From NCBI RefSeq assembly GCF_022790535.1, contig NZ_LOHG01000002.1:466254-530253 (forward strand): a stretch of DNA of 64,000 nucleotides. Reading direction: 5' to 3'. Shown in pieces: positions 1 through 64,000 of the stretch. The translations under genes were made by a program, and so were the position numbers. The notes under the pieces are model-generated. The model worked only from the letters and a program-made list of their open reading frames with translations, had not been told where the DNA came from and did no database searches. Positions within the stretch are counted from its first letter, which is position 1. Every line of letters starts with the position of its first letter. Source of the stretch: Pseudomonas maioricensis (GTDB taxonomy: Bacteria; Pseudomonadota; Gammaproteobacteria; Pseudomonadales; Pseudomonadaceae).

Positions 1-1147
1 TGGCGTAGTCCTGCACGAAGCGCGCTTTGTCCGAGATGCTCACCGAGCGAAGCGGGGAAACCACCCCCTCTGTAGCGTTCACTGCACCGGCAGCGACGAA
101 CACCGAGCCAATCAACGCGCTCGCGGTGGCGAATCTCCAGCGCAATCTCCTGGGTCTTGCAGCGGGTGATTTTTCGATCAGTTGATAAGACGCCAGGCCC
201 AATGCAAACGCGCACAGAATGCCGAGCAACAGGTTGGGTGTTTCGCCCAGATAACCTGAGTAGCTCATGAATACCACTACCGGCCAGTGCCAGAGATATA
301 GCGAGTACGACAGTGTTCCGGTCCATTGCGAGAACCGGTTGCTGGTCAGGAAGGAGTCTTGTCGAGCGGCAAGGATCACCGCCAAAGCCCCCATCACCGG
401 CAACATGGCCAGGTAACCCGGCCAGACATCTTTCTCTGAAAGGACAAAAAAACTTGCCAGCATCAATCCCAGCCCGACGCGCTCCAGTACACGTTGATGC
501 GCTCGTTGAAGTGTGATCGGGAAGACGCAGGCGACTGCACCCACCAGCAGTTCCCAAGCCCTTGTGGGCAGCAGATAGAACGATGGCTCTGGCCATTTGA
601 ACGAGCCGTAAACACAGAAGCCGAACCCTGCCAGGCATGCGCCGAGGATCAGCCAGCGTAGATGCTGCAAGGCGATCACTCGGCTCAACGCCAGCAACAC
701 CAGTGGATACACCATGTAGAACTGCCACTCCACCGAGAGCGACCACGTGTGCAGTAACCATTTCTCGTGTGCGCCAGGAGTGAAGTAACCGGCTTCGAAC
801 CAGTAAATGACATTCGATATAAACCCCAGGCTGGCAGCGATATGTTTGCCTAGCTCGCTGTAATCCTGCGGCAACAGATAAAACCAGCCCGCGAGCAGAA
901 GTACAAAGCACAGCACCGCCAGCGCCGGAACAATGCGCCGGGCACGGGACTTGTAAAACGCGAGCAGGCTGAAATTGCCCGCCTCCAGACTGCGCAGGAT
1001 GATCCCGGTGATCAGATAACCGGAGATCACAAAAAAGATATCCACACCCGCGAATCCGCCGGGCAACCAACCTGGATTGAAGTGGAAAAGCAGCACGGCA
1101 ATCACTGCGATGGCGCGCAATCCATTGATGTCTTTTCTGAAGTCCAT
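1..1147 (-). CDS. Acyltransferase 3 (OafA/YrhL-type) exopolysaccharide O-acyltransferase, partial
   Basis: The gene is read on the minus strand from the ATG at 1147 and runs off the left edge of the window, so its C-terminus is missing. The N-terminus MDFRKDINGLRAIAVI followed by LLFHF and the GVDIFFVISGYLIT motif are signatures of the membrane acyltransferase-3 family, which moves acetyl or other acyl groups onto cell-surface polysaccharides. The visible 382 codons cover the polytopic membrane domain and the start of what may be an extracytoplasmic C-terminal domain. It lies 41 bp downstream of the GH39-like gene and looks co-transcribed with it and with the polymerase-like gene. The gene order recalls PslL, but the substrate is unknown. 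Confidence 0.85.
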   Translation of the reverse strand, partial: MDFRKDINGLRAIAVIAVLLFHFNPGWLPGGFAGVDIFFVISGYLITGIILRSLEAGNFSLLAFYKSRARRIVPALAVLCFVLLLAGWFYLLPQDYSELGKHIAASLGFISNVIYWFEAGYFTPGAHEKWLLHTWSLSVEWQFYMVYPLVLLALSRVIALQHLRWLILGACLAGFGFCVYGSFKWPEPSFYLLPTRAWELLVGAVACVFPITLQRAHQRVLERVGLGLMLASFFVLSEKDVWPGYLAMLPVMGALAVILAARQDSFLTSNRFSQWTGTLSYSLYLWHWPVVVFMSYSGYLGETPNLLLGILCAFALGLASYQLIEKSPAARPRRLRWRFATASALIGSVFVAAGAVNATEGVVSPLRSVSISDKARFVQDYA

Positions 1148-1188
1148 GGCGTTCTTCGCTGGCGTTTGCACTAAGGGAGGGGATGAAG

Positions 1189-2502
1189 TCAGGGGCGTTG
1201 TGGCGCGACGGTTTCGGAGTTCAGGCTGATGATTTTCGGAAAGCGGGTCAGGGTGACTGGAACCGAACACTGGCCATCCTGACAACGCCAGAATGCCTCG
1301 CCGGACATCTGGCCTTTGCCGGGGTCGGCGGTGTCAACGAACATGACCGGGCCTCTCATCGGGCGGGTGCTGATGATCTGCTCCTGCCGTGAACCGCCGA
1401 CCGCCCAGGCGGCGATGACCTGTGCGTTGCCTCTGCTGAAGTGCAACTGATAGACGTTGGCAGACTGAAGACTGGCCTGAGCGTCCCAAGTGAAATGTTT
1501 GATTATCTCGGCGAGGGCCAAGACCAGGCCATAAGCGGGTTTGGGAGAAAGGTTTTCATTGAGCAACCCGAAGTTGTGCTCCTGATCGGTCCTGTCTGGC
1601 CCGTCGTTGATCAGGTCATACCACCACAGGCCTTTGATGTTGGGGACCGTGCGAGCGAATAATAGAATTCGCGCCAGATAGGCCGCCTGCGTCTGTGCGG
1701 TGTTGCCGCACGGGCCCTTGTGGCTGGGCCAGGCCATTTCCGTGATGTAGATCGGGACGATGCGACCGGCCCTTGTGCGGACATGCTGTTCATAATCGCG
1801 CAGCCACTGCACCCAGCTTTCCGGGTTGTTGCGCCCATCAGGTGCGCAGTGGGCATACGGATGAATCGAGAGCCCATCGACCAGATCCAGCACGCCAGCG
1901 TCGATCAGCCGATCAGCAAAACCGTTGTCCATGCCTTCGGGCGTTACCGAGCCTGCGAGGATTTTGGCGGGGATGCCGTTGACCTCTGCGGTGTTCTTGC
2001 GGATCAAAGGGACCGCTTCGCGGACCAGAGTGGCGTAGTCGGCACTTAGCTGTGGGTCCTTGGGTGCTTCAAGGTCCCACTCGTTCCAGATCTCGTAAAA
2101 GTCGACTTTGTTGCCCAACTGACCGGTGACGTAATCCACGTAGTTCAAATAGCCCGCTTTGACCGTTGGCGAACGGGGTTTGGCGTTGTCGTGGAATGAG
2201 GTGCTGTAGTCCAGCAGCGTCAGCCTTTCAAGTTTGAGGCTGCTGGCTGTGCTGAGGTACTCGCGCCATGGCGCAATGATGCGCCATTGATTGGGCTTTG
2301 GTTCTGCGGTTGACCAGAAGGCGTCATCCTTGACGGCGCCAAAGCCTGCCTTTGCCGCCAGTTGCAAAGCAGGTTTTGGCGAGGCATCGAAGTTCATCAG
2401 GTGTGTGCTGATACCCAGAATGAAGGCTTCTTCGGCGTTCGCCGCAGTGCAGGTCAGGCAGGCAACGCAGGCCAGTCCGATGGCAAATCCTTTGCCAGAC
2501 AT
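1189..2502 (-). CDS. Secreted GH39-like glycosidase (PslG-like)
   Basis: This 437-residue protein has a Sec signal peptide (residues 1-23, ending ANA-EE) and a TIM-barrel glycosidase body. The clan GH-A catalytic pair is visible: acid/base Glu141 in the motif IWNEWD and nucleophile Glu255 in ITEMAWPS. The closest family I recognise is GH39/PslG, the periplasmic hydrolase that trims Psl polysaccharide during export. It starts 2 bp after the stop of the polymerase-like gene and is followed by an acyltransferase gene, so a role in processing a surface polysaccharide is likely. The polysaccharide itself is not identifiable from this window. Confidence 0.8.
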   Translation of the reverse strand: MSGKGFAIGLACVACLTCTAANAEEAFILGISTHLMNFDASPKPALQLAAKAGFGAVKDDAFWSTAEPKPNQWRIIAPWREYLSTASSLKLERLTLLDYSTSFHDNAKPRSPTVKAGYLNYVDYVTGQLGNKVDFYEIWNEWDLEAPKDPQLSADYATLVREAVPLIRKNTAEVNGIPAKILAGSVTPEGMDNGFADRLIDAGVLDLVDGLSIHPYAHCAPDGRNNPESWVQWLRDYEQHVRTRAGRIVPIYITEMAWPSHKGPCGNTAQTQAAYLARILLFARTVPNIKGLWWYDLINDGPDRTDQEHNFGLLNENLSPKPAYGLVLALAEIIKHFTWDAQASLQSANVYQLHFSRGNAQVIAAWAVGGSRQEQIISTRPMRGPVMFVDTADPGKGQMSGEAFWRCQDGQCSVPVTLTRFPKIISLNSETVAPQRP

Positions 2503-2504
2503 AG

Positions 2505-3812
2505 TCAGTACACCGTCGGTGCAGGCGATAAGTGAAACGCCTGCGGCCGCGGAGTTTTGCGGCTATCCATGAGTTTGTCGGACAGCGCATGACCGATCGC
2601 AAGACCCAGGAACAGGTTGGCCACCGTGACTTCAAACATGTCGGTGGTCCAACTGATCATGCAGCAACAAAAGGTGATCGCCAGCAGAGCTTTGCCCACA
2701 TGGCTGTCGTCATCACTCAGCACGAAAAACAATGGAATCTGCATCACGTACAGCAGCACTCCTCCCAGCCCCAGCATCGCCCACAAATACATCGCGCTGC
2801 TGTCAGAACCGACCAACATTTCGCCGCCGGGTACCGGGAACATCGAGGCTGCGCCACCGAACATGCCAAAGCCCGCGCCGGTCAGGGTCCAGCCCTCTTT
2901 GCTGATCGCGTGAGCGACATTTGGCCAGGTATTGATCAGCCGGTCGTACAAGGTACCCAGTGCGGAACTGCTGCTACTCACGGTGCGCATGTCAAAGTCG
3001 TAAACCATGCCCAGCACTGGCAGTGTCAGCCCCGCCAACACCGTGATGGTGCAGACGATACGGGTCGTCCAGCGCATGCGGCTGATCAGCAATAGCATCA
3101 GGGTCAACGCGAATGCGGCAGCGGGGGCTTTACTGGTGGTCAGGACGATTGCGTAAAGTGCCACCGGGCTTAATAGAATCCAGAGCAGGCGAGAGCGCAG
3201 CAGTATCAACAGATACAGGCTGTAGATAGCGATCAGGATCGACAGGATGTTGGAGACCCGGGCAAAACCGGCGATCCGGTCTTCGGTCTCCGTGGTCCAC
3301 GATGTGTTGGCGCTGAGTTGCGCGTCGCCGATGCTGTAGCTATAGCCTTTCCAGGGCACGGCGGTGAATTTATCCAGCGCAACGCCTATCAGGGACGCCC
3401 CCAGACACAGGCCAATCACCCAGAGAAACAAGCGGCGGCGGTGGAACAAGTGTTCGCTGCAGACCACCCCGAACAGCAAGGGGCTAATGCCGAATAGCGC
3501 AAAGGCGACGTTATTCAGGGTCGCGCCGTGCAGCATGGCGAGCAAACTTGAAACCATCAACAGCAGCATGCTCAGCCAGACCATCCGGCCTGCTTTGTAA
3601 TCGCGCAGCTCCAGCGCGAACATCACCAAGCATGCGACCTTCGGCAGGTACAGCAAAGGTGCGATACCCGCCTTGTCGAAGTAGAAGCGCAGCGCGCCGG
3701 AAAAGGTCTCGATCAGGATCAGGCTGATGGCAACCCAGACCACCACCGTCGACTTGTTGAAAGACAGAATCGACGAGCGAGCGTCGCTGCCATTCGCAGA
3801 GTTCAACATCAT
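2505..3812 (-). CDS. O-antigen polymerase/ligase-like membrane protein (PslJ/Wzy-like)
   Basis: This 435-residue protein is almost entirely hydrophobic, with about ten predicted membrane segments from residue 25 onward and a long hydrophilic loop near residues 270-320. That arrangement is typical of Wzy/WaaL-type polysaccharide polymerases and of PslJ. It is the first gene of a minus-strand operon with the GH39-like hydrolase (2-bp gap) and the acyltransferase. These proteins share little sequence, so the call rests on topology and context. A promoter should lie in 3813-4210. Confidence 0.7.
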   Translation of the reverse strand: MMLNSANGSDARSSILSFNKSTVVVWVAISLILIETFSGALRFYFDKAGIAPLLYLPKVACLVMFALELRDYKAGRMVWLSMLLLMVSSLLAMLHGATLNNVAFALFGISPLLFGVVCSEHLFHRRRLFLWVIGLCLGASLIGVALDKFTAVPWKGYSYSIGDAQLSANTSWTTETEDRIAGFARVSNILSILIAIYSLYLLILLRSRLLWILLSPVALYAIVLTTSKAPAAAFALTLMLLLISRMRWTTRIVCTITVLAGLTLPVLGMVYDFDMRTVSSSSSALGTLYDRLINTWPNVAHAISKEGWTLTGAGFGMFGGAASMFPVPGGEMLVGSDSSAMYLWAMLGLGGVLLYVMQIPLFFVLSDDDSHVGKALLAITFCCCMISWTTDMFEVTVANLFLGLAIGHALSDKLMDSRKTPRPQAFHLSPAPTVY

Positions 3813-4210
3813 GTTTTCTGCCTCGGGAATGCTGATTGGGAAGGCCGCTGTTCTGTAGGAGCTGCCGAAGGCTGCGATAGCGGCATGGCCGGATGACTGC
3901 TTCCCAGCCTTCGGCAGCCTCTACAGTGTTAGGGTCAATCTGGAAGCCTGCAGTTTGTTTTGACAGGAGCGACTTGTCGGGATGAGCAGAAAACCATCGT
4001 CCACGCTACCGCCCCATCGGCCAGTGGGATGGACGACGCGACAGGACTTACAGGGAGGGGTGAATCAGAAATGACAGTGGGTATATCAGCCTGAGTTCAG
4101 GGGACTGTCAATAAAATAGTCAATATTCGAACGCGATCCGACGGGAGAGCGCTGTGGTAGATCGCAAACCTATGAATTAAAAGGAATTTTAAAATTGACG
4201 TATTCAGGAT
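3813..4210. other. Intergenic region upstream of the polysaccharide operon
   Basis: This stretch has no credible gene. It holds one REP hairpin (3853-3926) and an AT-rich segment around 4170-4200 that could carry the promoter of the polymerase-like operon. I could not fix a -35/-10 pair with confidence. Confidence 0.5.
3853..3926. repeat. REP/BIME hairpin, CTGTAGGAGCTGCCG family
   Basis: An inverted repeat starts CTGTAGGAGCTGCCGAAGGC and ends with the complementary GCCTTCGGCAGCCTCTACAG. It is of the same family as 27745-27829. Confidence 0.8.
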
Positions 4211-4243
4211 GATTCAGAGGTGCCTGCAGAGCACCTCTGAATC
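4211..4243 (-). terminator. Hairpin terminator downstream of opgD
   Basis: A perfect 13-bp stem (GATTCAGAGGTGC paired with GCACCTCTGAATC) with a 7-nt loop lies 8 bp beyond the opgD stop. No uninterrupted T-run follows on the minus strand, so termination efficiency is uncertain. Confidence 0.6.
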
Positions 4244-4251
4244 AGGCCGGC

Positions 4252-5874
4252 TTATGCCGGGTATTTGCGCTTATCAGGTGCTGGCGGGAAGTATTGGTAG
4301 AGCCAGGTCTCACTCAGCGTTCGGTCCTGAGTCTTGATGTACATACGCATCTGTACCGGCTCGACCGAGTCACTGTCTGGCAGCCAATCGAAAATGATCC
4401 GGTAACCCTTGATATCCGGCAGCACGAGAATATTGAATTCCTGCAGCTTGCCATGCGACACGGTCACGATCGGCTCGATAGCGGTGCCTTCCGGCAAGCT
4501 TTCCAGGCCGCCGCCGTTGAAGTCCACCGCGAAACGGCGCGCCCAGAACTTCGGGTAATGCTCGCCCGGTGCCCAGCCTTCCGTGAAGCCGCCCATACCG
4601 GAGCGGGTCGCGTGGACCTGAGCCAGTGGCGTGCGCACAGGTGGTAGCGGCGCCCAATACAGCTTGTAGCCGTAATTGACCGACTGACCAGCCTTGATCT
4701 TGTCCTTCGGCGTCCAGAACACCACGATGTTATCCATCGTCTCGCCGGTGGTCACGATTTCCACTAGATTCACTGCGCCTTCGCCCCATGCAGTGGTCGG
4801 TTCCACCCACAGGCTTGGGCGGCGGTGATACCAGTCAACGGTGTCCTGATAGCTGGCGAATTCGTGGTCGGTCTGCACCAGGCCGAAACCTTTCGGGTCT
4901 TTGTCAGCGAAGGCGTTGAATTGCAGGCTAGGCGGATTGTTCAGCGGACGGCAGATCCATTCGCCGTTACCACGCCACATCGCCAGGCGATCCGAGTCAT
5001 GGATCTGCGGGTGAATGGTGTCGCACATCCGACGTTCGTGAGTACCGCAGCTGAACATACTGGTCATCGGCGAGATGCCCATCTGATCGATGTCAGTGCG
5101 TGCGTTGATGTTCGCATCGATGTCCATGACGACCTGGCCGGACTGGCAGTCGATATCGAAACGGTAGGCGCCGGTGCAGCTCGGTGAATCCAGCAGCGCG
5201 TAAACGACAAAACGCGTGGCGTTCTTGTCCGGGGTTTCAAACCAGAACTTGGTGAAGTCCGGAAACTCTTCCTGACGCTTGGCATAGGTGTCGATGGCCA
5301 AGCCACGTGCCGACAAGCCGTATTGCTTGTTGCTGTCCACCGCGCGGAAATAACTGGCGCCGAGGAACGACACAACGTCGTTGATGGCGATTTCTGGCGC
5401 CTTGAACAGCTTGAAGCCGGCGAAGCCCAGGTCACCTTTGACCAGCGATTTGTCGATGCCGCTGGACTCGTAGTTGAACAGCTCGTGGCGGAAGTGCACT
5501 TCCCGGGACTCTTTGGTCTTCGGGTTGACGCTGTACATGCGTACCGGCGTCTTGAAGCCCATGCCGACGTGGAAGAAATGCACGTCCAGTTGGCCGTGAA
5601 GCTCGTTCCACAAGGAGTGGCCAGCGTCGTATTTGATGGCGTTGAACTGCTGAGGCGTCATGTTGGCCAGTACTGGAGGCAGCACTTGCTTGTTACTGAC
5701 GTAGCCCCGACCGGCCAATTGCTTGGCATGGGCCTTCAATGCATCGAAGTCAAAATGTTCGATTTCGCCGTCGGCCGTGGCGGCCATCGCGCGTGCAGCA
5801 AAAAGTCCCGAGGCTGGCACGCTGCTATAAGCTGCCAACGCCATCGAAGCTTTCAGGAGAGTCCTGCGATTCAT
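4252..5874 (-). CDS. opgD: Periplasmic glucan biosynthesis protein D
   Basis: This 540-residue protein is of the OpgG/OpgD family that acts in the periplasm on osmoregulated periplasmic glucans. The N-terminus [10 protein letters not shown] followed by a hydrophobic stretch ending ARAMA is a twin-arginine (Tat) signal, as expected for OpgD rather than the Sec-exported OpgG. Family landmarks include the GFAGFKLF segment and the [15 protein letters not shown] and RRPSLWVEP segments. Length matches the family. It is a single gene ended by the hairpin at 4211-4243; the opgGH genes are not in the window. Confidence 0.93.
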
Positions 5875-6050
5875 AAGGTGAAGCCCCTAACGAGTGCTGT
5901 GCATCCTGCACAAGAAAATTGCGCGCTACGACTCCTTGCTGAACGCCAAACTACCGACAACAGATAACAAACACAGCATCTGGTTCGAAAAAAACATAAA
6001 TAATTACGATTTAGATGTGCCGCAGTTGTGTCTGGATGGCGCATTTCCTT

Positions 6051-6140
6051 GTAGGACTGGCTTTAGCCGGGAGGAGGCCGGTGCGTTCCCAGTGTCTATT
6101 TCGTCAGGAATATTGCCCTCCCGGCTAAAGCCGGTCCTAC
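6051..6140. repeat. REP/BIME hairpin, GTAGGACCGGC family
   Basis: The left arm GTAGGACTGGCTTTAGCCGG is complementary to the right arm CCGGCTAAAGCCGGTCCTAC. It is of the same family as 43523-43610. Confidence 0.85.
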
Positions 6141-6154
6141 GTCATCAGTTCATC

Positions 6155-6244
6155 CTGTGGGAGCCGGGCTTGCCCGCGATGAGGGGATCGCAGATATCAG
6201 ACCCATCGCATCTAGCCCATCGCGGGCAAGCCCAGCTCCCACAG
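6155..6244. repeat. REP/BIME hairpin, CTGTGGGAGCNNGGCTTGC family
   Basis: The left arm CTGTGGGAGCCGGGCTTGCC and right arm GGGCAAGCCCAGCTCCCACAG form an inverted repeat typical of Pseudomonas REP pairs. Confidence 0.85.
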
Positions 6245-6265
6245 GAAGGCATGCGGGTTACCCAA

Positions 6266-7666
6266 CTACGACTGCGTCGGTAGCCCGATCACGCTCATCG
6301 CCGCCTGGCGCAGGGCTTCGGAACGGGTAGGGTGGGCGTGGCTGATCAGGCCGATGTCTTCGGACGAAGCGGCAAACTCCATAGCGACGCAAAACTCGCC
6401 GATCATTTCGCTGACGCTCGGGCCTACCAGATGCACACCCAGAATTTCATCAGTGCGCTCATCAGCAAGGACTTTGGCAAAGCCATCAGTCTCGTGATTG
6501 ACCTTTGAGCGACTGTTGGCGCTAAACGGAAACTTTCCGACTTTGTAGGCGCGGCCATCAGCCTTGAGTTGCTCTTCGGTTTTGCCCACGCTGGCCAGTT
6601 CCGGACGGGTGTAGATCACGTTAGGGATCAGGTTGTAATTAACCTCACCAGCCTTACCGACGATGCGCTCCAGACATACCGTGGCTTCGTCCTCGGCCTT
6701 GTGCGCCAGCATCGGGCCGGAAGTGACGTCGCCGATCACCCAGACATTCTCGGCAGCAGTACGATGTCCTTTGTTTTCCAGCATGCCGCGCTTGTCGACA
6801 GTAAGGCCAACCGTTTCCAGCCCCAGCCCCTTGGTGTATGGCCGGCGCCCGATGGACACCAGCACGTAATCAGCCTCGATCAACTCGGCATCACCCCCGG
6901 CCGCGGGCTCCACGCTGAGATTGACGCCGTAATCCGACGTTGTAGCGGTGGTGACTTTCGAGCTCAGCTTGAAAGTAATGCCCTGACGCGACAGTGAGCG
7001 CTGCAAGGTTTTGCCCGCTTCCAGATCAGTTCCGTGGGCGACGTGGTCAAGGTATTCCACCACCGTGACTTTCGCCCCCAAACGCCGCCACACCGATCCC
7101 AGCTCCAGCCCGATAACCCCTGCGCCGATGACCACCAAATGCTTGGGCACTTCGGTCAAAGACAACGCACCGGTAGAGTCCAGAATGCGCTTGTTGTCGA
7201 TGTCGACACCGGGCAGCGGTGTGGGCTCGGATCCGGTGGCGATGATGATGTCTTTGGCTTGCAGCTCGGTTTCCACGCCCTGCGCATCGGTGACGATGAC
7301 TTTGCCTGGGCCTGCAATGCGACCCCAGCCCTTGATCCATTGCGCTTTGTACTTGCGAAACAGGAATTCAATGCCCTTGGTCAGGGCGGTTACGCTCTCG
7401 CCTTTCTGTTTCATCATCTGCGCAAGGTTGAGCGTGGGTGTGACTTCGATACCGAGCTTGGCGAATTCCTCACCCGTCGCCGATTCGTACAGCTCCGACG
7501 CATGCAGCAGTGCTTTTGAAGGAATGCAGCCTACGTTCAGGCAGGTACCGCCCAACGTCTCCCGGCCTTCAATGCAGGCCACGCTCAGCCCCAACTGACC
7601 GGCACGAATGGCAGCGTTATAGCCGCCGGGGCCGCCACCGATAATCACAACGTCATAGCTGCTCAT
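6266..7666 (-). CDS. lpd: Dihydrolipoamide dehydrogenase (E3)
   Basis: This 466-residue flavoprotein reoxidises dihydrolipoamide for 2-oxoacid dehydrogenase or glycine-cleavage complexes, reducing NAD+. The FAD-binding GGGPGG motif is at residues 10-15, the redox disulfide at Cys42/Cys47 in GGTCLNVGCIPSK, the NAD-binding GAGVIGLE segment is mid-protein, and the active-site dyad is His445/Glu450 in HAHPTRSE. It stands alone with no E1/E2 genes beside it, which matches the orphan Lpd3-type enzymes of pseudomonads; which complex it serves is not shown here. The ATG at 7666 is preceded by GAGGAAAAGCT. Confidence 0.95.
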   Translation of the reverse strand: MSSYDVVIIGGGPGGYNAAIRAGQLGLSVACIEGRETLGGTCLNVGCIPSKALLHASELYESATGEEFAKLGIEVTPTLNLAQMMKQKGESVTALTKGIEFLFRKYKAQWIKGWGRIAGPGKVIVTDAQGVETELQAKDIIIATGSEPTPLPGVDIDNKRILDSTGALSLTEVPKHLVVIGAGVIGLELGSVWRRLGAKVTVVEYLDHVAHGTDLEAGKTLQRSLSRQGITFKLSSKVTTATTSDYGVNLSVEPAAGGDAELIEADYVLVSIGRRPYTKGLGLETVGLTVDKRGMLENKGHRTAAENVWVIGDVTSGPMLAHKAEDEATVCLERIVGKAGEVNYNLIPNVIYTRPELASVGKTEEQLKADGRAYKVGKFPFSANSRSKVNHETDGFAKVLADERTDEILGVHLVGPSVSEMIGEFCVAMEFAASSEDIGLISHAHPTRSEALRQAAMSVIGLPTQS

Positions 7667-7716
7667 AGCTTTTCCTCGGGTTGTGGATGCTGCGCTGTCA
7701 TGCGAAAACTCGATCC

Positions 7717-7809
7717 CTGTAGGAGCTCACCGAGGTTACGAGGCCAGCGATGGCGGTGTGTCTGACACTCCGTCATCGCTGGCCTCGTAACCTCGGTGAG
7801 CTCCTACAG
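7717..7809. repeat. REP/BIME hairpin with a 36-bp perfect stem
   Basis: The arms CTGTAGGAGCTCACCGAGG... and ...CCTCGGTGAGCTCCTACAG pair without mismatch over about 36 bp around a 21-nt loop, the longest perfect stem in the window. Confidence 0.85.
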
Positions 7810-8007
7810 ATAAGTGATTCCGTAAAGATGCCGTGTTCGGAAAATCTGAAGATCAAGCGCTTTAAATTATGGTTGTAATATTCAAAGTGGCGGGCGTCAA
7901 GCTTGCAAGATTAATCAAAGGTATTTCTCCGCCCATAGCGCCGTGGATATCAGCGTAGAGCGTTGTCCGAAATGTGCCGTGTGTCTGACAGAAATTTCAC
8001 TATGTCT

Positions 8008-8020
8008 GTTATATCGTAAC
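8008..8020. promoter_or_regulatory. Candidate Zur-like operator upstream of the SPFH/P1B-ATPase operon
   Basis: GTTATATCGTAAC lies 75 bp upstream of the first SPFH start. It matches the two strong Zur boxes in this window (GTTATACTATAAC) at 10 of 13 positions, keeping both outer half-sites and the spacing. The three central differences make this a tentative call. Confidence 0.4.
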
Positions 8021-8094
8021 GCCATATTCTAAGGGCCCAGCCCGGCGCACTTGTCGGGTGCTGGCGGCAAGATTCGGTAAGTTCTGAGGCGTCG

Positions 8095-10047
8095 ATGCGG
8101 GTTGATCTGGATGTTGAGCACGGCAGCCTGCAGGGACTGCCCAGGTTTCAAAGAGCTGCGTTGCATGCAGCGCGTTTACGACGACTGACCTGGATGGCAG
8201 GCAGCGCTGGTATTTTCGGATTGATACTGGCGCTGTTCGCTGATTTATTCGCGCCGAATTCGCTGTGGGCGGCGGTGCTGGCCAATGATGCTGCGGTGTT
8301 GCTGCTCTTGGCGGCCGCCGTGCAATCGGCTGAAAGTGTCGCGCAGTGGCGAGCGCTGGCGTTAGACGCAAAAGTACCCGGCATCGTAACGGCTGATCCG
8401 GAAGCTGAAGAGCCCGGTTGGTATGACCGGCTCATTGGGCGCATCAGCCATCTGGGTAGTACCACGTTGGCGCAAATCGGCGCGCCGACCCTGTGGCTGG
8501 CGGGATGGACCATTCTTTCGCTGGTGTGTATTCAAGCCGTTTGGGATCTGTCGCTGCCGGGTAGCGATCTCTCGAGAATGGGCAGCGTCGCCGGTGGTAT
8601 TTCCCTGTTGCTCGCCTTCGGTTTACTGGTACTGGAACGTCAGCTCAACGGTGAGCAGGGCGAATGGCCGGAAGCCTTGCAACTGGCCCAGTTACTACGT
8701 GTCGCAATTGCTGTGTTACTGGTTGGCGCAGTCTGCCTGTTTTTTTCCAGCATAGAGCGTCCCTGGACTGCCCGGCTGGCGGTACTGGGCGGTTTATTGC
8801 CCGCGCTTGTGGCCCTCGAACTGCTGATTCGCGCCGCGCTGTCGCTGTTCAACTCTCGTAATCCACGTGTCGAGCCTCGGTTGGTCGCGAGCAGCTTTGT
8901 GGCCGGATTACTGCGCTGGCCGCCGCAACCTTTGCAGGCTTTACAGCACGAGTTGCACAACAGGTTTGGTATTGATTTACGGCAAATCTGGGCCTTTACC
9001 TACATGCGTCGGGCGTTTTTTCCCGTGCTGTCGGCGGTGGTCGCGCTCGGCTGGGCGCTCAGTGGCGTGCATGAAATCCCGATGCAGGGGCGCGGTATCT
9101 ACGAGCGTTTCGGTAAACCGGTAGAAGTGCTCGGCCCAGGCTTGCACGCGGGTCTTCCCTGGCCATTTGGGCGGGTGTTGGCGGTGGAAAATGGTGTGGT
9201 GCACGAACTGGCCACCAGCGTTGCCGATACAGGCGGCGTCGATCCTGCTCCTGTGCTTGATTCGGCAGAGGGTCCGGCCCCCGCGAGTACTAACCGTTTG
9301 TGGGACGCCAGCCACGTCAATGAAAAGTCTCAGGTGATCGCCAGCAGTGCGGGCGACAAGCAGGGTTTTCAGATCGTCAACATGGACGTGCGTCTGGTGT
9401 ATCGCATCGGCTTGACCGACGAAGCCGCCATGGCCGCCACCTACAACAGCGCTGATGTACCGATGCTGATTCGCAGCACTGCCAGCCGGGTGCTTGTGCA
9501 CGATTTTGCGTCGAGAACGCTGGACGAACTGTTGGGTGAGCAGCGTTCTGATTTGGCACTGGATATCGGTAATGCAATACAGGCTGACTTGAATCGACTC
9601 AACAGCGGTGTGGAGATCCTTGCCACTGTGGTTGAAGCGATCCACCCGCCGGCGGGAGCAGCCAACGCCTATCACGCGGTTCAGGCGGCGCAGATCGGTG
9701 CGCAGGCGCTGATCGCTCGCGAACGAGGCGCGGCAAGCAGCACCTCCAATGTGGCGCAACTGAACGCAACCGCTGCACACGACAAAGCCGCTGCGAGTGC
9801 TCGGGAAGTCATGGCGGGGGCACAGGCAGCGCAGCTGCGTTTCAGTGCCGAGCAACAGGGCTACGCAAAAGCAGGGCAGGCGTTTCTGCTTGAACAGTAC
9901 CTGACGCAACTGAGCCATGGCCTGGCCCATTCAACATTGCTGGTGCTTGATCATCGTCTGGGCGGTGCCAATAACGCACCCACCATTGACCTGCGTACTT
10001 TCACACTACCGGCAGACCCAACGGCGCCGCGTAAAGCCGTTCAGTAA
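8095..10047 (+). CDS. Large SPFH (HflK-like) membrane protein with an added N-terminal membrane domain
   Basis: This 650-residue protein has about six membrane helices in the first 250 residues (near 32-50, 58-75, 128-148, 163-181, 202-218 and 228-246) and a seventh near 306-324, followed by an SPFH/band-7 domain (HEIPMQGRGIYERFGKPVEV, then VEVLGPGLHAGLPWPFG) to about residue 560 and an Ala-rich coiled coil. Canonical HflK has one helix and about 400 residues, so the N-terminal domain is an addition. SPFH proteins oligomerise into membrane scaffolds; in HflKC they control the FtsH protease. It is the first gene of an operon with two more SPFH genes and a metal ATPase. The ATG follows a GAGG site by 6 nt. 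Confidence 0.8.
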   Translation: MRVDLDVEHGSLQGLPRFQRAALHAARLRRLTWMAGSAGIFGLILALFADLFAPNSLWAAVLANDAAVLLLLAAAVQSAESVAQWRALALDAKVPGIVTADPEAEEPGWYDRLIGRISHLGSTTLAQIGAPTLWLAGWTILSLVCIQAVWDLSLPGSDLSRMGSVAGGISLLLAFGLLVLERQLNGEQGEWPEALQLAQLLRVAIAVLLVGAVCLFFSSIERPWTARLAVLGGLLPALVALELLIRAALSLFNSRNPRVEPRLVASSFVAGLLRWPPQPLQALQHELHNRFGIDLRQIWAFTYMRRAFFPVLSAVVALGWALSGVHEIPMQGRGIYERFGKPVEVLGPGLHAGLPWPFGRVLAVENGVVHELATSVADTGGVDPAPVLDSAEGPAPASTNRLWDASHVNEKSQVIASSAGDKQGFQIVNMDVRLVYRIGLTDEAAMAATYNSADVPMLIRSTASRVLVHDFASRTLDELLGEQRSDLALDIGNAIQADLNRLNSGVEILATVVEAIHPPAGAANAYHAVQAAQIGAQALIARERGAASSTSNVAQLNATAAHDKAAASAREVMAGAQAAQLRFSAEQQGYAKAGQAFLLEQYLTQLSHGLAHSTLLVLDHRLGGANNAPTIDLRTFTLPADPTAPRKAVQ

Positions 10048-10058
10048 GGAGTCGACCT

Positions 10059-11111
10059 TTGAGTCTGTTTCATAACCACGATCATGCCGGTCACGATCAC
10101 AGTGGCCATGGCCATCACCACGGTCATCATCACGGGCACGCCCACGACGAGTCTTCCGGCCCGCGTGTATTTCCGTGGCGACGGGGTTTGCTCGCCGCGC
10201 TGCTGATCGCATTTGCAGTGGCAGCGGCAAGTCTGGTGCAAGTACGCTCCGGCGAGGCGACGGTGATTACCCGCTTCGGCAATCCGTCCCGGGTATTGCT
10301 CGAACCCGGTCTGAGCTGGCGCTGGCCTGCGCCATTCGAAGCGGCGATACCGGTTGATCTGCGTTTGCGGACTACTTCCAGCGGCTTGCAGGATGTTGGC
10401 ACCCGCGACGGGCTGCGCATCATTGTCCAGGCCTATGTGGCCTGGCAGGTTCAGGGCGACGCAGACAACGTGCAACGTTTCATGCGTGCCGTGCAAAACC
10501 AGCCTGACGAAGCGGCGCGGCAGATTCGTACCTTCGTTGGTTCGGCGCTGGAAACCACGGCCAGCAGTTTTGACCTGGCGAGTCTGGTGAACACTGATGC
10601 CAGCAAAGTGCGTATCAGCGATTTTGAGAACCAACTGCGTCAGCAAATCGATCAGCAACTGCTGACCACTTATGGCGTGCGCGTGCTGCAAGTGGGGGTT
10701 GAGCGTTTGACTCTGCCGTCAGTGACGCTCAATGCCACGGTGGACCGGATGCGCGCCGAGCGCGAAACCATCGCCACCGAGCGCACCGCTGTGGGCAAGC
10801 GTGAGGCAGCGCAGATCCGTTCGGCCGCGGAGCGTGATGCGCGGATCGTTGAGGCGGACGCCACGGTAAAGGCCGCCGATATCGAAGCTCAATCGCGCGT
10901 CGAGGCCGCGCAAATCTATGGCCGGGCTTATGCGGGGTCACCGCAGCTCTATAACCTTCTGCGTTCACTGGACACGCTGGGGACGATTGTTACACCCGGC
11001 ACCCGGTTGATTCTGCGCACCGACGCTGCGCCGTTCAGAGTGTTGGTCGATGGCCCGCCAACACTCAATGGCCCACCTGCCCCGCAGAGCAAAGCCGGGT
11101 CGCAACCATGA
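10059..11111 (+). CDS. SPFH (HflC/HflK-like) protein with a His-rich N-terminus
   Basis: This 350-residue protein begins with 14 histidines in residues 5-29 (HNHDHAGHDHSGHGHHHG and onward), then a single membrane helix near 42-60 and an SPFH domain (EATVITRFGNPSRVLLEPGL). The His tail is the kind of segment used to bind Zn, Ni or Co, and is absent from the canonical HflK/HflC that I know. The start is a TTG at 10059 with a perfect AAGGAG 7 nt upstream, 11 bp after the preceding stop. It overlaps the next gene by 4 bp (ATGA). A metal-sensing or metal-holding role within the SPFH scaffold is my inference. Confidence 0.8.
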   Translation: MSLFHNHDHAGHDHSGHGHHHGHHHGHAHDESSGPRVFPWRRGLLAALLIAFAVAAASLVQVRSGEATVITRFGNPSRVLLEPGLSWRWPAPFEAAIPVDLRLRTTSSGLQDVGTRDGLRIIVQAYVAWQVQGDADNVQRFMRAVQNQPDEAARQIRTFVGSALETTASSFDLASLVNTDASKVRISDFENQLRQQIDQQLLTTYGVRVLQVGVERLTLPSVTLNATVDRMRAERETIATERTAVGKREAAQIRSAAERDARIVEADATVKAADIEAQSRVEAAQIYGRAYAGSPQLYNLLRSLDTLGTIVTPGTRLILRTDAAPFRVLVDGPPTLNGPPAPQSKAGSQP

Positions 11112-12175
11112 GTGAACCTGTCGTTTCAGGTCCGCAACGCGCACCAGTAAACAACCCATGGTTGCAGGCCAGCCGACTGGCCTTCCTGGCGTTGTACGGC
11201 GTGACGGTTCTGGCTGCCGTCGGCTGGGCAGTGTCCAATGTGCGGCAGATTGATCCGCAAAACCGTGCGGTAGTGCTGCGTCTGGGCGCATTGGAGCGGA
11301 TTCAAAACGCAGGATTGCTCACAGCTTGGCCGCAACCGTTCGAGCAGGTGGTGTTGCTGCCCTCGGCGGACCGGGTGATTGAGCGTCGTGTCGAGACTTT
11401 GCTGCGCTCATTTCAAGCCGTGCAGGCTGATCGGGCGGCGAGCTTTGCGGCACCGATGAGCGATGCGTTGGCCGGGTCGGGTTATCTGTTGACCGGGGAC
11501 GCAGGCGTTGTGCAACTGGACGTCACGGTCTACTACAAGGTCAGCGACCCGTATGCCTATGTTCTGCAGGGCGATCACGTGGCGCCAGCGCTGGATCGCA
11601 TCGTCAATCGCAGTGCGGTGGCCCTGACGGCTGCGCGTGATCTGGACACAATTCTAGTGGCTCGACCTGAGCTTGTTTCGGCCGACAGCCAGTCTGCCGA
11701 GCGTCGCGAACGGCTGCGTGGCGACCTGGTAAGCGGCATCAATCAGCGGCTTTCAGAGCTCAGTACAACCGGTTCAGGTATTGGTATCGAAGTTACCCGG
11801 GTCGACGTTCAATCCAGCTTGCCCGGCGCTGCCATCAACGCGTTCAACTCTGTCCTGACCGCCAGCCAGCTTGCTGATCAGGCGGTGGCTAATGCGCGCA
11901 ACGATGCGGAAAAGCTCATTCAGGCTGCGAACCAACAGGCAGACCGTACGTTGCAGGTAGCCCACGCTCAGGCTTCCGAGCGGCTGGCAAAAGCCCAGAC
12001 CGATACGGCCACGGTGGCCAGCCTGAGTGAGTCGATGCACTCCGGGAGTGACCCCGGCCTGTTGCAACGACTCTATCGCGAGCGCGTACCGAAGATCCTT
12101 GGTCAGGCGGGTTCGGTGACTACTGTCGATCCGCGAGATGATTCCCGGCTGATCATTCAAGGAGCAGAAAAATGA
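11108..12175 (+). CDS. Third SPFH (HflK-like) membrane protein
   Basis: This 355-residue protein has one membrane helix near residues 24-44, then the SPFH signature VRQIDPQNRAVVLRLGALE and a C-terminal Ala/Gln-rich coiled coil with ANARNDAEKLIQAANQQ. It keeps the HflK-like order. The start ATG overlaps the stop of the His-rich SPFH gene (ATGA), and its own stop overlaps the ATPase start in the same way. The four genes are therefore translationally coupled, which suggests that the products act together at fixed ratio. Confidence 0.8.
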   Translation: MSEPVVSGPQRAPVNNPWLQASRLAFLALYGVTVLAAVGWAVSNVRQIDPQNRAVVLRLGALERIQNAGLLTAWPQPFEQVVLLPSADRVIERRVETLLRSFQAVQADRAASFAAPMSDALAGSGYLLTGDAGVVQLDVTVYYKVSDPYAYVLQGDHVAPALDRIVNRSAVALTAARDLDTILVARPELVSADSQSAERRERLRGDLVSGINQRLSELSTTGSGIGIEVTRVDVQSSLPGAAINAFNSVLTASQLADQAVANARNDAEKLIQAANQQADRTLQVAHAQASERLAKAQTDTATVASLSESMHSGSDPGLLQRLYRERVPKILGQAGSVTTVDPRDDSRLIIQGAEK

Positions 12176-14103
12176 GTAGCGAAGCGGTTCACGATCCCGT
12201 TGCAGGGCAAGCGTCGCAAAGCATGCTCAGCGCGCCGGAACAACGCAGCGCCGCACGGCAACTGACGCTGGCAATGCTGGCGTTAGGGTTGCTGGGATTG
12301 GGCTTGATCTGGCGCCTCATTGCGCCGGATCAGAATGGCGTTAGCCAGCTGTTACTGGGAGCGGCGTCGTTGCTGGTGGCTATTCCGGTAATCAGCGCCG
12401 GTTGGCACAGCTTGCGCTACCCGAGCCTGCACGGTGTCACCGATCAACTGATCGCGTTGGCCATGCTCGGTGCCTGGGCTACCGGAGATCTGATGACGGC
12501 GGCCTTGTTGCCCATCATCATGATCTTCGGCCATGTCCTGGAAGAACGCAGCGTGATTGGTTCTCAGGAGGCAATTCAGGCGCTGGGCCGCTTGACCCGC
12601 AGCCACGCACGGCTGATCAAAGCCGATGGCAGCGTGCAGGAAGTGGACAACTCGACGCTGGTTGCCGGGGATCAGGTGGAAGTTCGCGCAGGTGATCGGG
12701 TGCCTGCTGACGGCCGGGTGATCTCCGGCCAGGCCAGCCTGGACACCGCGCCGATCACCGGTGAGTCCGTGCCACTGGAAGCCAGACCGGGCGTTGAAGT
12801 ATTTGGTGGTGCGATCAATCTCGACGGTTTGCTGCGCCTTGAAGTGACCCGTACCGGGCAGGATTCAACGCTGGGCAAGGTGATCGCGCTGATGCAAAGC
12901 GCCGAGCGCTCAAAGCCTCCGATCACTCGGTTGCTGGAGCGCTATGCCGGCAGCTACATGGTGTTGGTCTTGCTGATCGCCGCGGTGACCTGGTTCATCA
13001 CTAATAACGCGCAGGCCATGCTGGCTGTGCTGGTCGCAGCGTGTCCCTGCGCCCTTGTGCTGTCGGCTCCCGCGACCGCCATTGCAGGGATCGCGGTGGC
13101 AGCCAGACACGGGATTCTGATTCGCAGTTCGGCCTTCCTGGAAGAGCTGGCCGACCTGACCTCGCTGGTGGTCGACAAAACCGGCACGCTGACCTTTGGC
13201 ACGCTGCGCATTGAATCCGTGCAGTGCGTGGGTCCTGAGTTGCCGCATTTTCTGCCGTTGGCGGCAAGCCTCGGAAGCGCCAGCAGTCACCCGGTCAGCC
13301 GGGCGCTGGCCAGTCTGGTTCCACAGCATCAGTTTCTGGCGCTGAGTGACATTCGTGAGCTTCAAGGCTTGGGGGTGGTGGCGTCCAGCGAATTAGGCGT
13401 TGCGGCGTTAGGCCGTCCCGAGTTGTTCGAGCAACTGGGCATTAGCGCTGCGCCGGTCCCGATTCACGACGGCCCGATTGCCGGTCTGGCACTTGATGGT
13501 GTTTTTCTCGCCTGGCTTTTGCTGGCCGACACGCTGAAGCCCGAGGCGCAAGCGGCGCTGGCTGAGCTACGGGCGCTGGGTATGGGCAGGCAGTTATTGC
13601 TCACCGGTGACCGACACGCTGTGGCGAACAAGCTGGCTGTGGATGTCGGTATCACTGACGTGCAGTCCCAAGCGCTGCCCGAGGATAAGTTGACGCGGGT
13701 TCGTGCCGAGATCAGCAGTGGCTTTCGGCCTATGGTGGTAGGTGATGGCATCAATGACTCGCTAGCCTTGAAAGCTGGCGTGGTAGGGGTAGCGATGGGG
13801 GCCGGTGGTGCGGATATCGCTTTGGCATCGGCCGATATCGTGCTGATTGGCAGTGATCTGCGACGGCTGGGAACCTGTGTACGACTCAGTCGTCAGTGCC
13901 GAAGGACGTTGCAGGTTAATGTCATCATCGGCCTGGGCTGGACGTTGGCGATTGTCGCGCTAGCTGCCTTCGGTTGGTTGGGCGCAGCGGGAGCAATGGT
14001 GGCTGCGATCCTGCACAACCTCAGCACTCTGCTGGTACTCGGCAACGCTGGCAGACTGCTGCGGTTGCATGAGCCGCTAGGTGAATTACCTGTAGCGAAG
14101 TAG
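12172..14103 (+). CDS. P1B-type metal-transporting ATPase lacking an N-terminal metal domain
   Basis: This 643-residue pump carries all catalytic motifs of a P1B ATPase: TGES at 196-199, the CPC metal site at 291-293, phosphorylation motif DKTGT at 335-339, the HP dipeptide at 373-374, TGDR at 478-481 and GDGINDS at 524-530. There is no heavy-metal-associated domain ahead of the first helix. The last helix has HNLST (615-619) where Zn/Cd exporters of the ZntA type carry a conserved Asp. Metal specificity is therefore not settled; Zn, Mn, Co or Fe are possible. It is the last gene of the SPFH operon and overlaps the previous gene (ATGA). Confidence 0.88.
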   Translation: MSSEAVHDPVAGQASQSMLSAPEQRSAARQLTLAMLALGLLGLGLIWRLIAPDQNGVSQLLLGAASLLVAIPVISAGWHSLRYPSLHGVTDQLIALAMLGAWATGDLMTAALLPIIMIFGHVLEERSVIGSQEAIQALGRLTRSHARLIKADGSVQEVDNSTLVAGDQVEVRAGDRVPADGRVISGQASLDTAPITGESVPLEARPGVEVFGGAINLDGLLRLEVTRTGQDSTLGKVIALMQSAERSKPPITRLLERYAGSYMVLVLLIAAVTWFITNNAQAMLAVLVAACPCALVLSAPATAIAGIAVAARHGILIRSSAFLEELADLTSLVVDKTGTLTFGTLRIESVQCVGPELPHFLPLAASLGSASSHPVSRALASLVPQHQFLALSDIRELQGLGVVASSELGVAALGRPELFEQLGISAAPVPIHDGPIAGLALDGVFLAWLLLADTLKPEAQAALAELRALGMGRQLLLTGDRHAVANKLAVDVGITDVQSQALPEDKLTRVRAEISSGFRPMVVGDGINDSLALKAGVVGVAMGAGGADIALASADIVLIGSDLRRLGTCVRLSRQCRRTLQVNVIIGLGWTLAIVALAAFGWLGAAGAMVAAILHNLSTLLVLGNAGRLLRLHEPLGELPVAK

Positions 14104-14383
14104 CGCTAGATATTCCTCAGGGCGAGAACCACCGATTTAGAGCGGCTCACTAAGTATAAAAAATAGCTTGAGCTTTGAAGAACTCTGTTACAAATTAATA
14201 GTCACTCAAGGAGAGCGCTTTACTTTTCAGCTCCACGGCGGGCTCGAATCAGGTGGGATACAAGGCCGTTCCCGGAAGTCGATTCATAGTTAATGGCTAT
14301 AGAGCCTATAGCGGGTCAGTTCTATTGCAGAACTGATCCTCAACTACGCTTTTCAAGTTCTTGATCATTGGGGGTTTACTCAA

Positions 14384-15568
14384 ATGCTCGCGCAACTTCC
14401 ACCGGCCTTAAAGAATCTGCACCTTCCGCTGCGTCTCAAGCTTTGGGACGGCCACGAGCTTGACCTCGGTCCGACGCCGAGTGTCACCATCTTCGTCAAA
14501 GACCCCCGACTGGTTTCCGACTTCAACCACCCAAGCCTCGATTTGCTCGGCAGCGCGTTTGTAGAAGGGCGCCTGGAAATGGAGGGTTCCATCAGCGAGG
14601 TGGTGCGGGTTTGCGATGAGTTGACCCAGGCATTGGGTGACGTCGACAGCGAAGACGCTCCGGTACGCTCACCGCATGACAAGGCAACAGATGCCGCGTC
14701 GATTTCCTACCACTATGACGTTTCCAACGAGTTCTACCAGCTGTGGCTGGATCGGGAAATGGTCTATTCCTGCGCCTATTTCAAAACCGGTAATGAGAGC
14801 CTGGAACAGGCGCAGCAGGATAAATTCCACCACCTGTGCCGCAAGTTGCGACTCAAGCCTGGCGAATACTTGCTGGATGTCGGTTGTGGTTGGGGAGGAC
14901 TTGCCCGCTTTGCAGCGCGTGAGTATGGCGTCAAGGTGTTTGGTATCACGTTAAGCCGTGAACAATTGAAGCTCGCCAGGGCTCGTGTGAAAGCTGAAGG
15001 CCTGGAAGACAAGGTTGAGCTGCAACTGCTCGATTACCGCGACCTGCCACAAGACGGGCGCTTTGATAAGGTCGTCAGCGTTGGCATGTTTGAGCACGTC
15101 GGGCACGCCAATCTTGCGCTCTACACTCAACGCCTGTTCGGTGCGGTGAAGGAAGGCGGTTTGGTGATGAATCATGGCATCACCGCCAAGCACACCGATG
15201 GTCGACCGGTAGGCCGTGGTGCCGGTGAGTTTATTGGCCGCTATGTATTTCCTAACGGCGAGCTACCCCACGTATCGCAAATCAGCGCGGACATCAGCGA
15301 GGCCGGGCTGGAAGTCGTGGATGTCGAAAGCTTGCGCATGCATTACGCCAAGACCCTTGACCACTGGAGCACACGGCTGGAAACCCATCTGGAGCAGGCG
15401 ACTGCCATGGTGCCGGAGCAGACTTTGCGTATCTGGCGTTTGTACCTGGCTGGATGCTCTTATGCGTTCGCCCACGGCTGGATAAATCTGCATCAGATTC
15501 TGGCGGTCAAACCCCGCGCCGATGGCAGTCATGATCTGCCTTGGACTCGTGAAGATATCTATCGCTAG
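14384..15568 (+). CDS. cfa: Cyclopropane-fatty-acyl-phospholipid synthase
   Basis: This 394-residue enzyme adds a methylene group from S-adenosylmethionine across the double bond of membrane phospholipid acyl chains, usually on entry to stationary phase. The signature YSCAYF is at 128-133 and the SAM-binding motif LDVGCGWGGL at 164-173; family segments such as GMFEHVGHANLALY and HDLPWTREDIYR follow. Length and the ATG at 14384 (GGGGG upstream) fit the family. The 280-bp gap before it (14104-14383) is AT-rich in its first half and probably holds the promoter, but no element could be assigned. Confidence 0.93.
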   Translation: MLAQLPPALKNLHLPLRLKLWDGHELDLGPTPSVTIFVKDPRLVSDFNHPSLDLLGSAFVEGRLEMEGSISEVVRVCDELTQALGDVDSEDAPVRSPHDKATDAASISYHYDVSNEFYQLWLDREMVYSCAYFKTGNESLEQAQQDKFHHLCRKLRLKPGEYLLDVGCGWGGLARFAAREYGVKVFGITLSREQLKLARARVKAEGLEDKVELQLLDYRDLPQDGRFDKVVSVGMFEHVGHANLALYTQRLFGAVKEGGLVMNHGITAKHTDGRPVGRGAGEFIGRYVFPNGELPHVSQISADISEAGLEVVDVESLRMHYAKTLDHWSTRLETHLEQATAMVPEQTLRIWRLYLAGCSYAFAHGWINLHQILAVKPRADGSHDLPWTREDIYR

Positions 15569-15613
15569 AAGCCTGACCGGGTCCTCGATCCGGTTTATCC
15601 CCCGAGTGAAGGG

Positions 15614-17053
15614 TTACAGAATCGGTGAAATGAGACGGGCTATTCTCATACCCAATTGTTGCAGGTGGTGCGTTTCGCGGCTTTCCTGGATCGAAACTTC
15701 ATGGGCAAGTGCGAAGTCGTCGTTAAGCATTTGCTCTACTTCGCTGGCAAAACCGCTGTCGACGGTCAGCAGCATCAGTTCGAAATTCAGGCGGAATGAG
15801 CGGTTGTCCAGGTTGGCACTGCCGATCGCAGTAATCTCGTTATCCACCAGTACTACTTTCTGATGCATGAACCCGGGCCCGTAACGAAATACCCGAACCC
15901 CTGCGCGGACTGCCTCGAAGGCGAATAGGCTTGATGCCGCGTAGACCACGTAATGATCCGGCCGTGATGGCAGCAGCAGCCTTACGTCTACCCCGCGCAA
16001 CACGGCCAGCCGCAGCGCGGCCGATACTGCCTCATCAGGTATGAAATACGGGCTGGTGATCCAGACCCGCTCTGTTGCTGCATGAATGGCTTCGACAAAG
16101 AATAGCGAACACGTTTCCTGCTTGTCTGCAGGCCCGCTAGCCAGCAACTGACAGAGCAAGCCATCTTCCGGAAAGCTGTCCGGCAAGCTCAGTGGCGGTA
16201 ACTCACGTGTTGCCCAGAACCAGTCCTCCGCGAACGACTCCTGCAGGCAGGCCACGACCGGGCCGATGACTTGCACATGGGTATCGCGCCAAGGTGCCAG
16301 GGGCGGCTTCAGTCCGACATATTCGTCACCTACGTTGTGCCCACCCAGAAAGCCTTTCAGGCCGTCTACGACGACTATCTTGCGGTGGTTACGGAAGTTG
16401 ATCTGGAACCTGTTGAGCCAGCCACTTCGGGTTGCGAAGGCCTTGATCTGTACGCCGCCTTTGCGCAGCTTTTCGTTGTAGCTGCCGGGCAGAGAGTGGC
16501 TGCCGATGCGGTCGTAAAGCACATACACCGCGACGCCTTCCGCGGCCTTCTCCAGGAGCAGTTCCTGCATACGCTGCCCCAGCGCGTCATCATGGATGAT
16601 GAAGAACTGAATCAGGATCGTCTGTCTGGCCTCGCGTATCGCTTCGAAAATCGCGCTGAACGTCGCATCGCCGTTTATCAGCAGTTTGACTTCGTTGTTG
16701 GCCAGCGCCGGGGTAAGCCCCAGCTTGGGCATGGCACGTAATGACGCATAGGCTTCAGAGCGTCTTGCGGCCACCGCTTCTTCAATCCAGGGACGCCAGT
16801 TCAGGTCGCTGATTGCCGTGCGCATTTCCTCGTTGGCCTGACGCCGCGCTTTGATGTACGCATCGAATGAGCTACGGCCAAACACCAGATAAGGAATCAG
16901 TGTGAAATAAGGAATGAACAGTAGAGGCATCGCCCACGCAATCGACCCTTGTGCAGTGCGCACAGTGAGCAGCGCATGGATGGCGGCAATGATCCCCAAC
17001 AGATGAATGAATCCGATGACATAGCCAAAGAAATACGGGCTGTGGTAATCCAT
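15614..17053 (-). CDS. cls: Cardiolipin synthase (phospholipase D family)
   Basis: This 479-residue inner-membrane enzyme condenses phosphatidylglycerol into cardiolipin. It has two N-terminal membrane helices (about 6-26 and 36-57) and two HKD motifs: His223-Lys225-Asp230 in NHRKIVVVD and His397-Lys399-Asp404 in MHQKVVLVD. The start chosen is the ATG at 17053 (MDYHSPYF), preceded by AAGGAAAAGG; an in-frame ATG at 17077 is less likely because the ribosome site would lie inside the coding region. The gene converges on cfa, with 45 bp between the stops. Confidence 0.92.
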
Positions 17054-17222
17054 TCGAAACCTTTTCCTTAGCACCATTGCTCATTAACAGACCACAGTGA
17101 GTGCTGATTGTCGCTATTTAATTCGGGGTGCAACTGGCAGCATGATCTGTCGTCTAAGCCTCATCGTCCGGCAACCCTGTGTGGTTGCTCCTGTCCCTCA
17201 TGGGTTGAACAAGGATCCAGAA

Positions 17223-17744
17223 ATGAAGAAATCCACCTTGGCATTGATGTGCTGTCTGGTCGCGCCACTGGCTCAGGCGCAGATGCTGCAACCGGGCTTG
17301 TGGGAGCTGACCTCCAGTAATATGCAAGTGGATGGGCAGGCTATGCCGGATTTGCAGATGATCCTCGGACAGCTGAAAAACTTGCCACCCGAACAGCGCG
17401 CGATGGTCGAACGCAATCTTGAGTCGCAAGGTGTGACACTGGCTGGTAAGGGTGTGCGCTTTTGTCTGACAGACGCGCAGGTCAAGGGCGATGACATCCC
17501 ACTCACTGATCCGAAGTCTGGATGCACGCAACGCATTACTGAACGCAACGGTAAAAACTGGAAATTCACCTTTACCTGCCCAAAAGCGCAGGGCAACGGT
17601 CAGGCTCAGTTTTTGAGTGACCGGGAATTCACCACCCACGTCATCGGCACTTTCAACGCGACTGGCCAGCAGCAGAACGGAAGCATGGACACCCGAGCGG
17701 TCTGGCAGGGTGCCCAATGTGGTGCGGTCAAACCCCGGACCTGA
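17223..17744 (+). CDS. Secreted DUF3617 family protein
   Basis: This 173-residue protein has a Sec signal peptide (MKKSTLALMCCLVAPLAQA, cut near residue 19) and the DUF3617 pattern: LQPGLWELTSSN near the new N-terminus, then paired Cys residues around KGVRFCLTD, SGCTQRI and FTCPKAQ. The function of the family is not known; members are periplasmic. The ATG at 17223 follows AAGGATCCAG and sits just before the signal peptide, so a longer in-frame start at 17097 is rejected. The 3' end overlaps the convergent folE2 by 17 bp. Confidence 0.8.
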   Translation: MKKSTLALMCCLVAPLAQAQMLQPGLWELTSSNMQVDGQAMPDLQMILGQLKNLPPEQRAMVERNLESQGVTLAGKGVRFCLTDAQVKGDDIPLTDPKSGCTQRITERNGKNWKFTFTCPKAQGNGQAQFLSDREFTTHVIGTFNATGQQQNGSMDTRAVWQGAQCGAVKPRT

Positions 17745-18645
17745 TATGGGGATTCCCCACGGCGCTCCAGCTACTTTGAGCCACAGCGTCGTGGGCATGC
17801 AGACTTTCAGCGTGCACCACCTTCACCGAAAACGCTTTTAGCTGCGGATTACGCTGCAATGAGCCGTGCAGACGCCGAGCGGCATCTTCGCAAAACATCA
17901 GATTTTGCCCGTTCGCCAGTGCGAACGCCTGCTCATCCGCGCGCTTCACTGCTGTTTGGACGGCAGTACCCAGTGCGGCTTCTGCTTGATCGATCAAATG
18001 CAGAAACGGAAATTCCTTAGATAATTCATTGAGTTGCACGTGCAAGTGGGCGGTGCTGCGTTGACTGTGAGGTGTCGCAACGATGCCCTCAGCGGTTCCC
18101 AACCATTCCAGAACACTCTGATAATCAAGATCAGGGCTGGCGAAATCTTCAATGAACTGCTGCTGGATCAGCTGTCGCGCTAAGGCCGCTGAGCAAGGGC
18201 ACGTTGAGGAATAGGCCACGTCAATTTTTAGTTCCACGTGGAACATATCGTTTTCCAGACGCGCCAGGATACTGATTGGATAGGATTTCCATCCTGCCAA
18301 TGGGCTGACTAATGCTGGGCGCTTGAGCAGATATTCAGTGTGAATATTCAGGTATGCGCGCTGTGATAATCCCTCATGACTCTCAAGGAAGCACAGAAGC
18401 ACTTGCTGAACCGTGCCCAGCGTGAGGTCTTTTCCTTGCATGAGCTCAAGTGCCAGATACAGCCTCGACATGTGTATACCTCTGGCGCTGCCATCATCCA
18501 GGCTAACGCCTGCATCGACCTTGGCACTGGCGGGTTGCCCTTCAATGCATATCGGCAACGCGACGCCGCACATCCCCACCCAATCCAGCGGCTGTGTTTG
18601 ACGGGATGCTTGCGCGGCAACATCCGGAAGTGAAGCAAGTTTCAT
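17728..18645 (-). CDS. folE2: GTP cyclohydrolase FolE2 (type IB)
   Basis: This 305-residue enzyme converts GTP to dihydroneopterin triphosphate for folate synthesis. Unlike the zinc enzyme FolE, type IB enzymes can use other metals, so bacteria induce it when zinc is scarce. Visible family marks are GIHMSRLY (56-62), the active-site Cys149 in STCPCS, and ATPHSQRSTAHL. A Zur box lies 32 bp upstream of the start and is shared with the divergent amidase gene. The neighbours (amidase, two COG0523 GTPases) are classic zinc-starvation genes. The 3' end overlaps the DUF3617 gene by 17 bp. Confidence 0.93.
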   Translation of the reverse strand: MKLASLPDVAAQASRQTQPLDWVGMCGVALPICIEGQPASAKVDAGVSLDDGSARGIHMSRLYLALELMQGKDLTLGTVQQVLLCFLESHEGLSQRAYLNIHTEYLLKRPALVSPLAGWKSYPISILARLENDMFHVELKIDVAYSSTCPCSAALARQLIQQQFIEDFASPDLDYQSVLEWLGTAEGIVATPHSQRSTAHLHVQLNELSKEFPFLHLIDQAEAALGTAVQTAVKRADEQAFALANGQNLMFCEDAARRLHGSLQRNPQLKAFSVKVVHAESLHAHDAVAQSSWSAVGNPHIRSGV

Positions 18646-18660
18646 GAAAAGAGGCCGTCG

Positions 18661-18677
18661 GTGATGTAAATCATCAC
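18661..18677. promoter_or_regulatory. Second palindrome next to the folE2 Zur box
   Basis: GTGATGTAAATCATCAC has 6-bp arms around 5 nt and abuts the Zur box, between it and the folE2 start. It could be a second operator or a hairpin in the folE2 leader. Confidence 0.3.
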
Positions 18678-18691
18678 GTTATACTATAACG
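18677..18691. promoter_or_regulatory. Zur box between folE2 and the amidase gene
   Basis: CGTTATACTATAACG is a perfect palindrome around one central base and matches the gammaproteobacterial Zur core GTTATANTATAAC. It sits between two divergent zinc-starvation genes and also contains TATA-like hexamers on both strands. Confidence 0.85.
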
Positions 18692-18752
18692 ATAGTTTCG
18701 ACGATTTCTTTTTTTGGGCCGGGATGCTCTTCACATTCGAATGGGCTAATGC

Positions 18753-19973
18753 ATGCACCGCCGACAAGTTTTGCTCAATCTTCTTCTCGCCAGCGCAGCG
18801 CTGACGTTGCCATTCGGTGCCACTGCGGCTCAGATCAGAAATGCGCGGTTGTGGCGCAGCGACGACAAACTAAGGCTGGTGCTCGATCTCAGCGGCCCGG
18901 TGGAATACAAAACCTTCACCCTTGGCGCGCCAGACAGATTGATCATCGACATCAGTGGTGCACGGCTAAGCGGAGATTTTAGTCAGCTCGCGCTGCAAGA
19001 CACGCTGATCAAATCCATTCGCTCAGGGCATTACGGCCAAGGTGATGACACTCGAATCGTTCTCGACCTTACGGGGCCGGTGAAGCTCAACAGCTTTCTG
19101 CTCGGCCCTGCCGGTGATCAGGGCCACCGCCTGGTACTGGATCTGGGTACCGGAGCATCCACTCCAAAAATAGCTGCGCAACCGTCGCCACAGTCTCCTG
19201 TGACCAATGACAAGCCACACCCTAAGCGCAACATCATGGTAGTGGTCGATCCGGGTCATGGCGGCAAAGACCCCGGAGCGGTGGGAGCCAAGGGCGAGCG
19301 TGAGAAGGATGTCGTGTTGTCCATCGCTCAGCTTTTGGCCAAGCGGTTGAAACGGGAGAAGGGATTTGATGTGCGTCTGGTGCGCAATGATGACTTCTTC
19401 GTGCCGCTGCGCAAGCGCGTTGAGATTGCTCATCAACATAACGCTGACATGTTCATCTCGGTTCATGCCGATGCGGCACCACGCCTGACGGCGTCGGGTG
19501 CGTCGGTGTTTGCCTTGTCAGAAGGGGGCGCGACATCTGCCACTGCGCGCTTTATGGCTCAGCGAGAAAACGGTGCGGATCTTCTGGGCGCGACCAGCTT
19601 GCTTAACTTGAAGGACAAGGACCCGATGCTGGCCGGGGTAATTCTCGACATGTCGATGAACGCCACTATTGCTGCGAGCTTGCAGTTGGGGAACACCATT
19701 CTCGGTAGCCTGGCGAATATCACGGCGCTTCATCAAAAACGTGTCGAACAGGCCGGTTTTGCAGTGCTCAAGTCGCCGGATGTGCCTTCGATTCTGGTGG
19801 AGACCGGATTCATCTCGAATGCCAAAGACAGCCAGCGTCTTGTCACGGTACGCCACCAGCAGGCAGTGGCTGATGGTTTGTTTGAAGGGTTGCAGCGGTA
19901 TTTTGAACGTAATCCACCTATCGGTTCGTACATGGCGTGGCAGCAGGAGCAGAAGCAAACCGGGCAGGTTTAG
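18753..19973 (+). CDS. N-acetylmuramoyl-L-alanine amidase (AmiC-type), zinc-starvation paralog
   Basis: This 406-residue periplasmic enzyme cleaves the peptide from muramic acid in peptidoglycan. The N-terminus MHRRQVLLNLLLA suggests Tat export, as in E. coli AmiC. An AMIN domain spans about 27-135 and an Amidase_3 domain about 160-395, with Zn ligands His169 (DPGHGG), Glu184 (REKD) and His238 (SVHAD) and the catalytic ETGFIS segment near the C-terminus. It is divergent from folE2 across a Zur box 62 bp upstream. Such amidase paralogs in Zur regulons are thought to replace the constitutive enzyme when zinc is low. Confidence 0.9.
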   Translation: MHRRQVLLNLLLASAALTLPFGATAAQIRNARLWRSDDKLRLVLDLSGPVEYKTFTLGAPDRLIIDISGARLSGDFSQLALQDTLIKSIRSGHYGQGDDTRIVLDLTGPVKLNSFLLGPAGDQGHRLVLDLGTGASTPKIAAQPSPQSPVTNDKPHPKRNIMVVVDPGHGGKDPGAVGAKGEREKDVVLSIAQLLAKRLKREKGFDVRLVRNDDFFVPLRKRVEIAHQHNADMFISVHADAAPRLTASGASVFALSEGGATSATARFMAQRENGADLLGATSLLNLKDKDPMLAGVILDMSMNATIAASLQLGNTILGSLANITALHQKRVEQAGFAVLKSPDVPSILVETGFISNAKDSQRLVTVRHQQAVADGLFEGLQRYFERNPPIGSYMAWQQEQKQTGQV

Positions 19974-20025
19974 CTGCCCTTGGATGTTCCTCTGTCACCA
20001 TGCTGTCTTACGGTAAACAGAGATC

Positions 20026-20118
20026 CGTGGGACCTGATTTATCCGGGAAGGCGGCATTCCTGGCTATAAAAATGCGGCGGATGTACTGGCCTCTTCCCGA
20101 ATAAATTCGGTCCTACAG
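20026..20118. repeat. Degenerate REP hairpin
   Basis: The outer arms (GTGGGACCTGATTTATCCGG and CCCGAATAAATTCGGTCCTAC) pair imperfectly. It lies between the amidase gene and the zigA-like promoter. Confidence 0.6.
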
Positions 20119-20125
20119 AGACAGG

Positions 20126-20154
20126 TTTACTGATCGCATTGTTATACTATAACA
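20126..20154 (+). promoter_or_regulatory. Zur box overlapping the promoter of the COG0523 operon
   Basis: TGTTATACTATAACA (20140-20154) is a perfect palindrome and Zur-box match. TTTACT (20126-20131) and TATAAC (20148-20153), 16 bp apart, form a plausible -35/-10 pair, so a bound repressor would cover the -10. Confidence 0.82.
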
Positions 20155-20229
20155 TTATCAGGTGATTGATCCGGTGCCCCGCACCGCCATGCGACAAGGT
20201 CAAAACCTTGCAACCTGATGGGTATCCCA

Positions 20230-21438
20230 ATGCCAAATCGTCTTCCTGTCACCGTCCTGTCCGGCTTTCTCGGCGCCGGTAAAAGCACGCTGCTTAACTA
20301 CGTCCTGCGTAACCGCGAAGATTTGCGGGTGGCCGTTATCGTCAATGATATGAGCGAGATCAACATTGATGGCGGCGAAGTTCAGCGAGATGTCAGCCTG
20401 AACCGCGCACAGGAAAAACTCATCGAGATGAGTAATGGCTGCATCTGCTGCACGCTGCGTGAAGATTTGCTCGAAGAGGTCAGCCGTCTGGCTCAGGACG
20501 GGCGCTTTGATTATTTATTGATCGAATCCACCGGGATTTCTGAACCGCTGCCTGTAGCAGAAACATTCACGTTTCGCGATGAGGCGGGCAAAAGCCTGAC
20601 TGATCTGGCGCGGCTGGACACCATGGTCACGGTGGTCGATGGCGTGAATTTCCTGCTTGATTACCAGGCTGCGGAAAGCCTCGCGACCCGTGGTGAAACG
20701 CTGGGAGAGGATGACGACCGCTCGATCACCGACTTGCTGATCGAGCAAATTGAGTTTGCCGATGTGATTTTGCTGAGCAAGATCGACTTGATCAGTTCCA
20801 GCGAGCGTGAAGAACTGATCGCCATTCTGCAGCGGCTCAATGCCCACGCTGAGATTGTGCCAATGGTGATGGGCGAGGTGCCCTTGGCAAAGATCCTGAA
20901 CACTGGCCGATTCGATTTCGAGCGCGCGTCGTTGGCCCCGGGCTGGCTCAAGGAGCTGCGCGGTGAGCATGTGCCTGAAACCGAGGAATACGGCATCGCC
21001 TCTACGGCTTATCGCGCTCGTCGACCCTTCCATCCGGAGCGCTTCTTCAGCTTCATTGACCGGGAGTGGACCAACGGCAAACTGCTGCGCTCCAAAGGGT
21101 TCTTCTGGTTGGCCAGCAAGCATCAGGACGCCGGCAGTTGGTCCCAGGCCGGAGGGCTGATGCGTCACGGTTTCGCTGGCCGCTGGTGGCGGTTCGTCCC
21201 GCGTGCTCATTGGCCTCAGGATGAAGAAAACATCACCGCAATCATGGACAACTGGACTTCACAAACCGGTGACTGCCGACAGGAGCTGGTGTTCATTGGT
21301 CAGAATATCGACTTTGCGCAACTGACTGCCGAACTGGATAACTGCCTTCTTACTGATGAGGAGATGGCCTTGGGCACAGAAGGGTGGGTATCGCTGCCCG
21401 ACCCCTTTGGTCCCTGGCACGAAATGGAGGCTGCGTGA
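20230..21438 (+). CDS. zigA: COG0523 GTPase, candidate zinc metallochaperone (ZigA type)
   Basis: This 402-residue P-loop GTPase has Walker [10 protein letters not shown] at 12-20, the metal-binding CICC motif at 71-74, switch region ESTGISEP, and a CobW C-terminal domain with WFV-rich segments near 330-360. ZigA-type proteins are made under zinc limitation and are thought to deliver zinc to target proteins. A Zur box overlaps its promoter. The start at 20230 (MPNRLPV) agrees with the family; an ATG four codons upstream (20218) is possible. It overlaps the DUF1826 gene (TGATG), which suggests translational coupling. Confidence 0.88.
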
Positions 21439-22088
21439 TGCTTGCGACAGTTTTGAAATGGCAGCCGCGAATTCGTCAGGTTCAGGGGGATACTCCTGCC
21501 GTTCTCAGCCAGGTGCTGGACGATGATGTGAATCTCGCCGTCTGGCAGCGTCAGTTACCGGCGCACATTGCCGACTTTGGTGCGCTGCTGCTCTCTCTGA
21601 ATGAGCCGCTGGCCGAGGCCATTACGCTGGAGATCAGCGATGACGATGTTCAGCCTGAGCTCCAGAACTTCGCTTCTGCTTATGCTGATCTTGAAGGCTA
21701 TGAAGGTTTCATCGCCGACGTGTCATGGCTGATCAGCGCTTACGCCTGCCTGTTGGGCGCCAAGCGCATAGGGGTTCGACTTCGGGTTCTGGATAAAGCC
21801 ATGTGCCCGCGCTTCCACGTCGACCATGTACCGGTCCGCTTGATCACCACTTACGCAGGCATCGGCAGCCAGTGGTTGAGAGAGGGCGCCATTGATCGCA
21901 GCCAGTTGGGCAACCCTCAGGCCGAACCCCGGGACGCGCTGAAGATCAGGCAGATCAACGGTGGTGACGTGGCGCTGCTCAAGGGCGAGCGCTGGGTGGG
22001 TAACGAAGGCCAGGGCCTGGTGCATCGTTCGCCGCAGTTGCAGCGTGATGAGCGACGTTTGTTACTGACCCTGGATTGGTTGGCTTAG
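21438..22088 (+). CDS. DUF1826 protein of the Zur operon
   Basis: This 216-residue protein has no signal peptide. Its conserved core is RVLDKAMCPRFHVDHVPVRL followed by TTYAGIGSQWL, in which Cys, two His and Asp could bind a metal. DUF1826 genes recur next to ZigA-type COG0523 genes in pseudomonad Zur regulons, but no activity is known to me. The ATG at 21438 shares a base with the zigA stop; a longer in-frame start at 21384 lies inside zigA and is rejected. Confidence 0.8.
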   Translation: MLATVLKWQPRIRQVQGDTPAVLSQVLDDDVNLAVWQRQLPAHIADFGALLLSLNEPLAEAITLEISDDDVQPELQNFASAYADLEGYEGFIADVSWLISAYACLLGAKRIGVRLRVLDKAMCPRFHVDHVPVRLITTYAGIGSQWLREGAIDRSQLGNPQAEPRDALKIRQINGGDVALLKGERWVGNEGQGLVHRSPQLQRDERRLLLTLDWLA

Positions 22089-22122
22089 AAGCATCTTTGG
22101 CATGACCATGAGATCTGATTTT

Positions 22123-22211
22123 TGTGGGAGCAGAGCTTGCTCGCGATAAGGCTGGACTCGATTTAAAGCGAACCGTGTTCAGCCTCATCGCGAGCAAGCT
22201 CTGCTCCCACA
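22123..22211. repeat. REP/BIME hairpin, GTGGGAGCAGAGCTTGCTC family
   Basis: TGTGGGAGCAGAGCTTGCTC pairs with GAGCAAGCTCTGCTCCCACA. The same family is seen at 58983-59075. It separates the convergent DUF1826 gene and Cys-rich protein gene. Confidence 0.85.
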
Positions 22212-22231
22212 GGTAATGTAGTTTCAGCCAC

Positions 22232-22609
22232 TTACGGCACCAACCACTTGCCCTGACTCTGCCCCTCGCAAAACGGCTTCAGGTACGCCGCGTCGCTGGC
22301 CACGCCGTAATAGTGAATATCTTCGCGATAAGGCATATTGGCGACTTGCGCGTTGCTGCAAATGCCAAAGGCACCGGTGGGACACTGCTCTAGAAATGTC
22401 ACATCGGTTTTTTGCCCTGCCAGCTGCGGTTGGCAGAAGCCGTCATGAAACAGTTTGGGCGGGATGTTGCGGTTGGCCTGGCAGACTTTCACGTCCAACC
22501 GTTCGGCCTGACTATGTACCAGACATGCCTCGGCCCATGCGTTTCCTGCACTCGCTACCAGTATCATCCCCAGAAACATCTCTATTCTGGCTTTAAACGC
22601 CTTCGTCAT
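22232..22609 (-). CDS. Small secreted six-cysteine protein, function unknown
   Basis: This 125-residue product has a signal peptide ending near AGNAWA (residue 26) and six Cys residues in the mature part (EACLVH, KVCQAN, GFCQPQ, EQCPTG, GICSN, PFCEG), enough for three disulfides. I do not recognise a family. It is divergent from the second COG0523 gene with only 11 bp between the two start codons, and it lies inside the zinc-starvation island, so a link to metal handling is possible but unproven. A second ATG at 22579 would start directly at the hydrophobic core. Confidence 0.6.
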   Translation of the reverse strand: MTKAFKARIEMFLGMILVASAGNAWAEACLVHSQAERLDVKVCQANRNIPPKLFHDGFCQPQLAGQKTDVTFLEQCPTGAFGICSNAQVANMPYREDIHYYGVASDAAYLKPFCEGQSQGKWLVP

Positions 22610-22620
22610 AAGCGACCACC

Positions 22621-23598
22621 ATGCTGCAGAACATTCCGACCCACGTCATCGGCGGACCTTTGGGGGCAGGCAAGACCAGCCTCATCCAACATCTATTGGC
22701 GCAGAAACCAGCAGATGAGCGCTGGGCGATTCTCATCAATGAGTTCGGTCAGATCGGCCTGGATGCTGCGCTGCTGACCACGGCCGACGATGGTATCGCA
22801 CTTGGCGAAGTGGCTGGCGGTTGCCTCTGTTGCGTTAACGGAGCGCCCTTTCAAATCGGCCTGGGCCGGCTGCTGCGCAAGTCCAGACCCCATCGATTAT
22901 TGATCGAGCCGTCCGGCCTCGGTCATCCCGCGCAGTTGATCGAGCAGTTGCAGCAAGCGCCCTGGCTGGGTGTGCTTACGGTTCAGCCCAGCGTCATGGT
23001 ATTGGATGCGGCGGCATTGGCTGCCGGGAATCCACTGCCACCTAGCCAACAATCGGCGCTGAATAGCGCCGGGTTATGGGTGCTTAACAAATCAGCGGAT
23101 TTGGATACTGCGGCACGTCAGCGGATTACTGAGCGATTGCCTGTTGGCAAGATGATATGGACGGAGCAGGGCAAGTTGCTGCTGGCTGAATTGCCGGGTA
23201 TGACTTCAACACCCGAGTTGCTTGTGGATAAATCAGCTGTGGATAACCTTTCTTTGCCCAAGAGTCTGGCGCAGCTTCCGGCAGTATGGGCAGATCCAGC
23301 TCAACCCATTTGTCTCAGTCAGCGTCAGCAAGAAGGGTGGAGCATTGGATGGCGTTGGCATCCCAGCCAGCGCTTTGATCTGGGCCGATTGCAAACCTGG
23401 TTGCAGGGGATGAGCTGGCTTCGCGCCAAACTGGTTATCCACAGCGAGAAAAACTGGGTTTCAGGTAATGCCGTCGCGGGGGATACCGTGCAGTGGCAAG
23501 TCAGCGAGTGGCGACGGGATTCGCGGCTGGAATTGATCTTCTCGCAGCCACAGGATGAAGCCAGCCTGCAGGCTGAACTGGCTGCTTGTCTGCTCTAG
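22621..23598 (+). CDS. Second COG0523/CobW-family GTPase
   Basis: This 325-residue P-loop GTPase has Walker A GGPLGAGKTS at 11-20, the metal motif CLCC at 68-71, IEPSGLGHP as switch region and NKSADLD as the guanine-specificity segment. It is shorter than the ZigA-type protein and has no His-rich stretch. Two COG0523 paralogs within one zinc-starvation region is an arrangement that I recall from P. aeruginosa (PA5532 and PA5535). No Zur box was found directly before it, and its promoter would have to overlap the divergent gene. Confidence 0.85.
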   Translation: MLQNIPTHVIGGPLGAGKTSLIQHLLAQKPADERWAILINEFGQIGLDAALLTTADDGIALGEVAGGCLCCVNGAPFQIGLGRLLRKSRPHRLLIEPSGLGHPAQLIEQLQQAPWLGVLTVQPSVMVLDAAALAAGNPLPPSQQSALNSAGLWVLNKSADLDTAARQRITERLPVGKMIWTEQGKLLLAELPGMTSTPELLVDKSAVDNLSLPKSLAQLPAVWADPAQPICLSQRQQEGWSIGWRWHPSQRFDLGRLQTWLQGMSWLRAKLVIHSEKNWVSGNAVAGDTVQWQVSEWRRDSRLELIFSQPQDEASLQAELAACLL

Positions 23599-23626
23599 AA
23601 CAACTTCTCCACAAGCCGCGCGTGAT

Positions 23627-24019
23627 CTACTGCTTCCACTTGTTGTGTTCCTGCCGCCATTGGCTCAACTGGATGATTTCCGCACTGGGCGGTGGCGTTT
23701 TCATTTCGAACGGGTAGGGCGCCAGTTCAATCTGGGCACTGTGCGCGCCAAACATCGTAATGGTGCCAGGGTGGCGTTGTTCACCGGTCACGGTAAATTC
23801 GAAGTTGTACACGCGGGCCAGGCGTTTACGGCCCTGTGAGTCGCGGGCGAACGTCAGTTTGCGTAACGCCACGTTGCCATCCAGCAGCTCTACGTCGAGC
23901 TTCGCGCAGTGCTGTTTGACGCGCTCCAGCGCACGCTCGCGCAGACCATGAGCGTGCCACAGCCATGCAGCGCCGGTGGCCAAAAACATCAGGACGAACA
24001 TGTTTCCCAAGGTCAGCAT
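23627..24019 (-). CDS. DUF3301 membrane-anchored protein
   Basis: This 130-residue protein has one N-terminal membrane helix (about 5-22), then the family segment WHAHGLRERALERVKQHC and KLDVELLDGNVAL, with a soluble cytoplasmic or periplasmic tail. DUF3301 has no known function. The ATG at 24019 has GGAG 9 nt upstream; an in-frame TTG at 24037 would place that GGAG inside the coding sequence and is rejected. Confidence 0.8.
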   Translation of the reverse strand: MLTLGNMFVLMFLATGAAWLWHAHGLRERALERVKQHCAKLDVELLDGNVALRKLTFARDSQGRKRLARVYNFEFTVTGEQRHPGTITMFGAHSAQIELAPYPFEMKTPPPSAEIIQLSQWRQEHNKWKQ

Positions 24020-24132
24020 GAAAAAGCGCTCCAACAAAGTGCCACCAGCTTAACTGTGTCGGGGGATTTGCAGCCATACTGCGCGACTTAAATTTCTCAC
24101 TACTGCATTTGCATCGTGTTCAGGAAACCTTG

Positions 24133-24999
24133 ATGAAACGTACACCCCATTTGCTCGCCATTCAGTCCCATGTGGTTTTCGGCCATGCAGGCAACAGCGC
24201 TGCGGTGTTTCCGATGCAACGGATCGGGGTGAATGTCTGGCCGCTGAACACCGTGCAGTTCTCCAACCACACGCAATACGGGCAATGGGCTGGCGATGTT
24301 TTGCCTCCGCAACAGATTCCGGCGCTCATTGAGGGCATTGCTGCTATCGGTGAATTGGGCAATTGCGACGCTGTGCTCTCCGGTTATTTGGGGAGTGCTG
24401 CTCAGGGGCGGGCGATTCTGACGGGTGTGGCGCGCATCAAGGCCGCTAACCCTAACGCGTTGTACTTGTGTGATCCCGTGATGGGGCATCCTGAGAAGGG
24501 GTGCATCGTGCCTCCCGAGGTCAGCGATTTTCTTCTGCAAGAAGCCGCAGCAGTGGCAGATTTCATGTGCCCGAACCAGTTGGAGCTGGATAGTTTTTCC
24601 GGCCGTAAACCGGATTCTTTGGCTGATTGCGTCGCCATGGCTCGCGCTTTGTTGGCCCGCGGGCCCAAAGCCGTTGTGGTCAAGCATGTGGATTACCCCG
24701 GCAAGCCCGCTGACGGCTTTGAAATGCTGCTGGTGACTGCCGATGGCAACTGGCACTTGCGTCGCCCGCTACTGGCCTTTCCGCGTCAGCCAGTGGGTGT
24801 TGGCGACCTGACGTCCGGTTTATTCCTGGCTCGCGTGCTGCTTGGGGATGAGCTGGTTGCAGCTTTTGAGTTCGCCGCATCGGCGGTGCACGAAGTGCTA
24901 CTGGAGACTCAGGCGTGCGGCAGCTACGAGTTGGAACTGGTCCGCGCCCAGGACCGCACGGCTCATCCTCGCGTAAGGTTTGAGGCGGTGCGGTTGTAG
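24133..24999 (+). CDS. pdxY: Pyridoxal kinase (PdxY type)
   Basis: This 288-residue kinase phosphorylates pyridoxal in the B6 salvage pathway. It shows the family N-terminus [22 protein letters not shown], the conserved [10 protein letters not shown] and PNQLELD segments, and the anion-hole motif [12 protein letters not shown] near residue 225. Length matches PdxY. The ATG at 24133 follows CAGGAAACCTTG; the in-frame codons from 24109 lack a ribosome site. It is a single gene. Confidence 0.92.
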
Positions 25000-25020
25000 A
25001 GTGTGGTCAGCCCGGTTCCC

Positions 25021-25109
25021 TGTGGGAGCTGGGCTTGCCGGCGCTAAACGATCACGCGGTGTATCTTATATCTGCGTCTCATATATCGCGGGCAAGCCCG
25101 GCTCCCACA
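25021..25109. repeat. REP/BIME hairpin, GTGGGAGCTGGGCTTGCC family
   Basis: TGTGGGAGCTGGGCTTGCCG pairs with CGGGCAAGCCCGGCTCCCACA, with an imperfect middle. Confidence 0.85.
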
Positions 25110-25168
25110 AGGAATAGCATTCCAATTTATAGTCTGTATTGCCTGATATACCGGGGTTGAGCCTCGCC

Positions 25169-25654
25169 TTAGAGCGTCTCGTCCTTGATTTCCTGATAAC
25201 GCTTTTCCAGCTCCTGGCGGATCTGCCGACGCTGTTGAGCCTGAATGTAGCGGCGTTTGCCATCCGGGCTCTCTGGTTCCAGTGGCGGTACGCTGGCCGG
25301 TTTGCGCTGGTCATCCACAGCGACCATGGTGAAGAAACAACTGTTGGTGTGACGCACCGAGCGCTCGCGGATGTTTTCCGTGACGACCTTGATGCCCACT
25401 TCCATTGAAGTGTTGCCGGTGTAGTTCACCGACGCGAGGAAGGTCACCAGCTCACCGACATGAATGGGCTCGCGGAAAATCACCTGATCCACCGACAGGG
25501 TTACGACGTAACGGCCTGCGTAGCGGCTTGCACAGGCGTAGGCAACTTCATCGAGGTACTTCAGAAGGGTGCCGCCGTGTACGTTGCCAGAAAAGTTGGC
25601 CATGTCCGGGGTCATCAATACAGTCATCGACAGCTGGGCGTTTCCGGGTTCCAT
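25169..25654 (-). CDS. Acyl-CoA thioesterase, hotdog fold (YciA-like)
   Basis: This 161-residue cytoplasmic protein carries the hotdog-fold thioesterase pattern: MANFSGNVHGGTLLKYLDEVAY with the likely catalytic Asp, then ASVNYTGNTSMEVG and a charged C-terminal tail rich in Arg, Gln and Glu. It hydrolyses acyl-CoA; chain-length preference cannot be read from sequence. The start at 25654 (MEPGNAQLS) fits homologs better than the in-frame codon at 25690. The 297-bp gap up to the antiporter (25655-25951) shows only an AT-rich promoter-like stretch around 25850. Confidence 0.87.
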   Translation of the reverse strand: MEPGNAQLSMTVLMTPDMANFSGNVHGGTLLKYLDEVAYACASRYAGRYVVTLSVDQVIFREPIHVGELVTFLASVNYTGNTSMEVGIKVVTENIRERSVRHTNSCFFTMVAVDDQRKPASVPPLEPESPDGKRRYIQAQQRRQIRQELEKRYQEIKDETL

Positions 25655-25951
25655 AGCGTACTCACGATCAAGGCGGTTCAGAAATTGCACCTTATGGCGG
25701 TGCTTACGGATTCAAGCGTTGTGTGGCAGTTATCGGGACGCTTGCTGGCTGGAAGCCGTCACGCGCTCACCCGATCTGTTTCCATATATTGCACCGGCTT
25801 TATCAATGAATGTGCAGTGTTAACCTGCGAAAGCCCGTGGATCGGGCAATTTCTTACAAATTAATCAGATTTTTGCAGTGCAGTAGCTGAATTCTCCGTC
25901 GCTTTTCGGGGATTCGGCCAGCAGCAATGCGTTTCATAAGGAGCCGGACCC

Positions 25952-27715
25952 ATGCATGCCATCAGCTTTATTCAGGATTTGGCAGTGATCATGCTGGTGG
26001 CTGGCGTCGTGACCATCCTCTTTCATCGCCTCAAACAGCCTGTGGTGCTGGGCTACATCGTCGCCGGTTTTATCATCGGCCCGCATACACCGCCATTCGG
26101 GCTGATCCACGACGAAGACACCATCAAAACCCTCGCCGAGCTGGGGGTTATCTTCCTGATGTTTTGCCTCGGGCTGGAGTTCAGCCTGCGAAAGCTGTTC
26201 AAGGTAGGCGCTACAGCCTTTATCGCGGCGTTTCTCGAAATCACCCTGATGATATGGATCGGGTATGAGATCGGTCAGTACTTTGGCTGGAGCACCATGG
26301 ATTCGCTGTTCCTTGGCGCGATCCTGGCGATTTCTTCGACGACCATCATCGTCAAGGCCCTCAACGATCTGAAAATGAAGAATCAGCCCTTCGCGCAGTT
26401 GATTTTCGGCGTGCTTATTGTTGAGGACATTCTGGGGATCGGCATTATCGCGTTGCTGTCCGGGATCGCAGTCAGCGGGTCGGTCAGTTCGGGGGAGGTG
26501 TTTTCAACTGTCGGCAAGCTCTCGCTGTTCATGATCGTGGCATTGGTCATCGGGATTTTGCTGGTCCCGCGTTTGCTGGCCTACGTGGCGAAGTTCGAAA
26601 GCAATGAAATGCTGCTGATCACCGTGCTCGGTCTGTGTTTCGGGTTCTGCCTGCTGGTGGTCAAGCTGGAATACAGCATGGTGCTGGGTGCGTTCCTGAT
26701 CGGCGCGATCATGGCCGAGTCGCGCCAATTGCTGAAAATTGAGCGCCTGATCGAGCCTATTCGTGACATGTTCAGCGCTATCTTCTTCGTGGCTATTGGC
26801 TTGATGATTGATCCCGCTATCCTTGTGCAATACGCTTGGCCGATTGCGGTGATCACCGTCGCCGTTGTCCTCGGCAAGATGCTCTCCTGTGGGCTTGGCG
26901 CATTTCTCGCCGGTAACGACGGAAAGACTTCGCTGCGGGTGGGCATGGGCCTGTCACAGATTGGCGAGTTTTCTTTCATCATCGCGGCGCTGGGCATGAC
27001 CTTGCAGGTCACCAGTGACTTCCTCTACCCGGTAGCGGTCGCCGTTTCAGCGATCACTACCTTGCTGACGCCTTATCTGATTCGCGGTGCTGACCCGCTC
27101 TCGAACCAGTTGGCGAACATCATGCCTCGCCGCGTAGCGCGTGTGTTTGGCATGTACGGTGAGTGGCTACGCAGCATCCAGCCGCAAGGTGAGGGTGCGC
27201 TGCTGGCGTCGATGATCCGGCGGATTCTGTTGCAGGTCGGGGTCAATCTGGCTTTGGTCGTGGCCATATTCTTCTGTGGCGGCTATTTCGCCGAGCGTAT
27301 CGGCGTGTACATCAGTGACTGGGTCAGCGACGTAGGTCAGCAGAAAGCCTGGATTTGCGGGGCTGCGTTGTTGCTCTCGTTACCATTCCTGATCGCGGCT
27401 TATCGCAAGCTCAAGGCGTTGTCGATGTTGCTGGCGGAAATGGGCGTCAAGCCGGAAATGGCCGGCCGGCATACGGCGCGAGTGCGCAAGGTGATCGCAG
27501 AGGTGATTCCTCTGCTGTCTTTACTGGTGATCTTCGTGATGCTCGCGGCGCTGTCCGCGAGCATTCTGCCGACCAACGAACTGCTGATTCTGATCGCCGT
27601 GATCGCCGCCATTGTCGCGGCAGTAGCATGGCGCTGGTTCATCAGAGTACATACGCGTATGCAGATCGCGTTGCTGGAGACGCTGGGCAATAACCAGGAG
27701 TCGAATGGGCACTAG
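25952..27715 (+). CDS. CPA2-family cation:proton antiporter (KefB-like, no RCK domain)
   Basis: This 587-residue membrane protein has the Na+/H+ exchanger domain over residues 1-385 with conserved LKQPVVLGYIVAGFIIGP, FLMFCLGLEF, AISSTTIIVKAL and GLSQIGEFSFI segments. The C-terminal 180 residues contain further membrane helices rather than the TrkA_N/RCK nucleotide-binding domain of KefB/KefC, so it is not gated by that domain. Probable role is K+ or Na+ exchange for protons. The ATG is preceded by AAGGAG 8 nt upstream. Confidence 0.9.
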   Translation: MHAISFIQDLAVIMLVAGVVTILFHRLKQPVVLGYIVAGFIIGPHTPPFGLIHDEDTIKTLAELGVIFLMFCLGLEFSLRKLFKVGATAFIAAFLEITLMIWIGYEIGQYFGWSTMDSLFLGAILAISSTTIIVKALNDLKMKNQPFAQLIFGVLIVEDILGIGIIALLSGIAVSGSVSSGEVFSTVGKLSLFMIVALVIGILLVPRLLAYVAKFESNEMLLITVLGLCFGFCLLVVKLEYSMVLGAFLIGAIMAESRQLLKIERLIEPIRDMFSAIFFVAIGLMIDPAILVQYAWPIAVITVAVVLGKMLSCGLGAFLAGNDGKTSLRVGMGLSQIGEFSFIIAALGMTLQVTSDFLYPVAVAVSAITTLLTPYLIRGADPLSNQLANIMPRRVARVFGMYGEWLRSIQPQGEGALLASMIRRILLQVGVNLALVVAIFFCGGYFAERIGVYISDWVSDVGQQKAWICGAALLLSLPFLIAAYRKLKALSMLLAEMGVKPEMAGRHTARVRKVIAEVIPLLSLLVIFVMLAALSASILPTNELLILIAVIAAIVAAVAWRWFIRVHTRMQIALLETLGNNQESNGH

Positions 27716-27744
27716 CGGCCCGGTTGAAGCCTGATAACTGGGTA

Positions 27745-27829
27745 CTGTAGGAGTTGTCGGAGGTTACGACGGCGCCGATAGCGGTTTGCCTGACACACCG
27801 CTATTCGCAGCCTTCGGCAGCTCCTACAG
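27745..27829. repeat. REP/BIME hairpin, CTGTAGGAGTTGTCGG family
   Basis: CTGTAGGAGTTGTCGGAGG pairs imperfectly with CCTTCGGCAGCTCCTACAG between the convergent antiporter and SMI1/KNR4 genes. Confidence 0.8.
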
Positions 27830-27844
27830 ATCAGGTAATGCGGC

Positions 27845-28252
27845 TCAGCTTTCCAGCCAGACGTCCCGCGCCCAGTGCCAGACCGATTCCCAGCTTTCTT
27901 CGGTGACCAGCTCTTCTTCGCCGGACCACAACACCACCGTGCCGTCTTCTTCAACACAGTAGTAGTCTTCACCGTCCTGACAGATCGGGATCAGCTCGCG
28001 TGGCACGCCAATATCCCAGGCAGAGGCCGCGACCTCAGGCAGATAAGTATGCGATCCGGGGTCGGTAACCGTAACCGGCTCCAGGCTGCCGTACACCACG
28101 TCGCTTACCGTCAGGAGAAATTCCTTGAAGACGAAGGGGATATTGATGAACAGCTGTTCTTCGACCTCAACGAGTTGGTCCTCGTCGGGCAGCTCCAGCG
28201 GAACCGGAACAGGTTCATTCGCTTCGCGTAATTGTTCAATGACTTCTTCCAC
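27845..28252 (-). CDS. SMI1/KNR4 (SUKH) superfamily protein
   Basis: This 135-residue acidic protein fits the SUKH fold: LPDEDQLVEVEEQL, IPFVFKEFLLTVSD, a middle loop with LIPICQDGEDYYCV and a Trp-rich end (SWESVWHWARDVW). SUKH members are often immunity proteins to secreted toxins, but this one stands alone without any toxin gene, so a housekeeping role conserved in pseudomonads is as likely. The start is GTG at 28252, with GGAG 7 nt upstream. Confidence 0.75.
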   Translation of the reverse strand: MEEVIEQLREANEPVPVPLELPDEDQLVEVEEQLFINIPFVFKEFLLTVSDVVYGSLEPVTVTDPGSHTYLPEVAASAWDIGVPRELIPICQDGEDYYCVEEDGTVVLWSGEEELVTEESWESVWHWARDVWLES

Positions 28253-28337
28253 GGCCTGGCTCCTCTGACTTGATGGCGCGGTTTATACAGTAGCTTAAAG
28301 CCTTTCTCAAAATAACTATCCCAACGGATAAACAAAA

Positions 28338-28357
28338 ACCCCGGACAAGTCCGGGGT
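28338..28357 (-). terminator. Rho-independent terminator of the Tim44-like gene
   Basis: The stem ACCCCGGAC/GTCCGGGGT has a 2-nt centre and is followed on the minus strand by TTTTTGTTTA. Confidence 0.88.
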
Positions 28358-28383
28358 TCTGCTGATGCGTGAAGCTGTCTGGA

Positions 28384-29235
28384 TCAGCCGTTCTGGCGGA
28401 TACCAGCAACCAGCCAAGGCTGATTCTCGCCTTGTGGGCGTTCCATGTTCCAGCTTTCGCTGAACACTTCGCCTTGGTCAAAGCGCGAAGATTTGGAAAC
28501 ACCGCTGAAGGTCAGCGTAGCGATGGTCTTGTCAGCGCGATCATCCAGGCCGTCCAGTTGCACGGTCAGGTTGTCGATGTAAGTCGACTGGAACGCGTCG
28601 CCCAGATCTGCACGCTCTTTCTTCAGGAACTGCAGCATTTGCGGGGTCACGAACTCTTCGATCTTGTCCATCTCGTTCGCGTCCCAGTGCTGCTGCAGCG
28701 ACTGGAAGTGGCTGCGAGCGGCTTCAAGGAAGCGCGTTTCGTTGAACCAGGCCGGAGCGTTGATCACCGGAGCGGCTGCCGATGCTGCACCCGAACCACC
28801 GAAAATCGAGTTCTGGGCAGGCTGTTGAGCGGCTTCACGCTGATAGGTCATCGGACCAGCAGCAGTAGCCATTTGCTCGCCTTGTTGCTTACGACGACGA
28901 GCCGCGATGAAGCGGAAGATCAGGAAGGCAATAACCGCCATGATCAGGATGTCGAAGATTTGCATCCCCTGGAAGCCGTCGCCCATGAACATGGAAGCGA
29001 GCAGGCCGCCGGCAGCGATACCGGCCAATGGGCCGAGCCAGCGGGAAGCACCGCTAGCAGCAGGGCGACCAGCAGCGGTTGGCGCTGCAGCTGGAGTGGT
29101 CGGAGTGGCTTGGCGCGACTGGTGACTTGGCGCCGAGCCCATGCTCTTGCCGCCACCGAAACGCGCAGCGTTGGCTTCAAAGCTCATGGTGAGCCCGATG
29201 CACAGCGCCATAGCGATGCTTAGAAAACGTTGCAT
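28384..29235 (-). CDS. Tim44-like domain membrane protein
   Basis: This 283-residue protein has a signal peptide or first helix (MQRFLSIAMALCIGLTMSFEANA), a Gly/Ala/Pro-rich region, one or two membrane helices (near 67-86 and 93-111) and a C-terminal Tim44-like domain of about 140 residues (FLEAARSHFQSLQQHWDANE to the end). In bacteria this domain's role is unknown; in mitochondria Tim44 docks the import motor. The start at 29235 is chosen because it opens the signal peptide; the in-frame codons up to 29568 read through a REP and are rejected. A good terminator follows. Confidence 0.85.
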   Translation of the reverse strand: MQRFLSIAMALCIGLTMSFEANAARFGGGKSMGSAPSHQSRQATPTTPAAAPTAAGRPAASGASRWLGPLAGIAAGGLLASMFMGDGFQGMQIFDILIMAVIAFLIFRFIAARRRKQQGEQMATAAGPMTYQREAAQQPAQNSIFGGSGAASAAAPVINAPAWFNETRFLEAARSHFQSLQQHWDANEMDKIEEFVTPQMLQFLKKERADLGDAFQSTYIDNLTVQLDGLDDRADKTIATLTFSGVSKSSRFDQGEVFSESWNMERPQGENQPWLVAGIRQNG

Positions 29236-29580
29236 AAGGGTATTCCCGTTTTGTGGATTGCACGCGCGCCATATTGCATAGGGCATATGTGTCTGGCTAG
29301 CGGCCAAGTGTTTCCGGCTTTTGCGTAATTGCCCAAGACCCTGTGTAGGTTGGTCCGTAGGGCCTTGGTTAAAGTTCTGTAGGACAGATCGCCGGACAGT
29401 GTCATCTATATGGAGGTGACCGGGGGCGGATTCAATCTGCTGCTGCATTGCTGCTGTCTGTGGGAGCTGGGCTTGCCCGCGATAAGGCTGGATACGATTC
29501 ACATGAAACCGCGTTGACCTTATCGCGGGCAAGCCCAGCTCCCACAGGAAGTATTTCCATTCAGACACCGAGTCAACAGT
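29236..29580. other. Intergenic region between uvrD and the Tim44-like gene
   Basis: This gap holds one REP hairpin (29458-29547). The stretch 29236-29457 should contain the Tim44-like gene promoter on the minus strand; I see no further gene. Confidence 0.5.
29458..29547. repeat. REP/BIME hairpin, CTGTGGGAGCTGGGCTTGCC family
   Basis: CTGTGGGAGCTGGGCTTGCC pairs with GGCAAGCCCAGCTCCCACAG without mismatch over the outer 20 bp. Confidence 0.88.
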
Positions 29581-31764
29581 CTAAATAGCTTCCAGCTTCG
29601 CGTAGCCCATCATCAGCCACTTGCTGCCTTCTGCGAAGTTGACCTGCACTCTTGCCTGCGCGCCTGCGCCTTCGAAGTTGAGGATCACGCCCTCACCAAA
29701 TACCGCATGCTGCACACGCTGGCCGAGGCTGAAAGAGGTTTCCGGAATCCCGGTGCCGTTGAACAGGTTGCTGGTGCTGACCTTTTGCGTGCCACCGAAT
29801 GGACGGCTAACGCTATTGGACAAGCGTACTTCCTGAATCAGCAGCGGCGGGATTTCACGTACGAAACGAGACACCTTGTTGTAGGTCTCGCTGCCGTACA
29901 GGCGACGAGTTTCCGCATAGGTCATTACCAGTTGCTGCATGGCGCGAGTAATGCCCACGTAGGCCAGACGCCGTTCTTCTTCGAGACGTCCAGGTTCCTC
30001 CAGGCTCATCTTGTGCGGGAACAGACCTTCTTCCATGCCCACCAGGAACACGTAAGGGAATTCCAGGCCCTTGGCGCTGTGCAAGGTCATCAACTGAATG
30101 CTGTCTTCGTGCTCCTCGGCCTGAGTATCTCCAGCCTCAAGCGAAGCGTGACCCAGGAAAGCAGCCAGTGGCGTCAGCTCCGCGTCTTCTTCGCTGTTTT
30201 CGAAGTTGCGCGCGGCGCTGACCAGTTCCTCAAGGTTTTCTACCCGGGCCTGGCCTTTTTCGCCTTTCTCTTCCTTGTGGTAATTGATCAGCCCGGACTG
30301 CTCGATGACGGTCTGTGTCATCAAGTGCAGCGGCATTTCCATAACCTTGGCGGCGAGGTTTTCGATCAGTTCGACAAAACCATTCAGCGCGCCTGCTGCA
30401 CGGCCGGTCAGGCCTTTGTTAGCGATCAATTGGCGAGTGGCTTCCCACATCGATACGTCGGCATGACGAGCGTGCTGACGTATCGCTTCGACGGTTTTCT
30501 CGCCAATGCCGCGGGCCGGAACGTTGATAACCCGCTCAAGTGCTGCATCATTGCCTCGGCCTTCCAGCAAACGCAGGTAAGCCATGGCGTTCTTGATTTC
30601 CATACGTTCGAAGAAGCGTTGGCCGCCATAAATACGGTAGGGAATCCGTTCACGCAGTAATGCTTCTTCAAGCACCCGTGATTGGGCGTTGGAGCGATAC
30701 AGAATGGCGATTTCGCTACGTGCCAGCCCAGTCTTGAGGGCACTTTCGATGGTTTCCACGACATAGCGGGCTTCGTCGTGTTCGTTGAAGGCTGCGTACA
30801 GATTGATCAGCTCTCCATCGCCGACATCAGTCCACAGCTCTTTGCCCATACGGCCGCTGTTATTGATGATCAGCCCGTTGGCGGCCTTGAGGATACTGGC
30901 GGTGGAGCGGTAGTTCTGTTCCAGACGTATGACTTCGGTGTCCGGGAAGTCAGAAGAATACTGGTGGATGTTTTCGATCTTCGCGCCGCGCCAGCCATAA
31001 ATAGACTGGTCGTCATCGCCAACTACCATCAGGCTGTCGCCGCCCTGCGCCAGCAAGCGCAGCCAGGCGTATTGCACGGCGTTGGTGTCCTGGAATTCGT
31101 CGACCAGTACATGCCGGAAGCGTCGCTGGTAATGGGCGAGGAGGCCAGGATTGTCGCGCCACAGGTCGAGCGCGCGCAGCAGCAGCTCGGAGAAGTCGAT
31201 CACCCCGGCGCGCTGACAGGCGACTTCGTAGGCTTCGTAGATCGACTTCATGGTGGTCAGGAACAGATCACCGCTGGCTTGAATATGCTTGGGACGCAGG
31301 CCTTCGTCTTTCTGGCCGTTGATAAACCACTGGGCTTGTTTGACGGGCCAGCGCTGTTCGTCCAGCCCGAGCTCGCGGATCACGCGTTTGACCAAGCGGG
31401 CCTGGTCGTCGCTGTCCAGGATCTGGAAGGTCTGCGCCAGATTGGCTTCCTGCCAGTGCGCGCGCAACAAGCGGTGCGCAAGGCCGTGAAACGTGCCGAC
31501 CCACATGCCTGCCGGGTTAATACCCATCAGCTGTTCGATCCGGTGGCGCATTTCTGCTGCCGCCTTGTTGGTGAAGGTCACCGACAGGATCGAGTGCGGC
31601 GAGGCTTGCTCGACCTGGATCAACCAGGCGATGCGATGCACCAGCACACGGGTTTTGCCGGAACCAGCGCCGGCCAGAACCAACTGACGACCCACGGAGG
31701 CAGCTACGGCCTGACGTTGGGCATCGTTGAGGGAGTTAAGCAGAAGGGAGAGATCATCGCGCAT
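29581..31764 (-). CDS. uvrD: DNA helicase II (UvrD)
   Basis: This 727-residue superfamily 1 helicase unwinds 3'-tailed DNA in nucleotide-excision and mismatch repair. Visible motifs are the Q motif LNDAQRQAV (12-20), Walker A AGAGSGKT (31-38), motif II VDEFQDTN, motif III GDDDQSIYGWRGA, motif IV LEQNYRST, motif V TLHSAKGLEF and motif VI VGITRAM. The C-terminus has the UvrD tail (QHAVFGEGVILNFEGAG). Length fits. The neighbouring GGDEF/EAL gene is divergent; the same pairing is present in P. aeruginosa (PA5443/PA5442, from memory). Confidence 0.96.
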   Translation of the reverse strand: MRDDLSLLLNSLNDAQRQAVAASVGRQLVLAGAGSGKTRVLVHRIAWLIQVEQASPHSILSVTFTNKAAAEMRHRIEQLMGINPAGMWVGTFHGLAHRLLRAHWQEANLAQTFQILDSDDQARLVKRVIRELGLDEQRWPVKQAQWFINGQKDEGLRPKHIQASGDLFLTTMKSIYEAYEVACQRAGVIDFSELLLRALDLWRDNPGLLAHYQRRFRHVLVDEFQDTNAVQYAWLRLLAQGGDSLMVVGDDDQSIYGWRGAKIENIHQYSSDFPDTEVIRLEQNYRSTASILKAANGLIINNSGRMGKELWTDVGDGELINLYAAFNEHDEARYVVETIESALKTGLARSEIAILYRSNAQSRVLEEALLRERIPYRIYGGQRFFERMEIKNAMAYLRLLEGRGNDAALERVINVPARGIGEKTVEAIRQHARHADVSMWEATRQLIANKGLTGRAAGALNGFVELIENLAAKVMEMPLHLMTQTVIEQSGLINYHKEEKGEKGQARVENLEELVSAARNFENSEEDAELTPLAAFLGHASLEAGDTQAEEHEDSIQLMTLHSAKGLEFPYVFLVGMEEGLFPHKMSLEEPGRLEEERRLAYVGITRAMQQLVMTYAETRRLYGSETYNKVSRFVREIPPLLIQEVRLSNSVSRPFGGTQKVSTSNLFNGTGIPETSFSLGQRVQHAVFGEGVILNFEGAGAQARVQVNFAEGSKWLMMGYAKLEAI

Positions 31765-32001
31765 CGACGCATTCTAGGGTGCCGAGCGAAACCGGGCAAA
31801 CCATGCTTTGCCCGAATCGACAAAAGTGCGCTCGGCGACGATCGGCAGGCAATCATCCGTACTGACCGGATGTCCGAATTAGACGAGCACAATGAGCCAA
31901 GTGGCGAACTGCCATTTAATATGAGGGGAGACGTTTGGTCTCTGGTGGCGCTTGTGTATGCTCCCTGCACGTTCAAGGCCACACCATTATAAGAAACCGC
32001 C

Positions 32002-34509
32002 ATGACTTCAAGTTTTAGCGCTACAGCTACCTCTCGGGTAGACCGGCGCAATATCCGCAAGCAGTACGCCAGCCAGTTGGCGGTCGAGCGCACGCGCATG
32101 CTGTATCAAGGCTCGTTGCTGCCCACACTGTTCATGTTGATCAATGGTTTGGTCTGCGCCTGGCTGTTGTGGGGGCCGGAGCGTTATCTGCTGGTGGGCG
32201 TCTGGCTCGGCTGGCTTGCCGCATTGGTAGGTTTGCGGATATTTCAGGTCGCCGCCTTTCGCTCTGCATCCGCCGAGCGCCGTGCGCTACCGATCTGGGG
32301 GCAGACATTTCTGTTGGGCACCTGTGCCAGCGGACTGACGCTGGCCAGCGCGGCACTCGTGTTGGTGCCTGTCGAGAACTTTCAGCAGCAAGCCTGGGTA
32401 TTTGGCCTGATCGGCGTAGCGACGCTCTCCGCGAGTGTCGCCTACGCGGTGAGCATTACCGCATTTCTCACGTTCACCCTGGCGTGTCTCTTGCCTCCCA
32501 TTATCTATTCATTCTGGGGCGGGGATGTTCCTTTGCGGGGCTGGGGATGGTTGGGGTTGATCCTGTTACTGGCCTTGAGCGTTGTCGCCTGGCAGGTTAA
32601 CCGTCTGATTCATCGAGGGCTGATCAGGCGCTTTCAGAATCAGGCGCTGATCGATTTTTTGCAGCAGGCTCAGGCTCAGAGCGAGCAACTCAATACTGAG
32701 CTTGCCCGGGAAATAGAGCACCGTCGAAAAGCCGAACGTAGTCTGCTTGAAGCTCAGGCCGAGTTGGAGACTCGGGTGGTACAGCGCACTCAGGAGCTGG
32801 AGGAAGCCAATCTTGCCCTGAGTAAAAGCCCGCCCCGGCTGGCGGCGACCGTATTCGAGGCGGCCAGTGAAGGCATCGTCATCTTCGATCCGGACTACAA
32901 CATTCTCGCGGTTAATCAGGCTTTCAGCCGAGTGACCGGCTATGAACAAGAGGATATGGTCGGACGTAAAGTGACCGATATCGCGAGCAGCCGCGATGCG
33001 CGACGACACTTTCAAGTCATTCATCAGGCACTTGAGCAAACCGGATGCTGGGAAGGCGAGTTGGTAGAAACCCGCAAGAATGGCGAGCTGTACCCACAGT
33101 GGCTGCATTTGAGCGTGGTGCGGGATATTGCTGGCAATATGAGCCATATCGTTGGCTTCTTTGCCGATCTGTCTGCGCGTAGGCAGTCCGAAGAGCGCAT
33201 GCGCTATCTGACTCATTACGATGAGCTGACCGGGCTCGCCAATCGGTCGCTGTTCAAGGAACGCCTGCACGAAGCCAATCAACGGGTGCGGCAAGGCGGC
33301 AGGAGCCTGGCGCTGCTGCACATCAATCTGGACCGGTTCAAACTACTCAATGACAGCCTCGGTCATGAAGTTGCCGACCAGTTGCTTAAACAGGTCTCGC
33401 GTCGTCTGGGCAGTACCTTGCCGGAAGCGGACACCATTGCCAGATTGTCTGGCGATGAATTTGCGGTGCTGTTCGACTCGTACGGCAGTCTGTCCAGTCT
33501 GACCCGCGTCACCACGCGCCTGCTGGCCAAGCTGAGAACGCCCATCTCCGTAGCGGGCCATGAACTGGTTGTCAGTGCGTCAGTCGGTATCAGCCTGTTG
33601 CCGGATTCGGCGCGGGAAATTTCGGCGTTGGTCAATCAGGCCAACATCGCGATGCAGCACGCCAAGCACCTGGGCGGTAACAACTTCCAGTTCTTCACCG
33701 AAAGCCTGCAAGCCAGCACCCTTGAGCGTCTGCAACTGGAGATTCAACTGCGTCGGGCGATTGAAGGCCGACAGTTGGAGGTTTTCTACCAACCCAAGCT
33801 GTCATTGGCGACAGGACGTCTCGATGCTGCGGAGGCCCTCGTGCGCTGGCGTCACCCGGAGCGCGGCATGGTGCCGCCTGGAGACTTCATCAGCCTGGCT
33901 GAAGAGACTGGCCTGATTGTTTCCATTGGCGAGATTGTCCTGCGCGAAGCCTGCCGCCAGGCATGTGAATGGCAGCGCCAAGGGCTTGAGCCCATTCGGG
34001 TATCAGTCAATCTGTCGGTGCATCAGTTACGTCAGGGCAAACTGGTCAGCCTGGTGCGGCAAGTACTGGAGGAAACCGGACTGGCGCCTCACTGGCTGGA
34101 GCTGGAGCTGACCGAAAGCCAATTGCTCGACAATGTCGAGCACATCATCACCACTTTCCAACAGTTACGGGAATTGGGGGTGAAGCTGGCCATTGACGAT
34201 TTTGGCACGGGTTACTCGTCCTTGAGCTACCTCAAACGCTTCCCCGTGGACTACGTGAAAATCGATCAGGCGTTCATTCGCGGGTTGGGCGAGGGCACCG
34301 AAGACGCCGCAATTACCCGCGCCATTATCGCCATGGCGCATAGCCTGGGTTTGAAAGTGGTCGCGGAAGGTGTGGAAACTCAGACGCAGCTGGACTTCCT
34401 GCGCAGCAATGGTTGCGATGAGGTGCAGGGGTATTTGATCAGTCGGCCGATTGAGGCAGAGGTTCTGGCTGAAGTTCTGAGGGAAAACGCGAGCCAGATC
34501 TGGCATTGA
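32002..34509 (+). CDS. Membrane PAS-GGDEF-EAL cyclic-di-GMP protein
   Basis: This 835-residue protein has about six membrane helices in residues 37-199, a coiled coil near 213-275, a PAS domain at about 280-393, a GGDEF domain at 400-560 and an EAL domain at 575-830. The cyclase signature reads SGDEF (483-487), a variant that can still be active. The phosphodiesterase signature EALVRW is intact at 611-616, with ELTESQLLDN and DDFGTGYSSLSYL. It probably makes or breaks c-di-GMP in response to a membrane or PAS-bound signal. It is divergent from uvrD across 237 bp. Confidence 0.92.
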   Translation: MTSSFSATATSRVDRRNIRKQYASQLAVERTRMLYQGSLLPTLFMLINGLVCAWLLWGPERYLLVGVWLGWLAALVGLRIFQVAAFRSASAERRALPIWGQTFLLGTCASGLTLASAALVLVPVENFQQQAWVFGLIGVATLSASVAYAVSITAFLTFTLACLLPPIIYSFWGGDVPLRGWGWLGLILLLALSVVAWQVNRLIHRGLIRRFQNQALIDFLQQAQAQSEQLNTELAREIEHRRKAERSLLEAQAELETRVVQRTQELEEANLALSKSPPRLAATVFEAASEGIVIFDPDYNILAVNQAFSRVTGYEQEDMVGRKVTDIASSRDARRHFQVIHQALEQTGCWEGELVETRKNGELYPQWLHLSVVRDIAGNMSHIVGFFADLSARRQSEERMRYLTHYDELTGLANRSLFKERLHEANQRVRQGGRSLALLHINLDRFKLLNDSLGHEVADQLLKQVSRRLGSTLPEADTIARLSGDEFAVLFDSYGSLSSLTRVTTRLLAKLRTPISVAGHELVVSASVGISLLPDSAREISALVNQANIAMQHAKHLGGNNFQFFTESLQASTLERLQLEIQLRRAIEGRQLEVFYQPKLSLATGRLDAAEALVRWRHPERGMVPPGDFISLAEETGLIVSIGEIVLREACRQACEWQRQGLEPIRVSVNLSVHQLRQGKLVSLVRQVLEETGLAPHWLELELTESQLLDNVEHIITTFQQLRELGVKLAIDDFGTGYSSLSYLKRFPVDYVKIDQAFIRGLGEGTEDAAITRAIIAMAHSLGLKVVAEGVETQTQLDFLRSNGCDEVQGYLISRPIEAEVLAEVLRENASQIWH

Positions 34510-34601
34510 TGTGGGAAAGGTCCTATTTCATTGCCTGACTTCTCCCCAAATCGTTCCTGTTTACCTGAGCGGGTTCGTTTAACTGGGCGTCCCGCAGGTC
34601 A

Positions 34602-34616
34602 TGTAGTATAACTACA
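34602..34616. promoter_or_regulatory. HexR/RpiR-type operator upstream of the RpiR regulator gene
   Basis: TGTAGTATAACTACA is a perfect palindrome around one base, 45 bp upstream of the start codon. It fits the TGTARTNNANYTACA-like pattern reported for HexR-type regulators, which suggests autoregulation. Confidence 0.6.
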
Positions 34617-34661
34617 AGAAAGCTACATCCCGTCCCATGCACCTTTGCCGAGTCTGCCCCT

Positions 34662-35528
34662 TTGAATCTGCTGCAACACATTGCCCAGTCACGCCATCTG
34701 TTACGCAAGTCGGAGCTGAAAGTCGCCGACCACGTGCTGCTTGACCCTGCGGCTGTGATGCACAGTTCCATGGCCGATCTGGCGCATAGCGTCGGTATCA
34801 GCGAACCGACCATCGTGCGCTTCTGCCGTGCCATTGGTTGCACCGGCTTTCAGGATCTGAAGCTCAAACTGGCACAGAGCCTTGCGGCTGGAGCCAGCTT
34901 TGGCCAGTTCGCGATCCACGAGGATGATTCGGTCGCGGATTACAGCCTGAAGATTTTCGACACCACGTTGCACACCTTGATGGAAGTGCGGGAAAACCTC
35001 GATCCCCATGCCCTGCAGTTGGCTGTGACGGCCATGGCGGCGGCGAAGCGGGTCGAGTTTTACGGGTTTGGCGCTTCGGGTGCAGTCGCCGCTGATGCTC
35101 AGCATAAGTTCTTCCGGTTGTTGCTCAGTGCAGCGGCCTATTCTGATCCGCATATGCAAGCCATGTCGGCCGTTACGTTGACGCCGACCGACGTTGCGGT
35201 GTGTATTTCTCAGTCCGGGCGCTCCAAGGATCTGCTGATAACCGCGAACCTGGTGCGTGAAACCGGTGCGACGTTGATCACGTTGTGTCCAAGTCAGACG
35301 CCTTTGGCTGAGCTGTCTTCAGTCAATCTGGCTATCGATGTGCACGAAGACACTGAAATCTACACGCCACTAACCTCGCGTATTGCGCATCTGGTGGTCA
35401 TTGACGTGTTGGCAATGGGTGTTGCCATGGCGCGCGGGCCTAGCCTGGTCAACCATCTCAAGAGCGTAAAGCGCAGCTTGCGCAGCCTTCGTCTTTCGCC
35501 CAAATCGATCAAATCCCACGAGGATTGA
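34662..35528 (+). CDS. RpiR/MurR-family regulator (HexR paralog)
   Basis: This 288-residue regulator has an N-terminal RpiR helix-turn-helix (1-77, with SEPTIVRFCRAIGCTGFQDLK) and a SIS sugar-phosphate-binding domain (about 125-250, YGFGASGAVAADAQHKF and SQSGRSKDLL). It resembles HexR, the regulator of central sugar metabolism, but it is not next to zwf/edd and so is probably a paralog. Its place beside the pyruvate carboxylase genes suggests control of anaplerosis. The start is TTG at 34662 without an obvious ribosome site. A palindromic operator lies just upstream. Confidence 0.85.
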   Translation: MNLLQHIAQSRHLLRKSELKVADHVLLDPAAVMHSSMADLAHSVGISEPTIVRFCRAIGCTGFQDLKLKLAQSLAAGASFGQFAIHEDDSVADYSLKIFDTTLHTLMEVRENLDPHALQLAVTAMAAAKRVEFYGFGASGAVAADAQHKFFRLLLSAAAYSDPHMQAMSAVTLTPTDVAVCISQSGRSKDLLITANLVRETGATLITLCPSQTPLAELSSVNLAIDVHEDTEIYTPLTSRIAHLVVIDVLAMGVAMARGPSLVNHLKSVKRSLRSLRLSPKSIKSHED

Positions 35529-35551
35529 TCCTCGGTATTTTCAAGCAAAAA

Positions 35552-35586
35552 CTGCTGCCAGCGACCTTTCCGGTAGCTGGCAGCAG
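35552..35586 (-). terminator. Hairpin terminator of the small orphan gene
   Basis: The 11-bp perfect stem CTGCTGCCAGC/GCTGGCAGCAG has a 13-nt loop. On the minus strand it is followed by TTTTGCTTGAA, so it serves the minus-strand gene. Confidence 0.7.
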
Positions 35587-35614
35587 CCCACAACTTTGAT
35601 GCTGGTGCGTGCTA

Positions 35615-35947
35615 TCAATGAGTGATTTGCACTTCATCGATATTTACCAGCAGCGCGCCTTTGTAAAAGATGCTCACTCCGGTAATGGTTGCTCCGCTTG
35701 GTTGCGTGTAATTAACCGGGGTGTCGAACAGTGCCGATTCATCCCTCTCTACCGGGAGGGTGATGTTGTCGTTTCTGGTTTCGACCATCAGATCCAGACC
35801 TAGATGGTTGCCAGCAACGGGGGATGCACTGCGAACCAAAACCGCCTTAAGGCGGTAAGGCAGCGACACGATGCCAGATACCTTCAAGGTATTAACGCCT
35901 GGCATTTTGTCGTCTTGTGCATGCCAGTCTTTGTGTTGAATGCCCAT
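35615..35947 (-). CDS. Small orphan protein, function unknown
   Basis: This 110-residue product has no signal peptide or membrane helix; alternating hydrophobic residues (LKVSGIVSLPYRLKAVLV, TITGVSIFYKGALLV) suggest an all-beta fold. I recognise no family. A strong AAGGAG lies a few bases before the ATG at 35947, and an 11-bp terminator follows the stop, so it has its own transcription unit. It is inserted between the RpiR and LysR genes, which are otherwise close in related genomes, and may be lineage-specific. Confidence 0.6.
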   Translation of the reverse strand: MGIQHKDWHAQDDKMPGVNTLKVSGIVSLPYRLKAVLVRSASPVAGNHLGLDLMVETRNDNITLPVERDESALFDTPVNYTQPSGATITGVSIFYKGALLVNIDEVQITH

Positions 35948-36158
35948 TGTTTAGCTCCTTGCTAATAGTTGATTTGCTTCCTGCAGGGCTACTATCTCAA
36001 GAGTTTGTTGGTGGGCTGCGCTACATAAATATATCGGTTGATACGTCATGTTTCTGGTGTGGCATGTGTTGACCTTAACCATCCTGTCACGCATTCGCCG
36101 TCAGATCGTCATGCCCTCCGGGCATTCTGTACTCCCGCAACGCACTGGGAGACAGGAT

Positions 36159-36383
36159 ATGCCTCGGCACTACGATGACTCGCAACAGAGCAGCACCGTC
36201 AAAACCCGTCGTCAGCAAGAAGATCAGCGACGTATGGGATTTCGTCGGGCGATAGAAAGCTATTCCGAAGCACGTCGGCTCAATCAAGAGCTGTGTGACT
36301 TCGAGGAGAGCGTTTCAGAACGCTTCTGGCAGGCTGCTAAACCTTTGGAAGACGCCCGTCGAAACGCTCCATTAGCTGGCTGA
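36159..36383 (+). CDS. Small charged protein resembling the PA3496 family
   Basis: This 74-residue product is rich in Arg, Glu and Gln with the core TRRQQEDQRRMGFRRAIESYSEARRLNQEL. It looks like the short PA3496-type proteins of pseudomonads, but I cannot confirm this. The ATG at 36159 is preceded by GGAGACAGGAT. Its last 47 bp overlap the 3' end of the convergent LysR gene. In-frame codons upstream to 36048 have no ribosome site and are left out. Confidence 0.6.
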   Translation: MPRHYDDSQQSSTVKTRRQQEDQRRMGFRRAIESYSEARRLNQELCDFEESVSERFWQAAKPLEDARRNAPLAG

Positions 36384-37287
36384 TCTGCGCCCGTTCGGTG
36401 CGAATGAACGCCAGGAAGGCGTGCGCCACCGGTGAGAGGCGTCGATCCTTGGCCTGCACCACGCACCAACTGCGATACAGCGGCAACTCCGCCACTGGCA
36501 ACTCCTTGAGCATGCCGGTGGCGAGTTCCAGACTTACTGCGTGCCGTGTCAGCATGGCGATGCCCAACCCGGCGAGTACGCTTTCTCGCTGCGCTTCGTG
36601 AGCCGACATCTCTATGGTCGTGGTGAAGTGCACGCGCTTGTCTTTAAAGAACTCCTCGCAGGCCTTGCGAGTCCCCGAGCCATTTTCCCGAATCAGCAAC
36701 GGATAGGGTTCCAGGTCCTTGAGGACTAACGCACGTCCATCACTCAGCGGGTGGTCAGGCGGGGCGACGGCTACAATCGGATTGTTGAGAAACGGCAGAA
36801 ACTCCAGGCCCATGTCTTGCGGCACCATGGACATTACGACCAGATCATCGCGGTTATCCGACAGCCTTCTGATCACCTGAGCACGATTGACCACCGTCAG
36901 GTTGAGGACCACCTCCGGGTAGTTACGTTTGAACGCTGCAAAGAGATGTGGGATGAAGTATTTGCAGCTTGATTCGACGGCCAGCTTCAACTGCCCTTGC
37001 AATGAACCCTGCATGTCAGTGAGCTGCATATCCAGGCTTTCCAGGCGCCCGAAGATATCGCGGCTGGCCGCCTGCAGCGCTTCGGCCGCCTCCGTCAGGT
37101 ACAGCTTTTTACCGACGTATTCAAAGAGCGGCTGACCTACAAGCTCTTCAAGTTGACGAATCTGCAAGCTGACGGCGGGCTGAGTCAGGGCCATTTCATC
37201 CGCCGCACGGCTGTATGAACGCAAATCACACACTTCGTTGAAAATGCGTAATTGACGCAATGTCATACGCATCAATGACTTACGCAT
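36337..37287 (-). CDS. pycR: LysR-family regulator of pyruvate carboxylase (PycR-like)
   Basis: This 316-residue regulator has an N-terminal winged HTH (about 8-67, LRQLRIFNEVCDLRSYSRAADEM) and a LysR effector domain (95-300, with LKLAVESSCKYFIPHLFAAF). It is divergent from pycA with 182 bp between the starts, the standard arrangement for a LysR activator and its target. I recall the P. aeruginosa counterpart as PycR. A second start at 37266 (MTLRQLRIF) is possible. Its 3' end overlaps the small PA3496-like gene. Confidence 0.85.
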   Translation of the reverse strand: MRKSLMRMTLRQLRIFNEVCDLRSYSRAADEMALTQPAVSLQIRQLEELVGQPLFEYVGKKLYLTEAAEALQAASRDIFGRLESLDMQLTDMQGSLQGQLKLAVESSCKYFIPHLFAAFKRNYPEVVLNLTVVNRAQVIRRLSDNRDDLVVMSMVPQDMGLEFLPFLNNPIVAVAPPDHPLSDGRALVLKDLEPYPLLIRENGSGTRKACEEFFKDKRVHFTTTIEMSAHEAQRESVLAGLGIAMLTRHAVSLELATGMLKELPVAELPLYRSWCVVQAKDRRLSPVAHAFLAFIRTERAQISQLMERFDGRLPKV

Positions 37288-37469
37288 TTTTTGAAGATCC
37301 GCTCAATCGCTGAAAGGCCAACTATAAGTCTTTACTTATACACAACCCAACTTTTACTCATTTTTGTTAATCCCTGAACGGGCATAGGGTGTTCCTGCGG
37401 CAATCAACCACACGCCCTGTTACAAACCGGTGCAGTTACAAAGCCGGTTCTACGGTCGAGGAAATACTC

Positions 37470-38885
37470 GTGATAACAAAAATCCTGATCGCCAACCGCG
37501 GTGAGATCGCTGTCCGGATCGTGCGTGCTTGCGCCGAGATGGGCATCCGTTCGGTGGCAATCTTTTCCGACGCCGACCGTCATGCGTTACACGTCAAGCG
37601 GGCGGACGAAGCCCATAGCATTGGCGCCGAGCCTCTTGCGGGCTATCTGAACCCGCGCAAGCTGGTCAATCTTGCGGTGGAGACCGGTTGCGATGCTTTG
37701 CATCCAGGTTACGGTTTCCTTTCGGAAAATGCCGAGCTGGCTGAGATATGCGCCGAACGTGGCATTAAATTCATTGGCCCTTCAGCTGAAGTCATCCGCC
37801 GTATGGGGGACAAGACTGAAGCGCGCCGCAGCATGATCAAGGCCGGTGTGCCGGTGACGCCGGGTACCGAAGGCAACGTTGCCGACATAACTGAGGCGCT
37901 GCTCGAAGGGGACCGCATCGGTTACCCGGTGATGCTCAAAGCCACTTCGGGTGGCGGCGGTCGGGGTATCCGCCGTTGCAACAGCCGTGAAGAATTGGAG
38001 CAAGCGTTTCCGCGAGTGATTTCCGAAGCGACCAAAGCATTTGGCTCGGCAGAGGTTTTCCTCGAAAAGTGCATCGTCAATCCCAAGCATATTGAAGCGC
38101 AGATTCTGGGCGACAGCTTCGGCAATGTCGTGCACCTGTTTGAGCGTGACTGCTCGATTCAGCGCCGCAACCAGAAACTGATCGAAATCGCTCCAAGCCC
38201 GCAGTTGACTCCGGAACAGCGTGCTTACATTGGTGATCTTTCTGTACGCGCGGCAAAGGCAGTGGGTTACGAGAACGCCGGCACCGTGGAGTTCCTGCTC
38301 GCCGAGGGCGAGGTGTACTTCATGGAGATGAACACTCGGGTGCAGGTGGAGCACACCATCACCGAGGAAATCACCGGTATCGATATCGTCCGCGAACAGA
38401 TTCGGATCGCGTCCGGCCTGCCGCTTTCGGTCAAGCAGGAAGACATCATCCATCGTGGTTTCGCCCTGCAGTTCCGGATCAATGCTGAGGATCCGAAGAA
38501 CAACTTCCTACCGAGCTTCGGCAAGATCACTCGTTATTACGCGCCCGGCGGTCCCGGTGTGCGTACCGATACGGCGATTTACACGGGCTATACCATCCCG
38601 CCGTATTACGACTCCATGTGCCTGAAGTTGATTGTCTGGGCGCTGACCTGGGAGGAAGCGATGGACCGTGGTTTGCGCGCACTGGATGACATGCGTCTGC
38701 AAGGGGTGAAAACCACTGCGGCGTATTACCAGGAAATTCTGCGTAACCCGGAATTCCGTAGCGGTCAATTCAATACCAGCTTCGTGGAAAGCCATCCAGA
38801 ACTGACCAACTACTCGATCAAGCGCAAACCCGAAGAGCTGGCCCTGGCCATCGCTGCCGCCATCGCCGCCCACGCAGGCTTATGA
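37470..38885 (+). CDS. pycA: Pyruvate carboxylase subunit A (biotin carboxylase)
   Basis: This 471-residue subunit carboxylates biotin with ATP and bicarbonate. It shows the biotin carboxylase N-terminus ITKILIANRGEIAVRI, the ATP-grasp loop KATSGGGGRGI (157-167), the metal and active-site segments FMEMNTRVQVEHTITE and FALQFRINAEDP. It forms the two-subunit pyruvate carboxylase with the downstream gene. The start is GTG at 37470 with GAGGAAA upstream; in-frame codons from 37389 run over the promoter region of the divergent LysR gene and are rejected. Confidence 0.95.
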   Translation: MITKILIANRGEIAVRIVRACAEMGIRSVAIFSDADRHALHVKRADEAHSIGAEPLAGYLNPRKLVNLAVETGCDALHPGYGFLSENAELAEICAERGIKFIGPSAEVIRRMGDKTEARRSMIKAGVPVTPGTEGNVADITEALLEGDRIGYPVMLKATSGGGGRGIRRCNSREELEQAFPRVISEATKAFGSAEVFLEKCIVNPKHIEAQILGDSFGNVVHLFERDCSIQRRNQKLIEIAPSPQLTPEQRAYIGDLSVRAAKAVGYENAGTVEFLLAEGEVYFMEMNTRVQVEHTITEEITGIDIVREQIRIASGLPLSVKQEDIIHRGFALQFRINAEDPKNNFLPSFGKITRYYAPGGPGVRTDTAIYTGYTIPPYYDSMCLKLIVWALTWEEAMDRGLRALDDMRLQGVKTTAAYYQEILRNPEFRSGQFNTSFVESHPELTNYSIKRKPEELALAIAAAIAAHAGL

Positions 38886-38897
38886 ATAAGCAGCGGT

Positions 38898-38965
38898 AAG
38901 CTCCAAGCCGCAAGCTTCAAGCAAAAGCAGATCTGCTCTTACTTGCCGCTTGTAGCTTGCAGCTT
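38898..38965. repeat. REP-like inverted repeat inside the pycA-pycB operon
   Basis: AAGCTCCAAGCCGCAAGC... and ...GCTTGTAGCTTGCAGCTT form an imperfect 36-bp inverted repeat in the 100-bp gap between the two subunit genes. It is unlike the other REP families in the window. Confidence 0.75.
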
Positions 38966-38985
38966 GTCGCTATGAGGAGATCCAA

Positions 38986-40794
38986 ATGTCTAAGAAAATC
39001 TTCGTAACTGACACCATCCTGCGTGACGCCCACCAGTCGCTGCTGGCCACTCGCATGCGCACCGAAGACATGCTGCCCATCTGCGACAAGCTCGACAAAG
39101 TCGGCTACTGGTCGCTGGAGTGCTGGGGCGGCGCGACGTTTGATGCGTGTGTGCGCTTTCTGAAAGAAGACCCGTGGGAGCGCTTGCGCCAACTGCGTGC
39201 CGCGTTGCCCAACACGCGCCTGCAAATGTTGCTGCGTGGGCAGAACCTGTTGGGCTATCGCCATTACAGCGACGACGTGGTCAAAGCCTTCGTCGCCAAG
39301 GCTGCGGTCAATGGCATTGATGTGTTCCGTATCTTCGATGCCATGAACGATGTGCGTAACCTGCGCGTCGCCATTGAGGCGGTGAAAGCCGCTGGCAAAC
39401 ATGCTCAGGGCACCATCGCCTACACGACGAGTCCGGTGCATACCATCGACGCCTTTGTCGCTCAGGCCAACCAGATGGAGTCCATGGGCTGTGATTCGGT
39501 AGCGATCAAAGACATGGCGGGTTTGCTGACGCCCTACGCCACGGGCGAACTGGTCAAAGCGCTCAAGGCCGAACAGTCGTTGCCGGTGTTTATCCACTCT
39601 CACGATACGGCTGGCCTGGCCGCGATGTGTCAGCTCAAAGCGATCGAGAACGGCGCCGATCACATCGATACCGCCATCTCCAGCTTCGCGTGGGGCACTA
39701 GCCATCCGGGCACAGAGTCCATGGTTGCCGCGCTCAAAGGCAGCGAATTCGACACCGGTCTGAACCTGGAGCTGTTGCAGGAAATCGGGCTGTATTTCTA
39801 CGCTGTCCGTAAGAAATATCATCAGTTCGAGAGCGAATTCACAGCGGTCGATACCCGTGTGCAGGTCAATCAGGTGCCGGGCGGGATGATTTCCAACCTC
39901 GCCAACCAACTCAAGGAACAGGGCGCGCTAAACCGCATGGGCGAAGTGCTGGCCGAAATTCCACGGGTGCGCAAAGACTTGGGTTACCCGCCGCTGGTGA
40001 CACCGACTTCGCAAATCGTTGGTACGCAGGCGTTCTTCAATGTCCTGGCGGGTGAGCGCTACAAGACCATCACCAATGAAGTGAAGCTTTATCTGCAGGG
40101 TGGCTACGGCAAGGCGCCGGGTCAGGTGGATGAAAAGCTGCGTCGTCAGGCGATCGGCAATGAAGAGCTGATCGACGTGCGACCGGCAGATCTGCTCAAG
40201 CCGGAGATGACCAAGCTGCGTGGCGAAATTGGCGCCTTGGCCCAAAGCGAAGAAGACGTGCTGACTTATGCAATGTTTCCGGACATTGGCCGCAAGTTCC
40301 TCGAAGAGCGTGCTGCTGGCGCCCTCAAACCTGAAGAGTTGTTGCCTATCCCGGAAGCGGGTGGTGTAAGCAAAGCCAGTGGTGAGGGCGTGCCAACCGA
40401 ATTCGTTATCGACGTTCACGGTGAAAGCTACCGGGTCGATATCACCGGGGTGGGCGTGAAGTCGGAAGGCAAGCGTCACTTCTATCTGTCCATCGATGGC
40501 ATGCCGGAAGAAGTGGTGTTCGAGCCGCTCAATGAGTTTGTCAGCGGCGGCGCAAGCAAGCGCACTCAGGCCAGTGGTCCGGGCCACGTCAGCACCACCA
40601 TGCCCGGCAACATCGTCGATGTCCTGGTCAAGGAAGGTGACATGGTCAAAGCCGGTCAGGCCGTATTGATTACCGAAGCCATGAAGATGGAAACCGAAGT
40701 CCAGGCTGCAATCGCTGGCAAGGTCGTCGCCATTCATGTGGCCAAGGGCGACCGGGTTAATCCGGGCGAGATATTGGTGGAGATCGAGGGCTGA
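38986..40794 (+). CDS. pycB: Pyruvate carboxylase subunit B (carboxyltransferase/biotin carrier)
   Basis: This 602-residue subunit moves the carboxyl group from biotin to pyruvate to make oxaloacetate. The N-terminal TIM barrel begins VTDTILRDAHQSLLATRMRT and contains FIHSHDTAGLA; the C-terminal biotinyl domain has AMKM with the biotinylated Lys567. It is also similar to oxaloacetate decarboxylase alpha subunits (OadA), but pairing with a biotin carboxylase gene and the absence of oadBG make pyruvate carboxylase the better call. A terminator follows at 40958. Confidence 0.94.
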   Translation: MSKKIFVTDTILRDAHQSLLATRMRTEDMLPICDKLDKVGYWSLECWGGATFDACVRFLKEDPWERLRQLRAALPNTRLQMLLRGQNLLGYRHYSDDVVKAFVAKAAVNGIDVFRIFDAMNDVRNLRVAIEAVKAAGKHAQGTIAYTTSPVHTIDAFVAQANQMESMGCDSVAIKDMAGLLTPYATGELVKALKAEQSLPVFIHSHDTAGLAAMCQLKAIENGADHIDTAISSFAWGTSHPGTESMVAALKGSEFDTGLNLELLQEIGLYFYAVRKKYHQFESEFTAVDTRVQVNQVPGGMISNLANQLKEQGALNRMGEVLAEIPRVRKDLGYPPLVTPTSQIVGTQAFFNVLAGERYKTITNEVKLYLQGGYGKAPGQVDEKLRRQAIGNEELIDVRPADLLKPEMTKLRGEIGALAQSEEDVLTYAMFPDIGRKFLEERAAGALKPEELLPIPEAGGVSKASGEGVPTEFVIDVHGESYRVDITGVGVKSEGKRHFYLSIDGMPEEVVFEPLNEFVSGGASKRTQASGPGHVSTTMPGNIVDVLVKEGDMVKAGQAVLITEAMKMETEVQAAIAGKVVAIHVAKGDRVNPGEILVEIEG

Positions 40795-40827
40795 TCAGAC
40801 ACGGTTCAGAACCTGCCGCGGGGCTCA

Positions 40828-40919
40828 TGTGGGAGCAGATTTATCCGCGAATACTGTAGTGAAAACGCCGCCTATGTTTCGGGTGTACCGGCCTCTTCGC
40901 GAATAAGTTCGCTCCTACA
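40828..40919. repeat. REP/BIME hairpin, GTGGGAGCAGATTTATCCGCG family
   Basis: TGTGGGAGCAGATTTATCCG pairs imperfectly with GCGAATAAGTTCGCTCCTACA. Confidence 0.8.
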
Positions 40920-40957
40920 AGGCTGTATTGCCAAGCATTGAATTTCAAGATTTCCTC

Positions 40958-40986
40958 AGGGGGCCTTCGTGGCTCCCCTTTTTTTA
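40958..40986 (+). terminator. Rho-independent terminator of pycAB
   Basis: A GGGG-GCC stem pairs with GGC-T-CCCC around TTCGT and is followed by seven T residues. Confidence 0.9.
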
Positions 40987-41002
40987 ATTCAAAGCTCATA
41001 AC

Positions 41003-41016
41003 TGCATTAAATTGCA
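41003..41016. promoter_or_regulatory. hip operator 1
   Basis: TGCATTAAATTGCA is the first of three TGCA-N6-TGCA palindromes upstream of hipA, spaced exactly 42 bp from the next. Confidence 0.6.
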
Positions 41017-41026
41017 CTTTTTGTCT

Positions 41027-41055
41027 CGGACATAAGTCAATAAATGCACTATAGT
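41027..41055 (+). promoter_or_regulatory. Candidate hipA promoter
   Basis: CGGACA (41027-41032) and TATAGT (41050-41055) are 17 bp apart. The -10 lies inside operator 2 and the -35 just past operator 1. Confidence 0.45.
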
Positions 41056-41058
41056 GCA
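41045..41058. promoter_or_regulatory. hip operator 2
   Basis: TGCACTATAGTGCA is a perfect 14-bp palindrome and covers the candidate -10 of the hipA promoter. Confidence 0.65.
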
Positions 41059-41086
41059 GATATATGCACTTTTACTGTCTGGTAGG

Positions 41087-41100
41087 TGCAATAAATTGCA
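41087..41100. promoter_or_regulatory. hip operator 3
   Basis: TGCAATAAATTGCA lies 8 bp before the hipA start codon, again 42 bp from operator 2, where a bound repressor could cover the ribosome site region. Confidence 0.6.
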
Positions 41101-41108
41101 GGCGACCC

Positions 41109-42425
41109 ATGTATAACCTCACCGTTCAGATTTATGGCGATGACATCTGGAAGGATGCCATGACCCTTTCGTTCGACGATCCCTCAAAAGGGTTTCTCGG
41201 TCCATGTCGCTTCGCCTACAAGTCGGACTATGTCGTGGACGCATACCCGAACTCTTTATCCCAAGGCGTAAGCGCACGCCTGCCAGTGGATTTTGAAACC
41301 TTCTCGTTGCGCGAGGCCCCGGCTTTCGTGCATGACATTGCTCCTTCGGGAGCAGCCAAGCGCTTCCTCATTACCCAGCTCGGTCGACAAAAACCGGAAG
41401 GTTTGAGTGATGACTTGTATCTGCTTGGGCGCAGCACGCCTGCTCCCATTGGCAATTTGCGTATCAAGGAGTCAGTAGCGGTTCTGGAAGAGGGCGAGGC
41501 CATGGGCTTTATGCGTTCGGATGTCGTCACCCGTGACCAGCACTTTCTCGAGTACGCCTACGAACAGGGTGCTGCCATTGGTGGGGCTACTGGTGCGGGG
41601 GGCGAAGCGCCGAAGTTGTTGATGACGCAAGGCGTCGACGGCTTGCTGTATCCCGATGCGGTGCTGGCTGATGAACAGGCTCGGGGGCACTGGTTCATCA
41701 AGCTTGCCCGTAATCAGGCTCTGAAAAACGATCAGGAAATACTGCGCAGCGAATACTTGTATTACAAAGCGCTGCAGCAGTTGGGTATCGATACCGTGGC
41801 GACAGAGGATATGGCACTGGAGGAGGCGAACAAACCGAGCCTGTGGATGAAACGCTTTGATCGTCGCATCACAGTGCAAGGTGTCGAGCGATTGGCAGTA
41901 GAGTCGATATATTCGCTGGCCGGAGTGACATTGCCAGGTAGCCGCATGGATCATCTGGAAGTCATCACACTCTTGAGCGGCCTTTGGTCGCAAGCCGGGC
42001 AGGAGGCAGAAATACCTGATCTGGTGGCGGAATACCTGCGCCGTGACTTGATTAACCAGATCCTTGGCAACTCGGATAATCATGGTCGAAATACAGCGAT
42101 CATCCGCGCCAGACACGGTTACCGACTGGCACCAATTTACGATCTCGCACCTATGGTCATGGATTCCGAGGGCATCACTCGTACAACCAAATGGTCGAAA
42201 TCCATCGAGCGAGCAGGTGTCGTCAATTGGCGTGCGGCCTGTGATGCATTGGCAGATATTCTTGATCCACAGCAGGCTTTCGAGCGCTTGCGTCAGGACG
42301 CCCGGCAGCTAAGAGCCCTGCCGGACATATTGCGCGACAGCGGTCTGCCGGACGTGACGTTCAACCATCCAGCCATCGCTCTGGGCAAACTCGAACAGCG
42401 GTTGACCACTTGGGGGCTGCAATGA
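41109..42425 (+). CDS. hipA: HipA-family serine/threonine kinase toxin
   Basis: This 438-residue kinase toxin has the HipA N-terminal subdomain, a glycine-rich loop at 158-169 (GGATGAGGEAPK), catalytic loop SDNHGRN (322-328) and metal segment YDLAP (344-348). HipA enzymes phosphorylate an aminoacyl-tRNA synthetase or related target and arrest growth. The loop has no Ser in the place of E. coli HipA Ser150, so self-regulation may differ. Toxin precedes antitoxin here, unlike E. coli hipBA. The ATG at 41109 is chosen because the longer in-frame start (41064) would translate operator 3. Confidence 0.85.
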   Translation: MYNLTVQIYGDDIWKDAMTLSFDDPSKGFLGPCRFAYKSDYVVDAYPNSLSQGVSARLPVDFETFSLREAPAFVHDIAPSGAAKRFLITQLGRQKPEGLSDDLYLLGRSTPAPIGNLRIKESVAVLEEGEAMGFMRSDVVTRDQHFLEYAYEQGAAIGGATGAGGEAPKLLMTQGVDGLLYPDAVLADEQARGHWFIKLARNQALKNDQEILRSEYLYYKALQQLGIDTVATEDMALEEANKPSLWMKRFDRRITVQGVERLAVESIYSLAGVTLPGSRMDHLEVITLLSGLWSQAGQEAEIPDLVAEYLRRDLINQILGNSDNHGRNTAIIRARHGYRLAPIYDLAPMVMDSEGITRTTKWSKSIERAGVVNWRAACDALADILDPQQAFERLRQDARQLRALPDILRDSGLPDVTFNHPAIALGKLEQRLTTWGLQ

Positions 42426-42700
42426 CCTTATCCATTGACGCTCGCGCGCTGCTGATCGAGAGCGTTCAGCAGGGTATCGCTGACGGAAGCCTTGAGATGG
42501 GCGAAGCGGTCAAGCGGCTGCGGGTTGAAGGCGCGAGGCTGCATCAAAGCCAGTACGCCAGGATGTGCAAAATCTCGGTACGGACGTTGATTCAGATCGA
42601 GCAGGGTGAAGGTAATCCGACCCTCAAGTCTTTGAATGCGGTGTTCCGGCCATTCGGTTTGCAGATGGGAGTGGTGAGGCGTCATCGGCAGATCAGCTAA
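42422..42700 (+). CDS. hipB: HipB-like antitoxin, HTH repressor
   Basis: This 92-residue protein has an Xre/Cro-type helix-turn-helix in its C-terminal half (QSQYARMCKISVRTLIQIEQGEGNP) and probably represses the operon through the three TGCA palindromes while neutralising HipA. The ATG overlaps the hipA stop (ATGA), so the two are translationally coupled. Its N-terminal 40 residues are helical and precede the HTH, an order different from E. coli HipB. Confidence 0.8.
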   Translation: MTLSIDARALLIESVQQGIADGSLEMGEAVKRLRVEGARLHQSQYARMCKISVRTLIQIEQGEGNPTLKSLNAVFRPFGLQMGVVRRHRQIS

Positions 42701-42733
42701 CGACCTCTCACCACTTGTCTTACGCTTTCTCTT

Positions 42734-43345
42734 TTATGGCTTTTTGTAGCGCTTCTGAATCGCCTCGGCCACTTGCTTGAAGCTGATGCTTTGCGACGCG
42801 ATCTTCTCCATGCCGTCTTCTTTGAGGTAGCTGAACTTCACGTACAGGAGCTGGCCTTTTTGTTTCTGGACATCGTTCAAGCCAACGAGCGATTTCCTCA
42901 TATCATTCAAAGTGGTCGGGCTCGCTGCGAGCACCACCCAGTCCGGCACAGGAATGACGTTGGCGAAATACTTTACTACCTCGACCAGCGTATCCCCTAT
43001 CGGGAAAATTCCGCTGAAGCGCTCCTTGGCTTTGAACGGCGCGATGCCCATGTAAATGTCTGGCAGGGATTTGATCTGGCTCTCGATGCCATGTGTCTCA
43101 CGGGAAAGCAAAAACTCCATGATCTGCAGTGGAGTGCCAACGATGATCAGGGATTGGGCGCCTACAACGGTGTCCGAGAACAGATAATAGTTTTTGCTAC
43201 CTGCCACGGCTTTCTGCAACTCGCCACGGTCGATGATGACGCTGCCGTATTTGCCGCTGTGTAAAACAGGAGCGGGTACACGCCATGGATTAACTGGCGC
43301 TGCTTTGATGCTTATATCCTGGAGGGCCGGGATTTCGGGATTCAT
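42734..43345 (-). CDS. Orphan cytoplasmic protein beside hipAB, function unknown
   Basis: This 203-residue product has no signal peptide or clear membrane helix and belongs to no family that I recognise. The body alternates hydrophobic and charged stretches (GAQSLIIVGTPLQIMEFLL, YFANVIPVPDWVVLAASP) and ends in Lys/Arg-rich KRYKKP. The ATG at 43345 follows AAGGATGTTGTGAA. It converges on hipB with 33 bp between stops and probably belongs to the same accessory insert. Confidence 0.55.
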   Translation of the reverse strand: MNPEIPALQDISIKAAPVNPWRVPAPVLHSGKYGSVIIDRGELQKAVAGSKNYYLFSDTVVGAQSLIIVGTPLQIMEFLLSRETHGIESQIKSLPDIYMGIAPFKAKERFSGIFPIGDTLVEVVKYFANVIPVPDWVVLAASPTTLNDMRKSLVGLNDVQKQKGQLLYVKFSYLKEDGMEKIASQSISFKQVAEAIQKRYKKP

Positions 43346-43522
43346 TTCACAACATCCTTGTTGTTTATTGCCGGTTAATGGGTGCATGCCAAGGTGGCAT
43401 GCACTGAACCATAGTCTCTGCGCCGGGAAGCGCAAAAAACTTAACTTGCTGATATGTAGCGAATTGTTCGATTTTAGACTTGTGGGAGATTCTATGTGGC
43501 CTGCAAGCGTGATCTTGATCTT

Positions 43523-43610
43523 GTAGGACCGGCTTCAGCCGGGAGGGGGATTTCTGCCGAGGGAGGTCTAGCGAATGTCCTTACATCCTCCCGGCTAAAG
43601 CCGGTCCTAC
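43523..43610. repeat. REP/BIME hairpin, GTAGGACCGGC family
   Basis: GTAGGACCGGCTTCAGCCGG pairs with CCGGCTAAAGCCGGTCCTAC, as at 6051-6140. Confidence 0.85.
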
Positions 43611-43625
43611 TGAATGGCGAAGATC

Positions 43626-43694
43626 CTGTGGGAGCGAACCTGTTCGGGAGACAGGATGTTTGAGCAACCGTCTCGCGCGCGTTCGCTCCTGCAG
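43626..43694. repeat. REP/BIME hairpin, CTGTGGGAGCGAAC family
   Basis: CTGTGGGAGCGAAC pairs with GTTCGCTCCTGCAG with a degenerate centre. Confidence 0.75.
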
Positions 43695-43718
43695 ATCGGT
43701 GGGATGCGGCAGGCCTGT

Positions 43719-44393
43719 TTAAATCTTACGAAACGCTTCCAGGCCTTTTATCTGCTGGCCATCCTCGAAGTTCTCTTCAGCCAACCATCCCTCAAAGGCC
43801 TTTTGCAGTTCAGGCCATTCGCTGTCGATGATTGAATACCAGGCGGTGTTACGGTTTACGCCTTTGACCACCATGTGTTGCCGAAAGGTGCCCTCATAAC
43901 TGAAGCCGAACCGGTCAGCTGCGCGCTTGGAGCGGGCGTTGTCGGCGTTGCATTTCCACTCCAGGCGACGGTAGCCCAAAGCGAAGGCTTCTTTAGCCAG
44001 CAGGTATATCGCCTCGGTTCCTTTTGGTGTGCGTTGCATCTGGCCGCCGAAGGTCACGTGACCAATTTCGATTCGGCCTTGGGCTGCGACGATCGACATC
44101 AGGCTCAGGCAACCCTCTATCACGCCGGTTACCTGATCGACGATCGCGTAGAACCACGGGTCGGTATTGGCTTCGTGACCTGCTAGCCAGGTGTCGAACA
44201 CGCTGCGCTCCAGGAATGGCCCGTAAGGCAGATAATCCCAAAGTTTGGGATCCGAGTCAGGCCCCTGCAGGGCGGCCCATAAACCGTCGCCATGACGCGC
44301 GACACTGAGTTTTTCCAGACGGATAAAACGTCCTTCCAGCGTTCTGGTGTCCGGGAGTTTCGCTGGTTGCCAATCGGGTACAGGGTTCGACAT
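43719..44393 (-). CDS. GNAT acetyltransferase (RimJ/RimL type)
   Basis: This 224-residue protein matches the RimJ/L branch of GNAT acetyltransferases: LEGRFIRLEKLS at the start, then IGHVTFGGQMQRTPKGTEA for acetyl-CoA binding and RRLEWKCNADNARSKRAADRFGF typical of this subgroup. The substrate is unknown. The ATG at 44393 has AGGA 9 nt upstream; the TTG two codons before it (44399) is rejected. It lies 11 bp after the second GNAT gene and is likely co-transcribed with it. Confidence 0.85.
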   Translation of the reverse strand: MSNPVPDWQPAKLPDTRTLEGRFIRLEKLSVARHGDGLWAALQGPDSDPKLWDYLPYGPFLERSVFDTWLAGHEANTDPWFYAIVDQVTGVIEGCLSLMSIVAAQGRIEIGHVTFGGQMQRTPKGTEAIYLLAKEAFALGYRRLEWKCNADNARSKRAADRFGFSYEGTFRQHMVVKGVNRNTAWYSIIDSEWPELQKAFEGWLAEENFEDGQQIKGLEAFRKI

Positions 44394-44404
44394 GGACAAG
44401 CTTC

Positions 44405-44851
44405 CTAGATCATTTTTCGAAATTGAATATAGCCAGGGCGCTCAGCAATTCGCTCGTATAGCTGGATCGCGGTGGCGTTGGTTTCGTGAGTCAACCAGTG
44501 AACCTTGTCGCAATCATTGGCTTTGGCCGTGGTGTAAACGTGTTCTATCAACAGGCGCCCCACGCCAGTCCCGCGTTGTTCCGGCGTAACCAGCAGATCC
44601 TGAAGGTAACAAGCGTTGGCGATGCTCCAGTTGGAGCGATGATAGATGAAGTGGACCATGCCCACTGCTTTGCCGTCTTGCCAGGCCAAGGCCGCATTGG
44701 TGGGCTCAGCGGGATCGAGAAAACGCTGCCATGTGCTGGCGATAACGGTGTCGGGCAGCACGGTTTTGTAGAACGTCAGGTAGGCCAGCCACAGCGGCAG
44801 CCATGCCGCGTGATCCTGTTCGGTGACGGGACGAATCTGAATATCGGTCAT
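44405..44851 (-). CDS. GNAT acetyltransferase
   Basis: This 148-residue single-domain GNAT has the acetyl-CoA loop LLVTPEQRGTGVGRLLIEHV and the closing segment THETNATAIQLYERIAERPGYIQF. It is unrelated in sequence to the downstream RimJ/L-type protein apart from the fold. The ATG at 44851 is preceded by CAGGAGACCGCC. The acceptor molecule is unknown. Confidence 0.87.
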   Translation of the reverse strand: MTDIQIRPVTEQDHAAWLPLWLAYLTFYKTVLPDTVIASTWQRFLDPAEPTNAALAWQDGKAVGMVHFIYHRSNWSIANACYLQDLLVTPEQRGTGVGRLLIEHVYTTAKANDCDKVHWLTHETNATAIQLYERIAERPGYIQFRKMI

Positions 44852-44893
44852 GGCGGTCTCCTGTCGGAATAATTAACTGAATTAAATGCTTAT

Positions 44894-44926
44894 CTGTAGG
44901 AACTCGCGGTGCTCGTGAGCCTACAA
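44894..44926. repeat. Solitary REP half-unit
   Basis: CTGTAGGAACTCGCGG and CGTGAGCCTACA form a short imperfect hairpin, a single REP rather than a pair. Confidence 0.55.
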
Positions 44927-44951
44927 ATCCTGGTTTGCGTCAAAAACAGTT

Positions 44952-45575
44952 TCAGCTCATCTGGCGAGCCAGTTCCTGATCTTTGGAATCCGCGCTGGCC
45001 GCCAGTCCGTCACGCACACCTGCAATGTCGGCCGCTGATCGGTTCTGGCTGAGTTTGCGTTTGCCCTCCAGGCGCTCGATAGGCAGCGAAAAGCCGACGA
45101 TGGCGCCGAGCATCTTCTCGATGTAATCCGCTGGCGCGTCGGTCACCGCCCAAGGGGTGTCGCGTCCAGTTTCGTGTTTGGCAGTCAGACCGCTGACGAC
45201 TTCGAGCAGGCGCTTCGGATCACTGAAGACCTGCGCGCAGCCATAGGCGTGAACGGTCACGTAATTCCAGGTAGGCACGACCTTGCCGTGCTCTGCCTTG
45301 GATGGATAAAACGAGGGGCTGACGTAAGCGTCCACGCTCGGGAAGATCACCAAGGCTTCTGCCCCCTGTTGCAGTGCGCGCCACTGAGGATTGGCCTTGG
45401 CCAGATGACCATAAAGCGTGCCTTGTGCGCCCTCATCGCTGCGCAATAGCAACGGCAAATGGCTGGCCTGCAGGCCTTGCTCGTCATGAGTAACGAGAAT
45501 TGCCAGCCGCGTCTGCTCAATCAGGCTGTGCAGGCTGACGAGTTCGTTGTCTGTGAAGGCGCTTGGTGTGTACAT
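44952..45575 (-). CDS. PaiB-like FMN-binding protein
   Basis: This 207-residue protein matches the PaiB/FMN-binding split-barrel family: MYTPSAFTDN at the start, then LYGHLAKANPQWRAL, YVSPSFYPSK, VPTWNYVTVHAYG and the C-terminal KLSQNRSAAD. Members are annotated as negative regulators but probably bind flavin or heme. The ATG at 45575 opens the family start. It is divergent from the MocR-type gene with 89 bp between starts, so it is a likely target of that regulator. Confidence 0.88.
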   Translation of the reverse strand: MYTPSAFTDNELVSLHSLIEQTRLAILVTHDEQGLQASHLPLLLRSDEGAQGTLYGHLAKANPQWRALQQGAEALVIFPSVDAYVSPSFYPSKAEHGKVVPTWNYVTVHAYGCAQVFSDPKRLLEVVSGLTAKHETGRDTPWAVTDAPADYIEKMLGAIVGFSLPIERLEGKRKLSQNRSAADIAGVRDGLAASADSKDQELARQMS

Positions 45576-45664
45576 GGAAATATCTCTTGGCCGATGCCTG
45601 AATCGTAGGCAGGCTATTGGCTTGTTGTAAGAGCCATTATTCGCCAATTTGATAGGGCCAATTC

Positions 45665-47209
45665 ATGTCCCAGCCGCCATCCTTTCCCTACAGCCTGACG
45701 GGTATCGAGCTTGATCGTCGCAAAGGTCTGAGCCGTCAACTTTACGAAGCCATGCGCGTGCGTATTCTCGACGGGCGCTTGAGTAGCGGGACTCGTTTGC
45801 CAGCCAGCCGGGATCTGGCTCAATCCCTGGGCATTTCCCGCAATAGCGTGATGCGCGCTTACGACCAGCTGTATGCAGAAGGCTTTACCCAAGGACGAAT
45901 CGGCGACGGTACTTATGTCGCGCTGTTATCCGGCTCTGCAATCCTTGGTAAAAAACTATCCACAAAAGTGTCCACAGGGTTACCAACAGGCTTATCAACA
46001 GGTTTATCCACAAAATCACCATTATCAGCCGAAAATATCGGTGTTGAAGTTATCCACAGTCCGGCTGTCGAGCGGCTTGCGCGCCATTACTTGAATCCTC
46101 CGCTGTCAGGTGCGCCTCGGGCGTTTCGCGTCGGTGTGCCCGCGTTCGATCTGTTCCCTTTTGCGACGTGGGGCAGGCTTTATTCAGCGTTTTGGCGTAA
46201 GCCTGATCTGGCTTTGCTCGGTTATGGCGAGGCCGCAGGTTATCCACTTTTGCGTGAATTGATCGCGGTCTATCTGCGCACCTCGCGAGGCTTGCAATGC
46301 GCCGTTGAGCAAATAGTAATCACCAGTGGCGCGCAGCAGGCGATAAGTCTTTGTGCACAGTTGCTGTTGGAGGAGGGCGACGGTGTTGCTATCGAAAATC
46401 CGGGATACCGTGCGGCAGGGCATGCCTTCGCGGTAGCGGGTGCGAAATTGCACGGCATTGCTGTTGATGAGGAAGGCTTGTGTTGCCACGAGCTTGAGCG
46501 ACATCCCTGCAAACTTGCTTATGTAACCCCTTCGCATCAATACCCGACGGGTGTGGTCATGAGCCTCGCCCGGCGTTTGGAGTTGCTTGCCTGGGCCGAG
46601 AAAACACGAGGTTGGGTTGTCGAGGATGACTACGACGGCGAGTACCGCTACAGCGGTGCGCCCCTGGCACCGTTGGCGGCGCTGGACCGCAGTGGTCGGG
46701 TTTTATACGTCGGTACCTTCGGCAAGATTGCCTATCCCGGATTGCGCCTGGGGTATCTGGTGCTGCCTGCAGGTCTGGTTGAACCGTTCAGTCGGCGTCG
46801 TGCTGTGGATATGCGCCACTCTGAAGTCAGCACTCAGGCGGTGATGGCCGAGTTCATCGCTGCGGGGCATTTTCAGCGCCACATACGCAGGATGCGCCGT
46901 GCGGCATTGAGCCGTCGCAATACCTTGTTGAGCCATTGGCCCGACGATATCCCGGGCTGTGGGGCAATGCCCAAAGTCGTCGCCGGACTGCATGTCGCGG
47001 TGAGGGTAGACAACCTGGCGCGGGAAACTGAACTGATTGAAAAAGCCAATAGCGTCGACGTAGAAATCAGCCCTTTAAGCAGTTATTGGCTGCCGGAATC
47101 CAGCGAGCCAGTGGATAAGAGGGCAGGGCTGGTGTTGGGCTTTGCAGCGGTCCCGGAGGTGGACATCGTGGCAGCGCTGGAAAGGCTGAAACAGGTCTGG
47201 CGGGATTGA
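45665..47209 (+). CDS. MocR/PdxR-type regulator (GntR wHTH fused to aminotransferase domain)
   Basis: This 514-residue protein has a GntR winged HTH at 11-85 (GLSRQLYEAMRVRILDGRL, ASRDLAQSLGISRNSVMRAY) and a fold-type I aminotransferase domain at 140-510 that holds PLP on Lys354 (TFGKIAYPG). MocR proteins sense B6 or amino acids through PLP. The linker (98-117) is five tandem copies of a 4-residue unit of the form LSTG, encoded by a 12-bp DNA repeat that resembles DnaA boxes. Its divergent partner is the PaiB-like gene, and pdxY is elsewhere in the window. Confidence 0.88.
   Translation: MSQPPSFPYSLTGIELDRRKGLSRQLYEAMRVRILDGRLSSGTRLPASRDLAQSLGISRNSVMRAYDQLYAEGFTQGRIGDGTYVALLSGSAILGKKLSTKVSTGLPTGLSTGLSTKSPLSAENIGVEVIHSPAVERLARHYLNPPLSGAPRAFRVGVPAFDLFPFATWGRLYSAFWRKPDLALLGYGEAAGYPLLRELIAVYLRTSRGLQCAVEQIVITSGAQQAISLCAQLLLEEGDGVAIENPGYRAAGHAFAVAGAKLHGIAVDEEGLCCHELERHPCKLAYVTPSHQYPTGVVMSLARRLELLAWAEKTRGWVVEDDYDGEYRYSGAPLAPLAALDRSGRVLYVGTFGKIAYPGLRLGYLVLPAGLVEPFSRRRAVDMRHSEVSTQAVMAEFIAAGHFQRHIRRMRRAALSRRNTLLSHWPDDIPGCGAMPKVVAGLHVAVRVDNLARETELIEKANSVDVEISPLSSYWLPESSEPVDKRAGLVLGFAAVPEVDIVAALERLKQVWRD
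45956..46015 (+). repeat. Five tandem 12-bp units resembling DnaA boxes, inside the MocR gene
   Basis: Units start at 45956, 45968, 45980, 45992 and 46004 and begin CTATCCACA, GTGTCCACA, TTACCAACA, TTATCAACA and TTATCCACA; the last is a perfect DnaA box. A further perfect TTATCCACA is at 46050-46058. They encode the LSTG-like linker repeat. Confidence 0.8.
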
Positions 47210-47227
47210 CCGAGGTCAGCACATAGC

Positions 47228-47322
47228 CTGTGGGAGCGAATTTATTCGCGAAGAGGCCGGTACATTCACAGCGTTTGCGTCGTCTGGAATACCACCTTCC
47301 GGAATGAATCCGGTTCGACGGG
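47228..47322. repeat. Degenerate REP pair
   Basis: CTGTGGGAGCGAATTTATTC at the left and GGAATGAATCCGGTTCGACG at the right form a weak inverted repeat upstream of the YeeE/YedE gene. Confidence 0.5.
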
Positions 47323-47412
47323 CTGAACCTGTTTGCCGATAGTTCGGCAGGATCACGAAAGCTTGTGCGCGATATACTCGCCGCCATTACCCCTTTAAAA
47401 CCGAGACTTCTC

Positions 47413-48624
47413 ATGAGTACTTCTCTTGCTGCGGCACCGGCTCGCAAGCCCGGTGCGCCGCTCATTGCTACTTTTCTGTTGCTGTTCATCGCGATGTTTC
47501 TGCTGAGCAGCGTGGGTGTGCGTCAGGTGCTTCTGCTGATCGTTGGCGCGGCATTGGGTCTGACGCTTTACCACGCAGCTTTCGGCTTCACCTCTGCATG
47601 GCGCGTGTTCATTCGTGAGCGGCGTGGCGCGGGCTTGCGTGCGCAGATGATCATGCTCGCTATCGCGGTGGTGCTGTTCTTCCCGGCGCTGGGTGCAGGC
47701 ACGTTGTTCGGTCAGCCCGTAAACGGGCTGGTTGCGCCAGCAGGTGTTTCGGTGGTGTTTGGTGCTTTCATCTTCGGCATCGGCATGCAACTGGGTGGCG
47801 GCTGTGCATCCGGGACCCTGTTCACTGCGGGCGGCGGTAACGCACGAATGCTGGTGACCCTGCTGTTCTTCATCCTCGGTTCGTTGATCGCGACGCATCA
47901 CGTTGACTGGTGGTTTGCGCTGCCATCGTTTCCTGCAACGTCCATCGTTAAAAGCTTTGGCGTGATACCGGCGTTGGTGCTGAGCCTGGCGGTGTTCGCT
48001 GTTATTGCATTCGTCACTGTGCGTCTGGAAAAGCGTCGTCACGGCCAACTGGAATTAGCAGTGACCAGCGAACACGTGGGCTTGCGCCGGTTCCTGCACG
48101 GCCCATGGCCGCTGGTGTGGGGCGCGATTGGTCTGGCGCTGCTCAACTACGCAACCCTTGCGCTGGCAGGTCGCCCCTGGGGCATCACCTCGGCCTTTGC
48201 CTTGTGGGGCGCCAAAGTCGCGGGTTCTCTGGGTGTTGATGTGGGCAGTTGGGCGTTCTGGCAGATGCCAGCCAATGCCAAGGCTTTGGCGGCACCCGTG
48301 TGGGAAGACATTACCAGCGTGATGGACATCGGCATCATGATCGGTGCGTTACTGGCAGCTGGTCTGGCAGGAAAATTCGCGCCGAACCTGAAAATCCCGG
48401 CTCGCTCCATCGTTGCGGCGGTGATTGGTGGTTTGCTGCTGGGTTACGGTTCGCGTCTGGCATACGGCTGCAATATCGGCGCGTACTTCAGCGGTATCGC
48501 ATCCGGCAGCCTGCATGGCTGGTTGTGGCTGGTGGCGGCGTACATCGGCAACGTGGCGGGTGTGAAATTCCGCCCGTTTTTCTTTCCGGGCGAGAAACCG
48601 CAGGTTGCGTTGAGCGGTTGCTAA
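47413..48624 (+). CDS. YeeE/YedE family sulfur-compound transporter
   Basis: This 403-residue protein has about ten membrane helices and the conserved Cys-containing motifs of YeeE/YedE (TsuA-type) transporters: GGGCASGTLFTAGGG in the first half and GYGSRLAYGCNIGAYFSGIASGSLHGW in the second. TsuA imports thiosulfate by handing it along conserved cysteines. No tusA-like gene is next to it. The ATG at 47413 fits the hydrophobic start. It converges on the transketolase gene, with a hairpin between them. Confidence 0.87.
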   Translation: MSTSLAAAPARKPGAPLIATFLLLFIAMFLLSSVGVRQVLLLIVGAALGLTLYHAAFGFTSAWRVFIRERRGAGLRAQMIMLAIAVVLFFPALGAGTLFGQPVNGLVAPAGVSVVFGAFIFGIGMQLGGGCASGTLFTAGGGNARMLVTLLFFILGSLIATHHVDWWFALPSFPATSIVKSFGVIPALVLSLAVFAVIAFVTVRLEKRRHGQLELAVTSEHVGLRRFLHGPWPLVWGAIGLALLNYATLALAGRPWGITSAFALWGAKVAGSLGVDVGSWAFWQMPANAKALAAPVWEDITSVMDIGIMIGALLAAGLAGKFAPNLKIPARSIVAAVIGGLLLGYGSRLAYGCNIGAYFSGIASGSLHGWLWLVAAYIGNVAGVKFRPFFFPGEKPQVALSGC

Positions 48625-48633
48625 TGACCCTGT

Positions 48634-48675
48634 TGGAGCGACCGGGCAAGGTGTATCGCCACCTCGGTCGCTCCA
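48634..48675. terminator. Hairpin between convergent YeeE/YedE and transketolase genes
   Basis: TGGAGCGACCG pairs with CGGTCGCTCCA, with an inner AGGTG/CACCT stem. There is no T-run on either side, so it may act as a weak bidirectional terminator. Confidence 0.5.
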
Positions 48676-48681
48676 TAAGAC

Positions 48682-50757
48682 TCAGTGTTTCATCTGCTCC
48701 TTCGCCAGCTTCACAATGTTCTCCACCGTAAACCCAAACTTGGCCTGCAGTTTGTCGATGGGAGCCGAGGCGCCGAAGGTATTCATCATCACCTTGGCGC
48801 CGGTTTGGCCCACATACCGATCCCAACCCAGCGGCCCTGCCTGTTCCACCGCGACCCTGGCGATGACAGAGGGCGGGAAGACGCTGTCGCGATAAGCCTG
48901 GTCCTGATCTTCAAACAACTCCCAGCTCGGCATTGAGACCACGCGAGCTGCAACGCCTTGCGCTTTCAATTGCTCGAAAGCCTCCACGACCAAACCCACT
49001 TCACTGCCCGTAGCGATCAGAATCACCTCAGGCTCGCCGTCTTTTGCATCGGCTAGTACATACGCGCCTTTCACCAGTCCTTCTGCCGACGCGTATTGCG
49101 TGCGGTCCAGCGTGGGCAGCGGTTGGCGAGACAGCACAATGCAAGACGGGCGACTGGTTTGAGCCAAGGCGATTTTCCAGGCCTGTGCGGTTTCATTCGC
49201 GTCGCCGGGGCGCAGTGTCAGCAAGCCGGGTGTTGCGCGAAGCTGGGTCAATTGCTCGATAGGCTGGTGAGTCGGGCCGTCTTCGCCAACGCCAATGGAA
49301 TCGTGGGTGAAGACGAAGATCACCGGCAACTCCATGATCGATGCCAAGCGAATCGGCGGCTTCATGTAATCGCTGAACACCAGAAACGTCGAGGTGTACG
49401 GCCGCACGTACGACAGCGCCATGCCGTTGGCAATCGAGCCCATGGCGTGTTCGCGAATACCGAAGTGCAAGTTGCGGCCGCTGTAATTTTCGGCGGAAAA
49501 ACTCCCGGCCCCGTCGAACGTCAGGTTGGTTTTGGTCGAAGGTGACAAGTCAGCCGATCCGCCCAGCAACCACGGAATCTTCGCTGCAAAGGCATTGAGA
49601 ACCTTGCCGCCAGAAGCGCGGGATGCGATGCCTTTTTCGTCGGCCTCGAATGCCTGCAAATCGGCCTGCCACTGATCGGGCATTTCGCCGGAACGCATGC
49701 GTCGTAGCTCATCGGCCAGATCGACTTGTTGTTCTTCAAGCGTATTGAGCGCGCTTTGCCAGGATTCATAATCGCTGGCGTTGCGCTCGATCAAGGCGTC
49801 GCGGAGCCAGGTACGTGCGTCATCAGGAACAAGGAAGCTGGAGTTTTCATCCCAGCCATAGGCCTTCTTGGTCAGCTTGATTTCATCGTCACCCAGCGGC
49901 TCACCGTGCGCCGCTGCGGTGTTGTGTTTGTTTGGCGAGCCATAGCCGATCACGCTGTCGACCACGATCAGGGTCGGCGCGTCATCGGTGCGTTTGAACA
50001 CTTCGATGGCGCGTGCCAGCGCTTCGGTGTCATTGGCGTCTGCCACATGCAAAGTGTTCCAGCCATAGCCTTCAAAGCGTGTTTGCACGTCTTCGCTGAA
50101 AGCCAGCTCGGTGTGACCTTCGATGCTGATGGTGTTGTTGTCGTAGATCCAGCACAGGTTAGAAAGCTTCAGGTGTCCGGCCATGGACGCCGCCTCGGCG
50201 GTCACGCCTTCCATCATGTCGCCGTCGCCGCACAGCACGTACACGTTGTAATCGAACAGCGTGCGCTGCGGCGCATTGAAACGTTCACCCAGCCAGCGCT
50301 CGGCCATCGCCATACCGACGCTATTGGCGCAGCCCTGGCCAAGTGGACCGGTGGTGGTTTCCACGCCGGTGGTCATGCGGTATTCCGGGTGGCCCGGGGT
50401 TTTGGAGTCCATCTGGCGAAACTGTTTGATGTCCTCCAGGCTCACCGCTGGTTTACCCGATGGTTTGCCGTGCTCATCAATTTCAACCACGCCTGCGAGA
50501 TGCAGCAGCGAGTAAAGCAACATGGAGGCATGACCGACCGACAGCACGAAACGGTCGCGATTTGGCCAGTCCGGATGTTCAGGGTGGTAGCGCAGAAACT
50601 GGTTCCAGACGGTGTAGCCCACAGGGGCCAGCGCCATTGGCGTGCCGGGGTGGCCGGAGTTGGCCTTCTGCACGGCATCCATGGCCAGCGTGCGAATGGT
50701 GTTGATACAGAGTTGGTCGCGTGCGGTGCGTTGTTCGCTGGAAAAAGACGAGCCCAT
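48682..50757 (-). CDS. tkt: Transketolase, second-type paralog
   Basis: This 691-residue thiamine-diphosphate enzyme exchanges two-carbon units in the pentose phosphate pathway. It shows NSGHPGTPM, TTGPLGQG, the ThDP motif GDGDMMEG (177-184) and the pyrimidine-domain HDSIGVGEDGPTHQPIEQL. Sequence details (LCINTIRTLAMDAVQKAN, an extended SVGHASMLLYSLLHLAGVVEIDEHGKPSG) differ from the usual Pseudomonas TktA of about 665 residues, and epd/pgk are not beside it, so it is probably an extra copy. The ATG at 50757 follows TGAGGGTAAATTCA; a start at 50790 is less likely. Confidence 0.92.
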   Translation of the reverse strand: MGSSFSSEQRTARDQLCINTIRTLAMDAVQKANSGHPGTPMALAPVGYTVWNQFLRYHPEHPDWPNRDRFVLSVGHASMLLYSLLHLAGVVEIDEHGKPSGKPAVSLEDIKQFRQMDSKTPGHPEYRMTTGVETTTGPLGQGCANSVGMAMAERWLGERFNAPQRTLFDYNVYVLCGDGDMMEGVTAEAASMAGHLKLSNLCWIYDNNTISIEGHTELAFSEDVQTRFEGYGWNTLHVADANDTEALARAIEVFKRTDDAPTLIVVDSVIGYGSPNKHNTAAAHGEPLGDDEIKLTKKAYGWDENSSFLVPDDARTWLRDALIERNASDYESWQSALNTLEEQQVDLADELRRMRSGEMPDQWQADLQAFEADEKGIASRASGGKVLNAFAAKIPWLLGGSADLSPSTKTNLTFDGAGSFSAENYSGRNLHFGIREHAMGSIANGMALSYVRPYTSTFLVFSDYMKPPIRLASIMELPVIFVFTHDSIGVGEDGPTHQPIEQLTQLRATPGLLTLRPGDANETAQAWKIALAQTSRPSCIVLSRQPLPTLDRTQYASAEGLVKGAYVLADAKDGEPEVILIATGSEVGLVVEAFEQLKAQGVAARVVSMPSWELFEDQDQAYRDSVFPPSVIARVAVEQAGPLGWDRYVGQTGAKVMMNTFGASAPIDKLQAKFGFTVENIVKLAKEQMKH

Positions 50758-50985
50758 TGAATTTACCCTCAGTGACGTGCTGCTGAACATCCAGATAAGT
50801 GTGGAGCGCAGCCAAGGGCGGTTTGTTCCTTGTAATTTGAGGCTGTCCGATGGCCATTACGGCCCAACCTTAACTGAACATTAAACGGTTCAGCTTTTGT
50901 GCGGTCGGTCGCGAACCATATACCTCAATGGCATTCGAAGCAGGTGAGCGGCGTGTATTACGCAGTAGCCCATGAGGTAATCGTT

Positions 50986-51870
50986 TTGAAGCAAGCCATC
51001 ATCGACAAGTACCGATTTCTGATCAAAACCATTGGTTACGTGGGCTGGTCACTGTTCTGGCTGTTGCTGTGGGACATCGTGGTTACAGCCGACTTCATGC
51101 TCTTCCTGGAGCGCAAGATCAGTCTGCCCTCCATGCCGTTGACGTTGCTGGCGTCGGCCCTTGTTGTTCTCACCAGTTTCCGTAACTCCAGCGCCTATAA
51201 CCGTTGGTGGGAAGCGCGCACCTTGTGGGGTGCGCTGGTTAACAACTCCCGCAGCTTCGCCCGTCAGGTCCTGACACTGGTCGAGGATGACGACGAGCTG
51301 AATCCCGTGAAAGCAGTGTTGCTGCGTCGCCATGTGGCCTTCGTGAAATGCCTGTCTGCGCATCTGAAGGGTGAATCCTGTGGCGACGAAGTACAGTCAT
51401 TGATAACCCGCGAGGAATACGCACGCAGGCACGAAACCAACAACTTCCCCAACGACATACTTAATACGTCGGCTGCACTGTTGGCCAAAGAGTACAAGGC
51501 CGGCCGTCTGGACAGCATCCGTCTGGCGCGTCTCGAATCGACAATGGTGGAACTCTCTAACTGCCAGGGTGGGATGGAGCGTATCGCCAATACACCGCTG
51601 CCTTACCCTTACGTGGCGTTCCCGCGTTTGTTCATCAGCCTGTTCTGCGTGATCCTGCCCATTGGTCTGGTGGAAACGTTGGGGTGGTTTACACCGCTGG
51701 CTTCAACCGTCGTCGGCTTCATGCTGCTGGCCATCGAAAAGATCGGCACCGACCTGCAAAGCCCGTTCAAAGCCAGCGAACATGAAATCCAGATGACCAA
51801 GCTGTGCGAAAACATTGAGCGCAACCTGGACTCCATGCTTCGGGATGCGAAAGAAGAGTGCACGGTTTAG
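50986..51870 (+). CDS. Bestrophin-family ion channel
   Basis: This 294-residue membrane protein has helices near 12-32 and 42-60, the bestrophin hallmark SSAYNRWWEARTLWGALVNNSR, and a second helix pair around 206-250. Bacterial bestrophins form pentameric, usually cation-conducting channels. The start is uncertain: TTG at 50986 has GAGG 8 nt upstream and gives the usual length, whereas an in-frame GTG at 50899 has no ribosome site. It is divergent from transketolase. Confidence 0.82.
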   Translation: MKQAIIDKYRFLIKTIGYVGWSLFWLLLWDIVVTADFMLFLERKISLPSMPLTLLASALVVLTSFRNSSAYNRWWEARTLWGALVNNSRSFARQVLTLVEDDDELNPVKAVLLRRHVAFVKCLSAHLKGESCGDEVQSLITREEYARRHETNNFPNDILNTSAALLAKEYKAGRLDSIRLARLESTMVELSNCQGGMERIANTPLPYPYVAFPRLFISLFCVILPIGLVETLGWFTPLASTVVGFMLLAIEKIGTDLQSPFKASEHEIQMTKLCENIERNLDSMLRDAKEECTV

Positions 51871-51889
51871 TAGGTTTTTGACGCAGAAC

Positions 51890-51968
51890 CTGTAGGAGCT
51901 CACGAGCACCGCGAGGCAGCGATAGCAGTGCATCAGACATATCACTATCGCTGCCCCGCAGCCTACAG
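51890..51968. repeat. REP/BIME hairpin, CTGTAGGAGCTCACGAGC family
   Basis: CTGTAGGAGCTCACGAGCACC at the left pairs imperfectly with GCTGCCCCGCAGCCTACAG at the right; the inner GCGATAG/CTATCGC arms are intact. Confidence 0.75.
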
Positions 51969-52066
51969 ACCGAGTATTTTGTGGTCCTCTTCTGACCGGC
52001 GGGTAGGTATACGGAAGCCCCCTTGTCATACACGGTAGAAGCGTTTTGTAAGGGCTAAAGTGAGCG

Positions 52067-52094
52067 TTGACACAGTCAGTATTTATGCGATTAT
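52067..52094 (+). promoter_or_regulatory. Candidate sigma-70 promoter
   Basis: A consensus TTGACA (52067-52072) is followed after 16 bp by GATTAT (52089-52094), a 4/6 match to the -10. Confidence 0.4.
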
Positions 52095-52100
52095 CGGCGC

Positions 52101-52176
52101 ACTACTCAGCCCCGTACGCAGCGATTCAGTTCGCTGGCCGTTGGGGTGAAGAAACCGGCCTAGCGCCGGTTTTTTC
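52101..52176 (+). ncRNA. Candidate small RNA or attenuated leader before the NYN gene
   Basis: From the predicted start to the T-run is about 75 nt. It contains a perfect 6-bp hairpin CAGCGA/TCGCTG (52119-52136) and ends in a strong terminator, so it could be a small RNA or a leader that attenuates the downstream gene. I do not recognise the RNA family. Confidence 0.35.
52152..52176 (+). terminator. Rho-independent terminator 18 bp upstream of the NYN gene
   Basis: AAACCGGC pairs with GCCGGTTT around CTAGC; six T residues run from within the stem to 52175. Confidence 0.78.
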
Positions 52177-52194
52177 GTTTCCAAGGACTGAATT

Positions 52195-52884
52195 TTGCGT
52201 ACCGCTTGCTTTGTTGATGGCTACAACCTGTTTTATGGCCTGCTTGCAGGCACTGAATTCAAATGGCTAGATCTCCCCGTTCTTCTGTTCCACATTATTC
52301 GGGTTGAATATCCTGAAAATACGCTTCAGAACGTAAAGTTTTTCACAACCGGGGTAATGCCAACGCTGGCGAGCCGGGGAAGGCTTTCAAAGGAAGCTCA
52401 AGACACTTACCTGCGTGCATTGAAGGTTCGAGGGGTCGAGATCTTCTTTGGTCGGCATCAACTCGAACCCCGTAATGCCATGCGCTTCGTCGATAAAAAT
52501 ACACCGGCCTCCAGAGCAGACCAGATCGAAATCTGGAAGCTTGAAGAAAAGGAGACGGACGTAAATATTGCGATCAGCATGTATCGGCTGGCAGCTCTGC
52601 AGCGTGCGTTGTTACCTGACGAGCGAATACAGCAGATTGTTCTGGTCTCCGCAGACACTGATCTGACTCCTGCTTTACGAGCGCTGCGAGAAGACTTCCC
52701 TGAAATTCATCTTGGAGTGATTTTGCTCCACCGGGAGGGCATGCAAAGGACAATTCCAGGGTCTCTAAAACAGCATGCACACTGGATGCGTCATCGAGTT
52801 ACGAAGTATGAACTCGCTTCTCACCAATTCCCCGCCCGGGTACCTACAAACAAAAAACCGGCATACAAGCCCGACTATTGGTGA
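52195..52884 (+). CDS. NYN-domain (PIN-like) putative ribonuclease
   Basis: This 229-residue protein has the NYN/LabA fold related to PIN nucleases. The acidic metal-binding set is visible: Asp8 in FVDGYNL, Asp122 in KETDVNIA and Asp154/Asp156 in SADTDLTP. The C-terminal 35 residues are basic, suited to RNA binding. The target is unknown; NYN proteins act in RNA turnover and sometimes in defence. The start is TTG at 52195 with AAGGA 7 nt upstream. The local base composition is lower in GC than its neighbours, which hints at transfer. It lies just behind a terminator. Confidence 0.82.
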   Translation: MRTACFVDGYNLFYGLLAGTEFKWLDLPVLLFHIIRVEYPENTLQNVKFFTTGVMPTLASRGRLSKEAQDTYLRALKVRGVEIFFGRHQLEPRNAMRFVDKNTPASRADQIEIWKLEEKETDVNIAISMYRLAALQRALLPDERIQQIVLVSADTDLTPALRALREDFPEIHLGVILLHREGMQRTIPGSLKQHAHWMRHRVTKYELASHQFPARVPTNKKPAYKPDYW

Positions 52885-52903
52885 ATACACGCCAAGCAAC
52901 CCT

Positions 52904-53776
52904 TCAAGAAATCCGCCTCCAAAACGCATCCGCCTCGGCATTCCTGTTACCCCGCCAGCGCACCAGAATCACTTCCAGGTGATCGGACTCCATTTCTGGA
53001 TACAGGCGCACCAGCTCTTTACGTTCAATCAACGGCGCAACCATCGTGTGGGGCATGCAGGCCACGCCGTGTCCGGCGGCGGCCATCGGCTTCAGGGCTT
53101 CCGATACCGTGGCTTCGAACACCCGGCGCAGGCGGTGTGGTTGTGGGTGGCGTTTGACCTGTTTGTGTGAAAGGTCATGCAGTTGCGCACTGCGTGCATA
53201 GGTCAGCCACGGGATGGGCGCTTCGGAGTTAGCGCAGCGCGCCGCCACTTCTGGTGTGGCGACCCAGTAGAGTTCATCGTGGCCCAGCGACAGCTCTTCG
53301 AATTCGCTTTGCCGGGAGTAGGGCTCGGTCTGGGCATCGCGATAGAACAGGATGAAATCGCAGCGTCCGGACATCAGCGCCATGTAGTAATCATCGGTAC
53401 TGCGGTAGCCCGTATCGATGCGGGTGAACATCGGCGTTTCGGCGGAGGAGAACTGGCTGATCCAGTCCGGAAAGAAATTGCAGCCCAGGGTATGCAGCGA
53501 GGCAAAGGTCAGGGGGCGGTCAATGATCTTCACGCTTTGCTCGCAGTCTCGCGCCAGACGTACCAGCTCCGAGGCATTGGGCAGCAGCGCCTCACCGGCA
53601 GCCGTGAGCCGGATGGGATTTTTGCTGCGATCTATCAGCGTCGCGCCCAAGCGCGTCTCGAGCAACTGGATGCGTCTGCTCAGGGCCGATTGAGATGAGC
53701 CGCGCATGCTGGCGGCGGCGGTAAACTTGCCCGTATCGGCCAGGGCCAGAAAGTCTTCGTACCAATCGATGTCCAT
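52904..53776 (-). CDS. LysR-family regulator beside the amino-acid ABC operon
   Basis: This 290-residue regulator has an HTH at about 1-60 (WYEDFLALADTGKFTAAA, SQSALSRRIQLLETRLG) and a LysR effector domain. It is divergent from the ABC importer operon with 155 bp between starts and so is its likely regulator. The N-terminus resembles that of the second LysR at 63629, which closes the same gene block. The ATG at 53776 has GGAATAACT upstream; codons before it (to 53809) are rejected. Confidence 0.87.
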   Translation of the reverse strand: MDIDWYEDFLALADTGKFTAAASMRGSSQSALSRRIQLLETRLGATLIDRSKNPIRLTAAGEALLPNASELVRLARDCEQSVKIIDRPLTFASLHTLGCNFFPDWISQFSSAETPMFTRIDTGYRSTDDYYMALMSGRCDFILFYRDAQTEPYSRQSEFEELSLGHDELYWVATPEVAARCANSEAPIPWLTYARSAQLHDLSHKQVKRHPQPHRLRRVFEATVSEALKPMAAAGHGVACMPHTMVAPLIERKELVRLYPEMESDHLEVILVRWRGNRNAEADAFWRRIS

Positions 53777-53931
53777 AGTTATTCCAAAATTCGATAGCGC
53801 GACCAGCATAGTGGATCAACAGTCGCTAACGCATGCGGGTTTTGTATGGCTATTGTGCAGGTAATCGCCACCTGCCGATCCATCGTGGTTCATCCATAAC
53901 TAGAAAAATCTGTCGTAGAAGGGGCAATGCT

Positions 53932-54969
53932 ATGCAAAAACGGAATGGCCTTAAGACTTTCCTCAAGTCTTCAATGTTGCTGATCGGTCTGGTGGGTGCG
54001 GCGGCTGCGCAAGCCGGTGTACTGGAAAAGGTCAAGGCGCACGGCGCTGTGCGTTGTGGCGTTGCCAGTGACAAACCGGGTTTTTCCCTGATTGATGACA
54101 AGGGCCAATGGACCGGCATGGACGTTGACCTCTGCCGTGGCGTCGCAGCCGCTGTGTTGGGCGACGCGAGCAAGGTTGAGTACATCGCGACCACCGGCAA
54201 GAACCGTTTCACTGCACTGGCCTCCGGCGAAATCGACGTGCTGTCGCGCGCGACTTCCTGGACGGCCGACCGCGTTGCCAGCCTCGGTGTGGATTTCACC
54301 ACCGTCTGGTTTTACGACGGCCAGGGCTTCATGACCCACGCCAAAGATGGCATCGAGAAGCTGACTGACCTCGACGGCGCAACCTTTTGCCTGTCACCGG
54401 GCACCACGTCGGAACAGAATCTGGACGACTATTTCAGCCAGCGCGGCCTGACTTACAAGACCGTGATCATCGAGAAGAGTCCTGAGTTGTTCGCTGCCTT
54501 CCAGAGCGGTCGTTGCAACGCGATTTCCAATGACTTGTCGGGCCTGGCCTCGCGTCGTGCGGTGATGAACAACCCGCAAGACTATGCGTTGCTGCCTGAA
54601 GTGATCTCCAAGGAGCCGTTGGGTGCTTACGTTGCCCAAGGCGATACCGTGTGGCGCAACATCGTGACCTGGACCGCCTATGCGCTGATGACTGCTGAAG
54701 AATTCGGCATCACCTCGGCCAACGTCGATGAAATGCGCGCTAAAAAAGGCGGTTCGGCAGACGTGGCTCGTTTGCTGGGTACTGAAGGCACCGTAGGCAA
54801 GGCGTTCGGCATGGATAACGACTGGGCGTTCCGCGCCATCAAGCAGGTCGGCAATTACGCTGAAATCTATGACCGTAACCTCGGCGAAAAAACCATTCTG
54901 AACTTCCCCCGTGGCCTTAACCGCTCGTGGAAAGATCAGGGGCTGCTGTACGCGCCACCTATCCGCTGA
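53932..54969 (+). CDS. aapJ: Amino-acid ABC transporter, periplasmic binding protein
   Basis: This 345-residue protein has a signal peptide (MQKRNGLKTFLKSSMLLIGLVGAAAAQA) and the type II solute-binding fold of the AapJ/BztA group: VRCGVASDKPGFSLIDDKGQW, then DGATFCLSPGTTSEQNLDDYF. This group binds glutamate, glutamine, aspartate and asparagine with broad specificity. It is the first gene of a QMP-type operon leading into asparagine-degrading enzymes, so aspartate/asparagine are the likely ligands. The start at 53932 opens the signal peptide. Confidence 0.9.
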   Translation: MQKRNGLKTFLKSSMLLIGLVGAAAAQAGVLEKVKAHGAVRCGVASDKPGFSLIDDKGQWTGMDVDLCRGVAAAVLGDASKVEYIATTGKNRFTALASGEIDVLSRATSWTADRVASLGVDFTTVWFYDGQGFMTHAKDGIEKLTDLDGATFCLSPGTTSEQNLDDYFSQRGLTYKTVIIEKSPELFAAFQSGRCNAISNDLSGLASRRAVMNNPQDYALLPEVISKEPLGAYVAQGDTVWRNIVTWTAYALMTAEEFGITSANVDEMRAKKGGSADVARLLGTEGTVGKAFGMDNDWAFRAIKQVGNYAEIYDRNLGEKTILNFPRGLNRSWKDQGLLYAPPIR

Positions 54970-54998
54970 TCGCGTCACTCTCCAACGGAATTATCTTC

Positions 54999-56153
54999 AT
55001 GTGGACCCAACGCTTGCAGAACGCTCGAGTGCTGAGCGTGCTGCAGCAAGGCCTGGTTCTGGCCATTGTTGCAGCTGTGTTTTACGTGCTGGCGCACAAC
55101 GCCAGTCTCAATTTGAAGGCGCTGAATATCGCCTCCGGTTTTGACTTCCTGTCACAGCGTGCCGGTTACGACATCAGCTTCAAACTGATCGACTTCACCC
55201 CCAACGACAGCTACGGCCGTGCGTATCTGGTGGGGTTGCTCAACACCTTGCTGGTCTCGGTAATGAGCGTTGTGACAGCCACCGTCGTGGGCGTGGGGTT
55301 GGGGCTGTGCAAGGTTTCCGAAAACTGGCTGATCAACCGCCTGGCGGGCGCGAGCATCGAATTTCTGCGCAACGTGCCGCTGGTGGTTCACCTGGTCTGG
55401 TGGTACGGCCTGGCCTTGGCGTTACCCGGCGTAAGGCAGGCGGTTTCGATTTTCGATGTGGCTTATCTGAGCAACAGCGGTCTGATGTTGCCATGGCCTG
55501 AGCAAGGCTCGCTGGTGGGCTGGGGCCTGGCATTGATGGCGTTGGGCGCTTTGCTCGGTTTGATCGCCTGTCGCTTTCGTGATGCCAAGGCCAAATGGCG
55601 CAGTTTTACGCCTCGACGCTGGCCGCTGCTATTGGCGGGCGCGGTGCTGTTGCCGCTGCTGGTGTATGCCCTGAGCGACGCACACTGGCACTGGGAAGTC
55701 CCGGTTGCCAAAGGCTTCGGCTTCAACGGTGGCGTAGCGCTGGTGCCGGAACTGCTTGCCTTGTGGTTGGCGTTGTCCTTCTACAGCGCCAGTTACATTG
55801 CCGAAATCGTTCGTGGCGCCATTCAGTCGGTACAGCGCGGCCAATACGAGGCCGCCAAGGCACTGGGCTTCGAATACGGGCCGACCATGCGTCAGTTGAT
55901 CGTGCCGCAAGCGATCTATCCGATGATCCCGCAGGTCACCAACACCTATCTGAACATCGTCAAGAACTCCTCCCTGGGCGTGGTCATCGGCTTCATGGAA
56001 ATGGTCTCGTCGACCGGCGGAACCACGTTGAACCAGACCGGCCAGGCCATTGAGTGCATCGCTCTGGTCATGGGCACGTACTGCGTGATGAGCCTGCTGA
56101 TTTCCATTGCGATGAACATCTACAACCATCGCATCGGTCAGCGAGGCCATTGA
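54999..56153 (+). CDS. aapQ: Amino-acid ABC transporter permease (AapQ type)
   Basis: This 384-residue inner-membrane permease belongs to the long, general amino-acid class with an extra N-terminal half. It has about eight helices and the EAA loop YEAAKALGFEYGPTMRQLIVPQAIYPMIPQ that contacts the ATPase. It forms a heterodimer with the next protein. The start at 54999 (MWTQRLQNARVL) is 29 bp after the aapJ stop; earlier in-frame codons overlap aapJ. Confidence 0.9.
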   Translation: MWTQRLQNARVLSVLQQGLVLAIVAAVFYVLAHNASLNLKALNIASGFDFLSQRAGYDISFKLIDFTPNDSYGRAYLVGLLNTLLVSVMSVVTATVVGVGLGLCKVSENWLINRLAGASIEFLRNVPLVVHLVWWYGLALALPGVRQAVSIFDVAYLSNSGLMLPWPEQGSLVGWGLALMALGALLGLIACRFRDAKAKWRSFTPRRWPLLLAGAVLLPLLVYALSDAHWHWEVPVAKGFGFNGGVALVPELLALWLALSFYSASYIAEIVRGAIQSVQRGQYEAAKALGFEYGPTMRQLIVPQAIYPMIPQVTNTYLNIVKNSSLGVVIGFMEMVSSTGGTTLNQTGQAIECIALVMGTYCVMSLLISIAMNIYNHRIGQRGH

Positions 56154-56155
56154 GG

Positions 56156-57250
56156 ATGAACATGATCAATCAAGCATCCCCTGCGCGCCTGCCGCCGACT
56201 AAACCATTGCCGGTACGAGTCCGGGAGTGGACGCGCGAGCATCTGTTCCCGAGCGTCGGCCATGGCCTGCTCACCGTTGCCGTACTGGCGCTGCTGTTGT
56301 GGTGTATTCCGGCAGCGCTGAACTGGCTAGTGTTCGATGCCACGTTCGTCGGCACTGCACGCACCGACTGCAATCCGCACGGCGCGTGCTGGCTGCCGAT
56401 CACCCAGCGCTGGAACCTGTTCGTGTATGGCTTCTATCCAGAAGCCGAACGCTGGCGGGTCAACCTGGCCCTGTTTTTAGCGGTGTTCGCCTTTGTGCTG
56501 CTGTTTTTCAAGCGTCTGGATCGCCGCCTGCTGATTGGTTATCTGGCGCTGCTGCCGGTGGTCATGTGGTGGCTGCTCAAAGGTGGCGCAGGCTTGCCGG
56601 AGATTTCTTCGACCAAGTTTGCCGGGATGATGGTCACTGTATTTCTCGGCACGGTGGGCATGATCTTCGCGCTGCCGATTGGCATCTTGCTGGCCCTTGG
56701 TCGGCGCTCGAAGAAGCCCGTGATTCGCATCCTGAGCGTGATGTACATCGAGCTGGTGCGCTCTGTGCCGGTCATCTCGCTGCTGTTCATGGCCTCGCTG
56801 ATGATCCAGCTGTTCCTGCCGCCGGGTTCTGCGTTCGACATCCTGCTGCGTGTGCAACTGGTGCTGATCCTGTTTACCGCTGCATACATGGCCGAGACCC
56901 TGCGTGGTGGTTTGCAGAACCTGCCGAAGGGCCAATACGAAGCAGCTCAGGCGCTGGGTTTCGGCTACTGGAAAACCATGGGCCAGATTGTCCTGCCACA
57001 AGTCCTGAGACAGTCGATTGCGCCGCTGCTGACGCAATTTATCGGCCTGTTCAAGGAAACCACGCTGGTCATGATCGTCGGCGTGCTGGACATCGTCGGT
57101 ATCGCCATGAGCACCGCCGCAGCGCCGGAATGGGTGGGCTATGGCCACGAGATCTACATTTTCCTGGCGATCTACTTCTTCGTCGTCTGCTTCGCACTGT
57201 CGCGCTATGCCCGGCACCTTGAAAAGAAACTGGAACAGAACCGCTCATGA
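56156..57250 (+). CDS. aapM: Amino-acid ABC transporter permease (AapM type)
   Basis: This 364-residue permease carries the second set of membrane helices and an EAA loop, [32 protein letters not shown]. It pairs with AapQ. The periplasmic loop has the Cys pair [13 protein letters not shown] typical of AapM. The ATG at 56156 comes 2 bp after the aapQ stop, with GAGG overlapping that stop. It overlaps the ATPase gene by 4 bp. Confidence 0.9.
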
Positions 57251-58020
57251 CTGATCATCGCGAGGCTGACGCAGCCCCTATCGTGCGTATCGAGCAACTG
57301 AACAAATGGTATGGCCAATCCCACGTTCTGCGGGACATCTCGTTGTCGGTCAAACCGGGCGAGAAAGTGGTGATTTGCGGTCCTTCGGGGTCCGGCAAAT
57401 CCACGTTGATTCGTTGCATCAATCAACTGGAGCAGCACCAGCAGGGCACCATCGAAGTGCTCGGCGAAGTGCTGGATGGCAACGTGAAACGCCTGGAGCG
57501 CATTCGTCGACAAGTCGGCATGTGCTTCCAGCATTTCAACCTGTTCCCGCACCTCACGGTGCTGAAGAACTGCACTTTGCCGCAGACTTCCAACCTCGGC
57601 GTGCCGGAGAAGGAGGCCATTGAGCGTGCTCTGGCCCTGCTCGACAAAGTGCGCATGCGCGATCACGCCAACAAGTTTCCATCGCAGTTGTCCGGCGGCC
57701 AGCAGCAGCGCATCGCGATTGCTCGTGCGTTGTGCATGCAGCCCAAGGTCATGTTGTTCGATGAGCCGACCTCGGCGCTGGACCCGGAGATGATTGCCGA
57801 AGTTCTGGAAGTCATGACCGGTCTGGCTCAGGAAGGCATGACGATGATTTGCGTCACTCACGAAATGGGCTTCGCCCGTAAAGTCGCTGACCGTGTCGTG
57901 TTCATGGATCAGGGTGAAATCGTCGAGCAGGCGACCCCGGATCGTTTCTTCTCTGCGCCGGAATCCGAGCGCACCCGTCGTTTCCTCAATCAGATCCTCG
58001 ACCATGGAGTCCATGCGTGA
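57247..58020 (+). CDS. aapP: Amino-acid ABC transporter ATP-binding protein (AapP type)
   Basis: This 257-residue ATPase powers the importer. Walker A GPSGSGKS is at 45-52, the Q-loop around [11 protein letters not shown], signature LSGGQ at 148-152, Walker B and catalytic Glu in [10 protein letters not shown] (170-179), and the H-loop in CVTHEMGFA. It overlaps aapM (ATGA) and shares a base with the following peptidase gene (TGATG), so import and degradation genes are one operon. Confidence 0.94.
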
Positions 58021-58976
58021 TGGCCAACCCTATTGCTATAGCTCTGCACGGTGGGGCGGGCGTACTGACTCCAGGCTTGCTGACGCCGGAAGACGAAACC
58101 GCCATTCATGAGGCCTTGCTGCGTGCACTCAAAGCGGGTTTGACGTTGCTTGAACAGGACGGTAGCAGCCTGGATGCAGTGCAGGCAGCGGTTATCGAAC
58201 TGGAAGAGTGCCCGTGGTTCAACGCCGGTAAAGGTGCCGTATTCACCCACACCGGTGATCACGAACTGGACGCTGCAATCATGCATGGCGCTAACCGCGA
58301 GGCAGGTGCCGTGGCGGGGATTCATTTTGTGCGTAACCCGATTCTGGCGGCCCGCGCCGTGCTGGAGCACAGCGAACATGTTTTGCTGGCGGGCGTCGGT
58401 GCTGATGCGTTTCTGGAAACACAGAATCTGGAGCGTGTCGCCAACGACTGGTACGACACCGACCTGCGTCGCCGTCAGTGGCAAACCCAGCTTCAACAGC
58501 CCAACAGCGTTTCGTTGGAGCCGGGCGGCGTCGACAAGAAGTTCGGCACCGTGGGCGCGGTGGCCCTGGACCGTCATGGTCATGTGGCAGCGGCGACGTC
58601 TACTGGCGGGATCACCAACAAGCGTTTCGGACGTATCGGCGATTCGCCATTGATTGGTTCTGGTACTTGGGCAGACGACCGCAGTGCAGCTATTTCTGCG
58701 ACAGGCCATGGCGAATACTTCATTCGCACCGTGGTGGCCCACAACATCGCTTCCCGCGTTCTGCTGACTGGCGAAACGCTCAACATGGCCTGCGACACAG
58801 TCGTGTCAGGTGAGTTGAAAGCCATGGGTGGCAACGGTGGTGTGATTGCAGTATCACCAACTGGCGAGACCGCATTGAGCTTCAACACGCCGGGCATGTA
58901 CCGCGCATGGCGTGATGAGCAGGGTGGTTTGCATACCGCGATTTATGCAGCGGATGATCGTCTGCACCGAGTCTGA
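58020..58976 (+). CDS. iaaA: Isoaspartyl peptidase/L-asparaginase (Ntn-hydrolase)
   Basis: This 318-residue precursor belongs to the plant-type asparaginase family. It self-cleaves before the nucleophile Thr177 (FGTVGAV), and shows ALHGGAG at the start, GKGAVFT and STGGITNKRFGRIGDSPL. It hydrolyses beta-aspartyl peptides and asparagine to aspartate in the cytoplasm. The ATG at 58020 shares its A with the aapP stop; the GTG one codon earlier (58017) is less likely. Confidence 0.92.
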   Translation: MANPIAIALHGGAGVLTPGLLTPEDETAIHEALLRALKAGLTLLEQDGSSLDAVQAAVIELEECPWFNAGKGAVFTHTGDHELDAAIMHGANREAGAVAGIHFVRNPILAARAVLEHSEHVLLAGVGADAFLETQNLERVANDWYDTDLRRRQWQTQLQQPNSVSLEPGGVDKKFGTVGAVALDRHGHVAAATSTGGITNKRFGRIGDSPLIGSGTWADDRSAAISATGHGEYFIRTVVAHNIASRVLLTGETLNMACDTVVSGELKAMGGNGGVIAVSPTGETALSFNTPGMYRAWRDEQGGLHTAIYAADDRLHRV

Positions 58977-58982
58977 ACATTA

Positions 58983-59075
58983 CCTGTGGGAGCAGAGCTT
59001 GCTCGCGATAAGTGCGGCGCGATTTTCTCGATAAACCGCAGCGTCCTTATCGCGAGCAAGCTCTGCTCCCACAGG
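58983..59075. repeat. REP/BIME hairpin, GTGGGAGCAGAGCTTGCTC family
   Basis: CCTGTGGGAGCAGAGCTTGC pairs perfectly with GCAAGCTCTGCTCCCACAGG, between convergent genes, as at 22123-22211. Confidence 0.88.
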
Positions 59076-59100
59076 ACAGTGATCCAACAGCTGCTTCGGC

Positions 59101-60105
59101 TTAGCGCAGCTCCCCGCACAGGTCCACTTCAACCAGGCGCCGCACTTCAGCCAGTGGCAAGCCTGCACCCAACAATAGGTGCAACTTGCCCAGCGTTGCT
59201 TCACGCGTCATGCCGCCACCGGACAGCACGCCTGCACCGCGCAGGCGGCTTCCCGCTTCGTAGACGTCCAGTTCGACGCCGCCTTCATGGCACTGCGTGA
59301 TTGCAACGACGCAAATGCCTTGCTGGTGGGCGCGGTCCAGGCTGCTCAGGAAAGCCGGATCATCGCTGGGGCCGGTGCCACTGCCGAAGCATTCAAGCAC
59401 CAGACCCTGAATGCCGCTGTCGATAACGGCGTTCAACTGGGCTGCGCCTATACCTGGGAACAACGGCAGGATGGCAACACTGGCCGCGACTTTAGGCAGG
59501 CGATAATCCAGCTGCGCAGGATGCGCGGCAGGGGTTTCGCCGCTGTGGGCGCGGTTCAGCGCTGCGAACGGATGGCGACCGAAGCTGCGGATTTTCGCGC
59601 AGCGGGTCGGCGCCAGCAGTTCGCCGTGGAAGTACAAATGCACGCCCGACGTCAGACCTTTACCCAGCGCGACCAGTGAGCCGTTGACGTTTTCCCACGC
59701 ATCGCTGTCCGGGACGCCAGCAGGCAGCATTGAGCCGGTAAACAGCACCGGAGCAGCAAGCCCTAGCAGCTGGAAGCTCATGGCTGCGGCGCTGTACGCC
59801 AGTGTGTCAGTGCCGTGAAGGATCAACACCGCGTCGCAGCCATCGACATCAACTGCGTCGATGACCGCTTCGCGCAGACGCAGCCAGTAAGCCGGTGTCA
59901 TGTTGGCGCTGTCGATCAGCGGTGCCATCTCGCGAAAGCGCCACTGAGGCACCACCAGATCAGGCAATTCGGCCAGTTGCCCGGCCATGCGTGCCTCGAA
60001 ACCCGATGCGGGCGCCAGGCCGTTGGCGCTGGCCTGCATGCCGATGGTGCCGCCGGTATAAAGAACCATCACTCGCTGAGCGGGTTGTGGCTGTTCATGA
60101 GTCAT
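59101..60105 (-). CDS. ansA: Cytoplasmic L-asparaginase (type I)
   Basis: This 334-residue enzyme converts asparagine to aspartate and ammonia. The two threonine motifs are present: Thr20 in YTGGTIGM and Thr99-Asp100 in HGTDTLAYS. There is no signal peptide, so it is the cytoplasmic type. It is transcribed together with the upstream AGCS symporter gene (27-bp gap), which could supply its substrate or use its product. Confidence 0.92.
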   Translation of the reverse strand: MTHEQPQPAQRVMVLYTGGTIGMQASANGLAPASGFEARMAGQLAELPDLVVPQWRFREMAPLIDSANMTPAYWLRLREAVIDAVDVDGCDAVLILHGTDTLAYSAAAMSFQLLGLAAPVLFTGSMLPAGVPDSDAWENVNGSLVALGKGLTSGVHLYFHGELLAPTRCAKIRSFGRHPFAALNRAHSGETPAAHPAQLDYRLPKVAASVAILPLFPGIGAAQLNAVIDSGIQGLVLECFGSGTGPSDDPAFLSSLDRAHQQGICVVAITQCHEGGVELDVYEAGSRLRGAGVLSGGGMTREATLGKLHLLLGAGLPLAEVRRLVEVDLCGELR

Positions 60106-60132
60106 GGTTCTTCTCCGGTATGTCAGTCGCTA

Positions 60133-61581
60133 TCAGGCTTGAGTAGCAGGCTTTACCGAGGCGTTAACCGGGTTGACCGGTGTCTGGCTTGGGTTGGCAG
60201 GCCATGCGTTGCGGTCCAGGTCCAGATCCGGGAATTGGCTCGAATCGAATACTGGAGTCTTGATACCCGCCTTACGTTGCGCATCGTAGTCGCGCAGGAT
60301 GCGCATGGCGACTTTGAACAACATTGCCAGGGCGATCAAGTTAACGAAGGCCAGCAACGTCATGGTGATGTCGGCGAAGGCAAACACAGTGTTGAGATCA
60401 ACCACGGCGCCCCAGAGGATCAGCACCAGCACGAACACCCGATAGCCGACGATGGCTTTCTTGCTCTCGCCCACCAGGAAACGCAGGCTGTTTTCGCCCA
60501 GGTAGTAGTTGTAGAGAATCGAGGTGAAGACGAACAGCGCCAAAGCAACGCTGATGAAGATACGACCCCAGTCACCGACCACGGCTGCCAGCGAGTTCTG
60601 TGCCAGAACAATACCGTTGCCGCTGTAACCCACGTCGTAGATACCCGAGAGGAGGATCAGCAACGCGGTGCAGGTGCAGATCACGAAGGTATCGAGGAAC
60701 ACGCTGAATGCCTGAACCACACCTTGTGAGATCGGGTGTTCAACCTGTGCAACGGCGGCCACGTTCGGGGCACTGCCCAGACCGGCTTCGTTAGCGAACA
60801 CGCCGCGTTTCACGCCCATGACGATTGCGCTGCCGATCAGGCCGCCAAACACCGGGTCCAGACCAAATGCGCTTTTGACGATGGTCGCCAGCATGGCTGG
60901 AACGTGGTCGATCTGCAGGACGATGACGTAGATGGTCACCGCGATATAGATCAGGGTTTTCACCGGCACCAGAAGGTCGGAAATCGCCGCAATACGCTTG
61001 ATCCCGCCGATGAACGCAAGGCCCAGCAGCACAACCAGGCAGATGCCGGTGGTCATGGTGTCGATGCCGAACGCGCCTTTGAGGGAGTCGGTTACCGCAT
61101 GGGATTGCAGGCCGTTGAAGGCAAAACCGAAGGTCACCAGCAGCAACACCGCCATGACCATACCCAACCAGCGTTTACCCAGACCATGCTGAATGTAATA
61201 CGCCGGACCGCCACGGAACTGGCCTTCGGAGTCTTTGCGCTTGTACAGCTGAGCGAGTGAACACTCGATGAAGCTGCTGGCCATGCCCACCAGTGCGGTG
61301 ACCCACATCCAGAAAACCGCGCCCGGGCCACCCAGTGTCACGGCAATACCGACACCAGCAATGTTGCCAGCCCCGACACGTCCGGCAAGGCTGAGCATCA
61401 ATGCCTGGAAGGAACTGAGCTGGCCGGTGCTGTTGCGTAAACTATCCCTGAAAACAGCGAACATGTGGAAAAAGTGGCGAAACTGGACGAAACGCGAACG
61501 AATCGTGAAATAACCGCCGAGCCCTACGATCAGTACGATCAGCACTTTGCCCGAAAGGAAGTCGTTAATGACTTCAAGCAT
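60133..61581 (-). CDS. AGCS-family sodium:amino-acid symporter
   Basis: This 482-residue symporter has about ten helices and the AGCS signatures SLAGRVGAGNIAGVGIAVTLGGPGA and GVKRGVFANEAGLGSAPN. AGCS proteins take up alanine or glycine with sodium; context here (asparaginase, aspartase) suggests that asparagine or aspartate-derived amino acids should be considered. The C-terminal tail of about 60 residues is hydrophilic. It is followed by ansA in the same direction. Confidence 0.9.
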   Translation of the reverse strand: MLEVINDFLSGKVLIVLIVGLGGYFTIRSRFVQFRHFFHMFAVFRDSLRNSTGQLSSFQALMLSLAGRVGAGNIAGVGIAVTLGGPGAVFWMWVTALVGMASSFIECSLAQLYKRKDSEGQFRGGPAYYIQHGLGKRWLGMVMAVLLLVTFGFAFNGLQSHAVTDSLKGAFGIDTMTTGICLVVLLGLAFIGGIKRIAAISDLLVPVKTLIYIAVTIYVIVLQIDHVPAMLATIVKSAFGLDPVFGGLIGSAIVMGVKRGVFANEAGLGSAPNVAAVAQVEHPISQGVVQAFSVFLDTFVICTCTALLILLSGIYDVGYSGNGIVLAQNSLAAVVGDWGRIFISVALALFVFTSILYNYYLGENSLRFLVGESKKAIVGYRVFVLVLILWGAVVDLNTVFAFADITMTLLAFVNLIALAMLFKVAMRILRDYDAQRKAGIKTPVFDSSQFPDLDLDRNAWPANPSQTPVNPVNASVKPATQA

Positions 61582-61711
61582 TGGAGAATCCTCGCTGTTG
61601 TTTTTAGGGGGCGCGCACTATACCGGTGCGCTCGTCTTGCGTCTGCAATACTTTTCCTTTCCTGTGCAGCGATACGTCCTTGTTGTTTTTGGCAGTGGGC
61701 GTTTTGCAGGT

Positions 61712-61747
61712 AAAAAAAAGGGTCCGGAGAGAATCGTCTCTGGACCC
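61712..61747 (-). terminator. Rho-independent terminator of aspA
   Basis: GGGTCC..AGAGA pairs with TCTCT.GGACCC with a small bulge; on the minus strand eight T residues follow. Confidence 0.88.
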
Positions 61748-61813
61748 CCAAAAGGGGTGAGGAGTGTCTAGGTCCTCAACACCTGGTGAGCATGTAGCTG
61801 TCGAGCATTTGCA

Positions 61814-63238
<1,425 letters not shown>

Positions 63239-63455
63239 GATAGAGATAGTCTCAAGAAAGGCACGGACAATGCCGGAACGCCGCCGATACTGGTCTCTAC
63301 GGTGATTTTTGACCAATGCTGTTACATACTGGGCCATGCCGAAACGGCATAATGCAGATGTGACGCGATAGGTGTTACTGGCGTGTATATACATTTCCAG
63401 CGGTTAGCAGGGGCTTTGTGAGCGAATTACAACTATCTGATTTGGAATACTCTTT

Positions 63456-63544
63456 TGTAGGAGCGCACGAGCACCGCGAGGCCGCGATTGCGTCCTGTCT
63501 GATACACCGCCATCGCGGCCTCGCGGTGCTCGTGCGCTCCTACA
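63456..63544. repeat. REP/BIME hairpin, TGTAGGAGCGCACGAGC family
   Basis: TGTAGGAGCGCACGAGCACC and GGTGCTCGTGCGCTCCTACA pair over more than 30 bp, including the inner GCGAGGCCGCGAT/ATCGCGGCCTCGC. Confidence 0.88.
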
Positions 63545-63628
63545 GATCCAATGTCAGCTTCGCGACTGGGCAGTTCCTACAGAATTCACTCCAATTCAGA
63601 TAAATACGGTCGCAGACAAGAGGACAAC

Positions 63629-64000
63629 ATGAATCTGGAAAGCAAATGGCTGGAAGACTTCAGTGCGCTGGCCTCTACGCGCAGTTTTTCCCAGGCGGCG
63701 GAGAAGCGTTTTGTGACGCAACCGGCTTTCAGTCGGCGTATTCGCAGCCTTGAAGCGGCGCTGGGGCTGACGCTGGTCAATCGTTCGCGCACGCCCATTG
63801 AACTGACGGCGGCTGGCCAGCTTTTTCTGGTCACGGCGCGTACCGTTGTCGAGCAACTAGGGGAGGTCCTGCGTCACTTGCATCATCTTGAAGGCGGGCA
63901 GGGCGAGGTCATGCAGGTTGCAGCGGCGCACTCCCTGGCGCTGGGCTTCTTCCCGCGCTGGATCGCTCAACTGCGCAACGAAGGTCTGAACATCGCTACA
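63629..64000 (+). CDS. LysR-family regulator, partial
   Basis: The first 124 codons of a LysR regulator run off the right edge. The HTH (WLEDFSALASTRSFSQAAE, TQPAFSRRIRSLEAALGL) and the start of the effector domain are visible. Its N-terminus resembles the LysR at 52904-53776. It is divergent from aspA with 390 bp between starts, so aspA may be a target. The ATG at 63629 follows AGAGGA. Confidence 0.85.
   Translation, partial: MNLESKWLEDFSALASTRSFSQAAEKRFVTQPAFSRRIRSLEAALGLTLVNRSRTPIELTAAGQLFLVTARTVVEQLGEVLRHLHHLEGGQGEVMQVAAAHSLALGFFPRWIAQLRNEGLNIAT

Follow-up and report, generated by a model that had tools for sequence, protein, structure and literature searches.

What most SPFH proteins do is an open matter, and their best-known client is FtsH. 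The locus described here lies in a window of 64,000 nucleotides from Pseudomonas maioricensis (the whole stretch of DNA that was analyzed) and raises the question of why three SPFH proteins should be encoded in one unit with a P1B-type metal pump.

A unit of three SPFH genes and a pump gene

The initial annotation had described four coupled genes at this site, and this was confirmed. Genes A, B, C and D all lie on the plus strand, with intergenic gaps of 11, -4 and -4. Gene A (8095..10047, 650 aa) encodes an HflK-like protein with a CDF-like six-helix domain, a seventh TM helix and an SPFH (Band_7) domain, which Pfam places at residues 327-546. Gene B (10059..11111, 350 aa) has a TTG start and encodes an HflC-like SPFH protein with one TM helix and a His-rich N-terminal tail. 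Gene C (11108..12175, 355 aa) encodes another HflK-like SPFH protein with one TM helix, and the product of gene D (12172..14103, 643 aa) is an HmtA-like P1B-type ATPase. The earlier description of a seven-helix SPFH protein, a His-rich B and a third SPFH protein agrees with the Pfam Band_7 scores (75.7, 112.6 and 66.8 bits for A, B and C; cut-off 23.6), the helix counts by hydropathy (7, 1 and 1) and the histidine count.

The tail of B (residues 1-29, 10059..10145, plus strand) contains exactly 14 His, all within residues 5-29, and is placed on the cytoplasmic side by positive-inside topology, a prediction from charge. It is kept in all 87 loci of the genus, with 8-19 His within the first 35 residues of B. 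Matches to B were present in 11 plasmid records, six of which were examined; plasmid locus L248 carries no annotation, and the copy on a Klebsiella plasmid is without the His tail.

The top-scoring models for the SPFH trio were hflK and hflC. The equivalog cut-offs were missed by all three proteins (A, 57.3 bits against 159.4; B with hflC, 92.1 against 134.4; C with hflK, 97.5 against 159.4), and a canonical hflK/hflC pair with scores over the TIGR cut-offs (375.3 and 270.9 bits) is encoded on another contig of the genome. A classical HflKC identity was therefore rejected.

Of 149 genus genomes, an identical set of 87 held A, B and D, and the other 62 held none of them. Chance adjacency of SPFH genes and pump was rejected because of this all-or-none co-occurrence, and the neighborhood on which the initial annotation had staked its reading thus recurs in other genomes. 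The order A-B-C-D is retained in all 86 other genus loci with the ATPase (87 of 87 with the window) and in all 17 loci from outside the genus. Genome G034 has a split gene A, and its locus L109 was matched only in part; B is interrupted by a stop in L134, and a few other matches also have an internal stop.

In a scan of named genomes, 27 of the 34 loci listed match all four proteins. Among these named loci, L179-L181 are remote SPFH-pump loci, and no SPFH-pump unit is present at L178, L182, L183 and L184. SPFH genes also adjoin P1B pumps in Verrucomicrobiota and Planctomycetota, and a planctomycete MAG contains P1B and SPFH as one fused ORF. In Paraburkholderia sprentiae, one relative has the copper chaperone PCu(A)C as a neighbor; the neighbors of another, in Aquibium, are PCu(A)C and SCO. 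In the Aquibium relative, a true CDF domain with intact motif is fused to SPFH. This type of fusion was rare. Among the matches listed in 128 of the 157 genomes of the class to which genome G797 belongs, none covers the CDF part, and among 20 plasmid matches listed of 48 records, only Aquibium's own covers at least 80% of the query. A broader A profile had matches in 34 of 398 phylum genomes, only 11 of them over the membrane domain, and added no membrane-domain genomes beyond the 11 found before.

A Zur-type box and the Pseudomonas aeruginosa counterpart

A Zur-type operator, GTTATATCGTAAC, is located at 8008..8020 on the plus strand, 74 bases upstream of the first start codon. It is an exact match and a near-perfect palindrome, and is predicted to be a Zur site. 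The initial annotation had started the unit at 8008, the first base of this box, with no mention of the box.

Six distinct Zur-type sites, this one among them, occur in the 5.9 Mb genome, and three of the six fall into one 12-kb cluster, at the four-gene unit, folE2 and zigA. The folE2 gene (17728..18645, minus strand) encodes a type IB GTP cyclohydrolase (NF010200, 324.5 bits, cut-off 215), and a Zur-type palindrome recognized by sequence match lies at 18678..18690, between folE2 and an amidase gene (18753-19973). Another palindrome, also a sequence match, lies at 20141..20153 upstream of zigA (20218-21438), which scores 680.4 bits with the ZigA model NF038288 (cut-off 600). The five sites other than the one at 8008..8020 adjoin folE2/amidase, zigA, a ZnuD-like receptor, a siderophore-type receptor and an Azt-like zinc ABC transporter.

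With a match at 9 or more of 12 positions counted as box-like, such a site was present upstream of the unit in all 87 loci of the genus, that of the window among them. In the controls, the corresponding figures were 3 of 74 upstream of cfaB and 0 of 87 inside the operon. No Zur-type box is present at the Paraburkholderia loci L175 and L177 (best match 7/12). As to single loci, the best 13-mer of L118 is out of register with the box, the box matches of L137 and L142 are doubtful, and L136 reaches 8/12 only. A bulk metal-resistance operon was rejected, because the Zur-type box and the folE2/zigA neighbors indicate starvation. The same evidence fits metal handling under scarcity better than bulk detoxifying export, against which the initial annotation had also spoken.

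In gene content, gene order and regulation, the locus corresponds to PA2439-PA2435, the hmtA locus of P. aeruginosa. The comparison is with a published gene list, P. aeruginosa not being among the named loci listed. According to the accessible parts of the literature, PA2434-PA2439 comprises three HflK/HflC-type genes (PaFlo5-7) and a P1B ATPase in a locus that is bound by Zur and induced by zinc depletion. Genus g9 loci show the same gene order as the P. aeruginosa locus, and 9 of 13 of them contain an insert of 616-651 bases between SPFH genes and pump, which the window does not have.

The initial annotation had called the system undescribed. This had to be given up, since the P. aeruginosa counterpart appears, in the available text of three papers, as a member of the Zur regulon with the named pump HmtA (PMC4542158, PMC8531726, PMC11761036). 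What does seem to be undescribed is the close association between the proposed cage and the pump; it is seen again in distant bacteria, once in fused form. In the same excerpts, the counterpart is reported to be up 5.6-14.4 fold in a znuA mutant (PMC4542158), its PA2439 promoter to be shifted by Zur (PMC8531726), and its proteins to be more abundant in zinc-depleted cells, some significantly (PMC11761036). They also report a weak P. aeruginosa Zur site, with an E of 0.11 (PMC4542158), and, in one study, hmtA mRNA that was constantly low and not repressed by zinc (PMC8531726). Deletion of the three SPFH genes in P. aeruginosa caused only subtle phenotypes, and zinc limitation is not among the conditions named in the accessible part of that report (PMC13086221).

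The pump and the membrane domain of A

D carries the E1-E2_ATPase and Hydrolase domains (179.2 and 60.9 bits in Pfam) and scores 486.7 bits with TIGR01512 (cut-off 313.5). The CPC in its pump helix, at residues 291-293, is present in 87 of 87 genus pumps, in line with the CPC-type ATPase recognized earlier. No N-terminal domain of D was found by Pfam. The closest solved structures by alignment are the cadmium pump 7qbz and ZntA (4umv); the AlphaFold model of D is poor (mean pLDDT 58.5). In the alignment to 4umv, Thr591 of D falls in the column of Lys693 and His615 in that of Asp714, two residues of ZntA which we take to be functional positions. Thr591 and His615 are invariant among 18 aligned pumps. 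A pattern search of the genus loci identified HN[LF]ST, the motif of the last helix, in 85 of 87 pumps, and Trp-Thr in 84 of 87. The exceptions are two ATPases in which this search missed the TM8 motif and three in which it missed Trp-Thr; the loci L121 and L122 are truncated by the ends of their contigs.

The six-helix domain of A (residues 18-256; 8146..8862, plus strand) resembles the CDF/ZnT zinc-transporter fold, minus the metal site, and the resemblance is one of fold only. The best VIA-align match to YiiP/ZnT had a Z of 14.7 (8f6k_B, rmsd 3.9, 198 aligned, 11% identity), on a scale on which helical bundles may reach about 13. Most CDF structures gave Z values from 14.7 to 9.6, and the first unrelated helical structure followed at 7.9, with one outward-facing ZnT1 structure below it at only 7.3. 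Foldseek with A placed YiiP at rank 21 (E 0.067), behind SPFH proteins.

The metal-site motif [HD]xxx[HD] is absent from TM2 and TM5 in 103 of 103 A sequences; for comparison, [HD]xxxD occurs within the first 100 residues in 24 of 29 CDFs. At E<=10, the lists of families matched by 19 A members did not include PF01545. In hhalign, the N-domain of A had no significant match to the 29 CDFs (Prob 0.7%), nor, with more sequences, to these CDFs and the Aquibium domain together (Prob 1.8%). In A and the CDFs alike, the aligned stretch starts in TM3 and reaches into TM5. With the Aquibium CDF domain, the Pseudomonas A profile had a Prob of 0.1%, and in pairwise BLASTP the similarity between Pseudomonas A and Aquibium A was through the SPFH part only. 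In hhalign, a single planctomycete A reached a Prob of 42.8% with the CDF set; with the isolated Aquibium CDF domain the Prob was only 0.2%, and with three unrelated transporters it did not exceed 1.8%.

A proposed complex, its alternatives and known systems

We consider it probable, though far from certain, that the unit encodes a Zur-controlled inner-membrane SPFH-P1B metal-transport complex that is produced when zinc is limiting. At low zinc, Zur would leave the box at 8008 and allow expression of the four genes; repression by Zur is suggested by the P. aeruginosa counterpart, and the box itself is present. By analogy with HflK/HflC and other SPFH proteins, A, B and C would build a hetero-oligomeric dome at the periplasmic side of the membrane. 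The pump D and the CDF-like domain of A may then sit inside the enclosed membrane patch, as the fixed gene order, the all-or-none co-occurrence and the fused relatives suggest. The P1B-SPFH and CDF-SPFH fusions in distant bacteria make a physical coupling of SPFH and transporter plausible. The tails of B, each with 14 His and present many times over, would make up a zinc-binding brush beside the pump on the predicted cytoplasmic side. We put the chances that zinc or copper is moved into the cell at about even; the leaning to import stems from the P. aeruginosa pump HmtA, which is said to be an importer in papers citing Lewinson 2009.

The same complex may instead work in the reverse direction, a reading that we regard as possible rather than probable. 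Derepressed uptake would admit wrong metals (copper, cobalt, cadmium), and the pump would export them or hand metal to periplasmic proteins under the dome, while the His tails would hold or select metal at the cytoplasmic mouth. It is established that P1B pumps normally export, and this direction is also consistent with a His tail on the predicted cytoplasmic loading side, with the PCu(A)C and SCO neighbors of the P. sprentiae and Aquibium relatives, and with the alignment of D to 7qbz and ZntA. However, a Zur-type box would be unusual on an exporter, and HmtA overexpression is reported, in the available text of reviews, to raise intracellular zinc and copper.

We think it improbable that the SPFH trio are zinc-starvation HflK/HflC paralogues that modulate the zinc protease FtsH, with the pump merely co-transcribed. 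Their best models would agree with such a role, and annotations in the accessible parts of two papers call them FtsH modulators (PMC9431628, PMC11761036), but the sub-cut-off scores of A, B and C and the canonical pair elsewhere in the genome argue against it, as do the all-or-none distribution of A, B and D across 149 genomes and the SPFH domain fused to the pump itself in one relative. Very doubtful, too, is a cage whose many His-rich tails serve chiefly as a membrane-bound zinc buffer, filled and emptied via the pump. The 14 His per B copy and the many SPFH copies expected of an HflKC-like cage would suit a store, yet storage is normally built in plenty and not under Zur derepression, and the B of the Klebsiella plasmid lacks the tail.

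If the SPFH-P1B transport complex exists, it would explain the presence of a P1B pump in a zinc-starvation regulon. In the 149 genus genomes searched, A and B are never apart from the metal pump, one SPFH subunit has a fold like that of a zinc transporter, and zinc seems to control the unit; together these offer a concrete candidate client for SPFH proteins, a transporter in a protein-bounded membrane patch. The direction of HmtA becomes a matter for experiments with the right partners present, since the pump, if assayed by itself, would be without its cage. Tentatively, we also envisage an unrecognized general class of SPFH-caged metal-transport machines, in which a dome with CDF membrane fold is combined with a P1B pump and a movable metal-binding cytoplasmic tail. 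Such a class would span Pseudomonas (Zur-controlled), Burkholderia, Rhizobium, Klebsiella plasmids, Verrucomicrobiota and Planctomycetota, once in the form of one P1B-SPFH protein, and in Pseudomonas it may proof-read metals in zinc starvation.

With E. coli HflK-HflC/FtsH (7vhp, 7wi3, 9cz2), the trio shares the SPFH domain, one TM helix preceded by a cytoplasmic N-terminus, joint encoding of the K and C types, and sequence and fold matches. Unlike HflK-HflC, the unit has three SPFH proteins instead of two, with scores under the equivalog cut-offs, a CDF-like domain on A, a His tail on B and a metal-pump gene as partner, and the P. maioricensis genome holds the canonical pair besides. The CDF/ZnT proteins (YiiP, ZnT1, ZnT3, SLC30A10) share the six-TM fold of A residues 18-256, whereas A has neither the metal-site motif nor a Pfam CDF match or significant sequence similarity, and carries an SPFH domain in place of the CDF C-terminal domain. 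D has the overall P1B architecture and the CPC in common with P1B-2 (ZntA, 4umv) and 7qbz. Where ZntA has Asp in the last helix, D has His (HN[LF]ST), as does 7qbz (HEGST), and in the place of the Lys of ZntA, D has Thr, which follows an invariant Trp. The hmtA locus of P. aeruginosa has, in the accessible literature, an SPFH trio and a P1B ATPase in the same order, with a Zur operator in front of the first SPFH gene; the corresponding operator in the window is a sequence match. It differs from the window by PA2436 between SPFH genes and pump, and its published Zur site is weak, whereas the predicted site in the window is nearly a perfect palindrome.

Gene content and distribution of the unit

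The genes A, B, C and D occupy positions 8095-14103 on the plus strand of a 5.9 Mb Pseudomonas-type genome and are tightly coupled (gaps of 11, -4 and -4 bases). A (650 aa) combines an SPFH domain with seven hydrophobic helices. B (350 aa, TTG start) has one helix, an SPFH domain and 14 histidines within residues 5-29. C (355 aa) has an SPFH domain and one helix, and D (643 aa) is a P1B ATPase with a CPC motif. This confirmed the initial annotation, which had described three SPFH genes, one of them His-rich, coupled to a CPC ATPase. Six Band_7 matches were found genome-wide. A, B and C scored below the TIGR hflK and hflC cut-offs, and a canonical hflC/hflK pair above these cut-offs is located on another contig.

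Queries of the genus sample (149 genomes) with A, B and D found all three in the same 87 genomes (E≤1e-50 for A and B, E≤1e-100 for D), and none of them in the other 62 at these thresholds. The expectation that the SPFH genes and the ATPase are neighbours elsewhere was borne out: the order A-B-C-D was kept in all 86 other genus loci fetched, and in 17 of 17 loci outside the genus that were chosen for carrying B (13 from genus g9, one from g13, three from beyond the family). One genus locus (L109, genome G034) matched A only partly. There, A falls into two overlapping frames, because of faulty assembly or because the copy has decayed. B was detected in 28 of 198 family genomes (3 of 19 genera), in 1 of 369 class genomes, which was the window's own, and in 11 of 398 phylum genomes (4 of 212 genera). 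A scan of named genomes matched all four proteins in 27 of 34 loci among the matches listed, including P. citronellolis, P. viridiflava, P. avellanae, P. frederiksbergensis and two Paraburkholderia.

Eleven plasmid records matched B. In all five annotated records that were opened, a P1B ATPase followed the SPFH trio, with one intervening gene in Aquibium. Genes directly upstream of the Paraburkholderia sprentiae unit encode a zinc ABC transporter and PCu(A)C. The four-gene unit is present on the Klebsiella aerogenes plasmid pYD-K10_1 (L247, typed conjugative), where B lacks the His tail. Three more distant loci, two of them from MAGs and to be read with care, carry related arrangements. A Pedosphaera MAG has the order A-B-C-D with His-rich C and D. 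In Planctomycetales ZRK34, D comes first, followed by an opposite-strand frame resembling an ABC-type permease and finally by A-B-C, in which C is His-rich. The third locus, from a Planctomycetota MAG, has a single frame of 1080 aa (L181:4686-7928) that matches E1-E2_ATPase, Hydrolase and Band_7, with the P1B ATPase complete. Two further SPFH genes follow it, and the first of them encodes a tail with 20 His. The CPC motif and the last-helix His were invariant between the three distant pumps and two Pseudomonas pumps.

Zur-type boxes

A perfect Zur-type box, GTTATATCGTAAC, precedes A at 8008-8020. A long REP-like inverted repeat with arms of about 36 bases lies at 7719-7808, between lpd and this box. 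The window holds the Zur-type pattern at three sites, with five matches over both strands, a number reached by none of 100 shuffles. Over the whole genome, nine matches fall at six distinct places, and the control, the same pattern reversed, matches once. One of the six sites belongs to the A-D operon and one lies between folE2 and an amidase gene; the other four precede zigA, a ZnuD-like receptor gene scoring 370.5 bits (cut-off 950), a siderophore-type receptor gene at 359.1 bits (cut-off 223.5) and genes for an AztA/AztB-like ABC transporter, whose two scores (214 against 220 and 248 against 280) are both below cut-off. A Zur-like gene scores 113.5 bits against a cut-off of 167, with Pfam FUR above cut-off; its neighbours are ABC genes and a znuA-like gene (259.7 bits against a cut-off of 268). 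Nearby, at 17728-23598, a zinc-starvation cluster contains two palindromic Zur-type boxes along with folE2, the amidase gene, zigA and a second COG0523 gene.

Across the 87 genus loci, window included, the closest 13-mer upstream of A agreed with the palindrome at 10 of 12 positions in 79 loci and at 9 of 12 in 8, counts that are not independent because the species are related. At least 9 of 12 positions were reached in 3 of 74 control regions upstream of cfaB, in none of the 87 regions before C within the operon, and in 7.6% of randomised sequences (n=1740; 0.6% at 10 of 12). Of the 17 loci outside the genus, 16 reached at least 9 of 12, two of them doubtfully (the stretch searched was slightly longer).

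The probable CDF-like domain of A and the His tail

The AlphaFold model of A has a mean pLDDT of 66, with the first-domain helices mostly at 78-94 and lower values around residues 91-130. In a model-based structural alignment, residues 18-256 matched the membrane domain of YiiP (Z 14.7, rmsd 3.9, 198 aligned), ZnT1 (12.7), ZnT3 (12.1) and SLC30A10 (12.0), a good but not final match, since helical bundles can reach Z of about 13 through common arrangement. The first unrelated helical protein scored 7.9 and an outward-facing ZnT1 entry lower, at 7.3. Foldseek alone ranked YiiP 21st (E 0.067). Sequence methods gave no significant match between this domain and CDF proteins, and the [HD]xxx[HD] motif was missing from TM2 and TM5 in all 103 sequences.

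Independent support for a CDF-like A comes from an Aquibium oceanicum plasmid, where a protein annotated as HflK (L252:7358-8905) contains Cation_efflux at 8-198 (Pfam, 89.0 bits) and then Band_7 at 243-414. The fusion is the first member of an HflK-HflC-HflK trio near a heavy-metal P-type ATPase, in a cluster that also has PCu(A)C and SCO. A close tie to A is disfavoured, because the Aquibium CDF domain gave no profile match to the membrane domain of A and BLASTP aligned the SPFH part only (22% over 315 positions, E 1e-07). We conclude that A is probably a CDF-like membrane domain, without the metal site, joined to an SPFH protein.

B carries 8-19 histidines among its first 35 residues in all 87 loci, and all 17 loci outside the genus likewise show a His-rich tail. 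Since a positively charged stretch and a single helix follow, the tail is predicted to be cytoplasmic, as in HflK/HflC. In more distant units the position varies. In Rhizobium, both B and D carry a metal-binding tail; Burkholderia, Paraburkholderia and the fused planctomycete locus have it on B, ZRK34 has it on C, the verrucomicrobial locus on C as well as D, and Klebsiella on D (5 His). Aquibium A, B and C have none, and the N-terminus of its D is presumably a heavy-metal-associated domain, judging by its motif. The apparent presence of some tail in all eight units compared, on varying proteins, suggests a function at the cytoplasmic face of the putative complex rather than one bound to B.

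Comparison with ZntA and the P. aeruginosa hmtA locus

The solved structures closest to D are 7qbz and ZntA (4umv). D has CPC in 87, HN[LF]ST in 85 and Trp-Thr in 84 of 87 loci. Unlike ZntA, D has the Thr of Trp-Thr and the last-helix His in the alignment columns of Lys693 and Asp714. Together with the CPC motif, these residues indicate by alignment that D is neither a standard P1B-2 pump nor an SPC-site pump.

Gene content, order, regulation and a g9 insert fitting PA2436 identify the window unit as the likely counterpart of the P. aeruginosa hmtA locus. The insert, 616-651 bases between C and D, is present in 9 of 13 g9 loci; in L138, the locus whose frames were listed, it holds a frame of about 150 aa (10142-10594), at the place of PA2436, with no Pfam match at E≤0.01.

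In the partial literature collection, which did include Zur-regulon papers, no paper treated the SPFH proteins and the pump as one system, and no description of P1B-SPFH or CDF-SPFH fusions was found. The word "ATPase" does not occur in the available part of a survey of prokaryotic SPFH operons (PMC2636767). The P. aeruginosa SPFH genes have been named PaFlo5-7; deleting them had subtle effects, and they are noted as conserved in P. syringae and P. knackmussii (PMC13086221). The text of that paper contains neither "ATPase" nor "Zur".

The fusions and the zinc-transporter-like fold lend unusual support to a predicted SPFH scaffold with a pump, serving metal under scarcity, which is the best reading of the unit. 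The term "undescribed" in the initial annotation was too strong. In P. aeruginosa, a znuA mutation raised PA2439, PA2438, PA2437 (HflK/HflC types) and PA2435 (HmtA) by factors of 9.0, 10.6, 14.4 and 5.6, respectively, and the Zur site predicted there is weak (PMC4542158); the PA2439 promoter is shifted by Zur, but zinc did not repress hmtA mRNA (PMC8531726); and the proteins of the locus are more abundant when zinc is absent, significantly so for some (PMC11761036). The locus is thus already known, in pieces, from P. aeruginosa.
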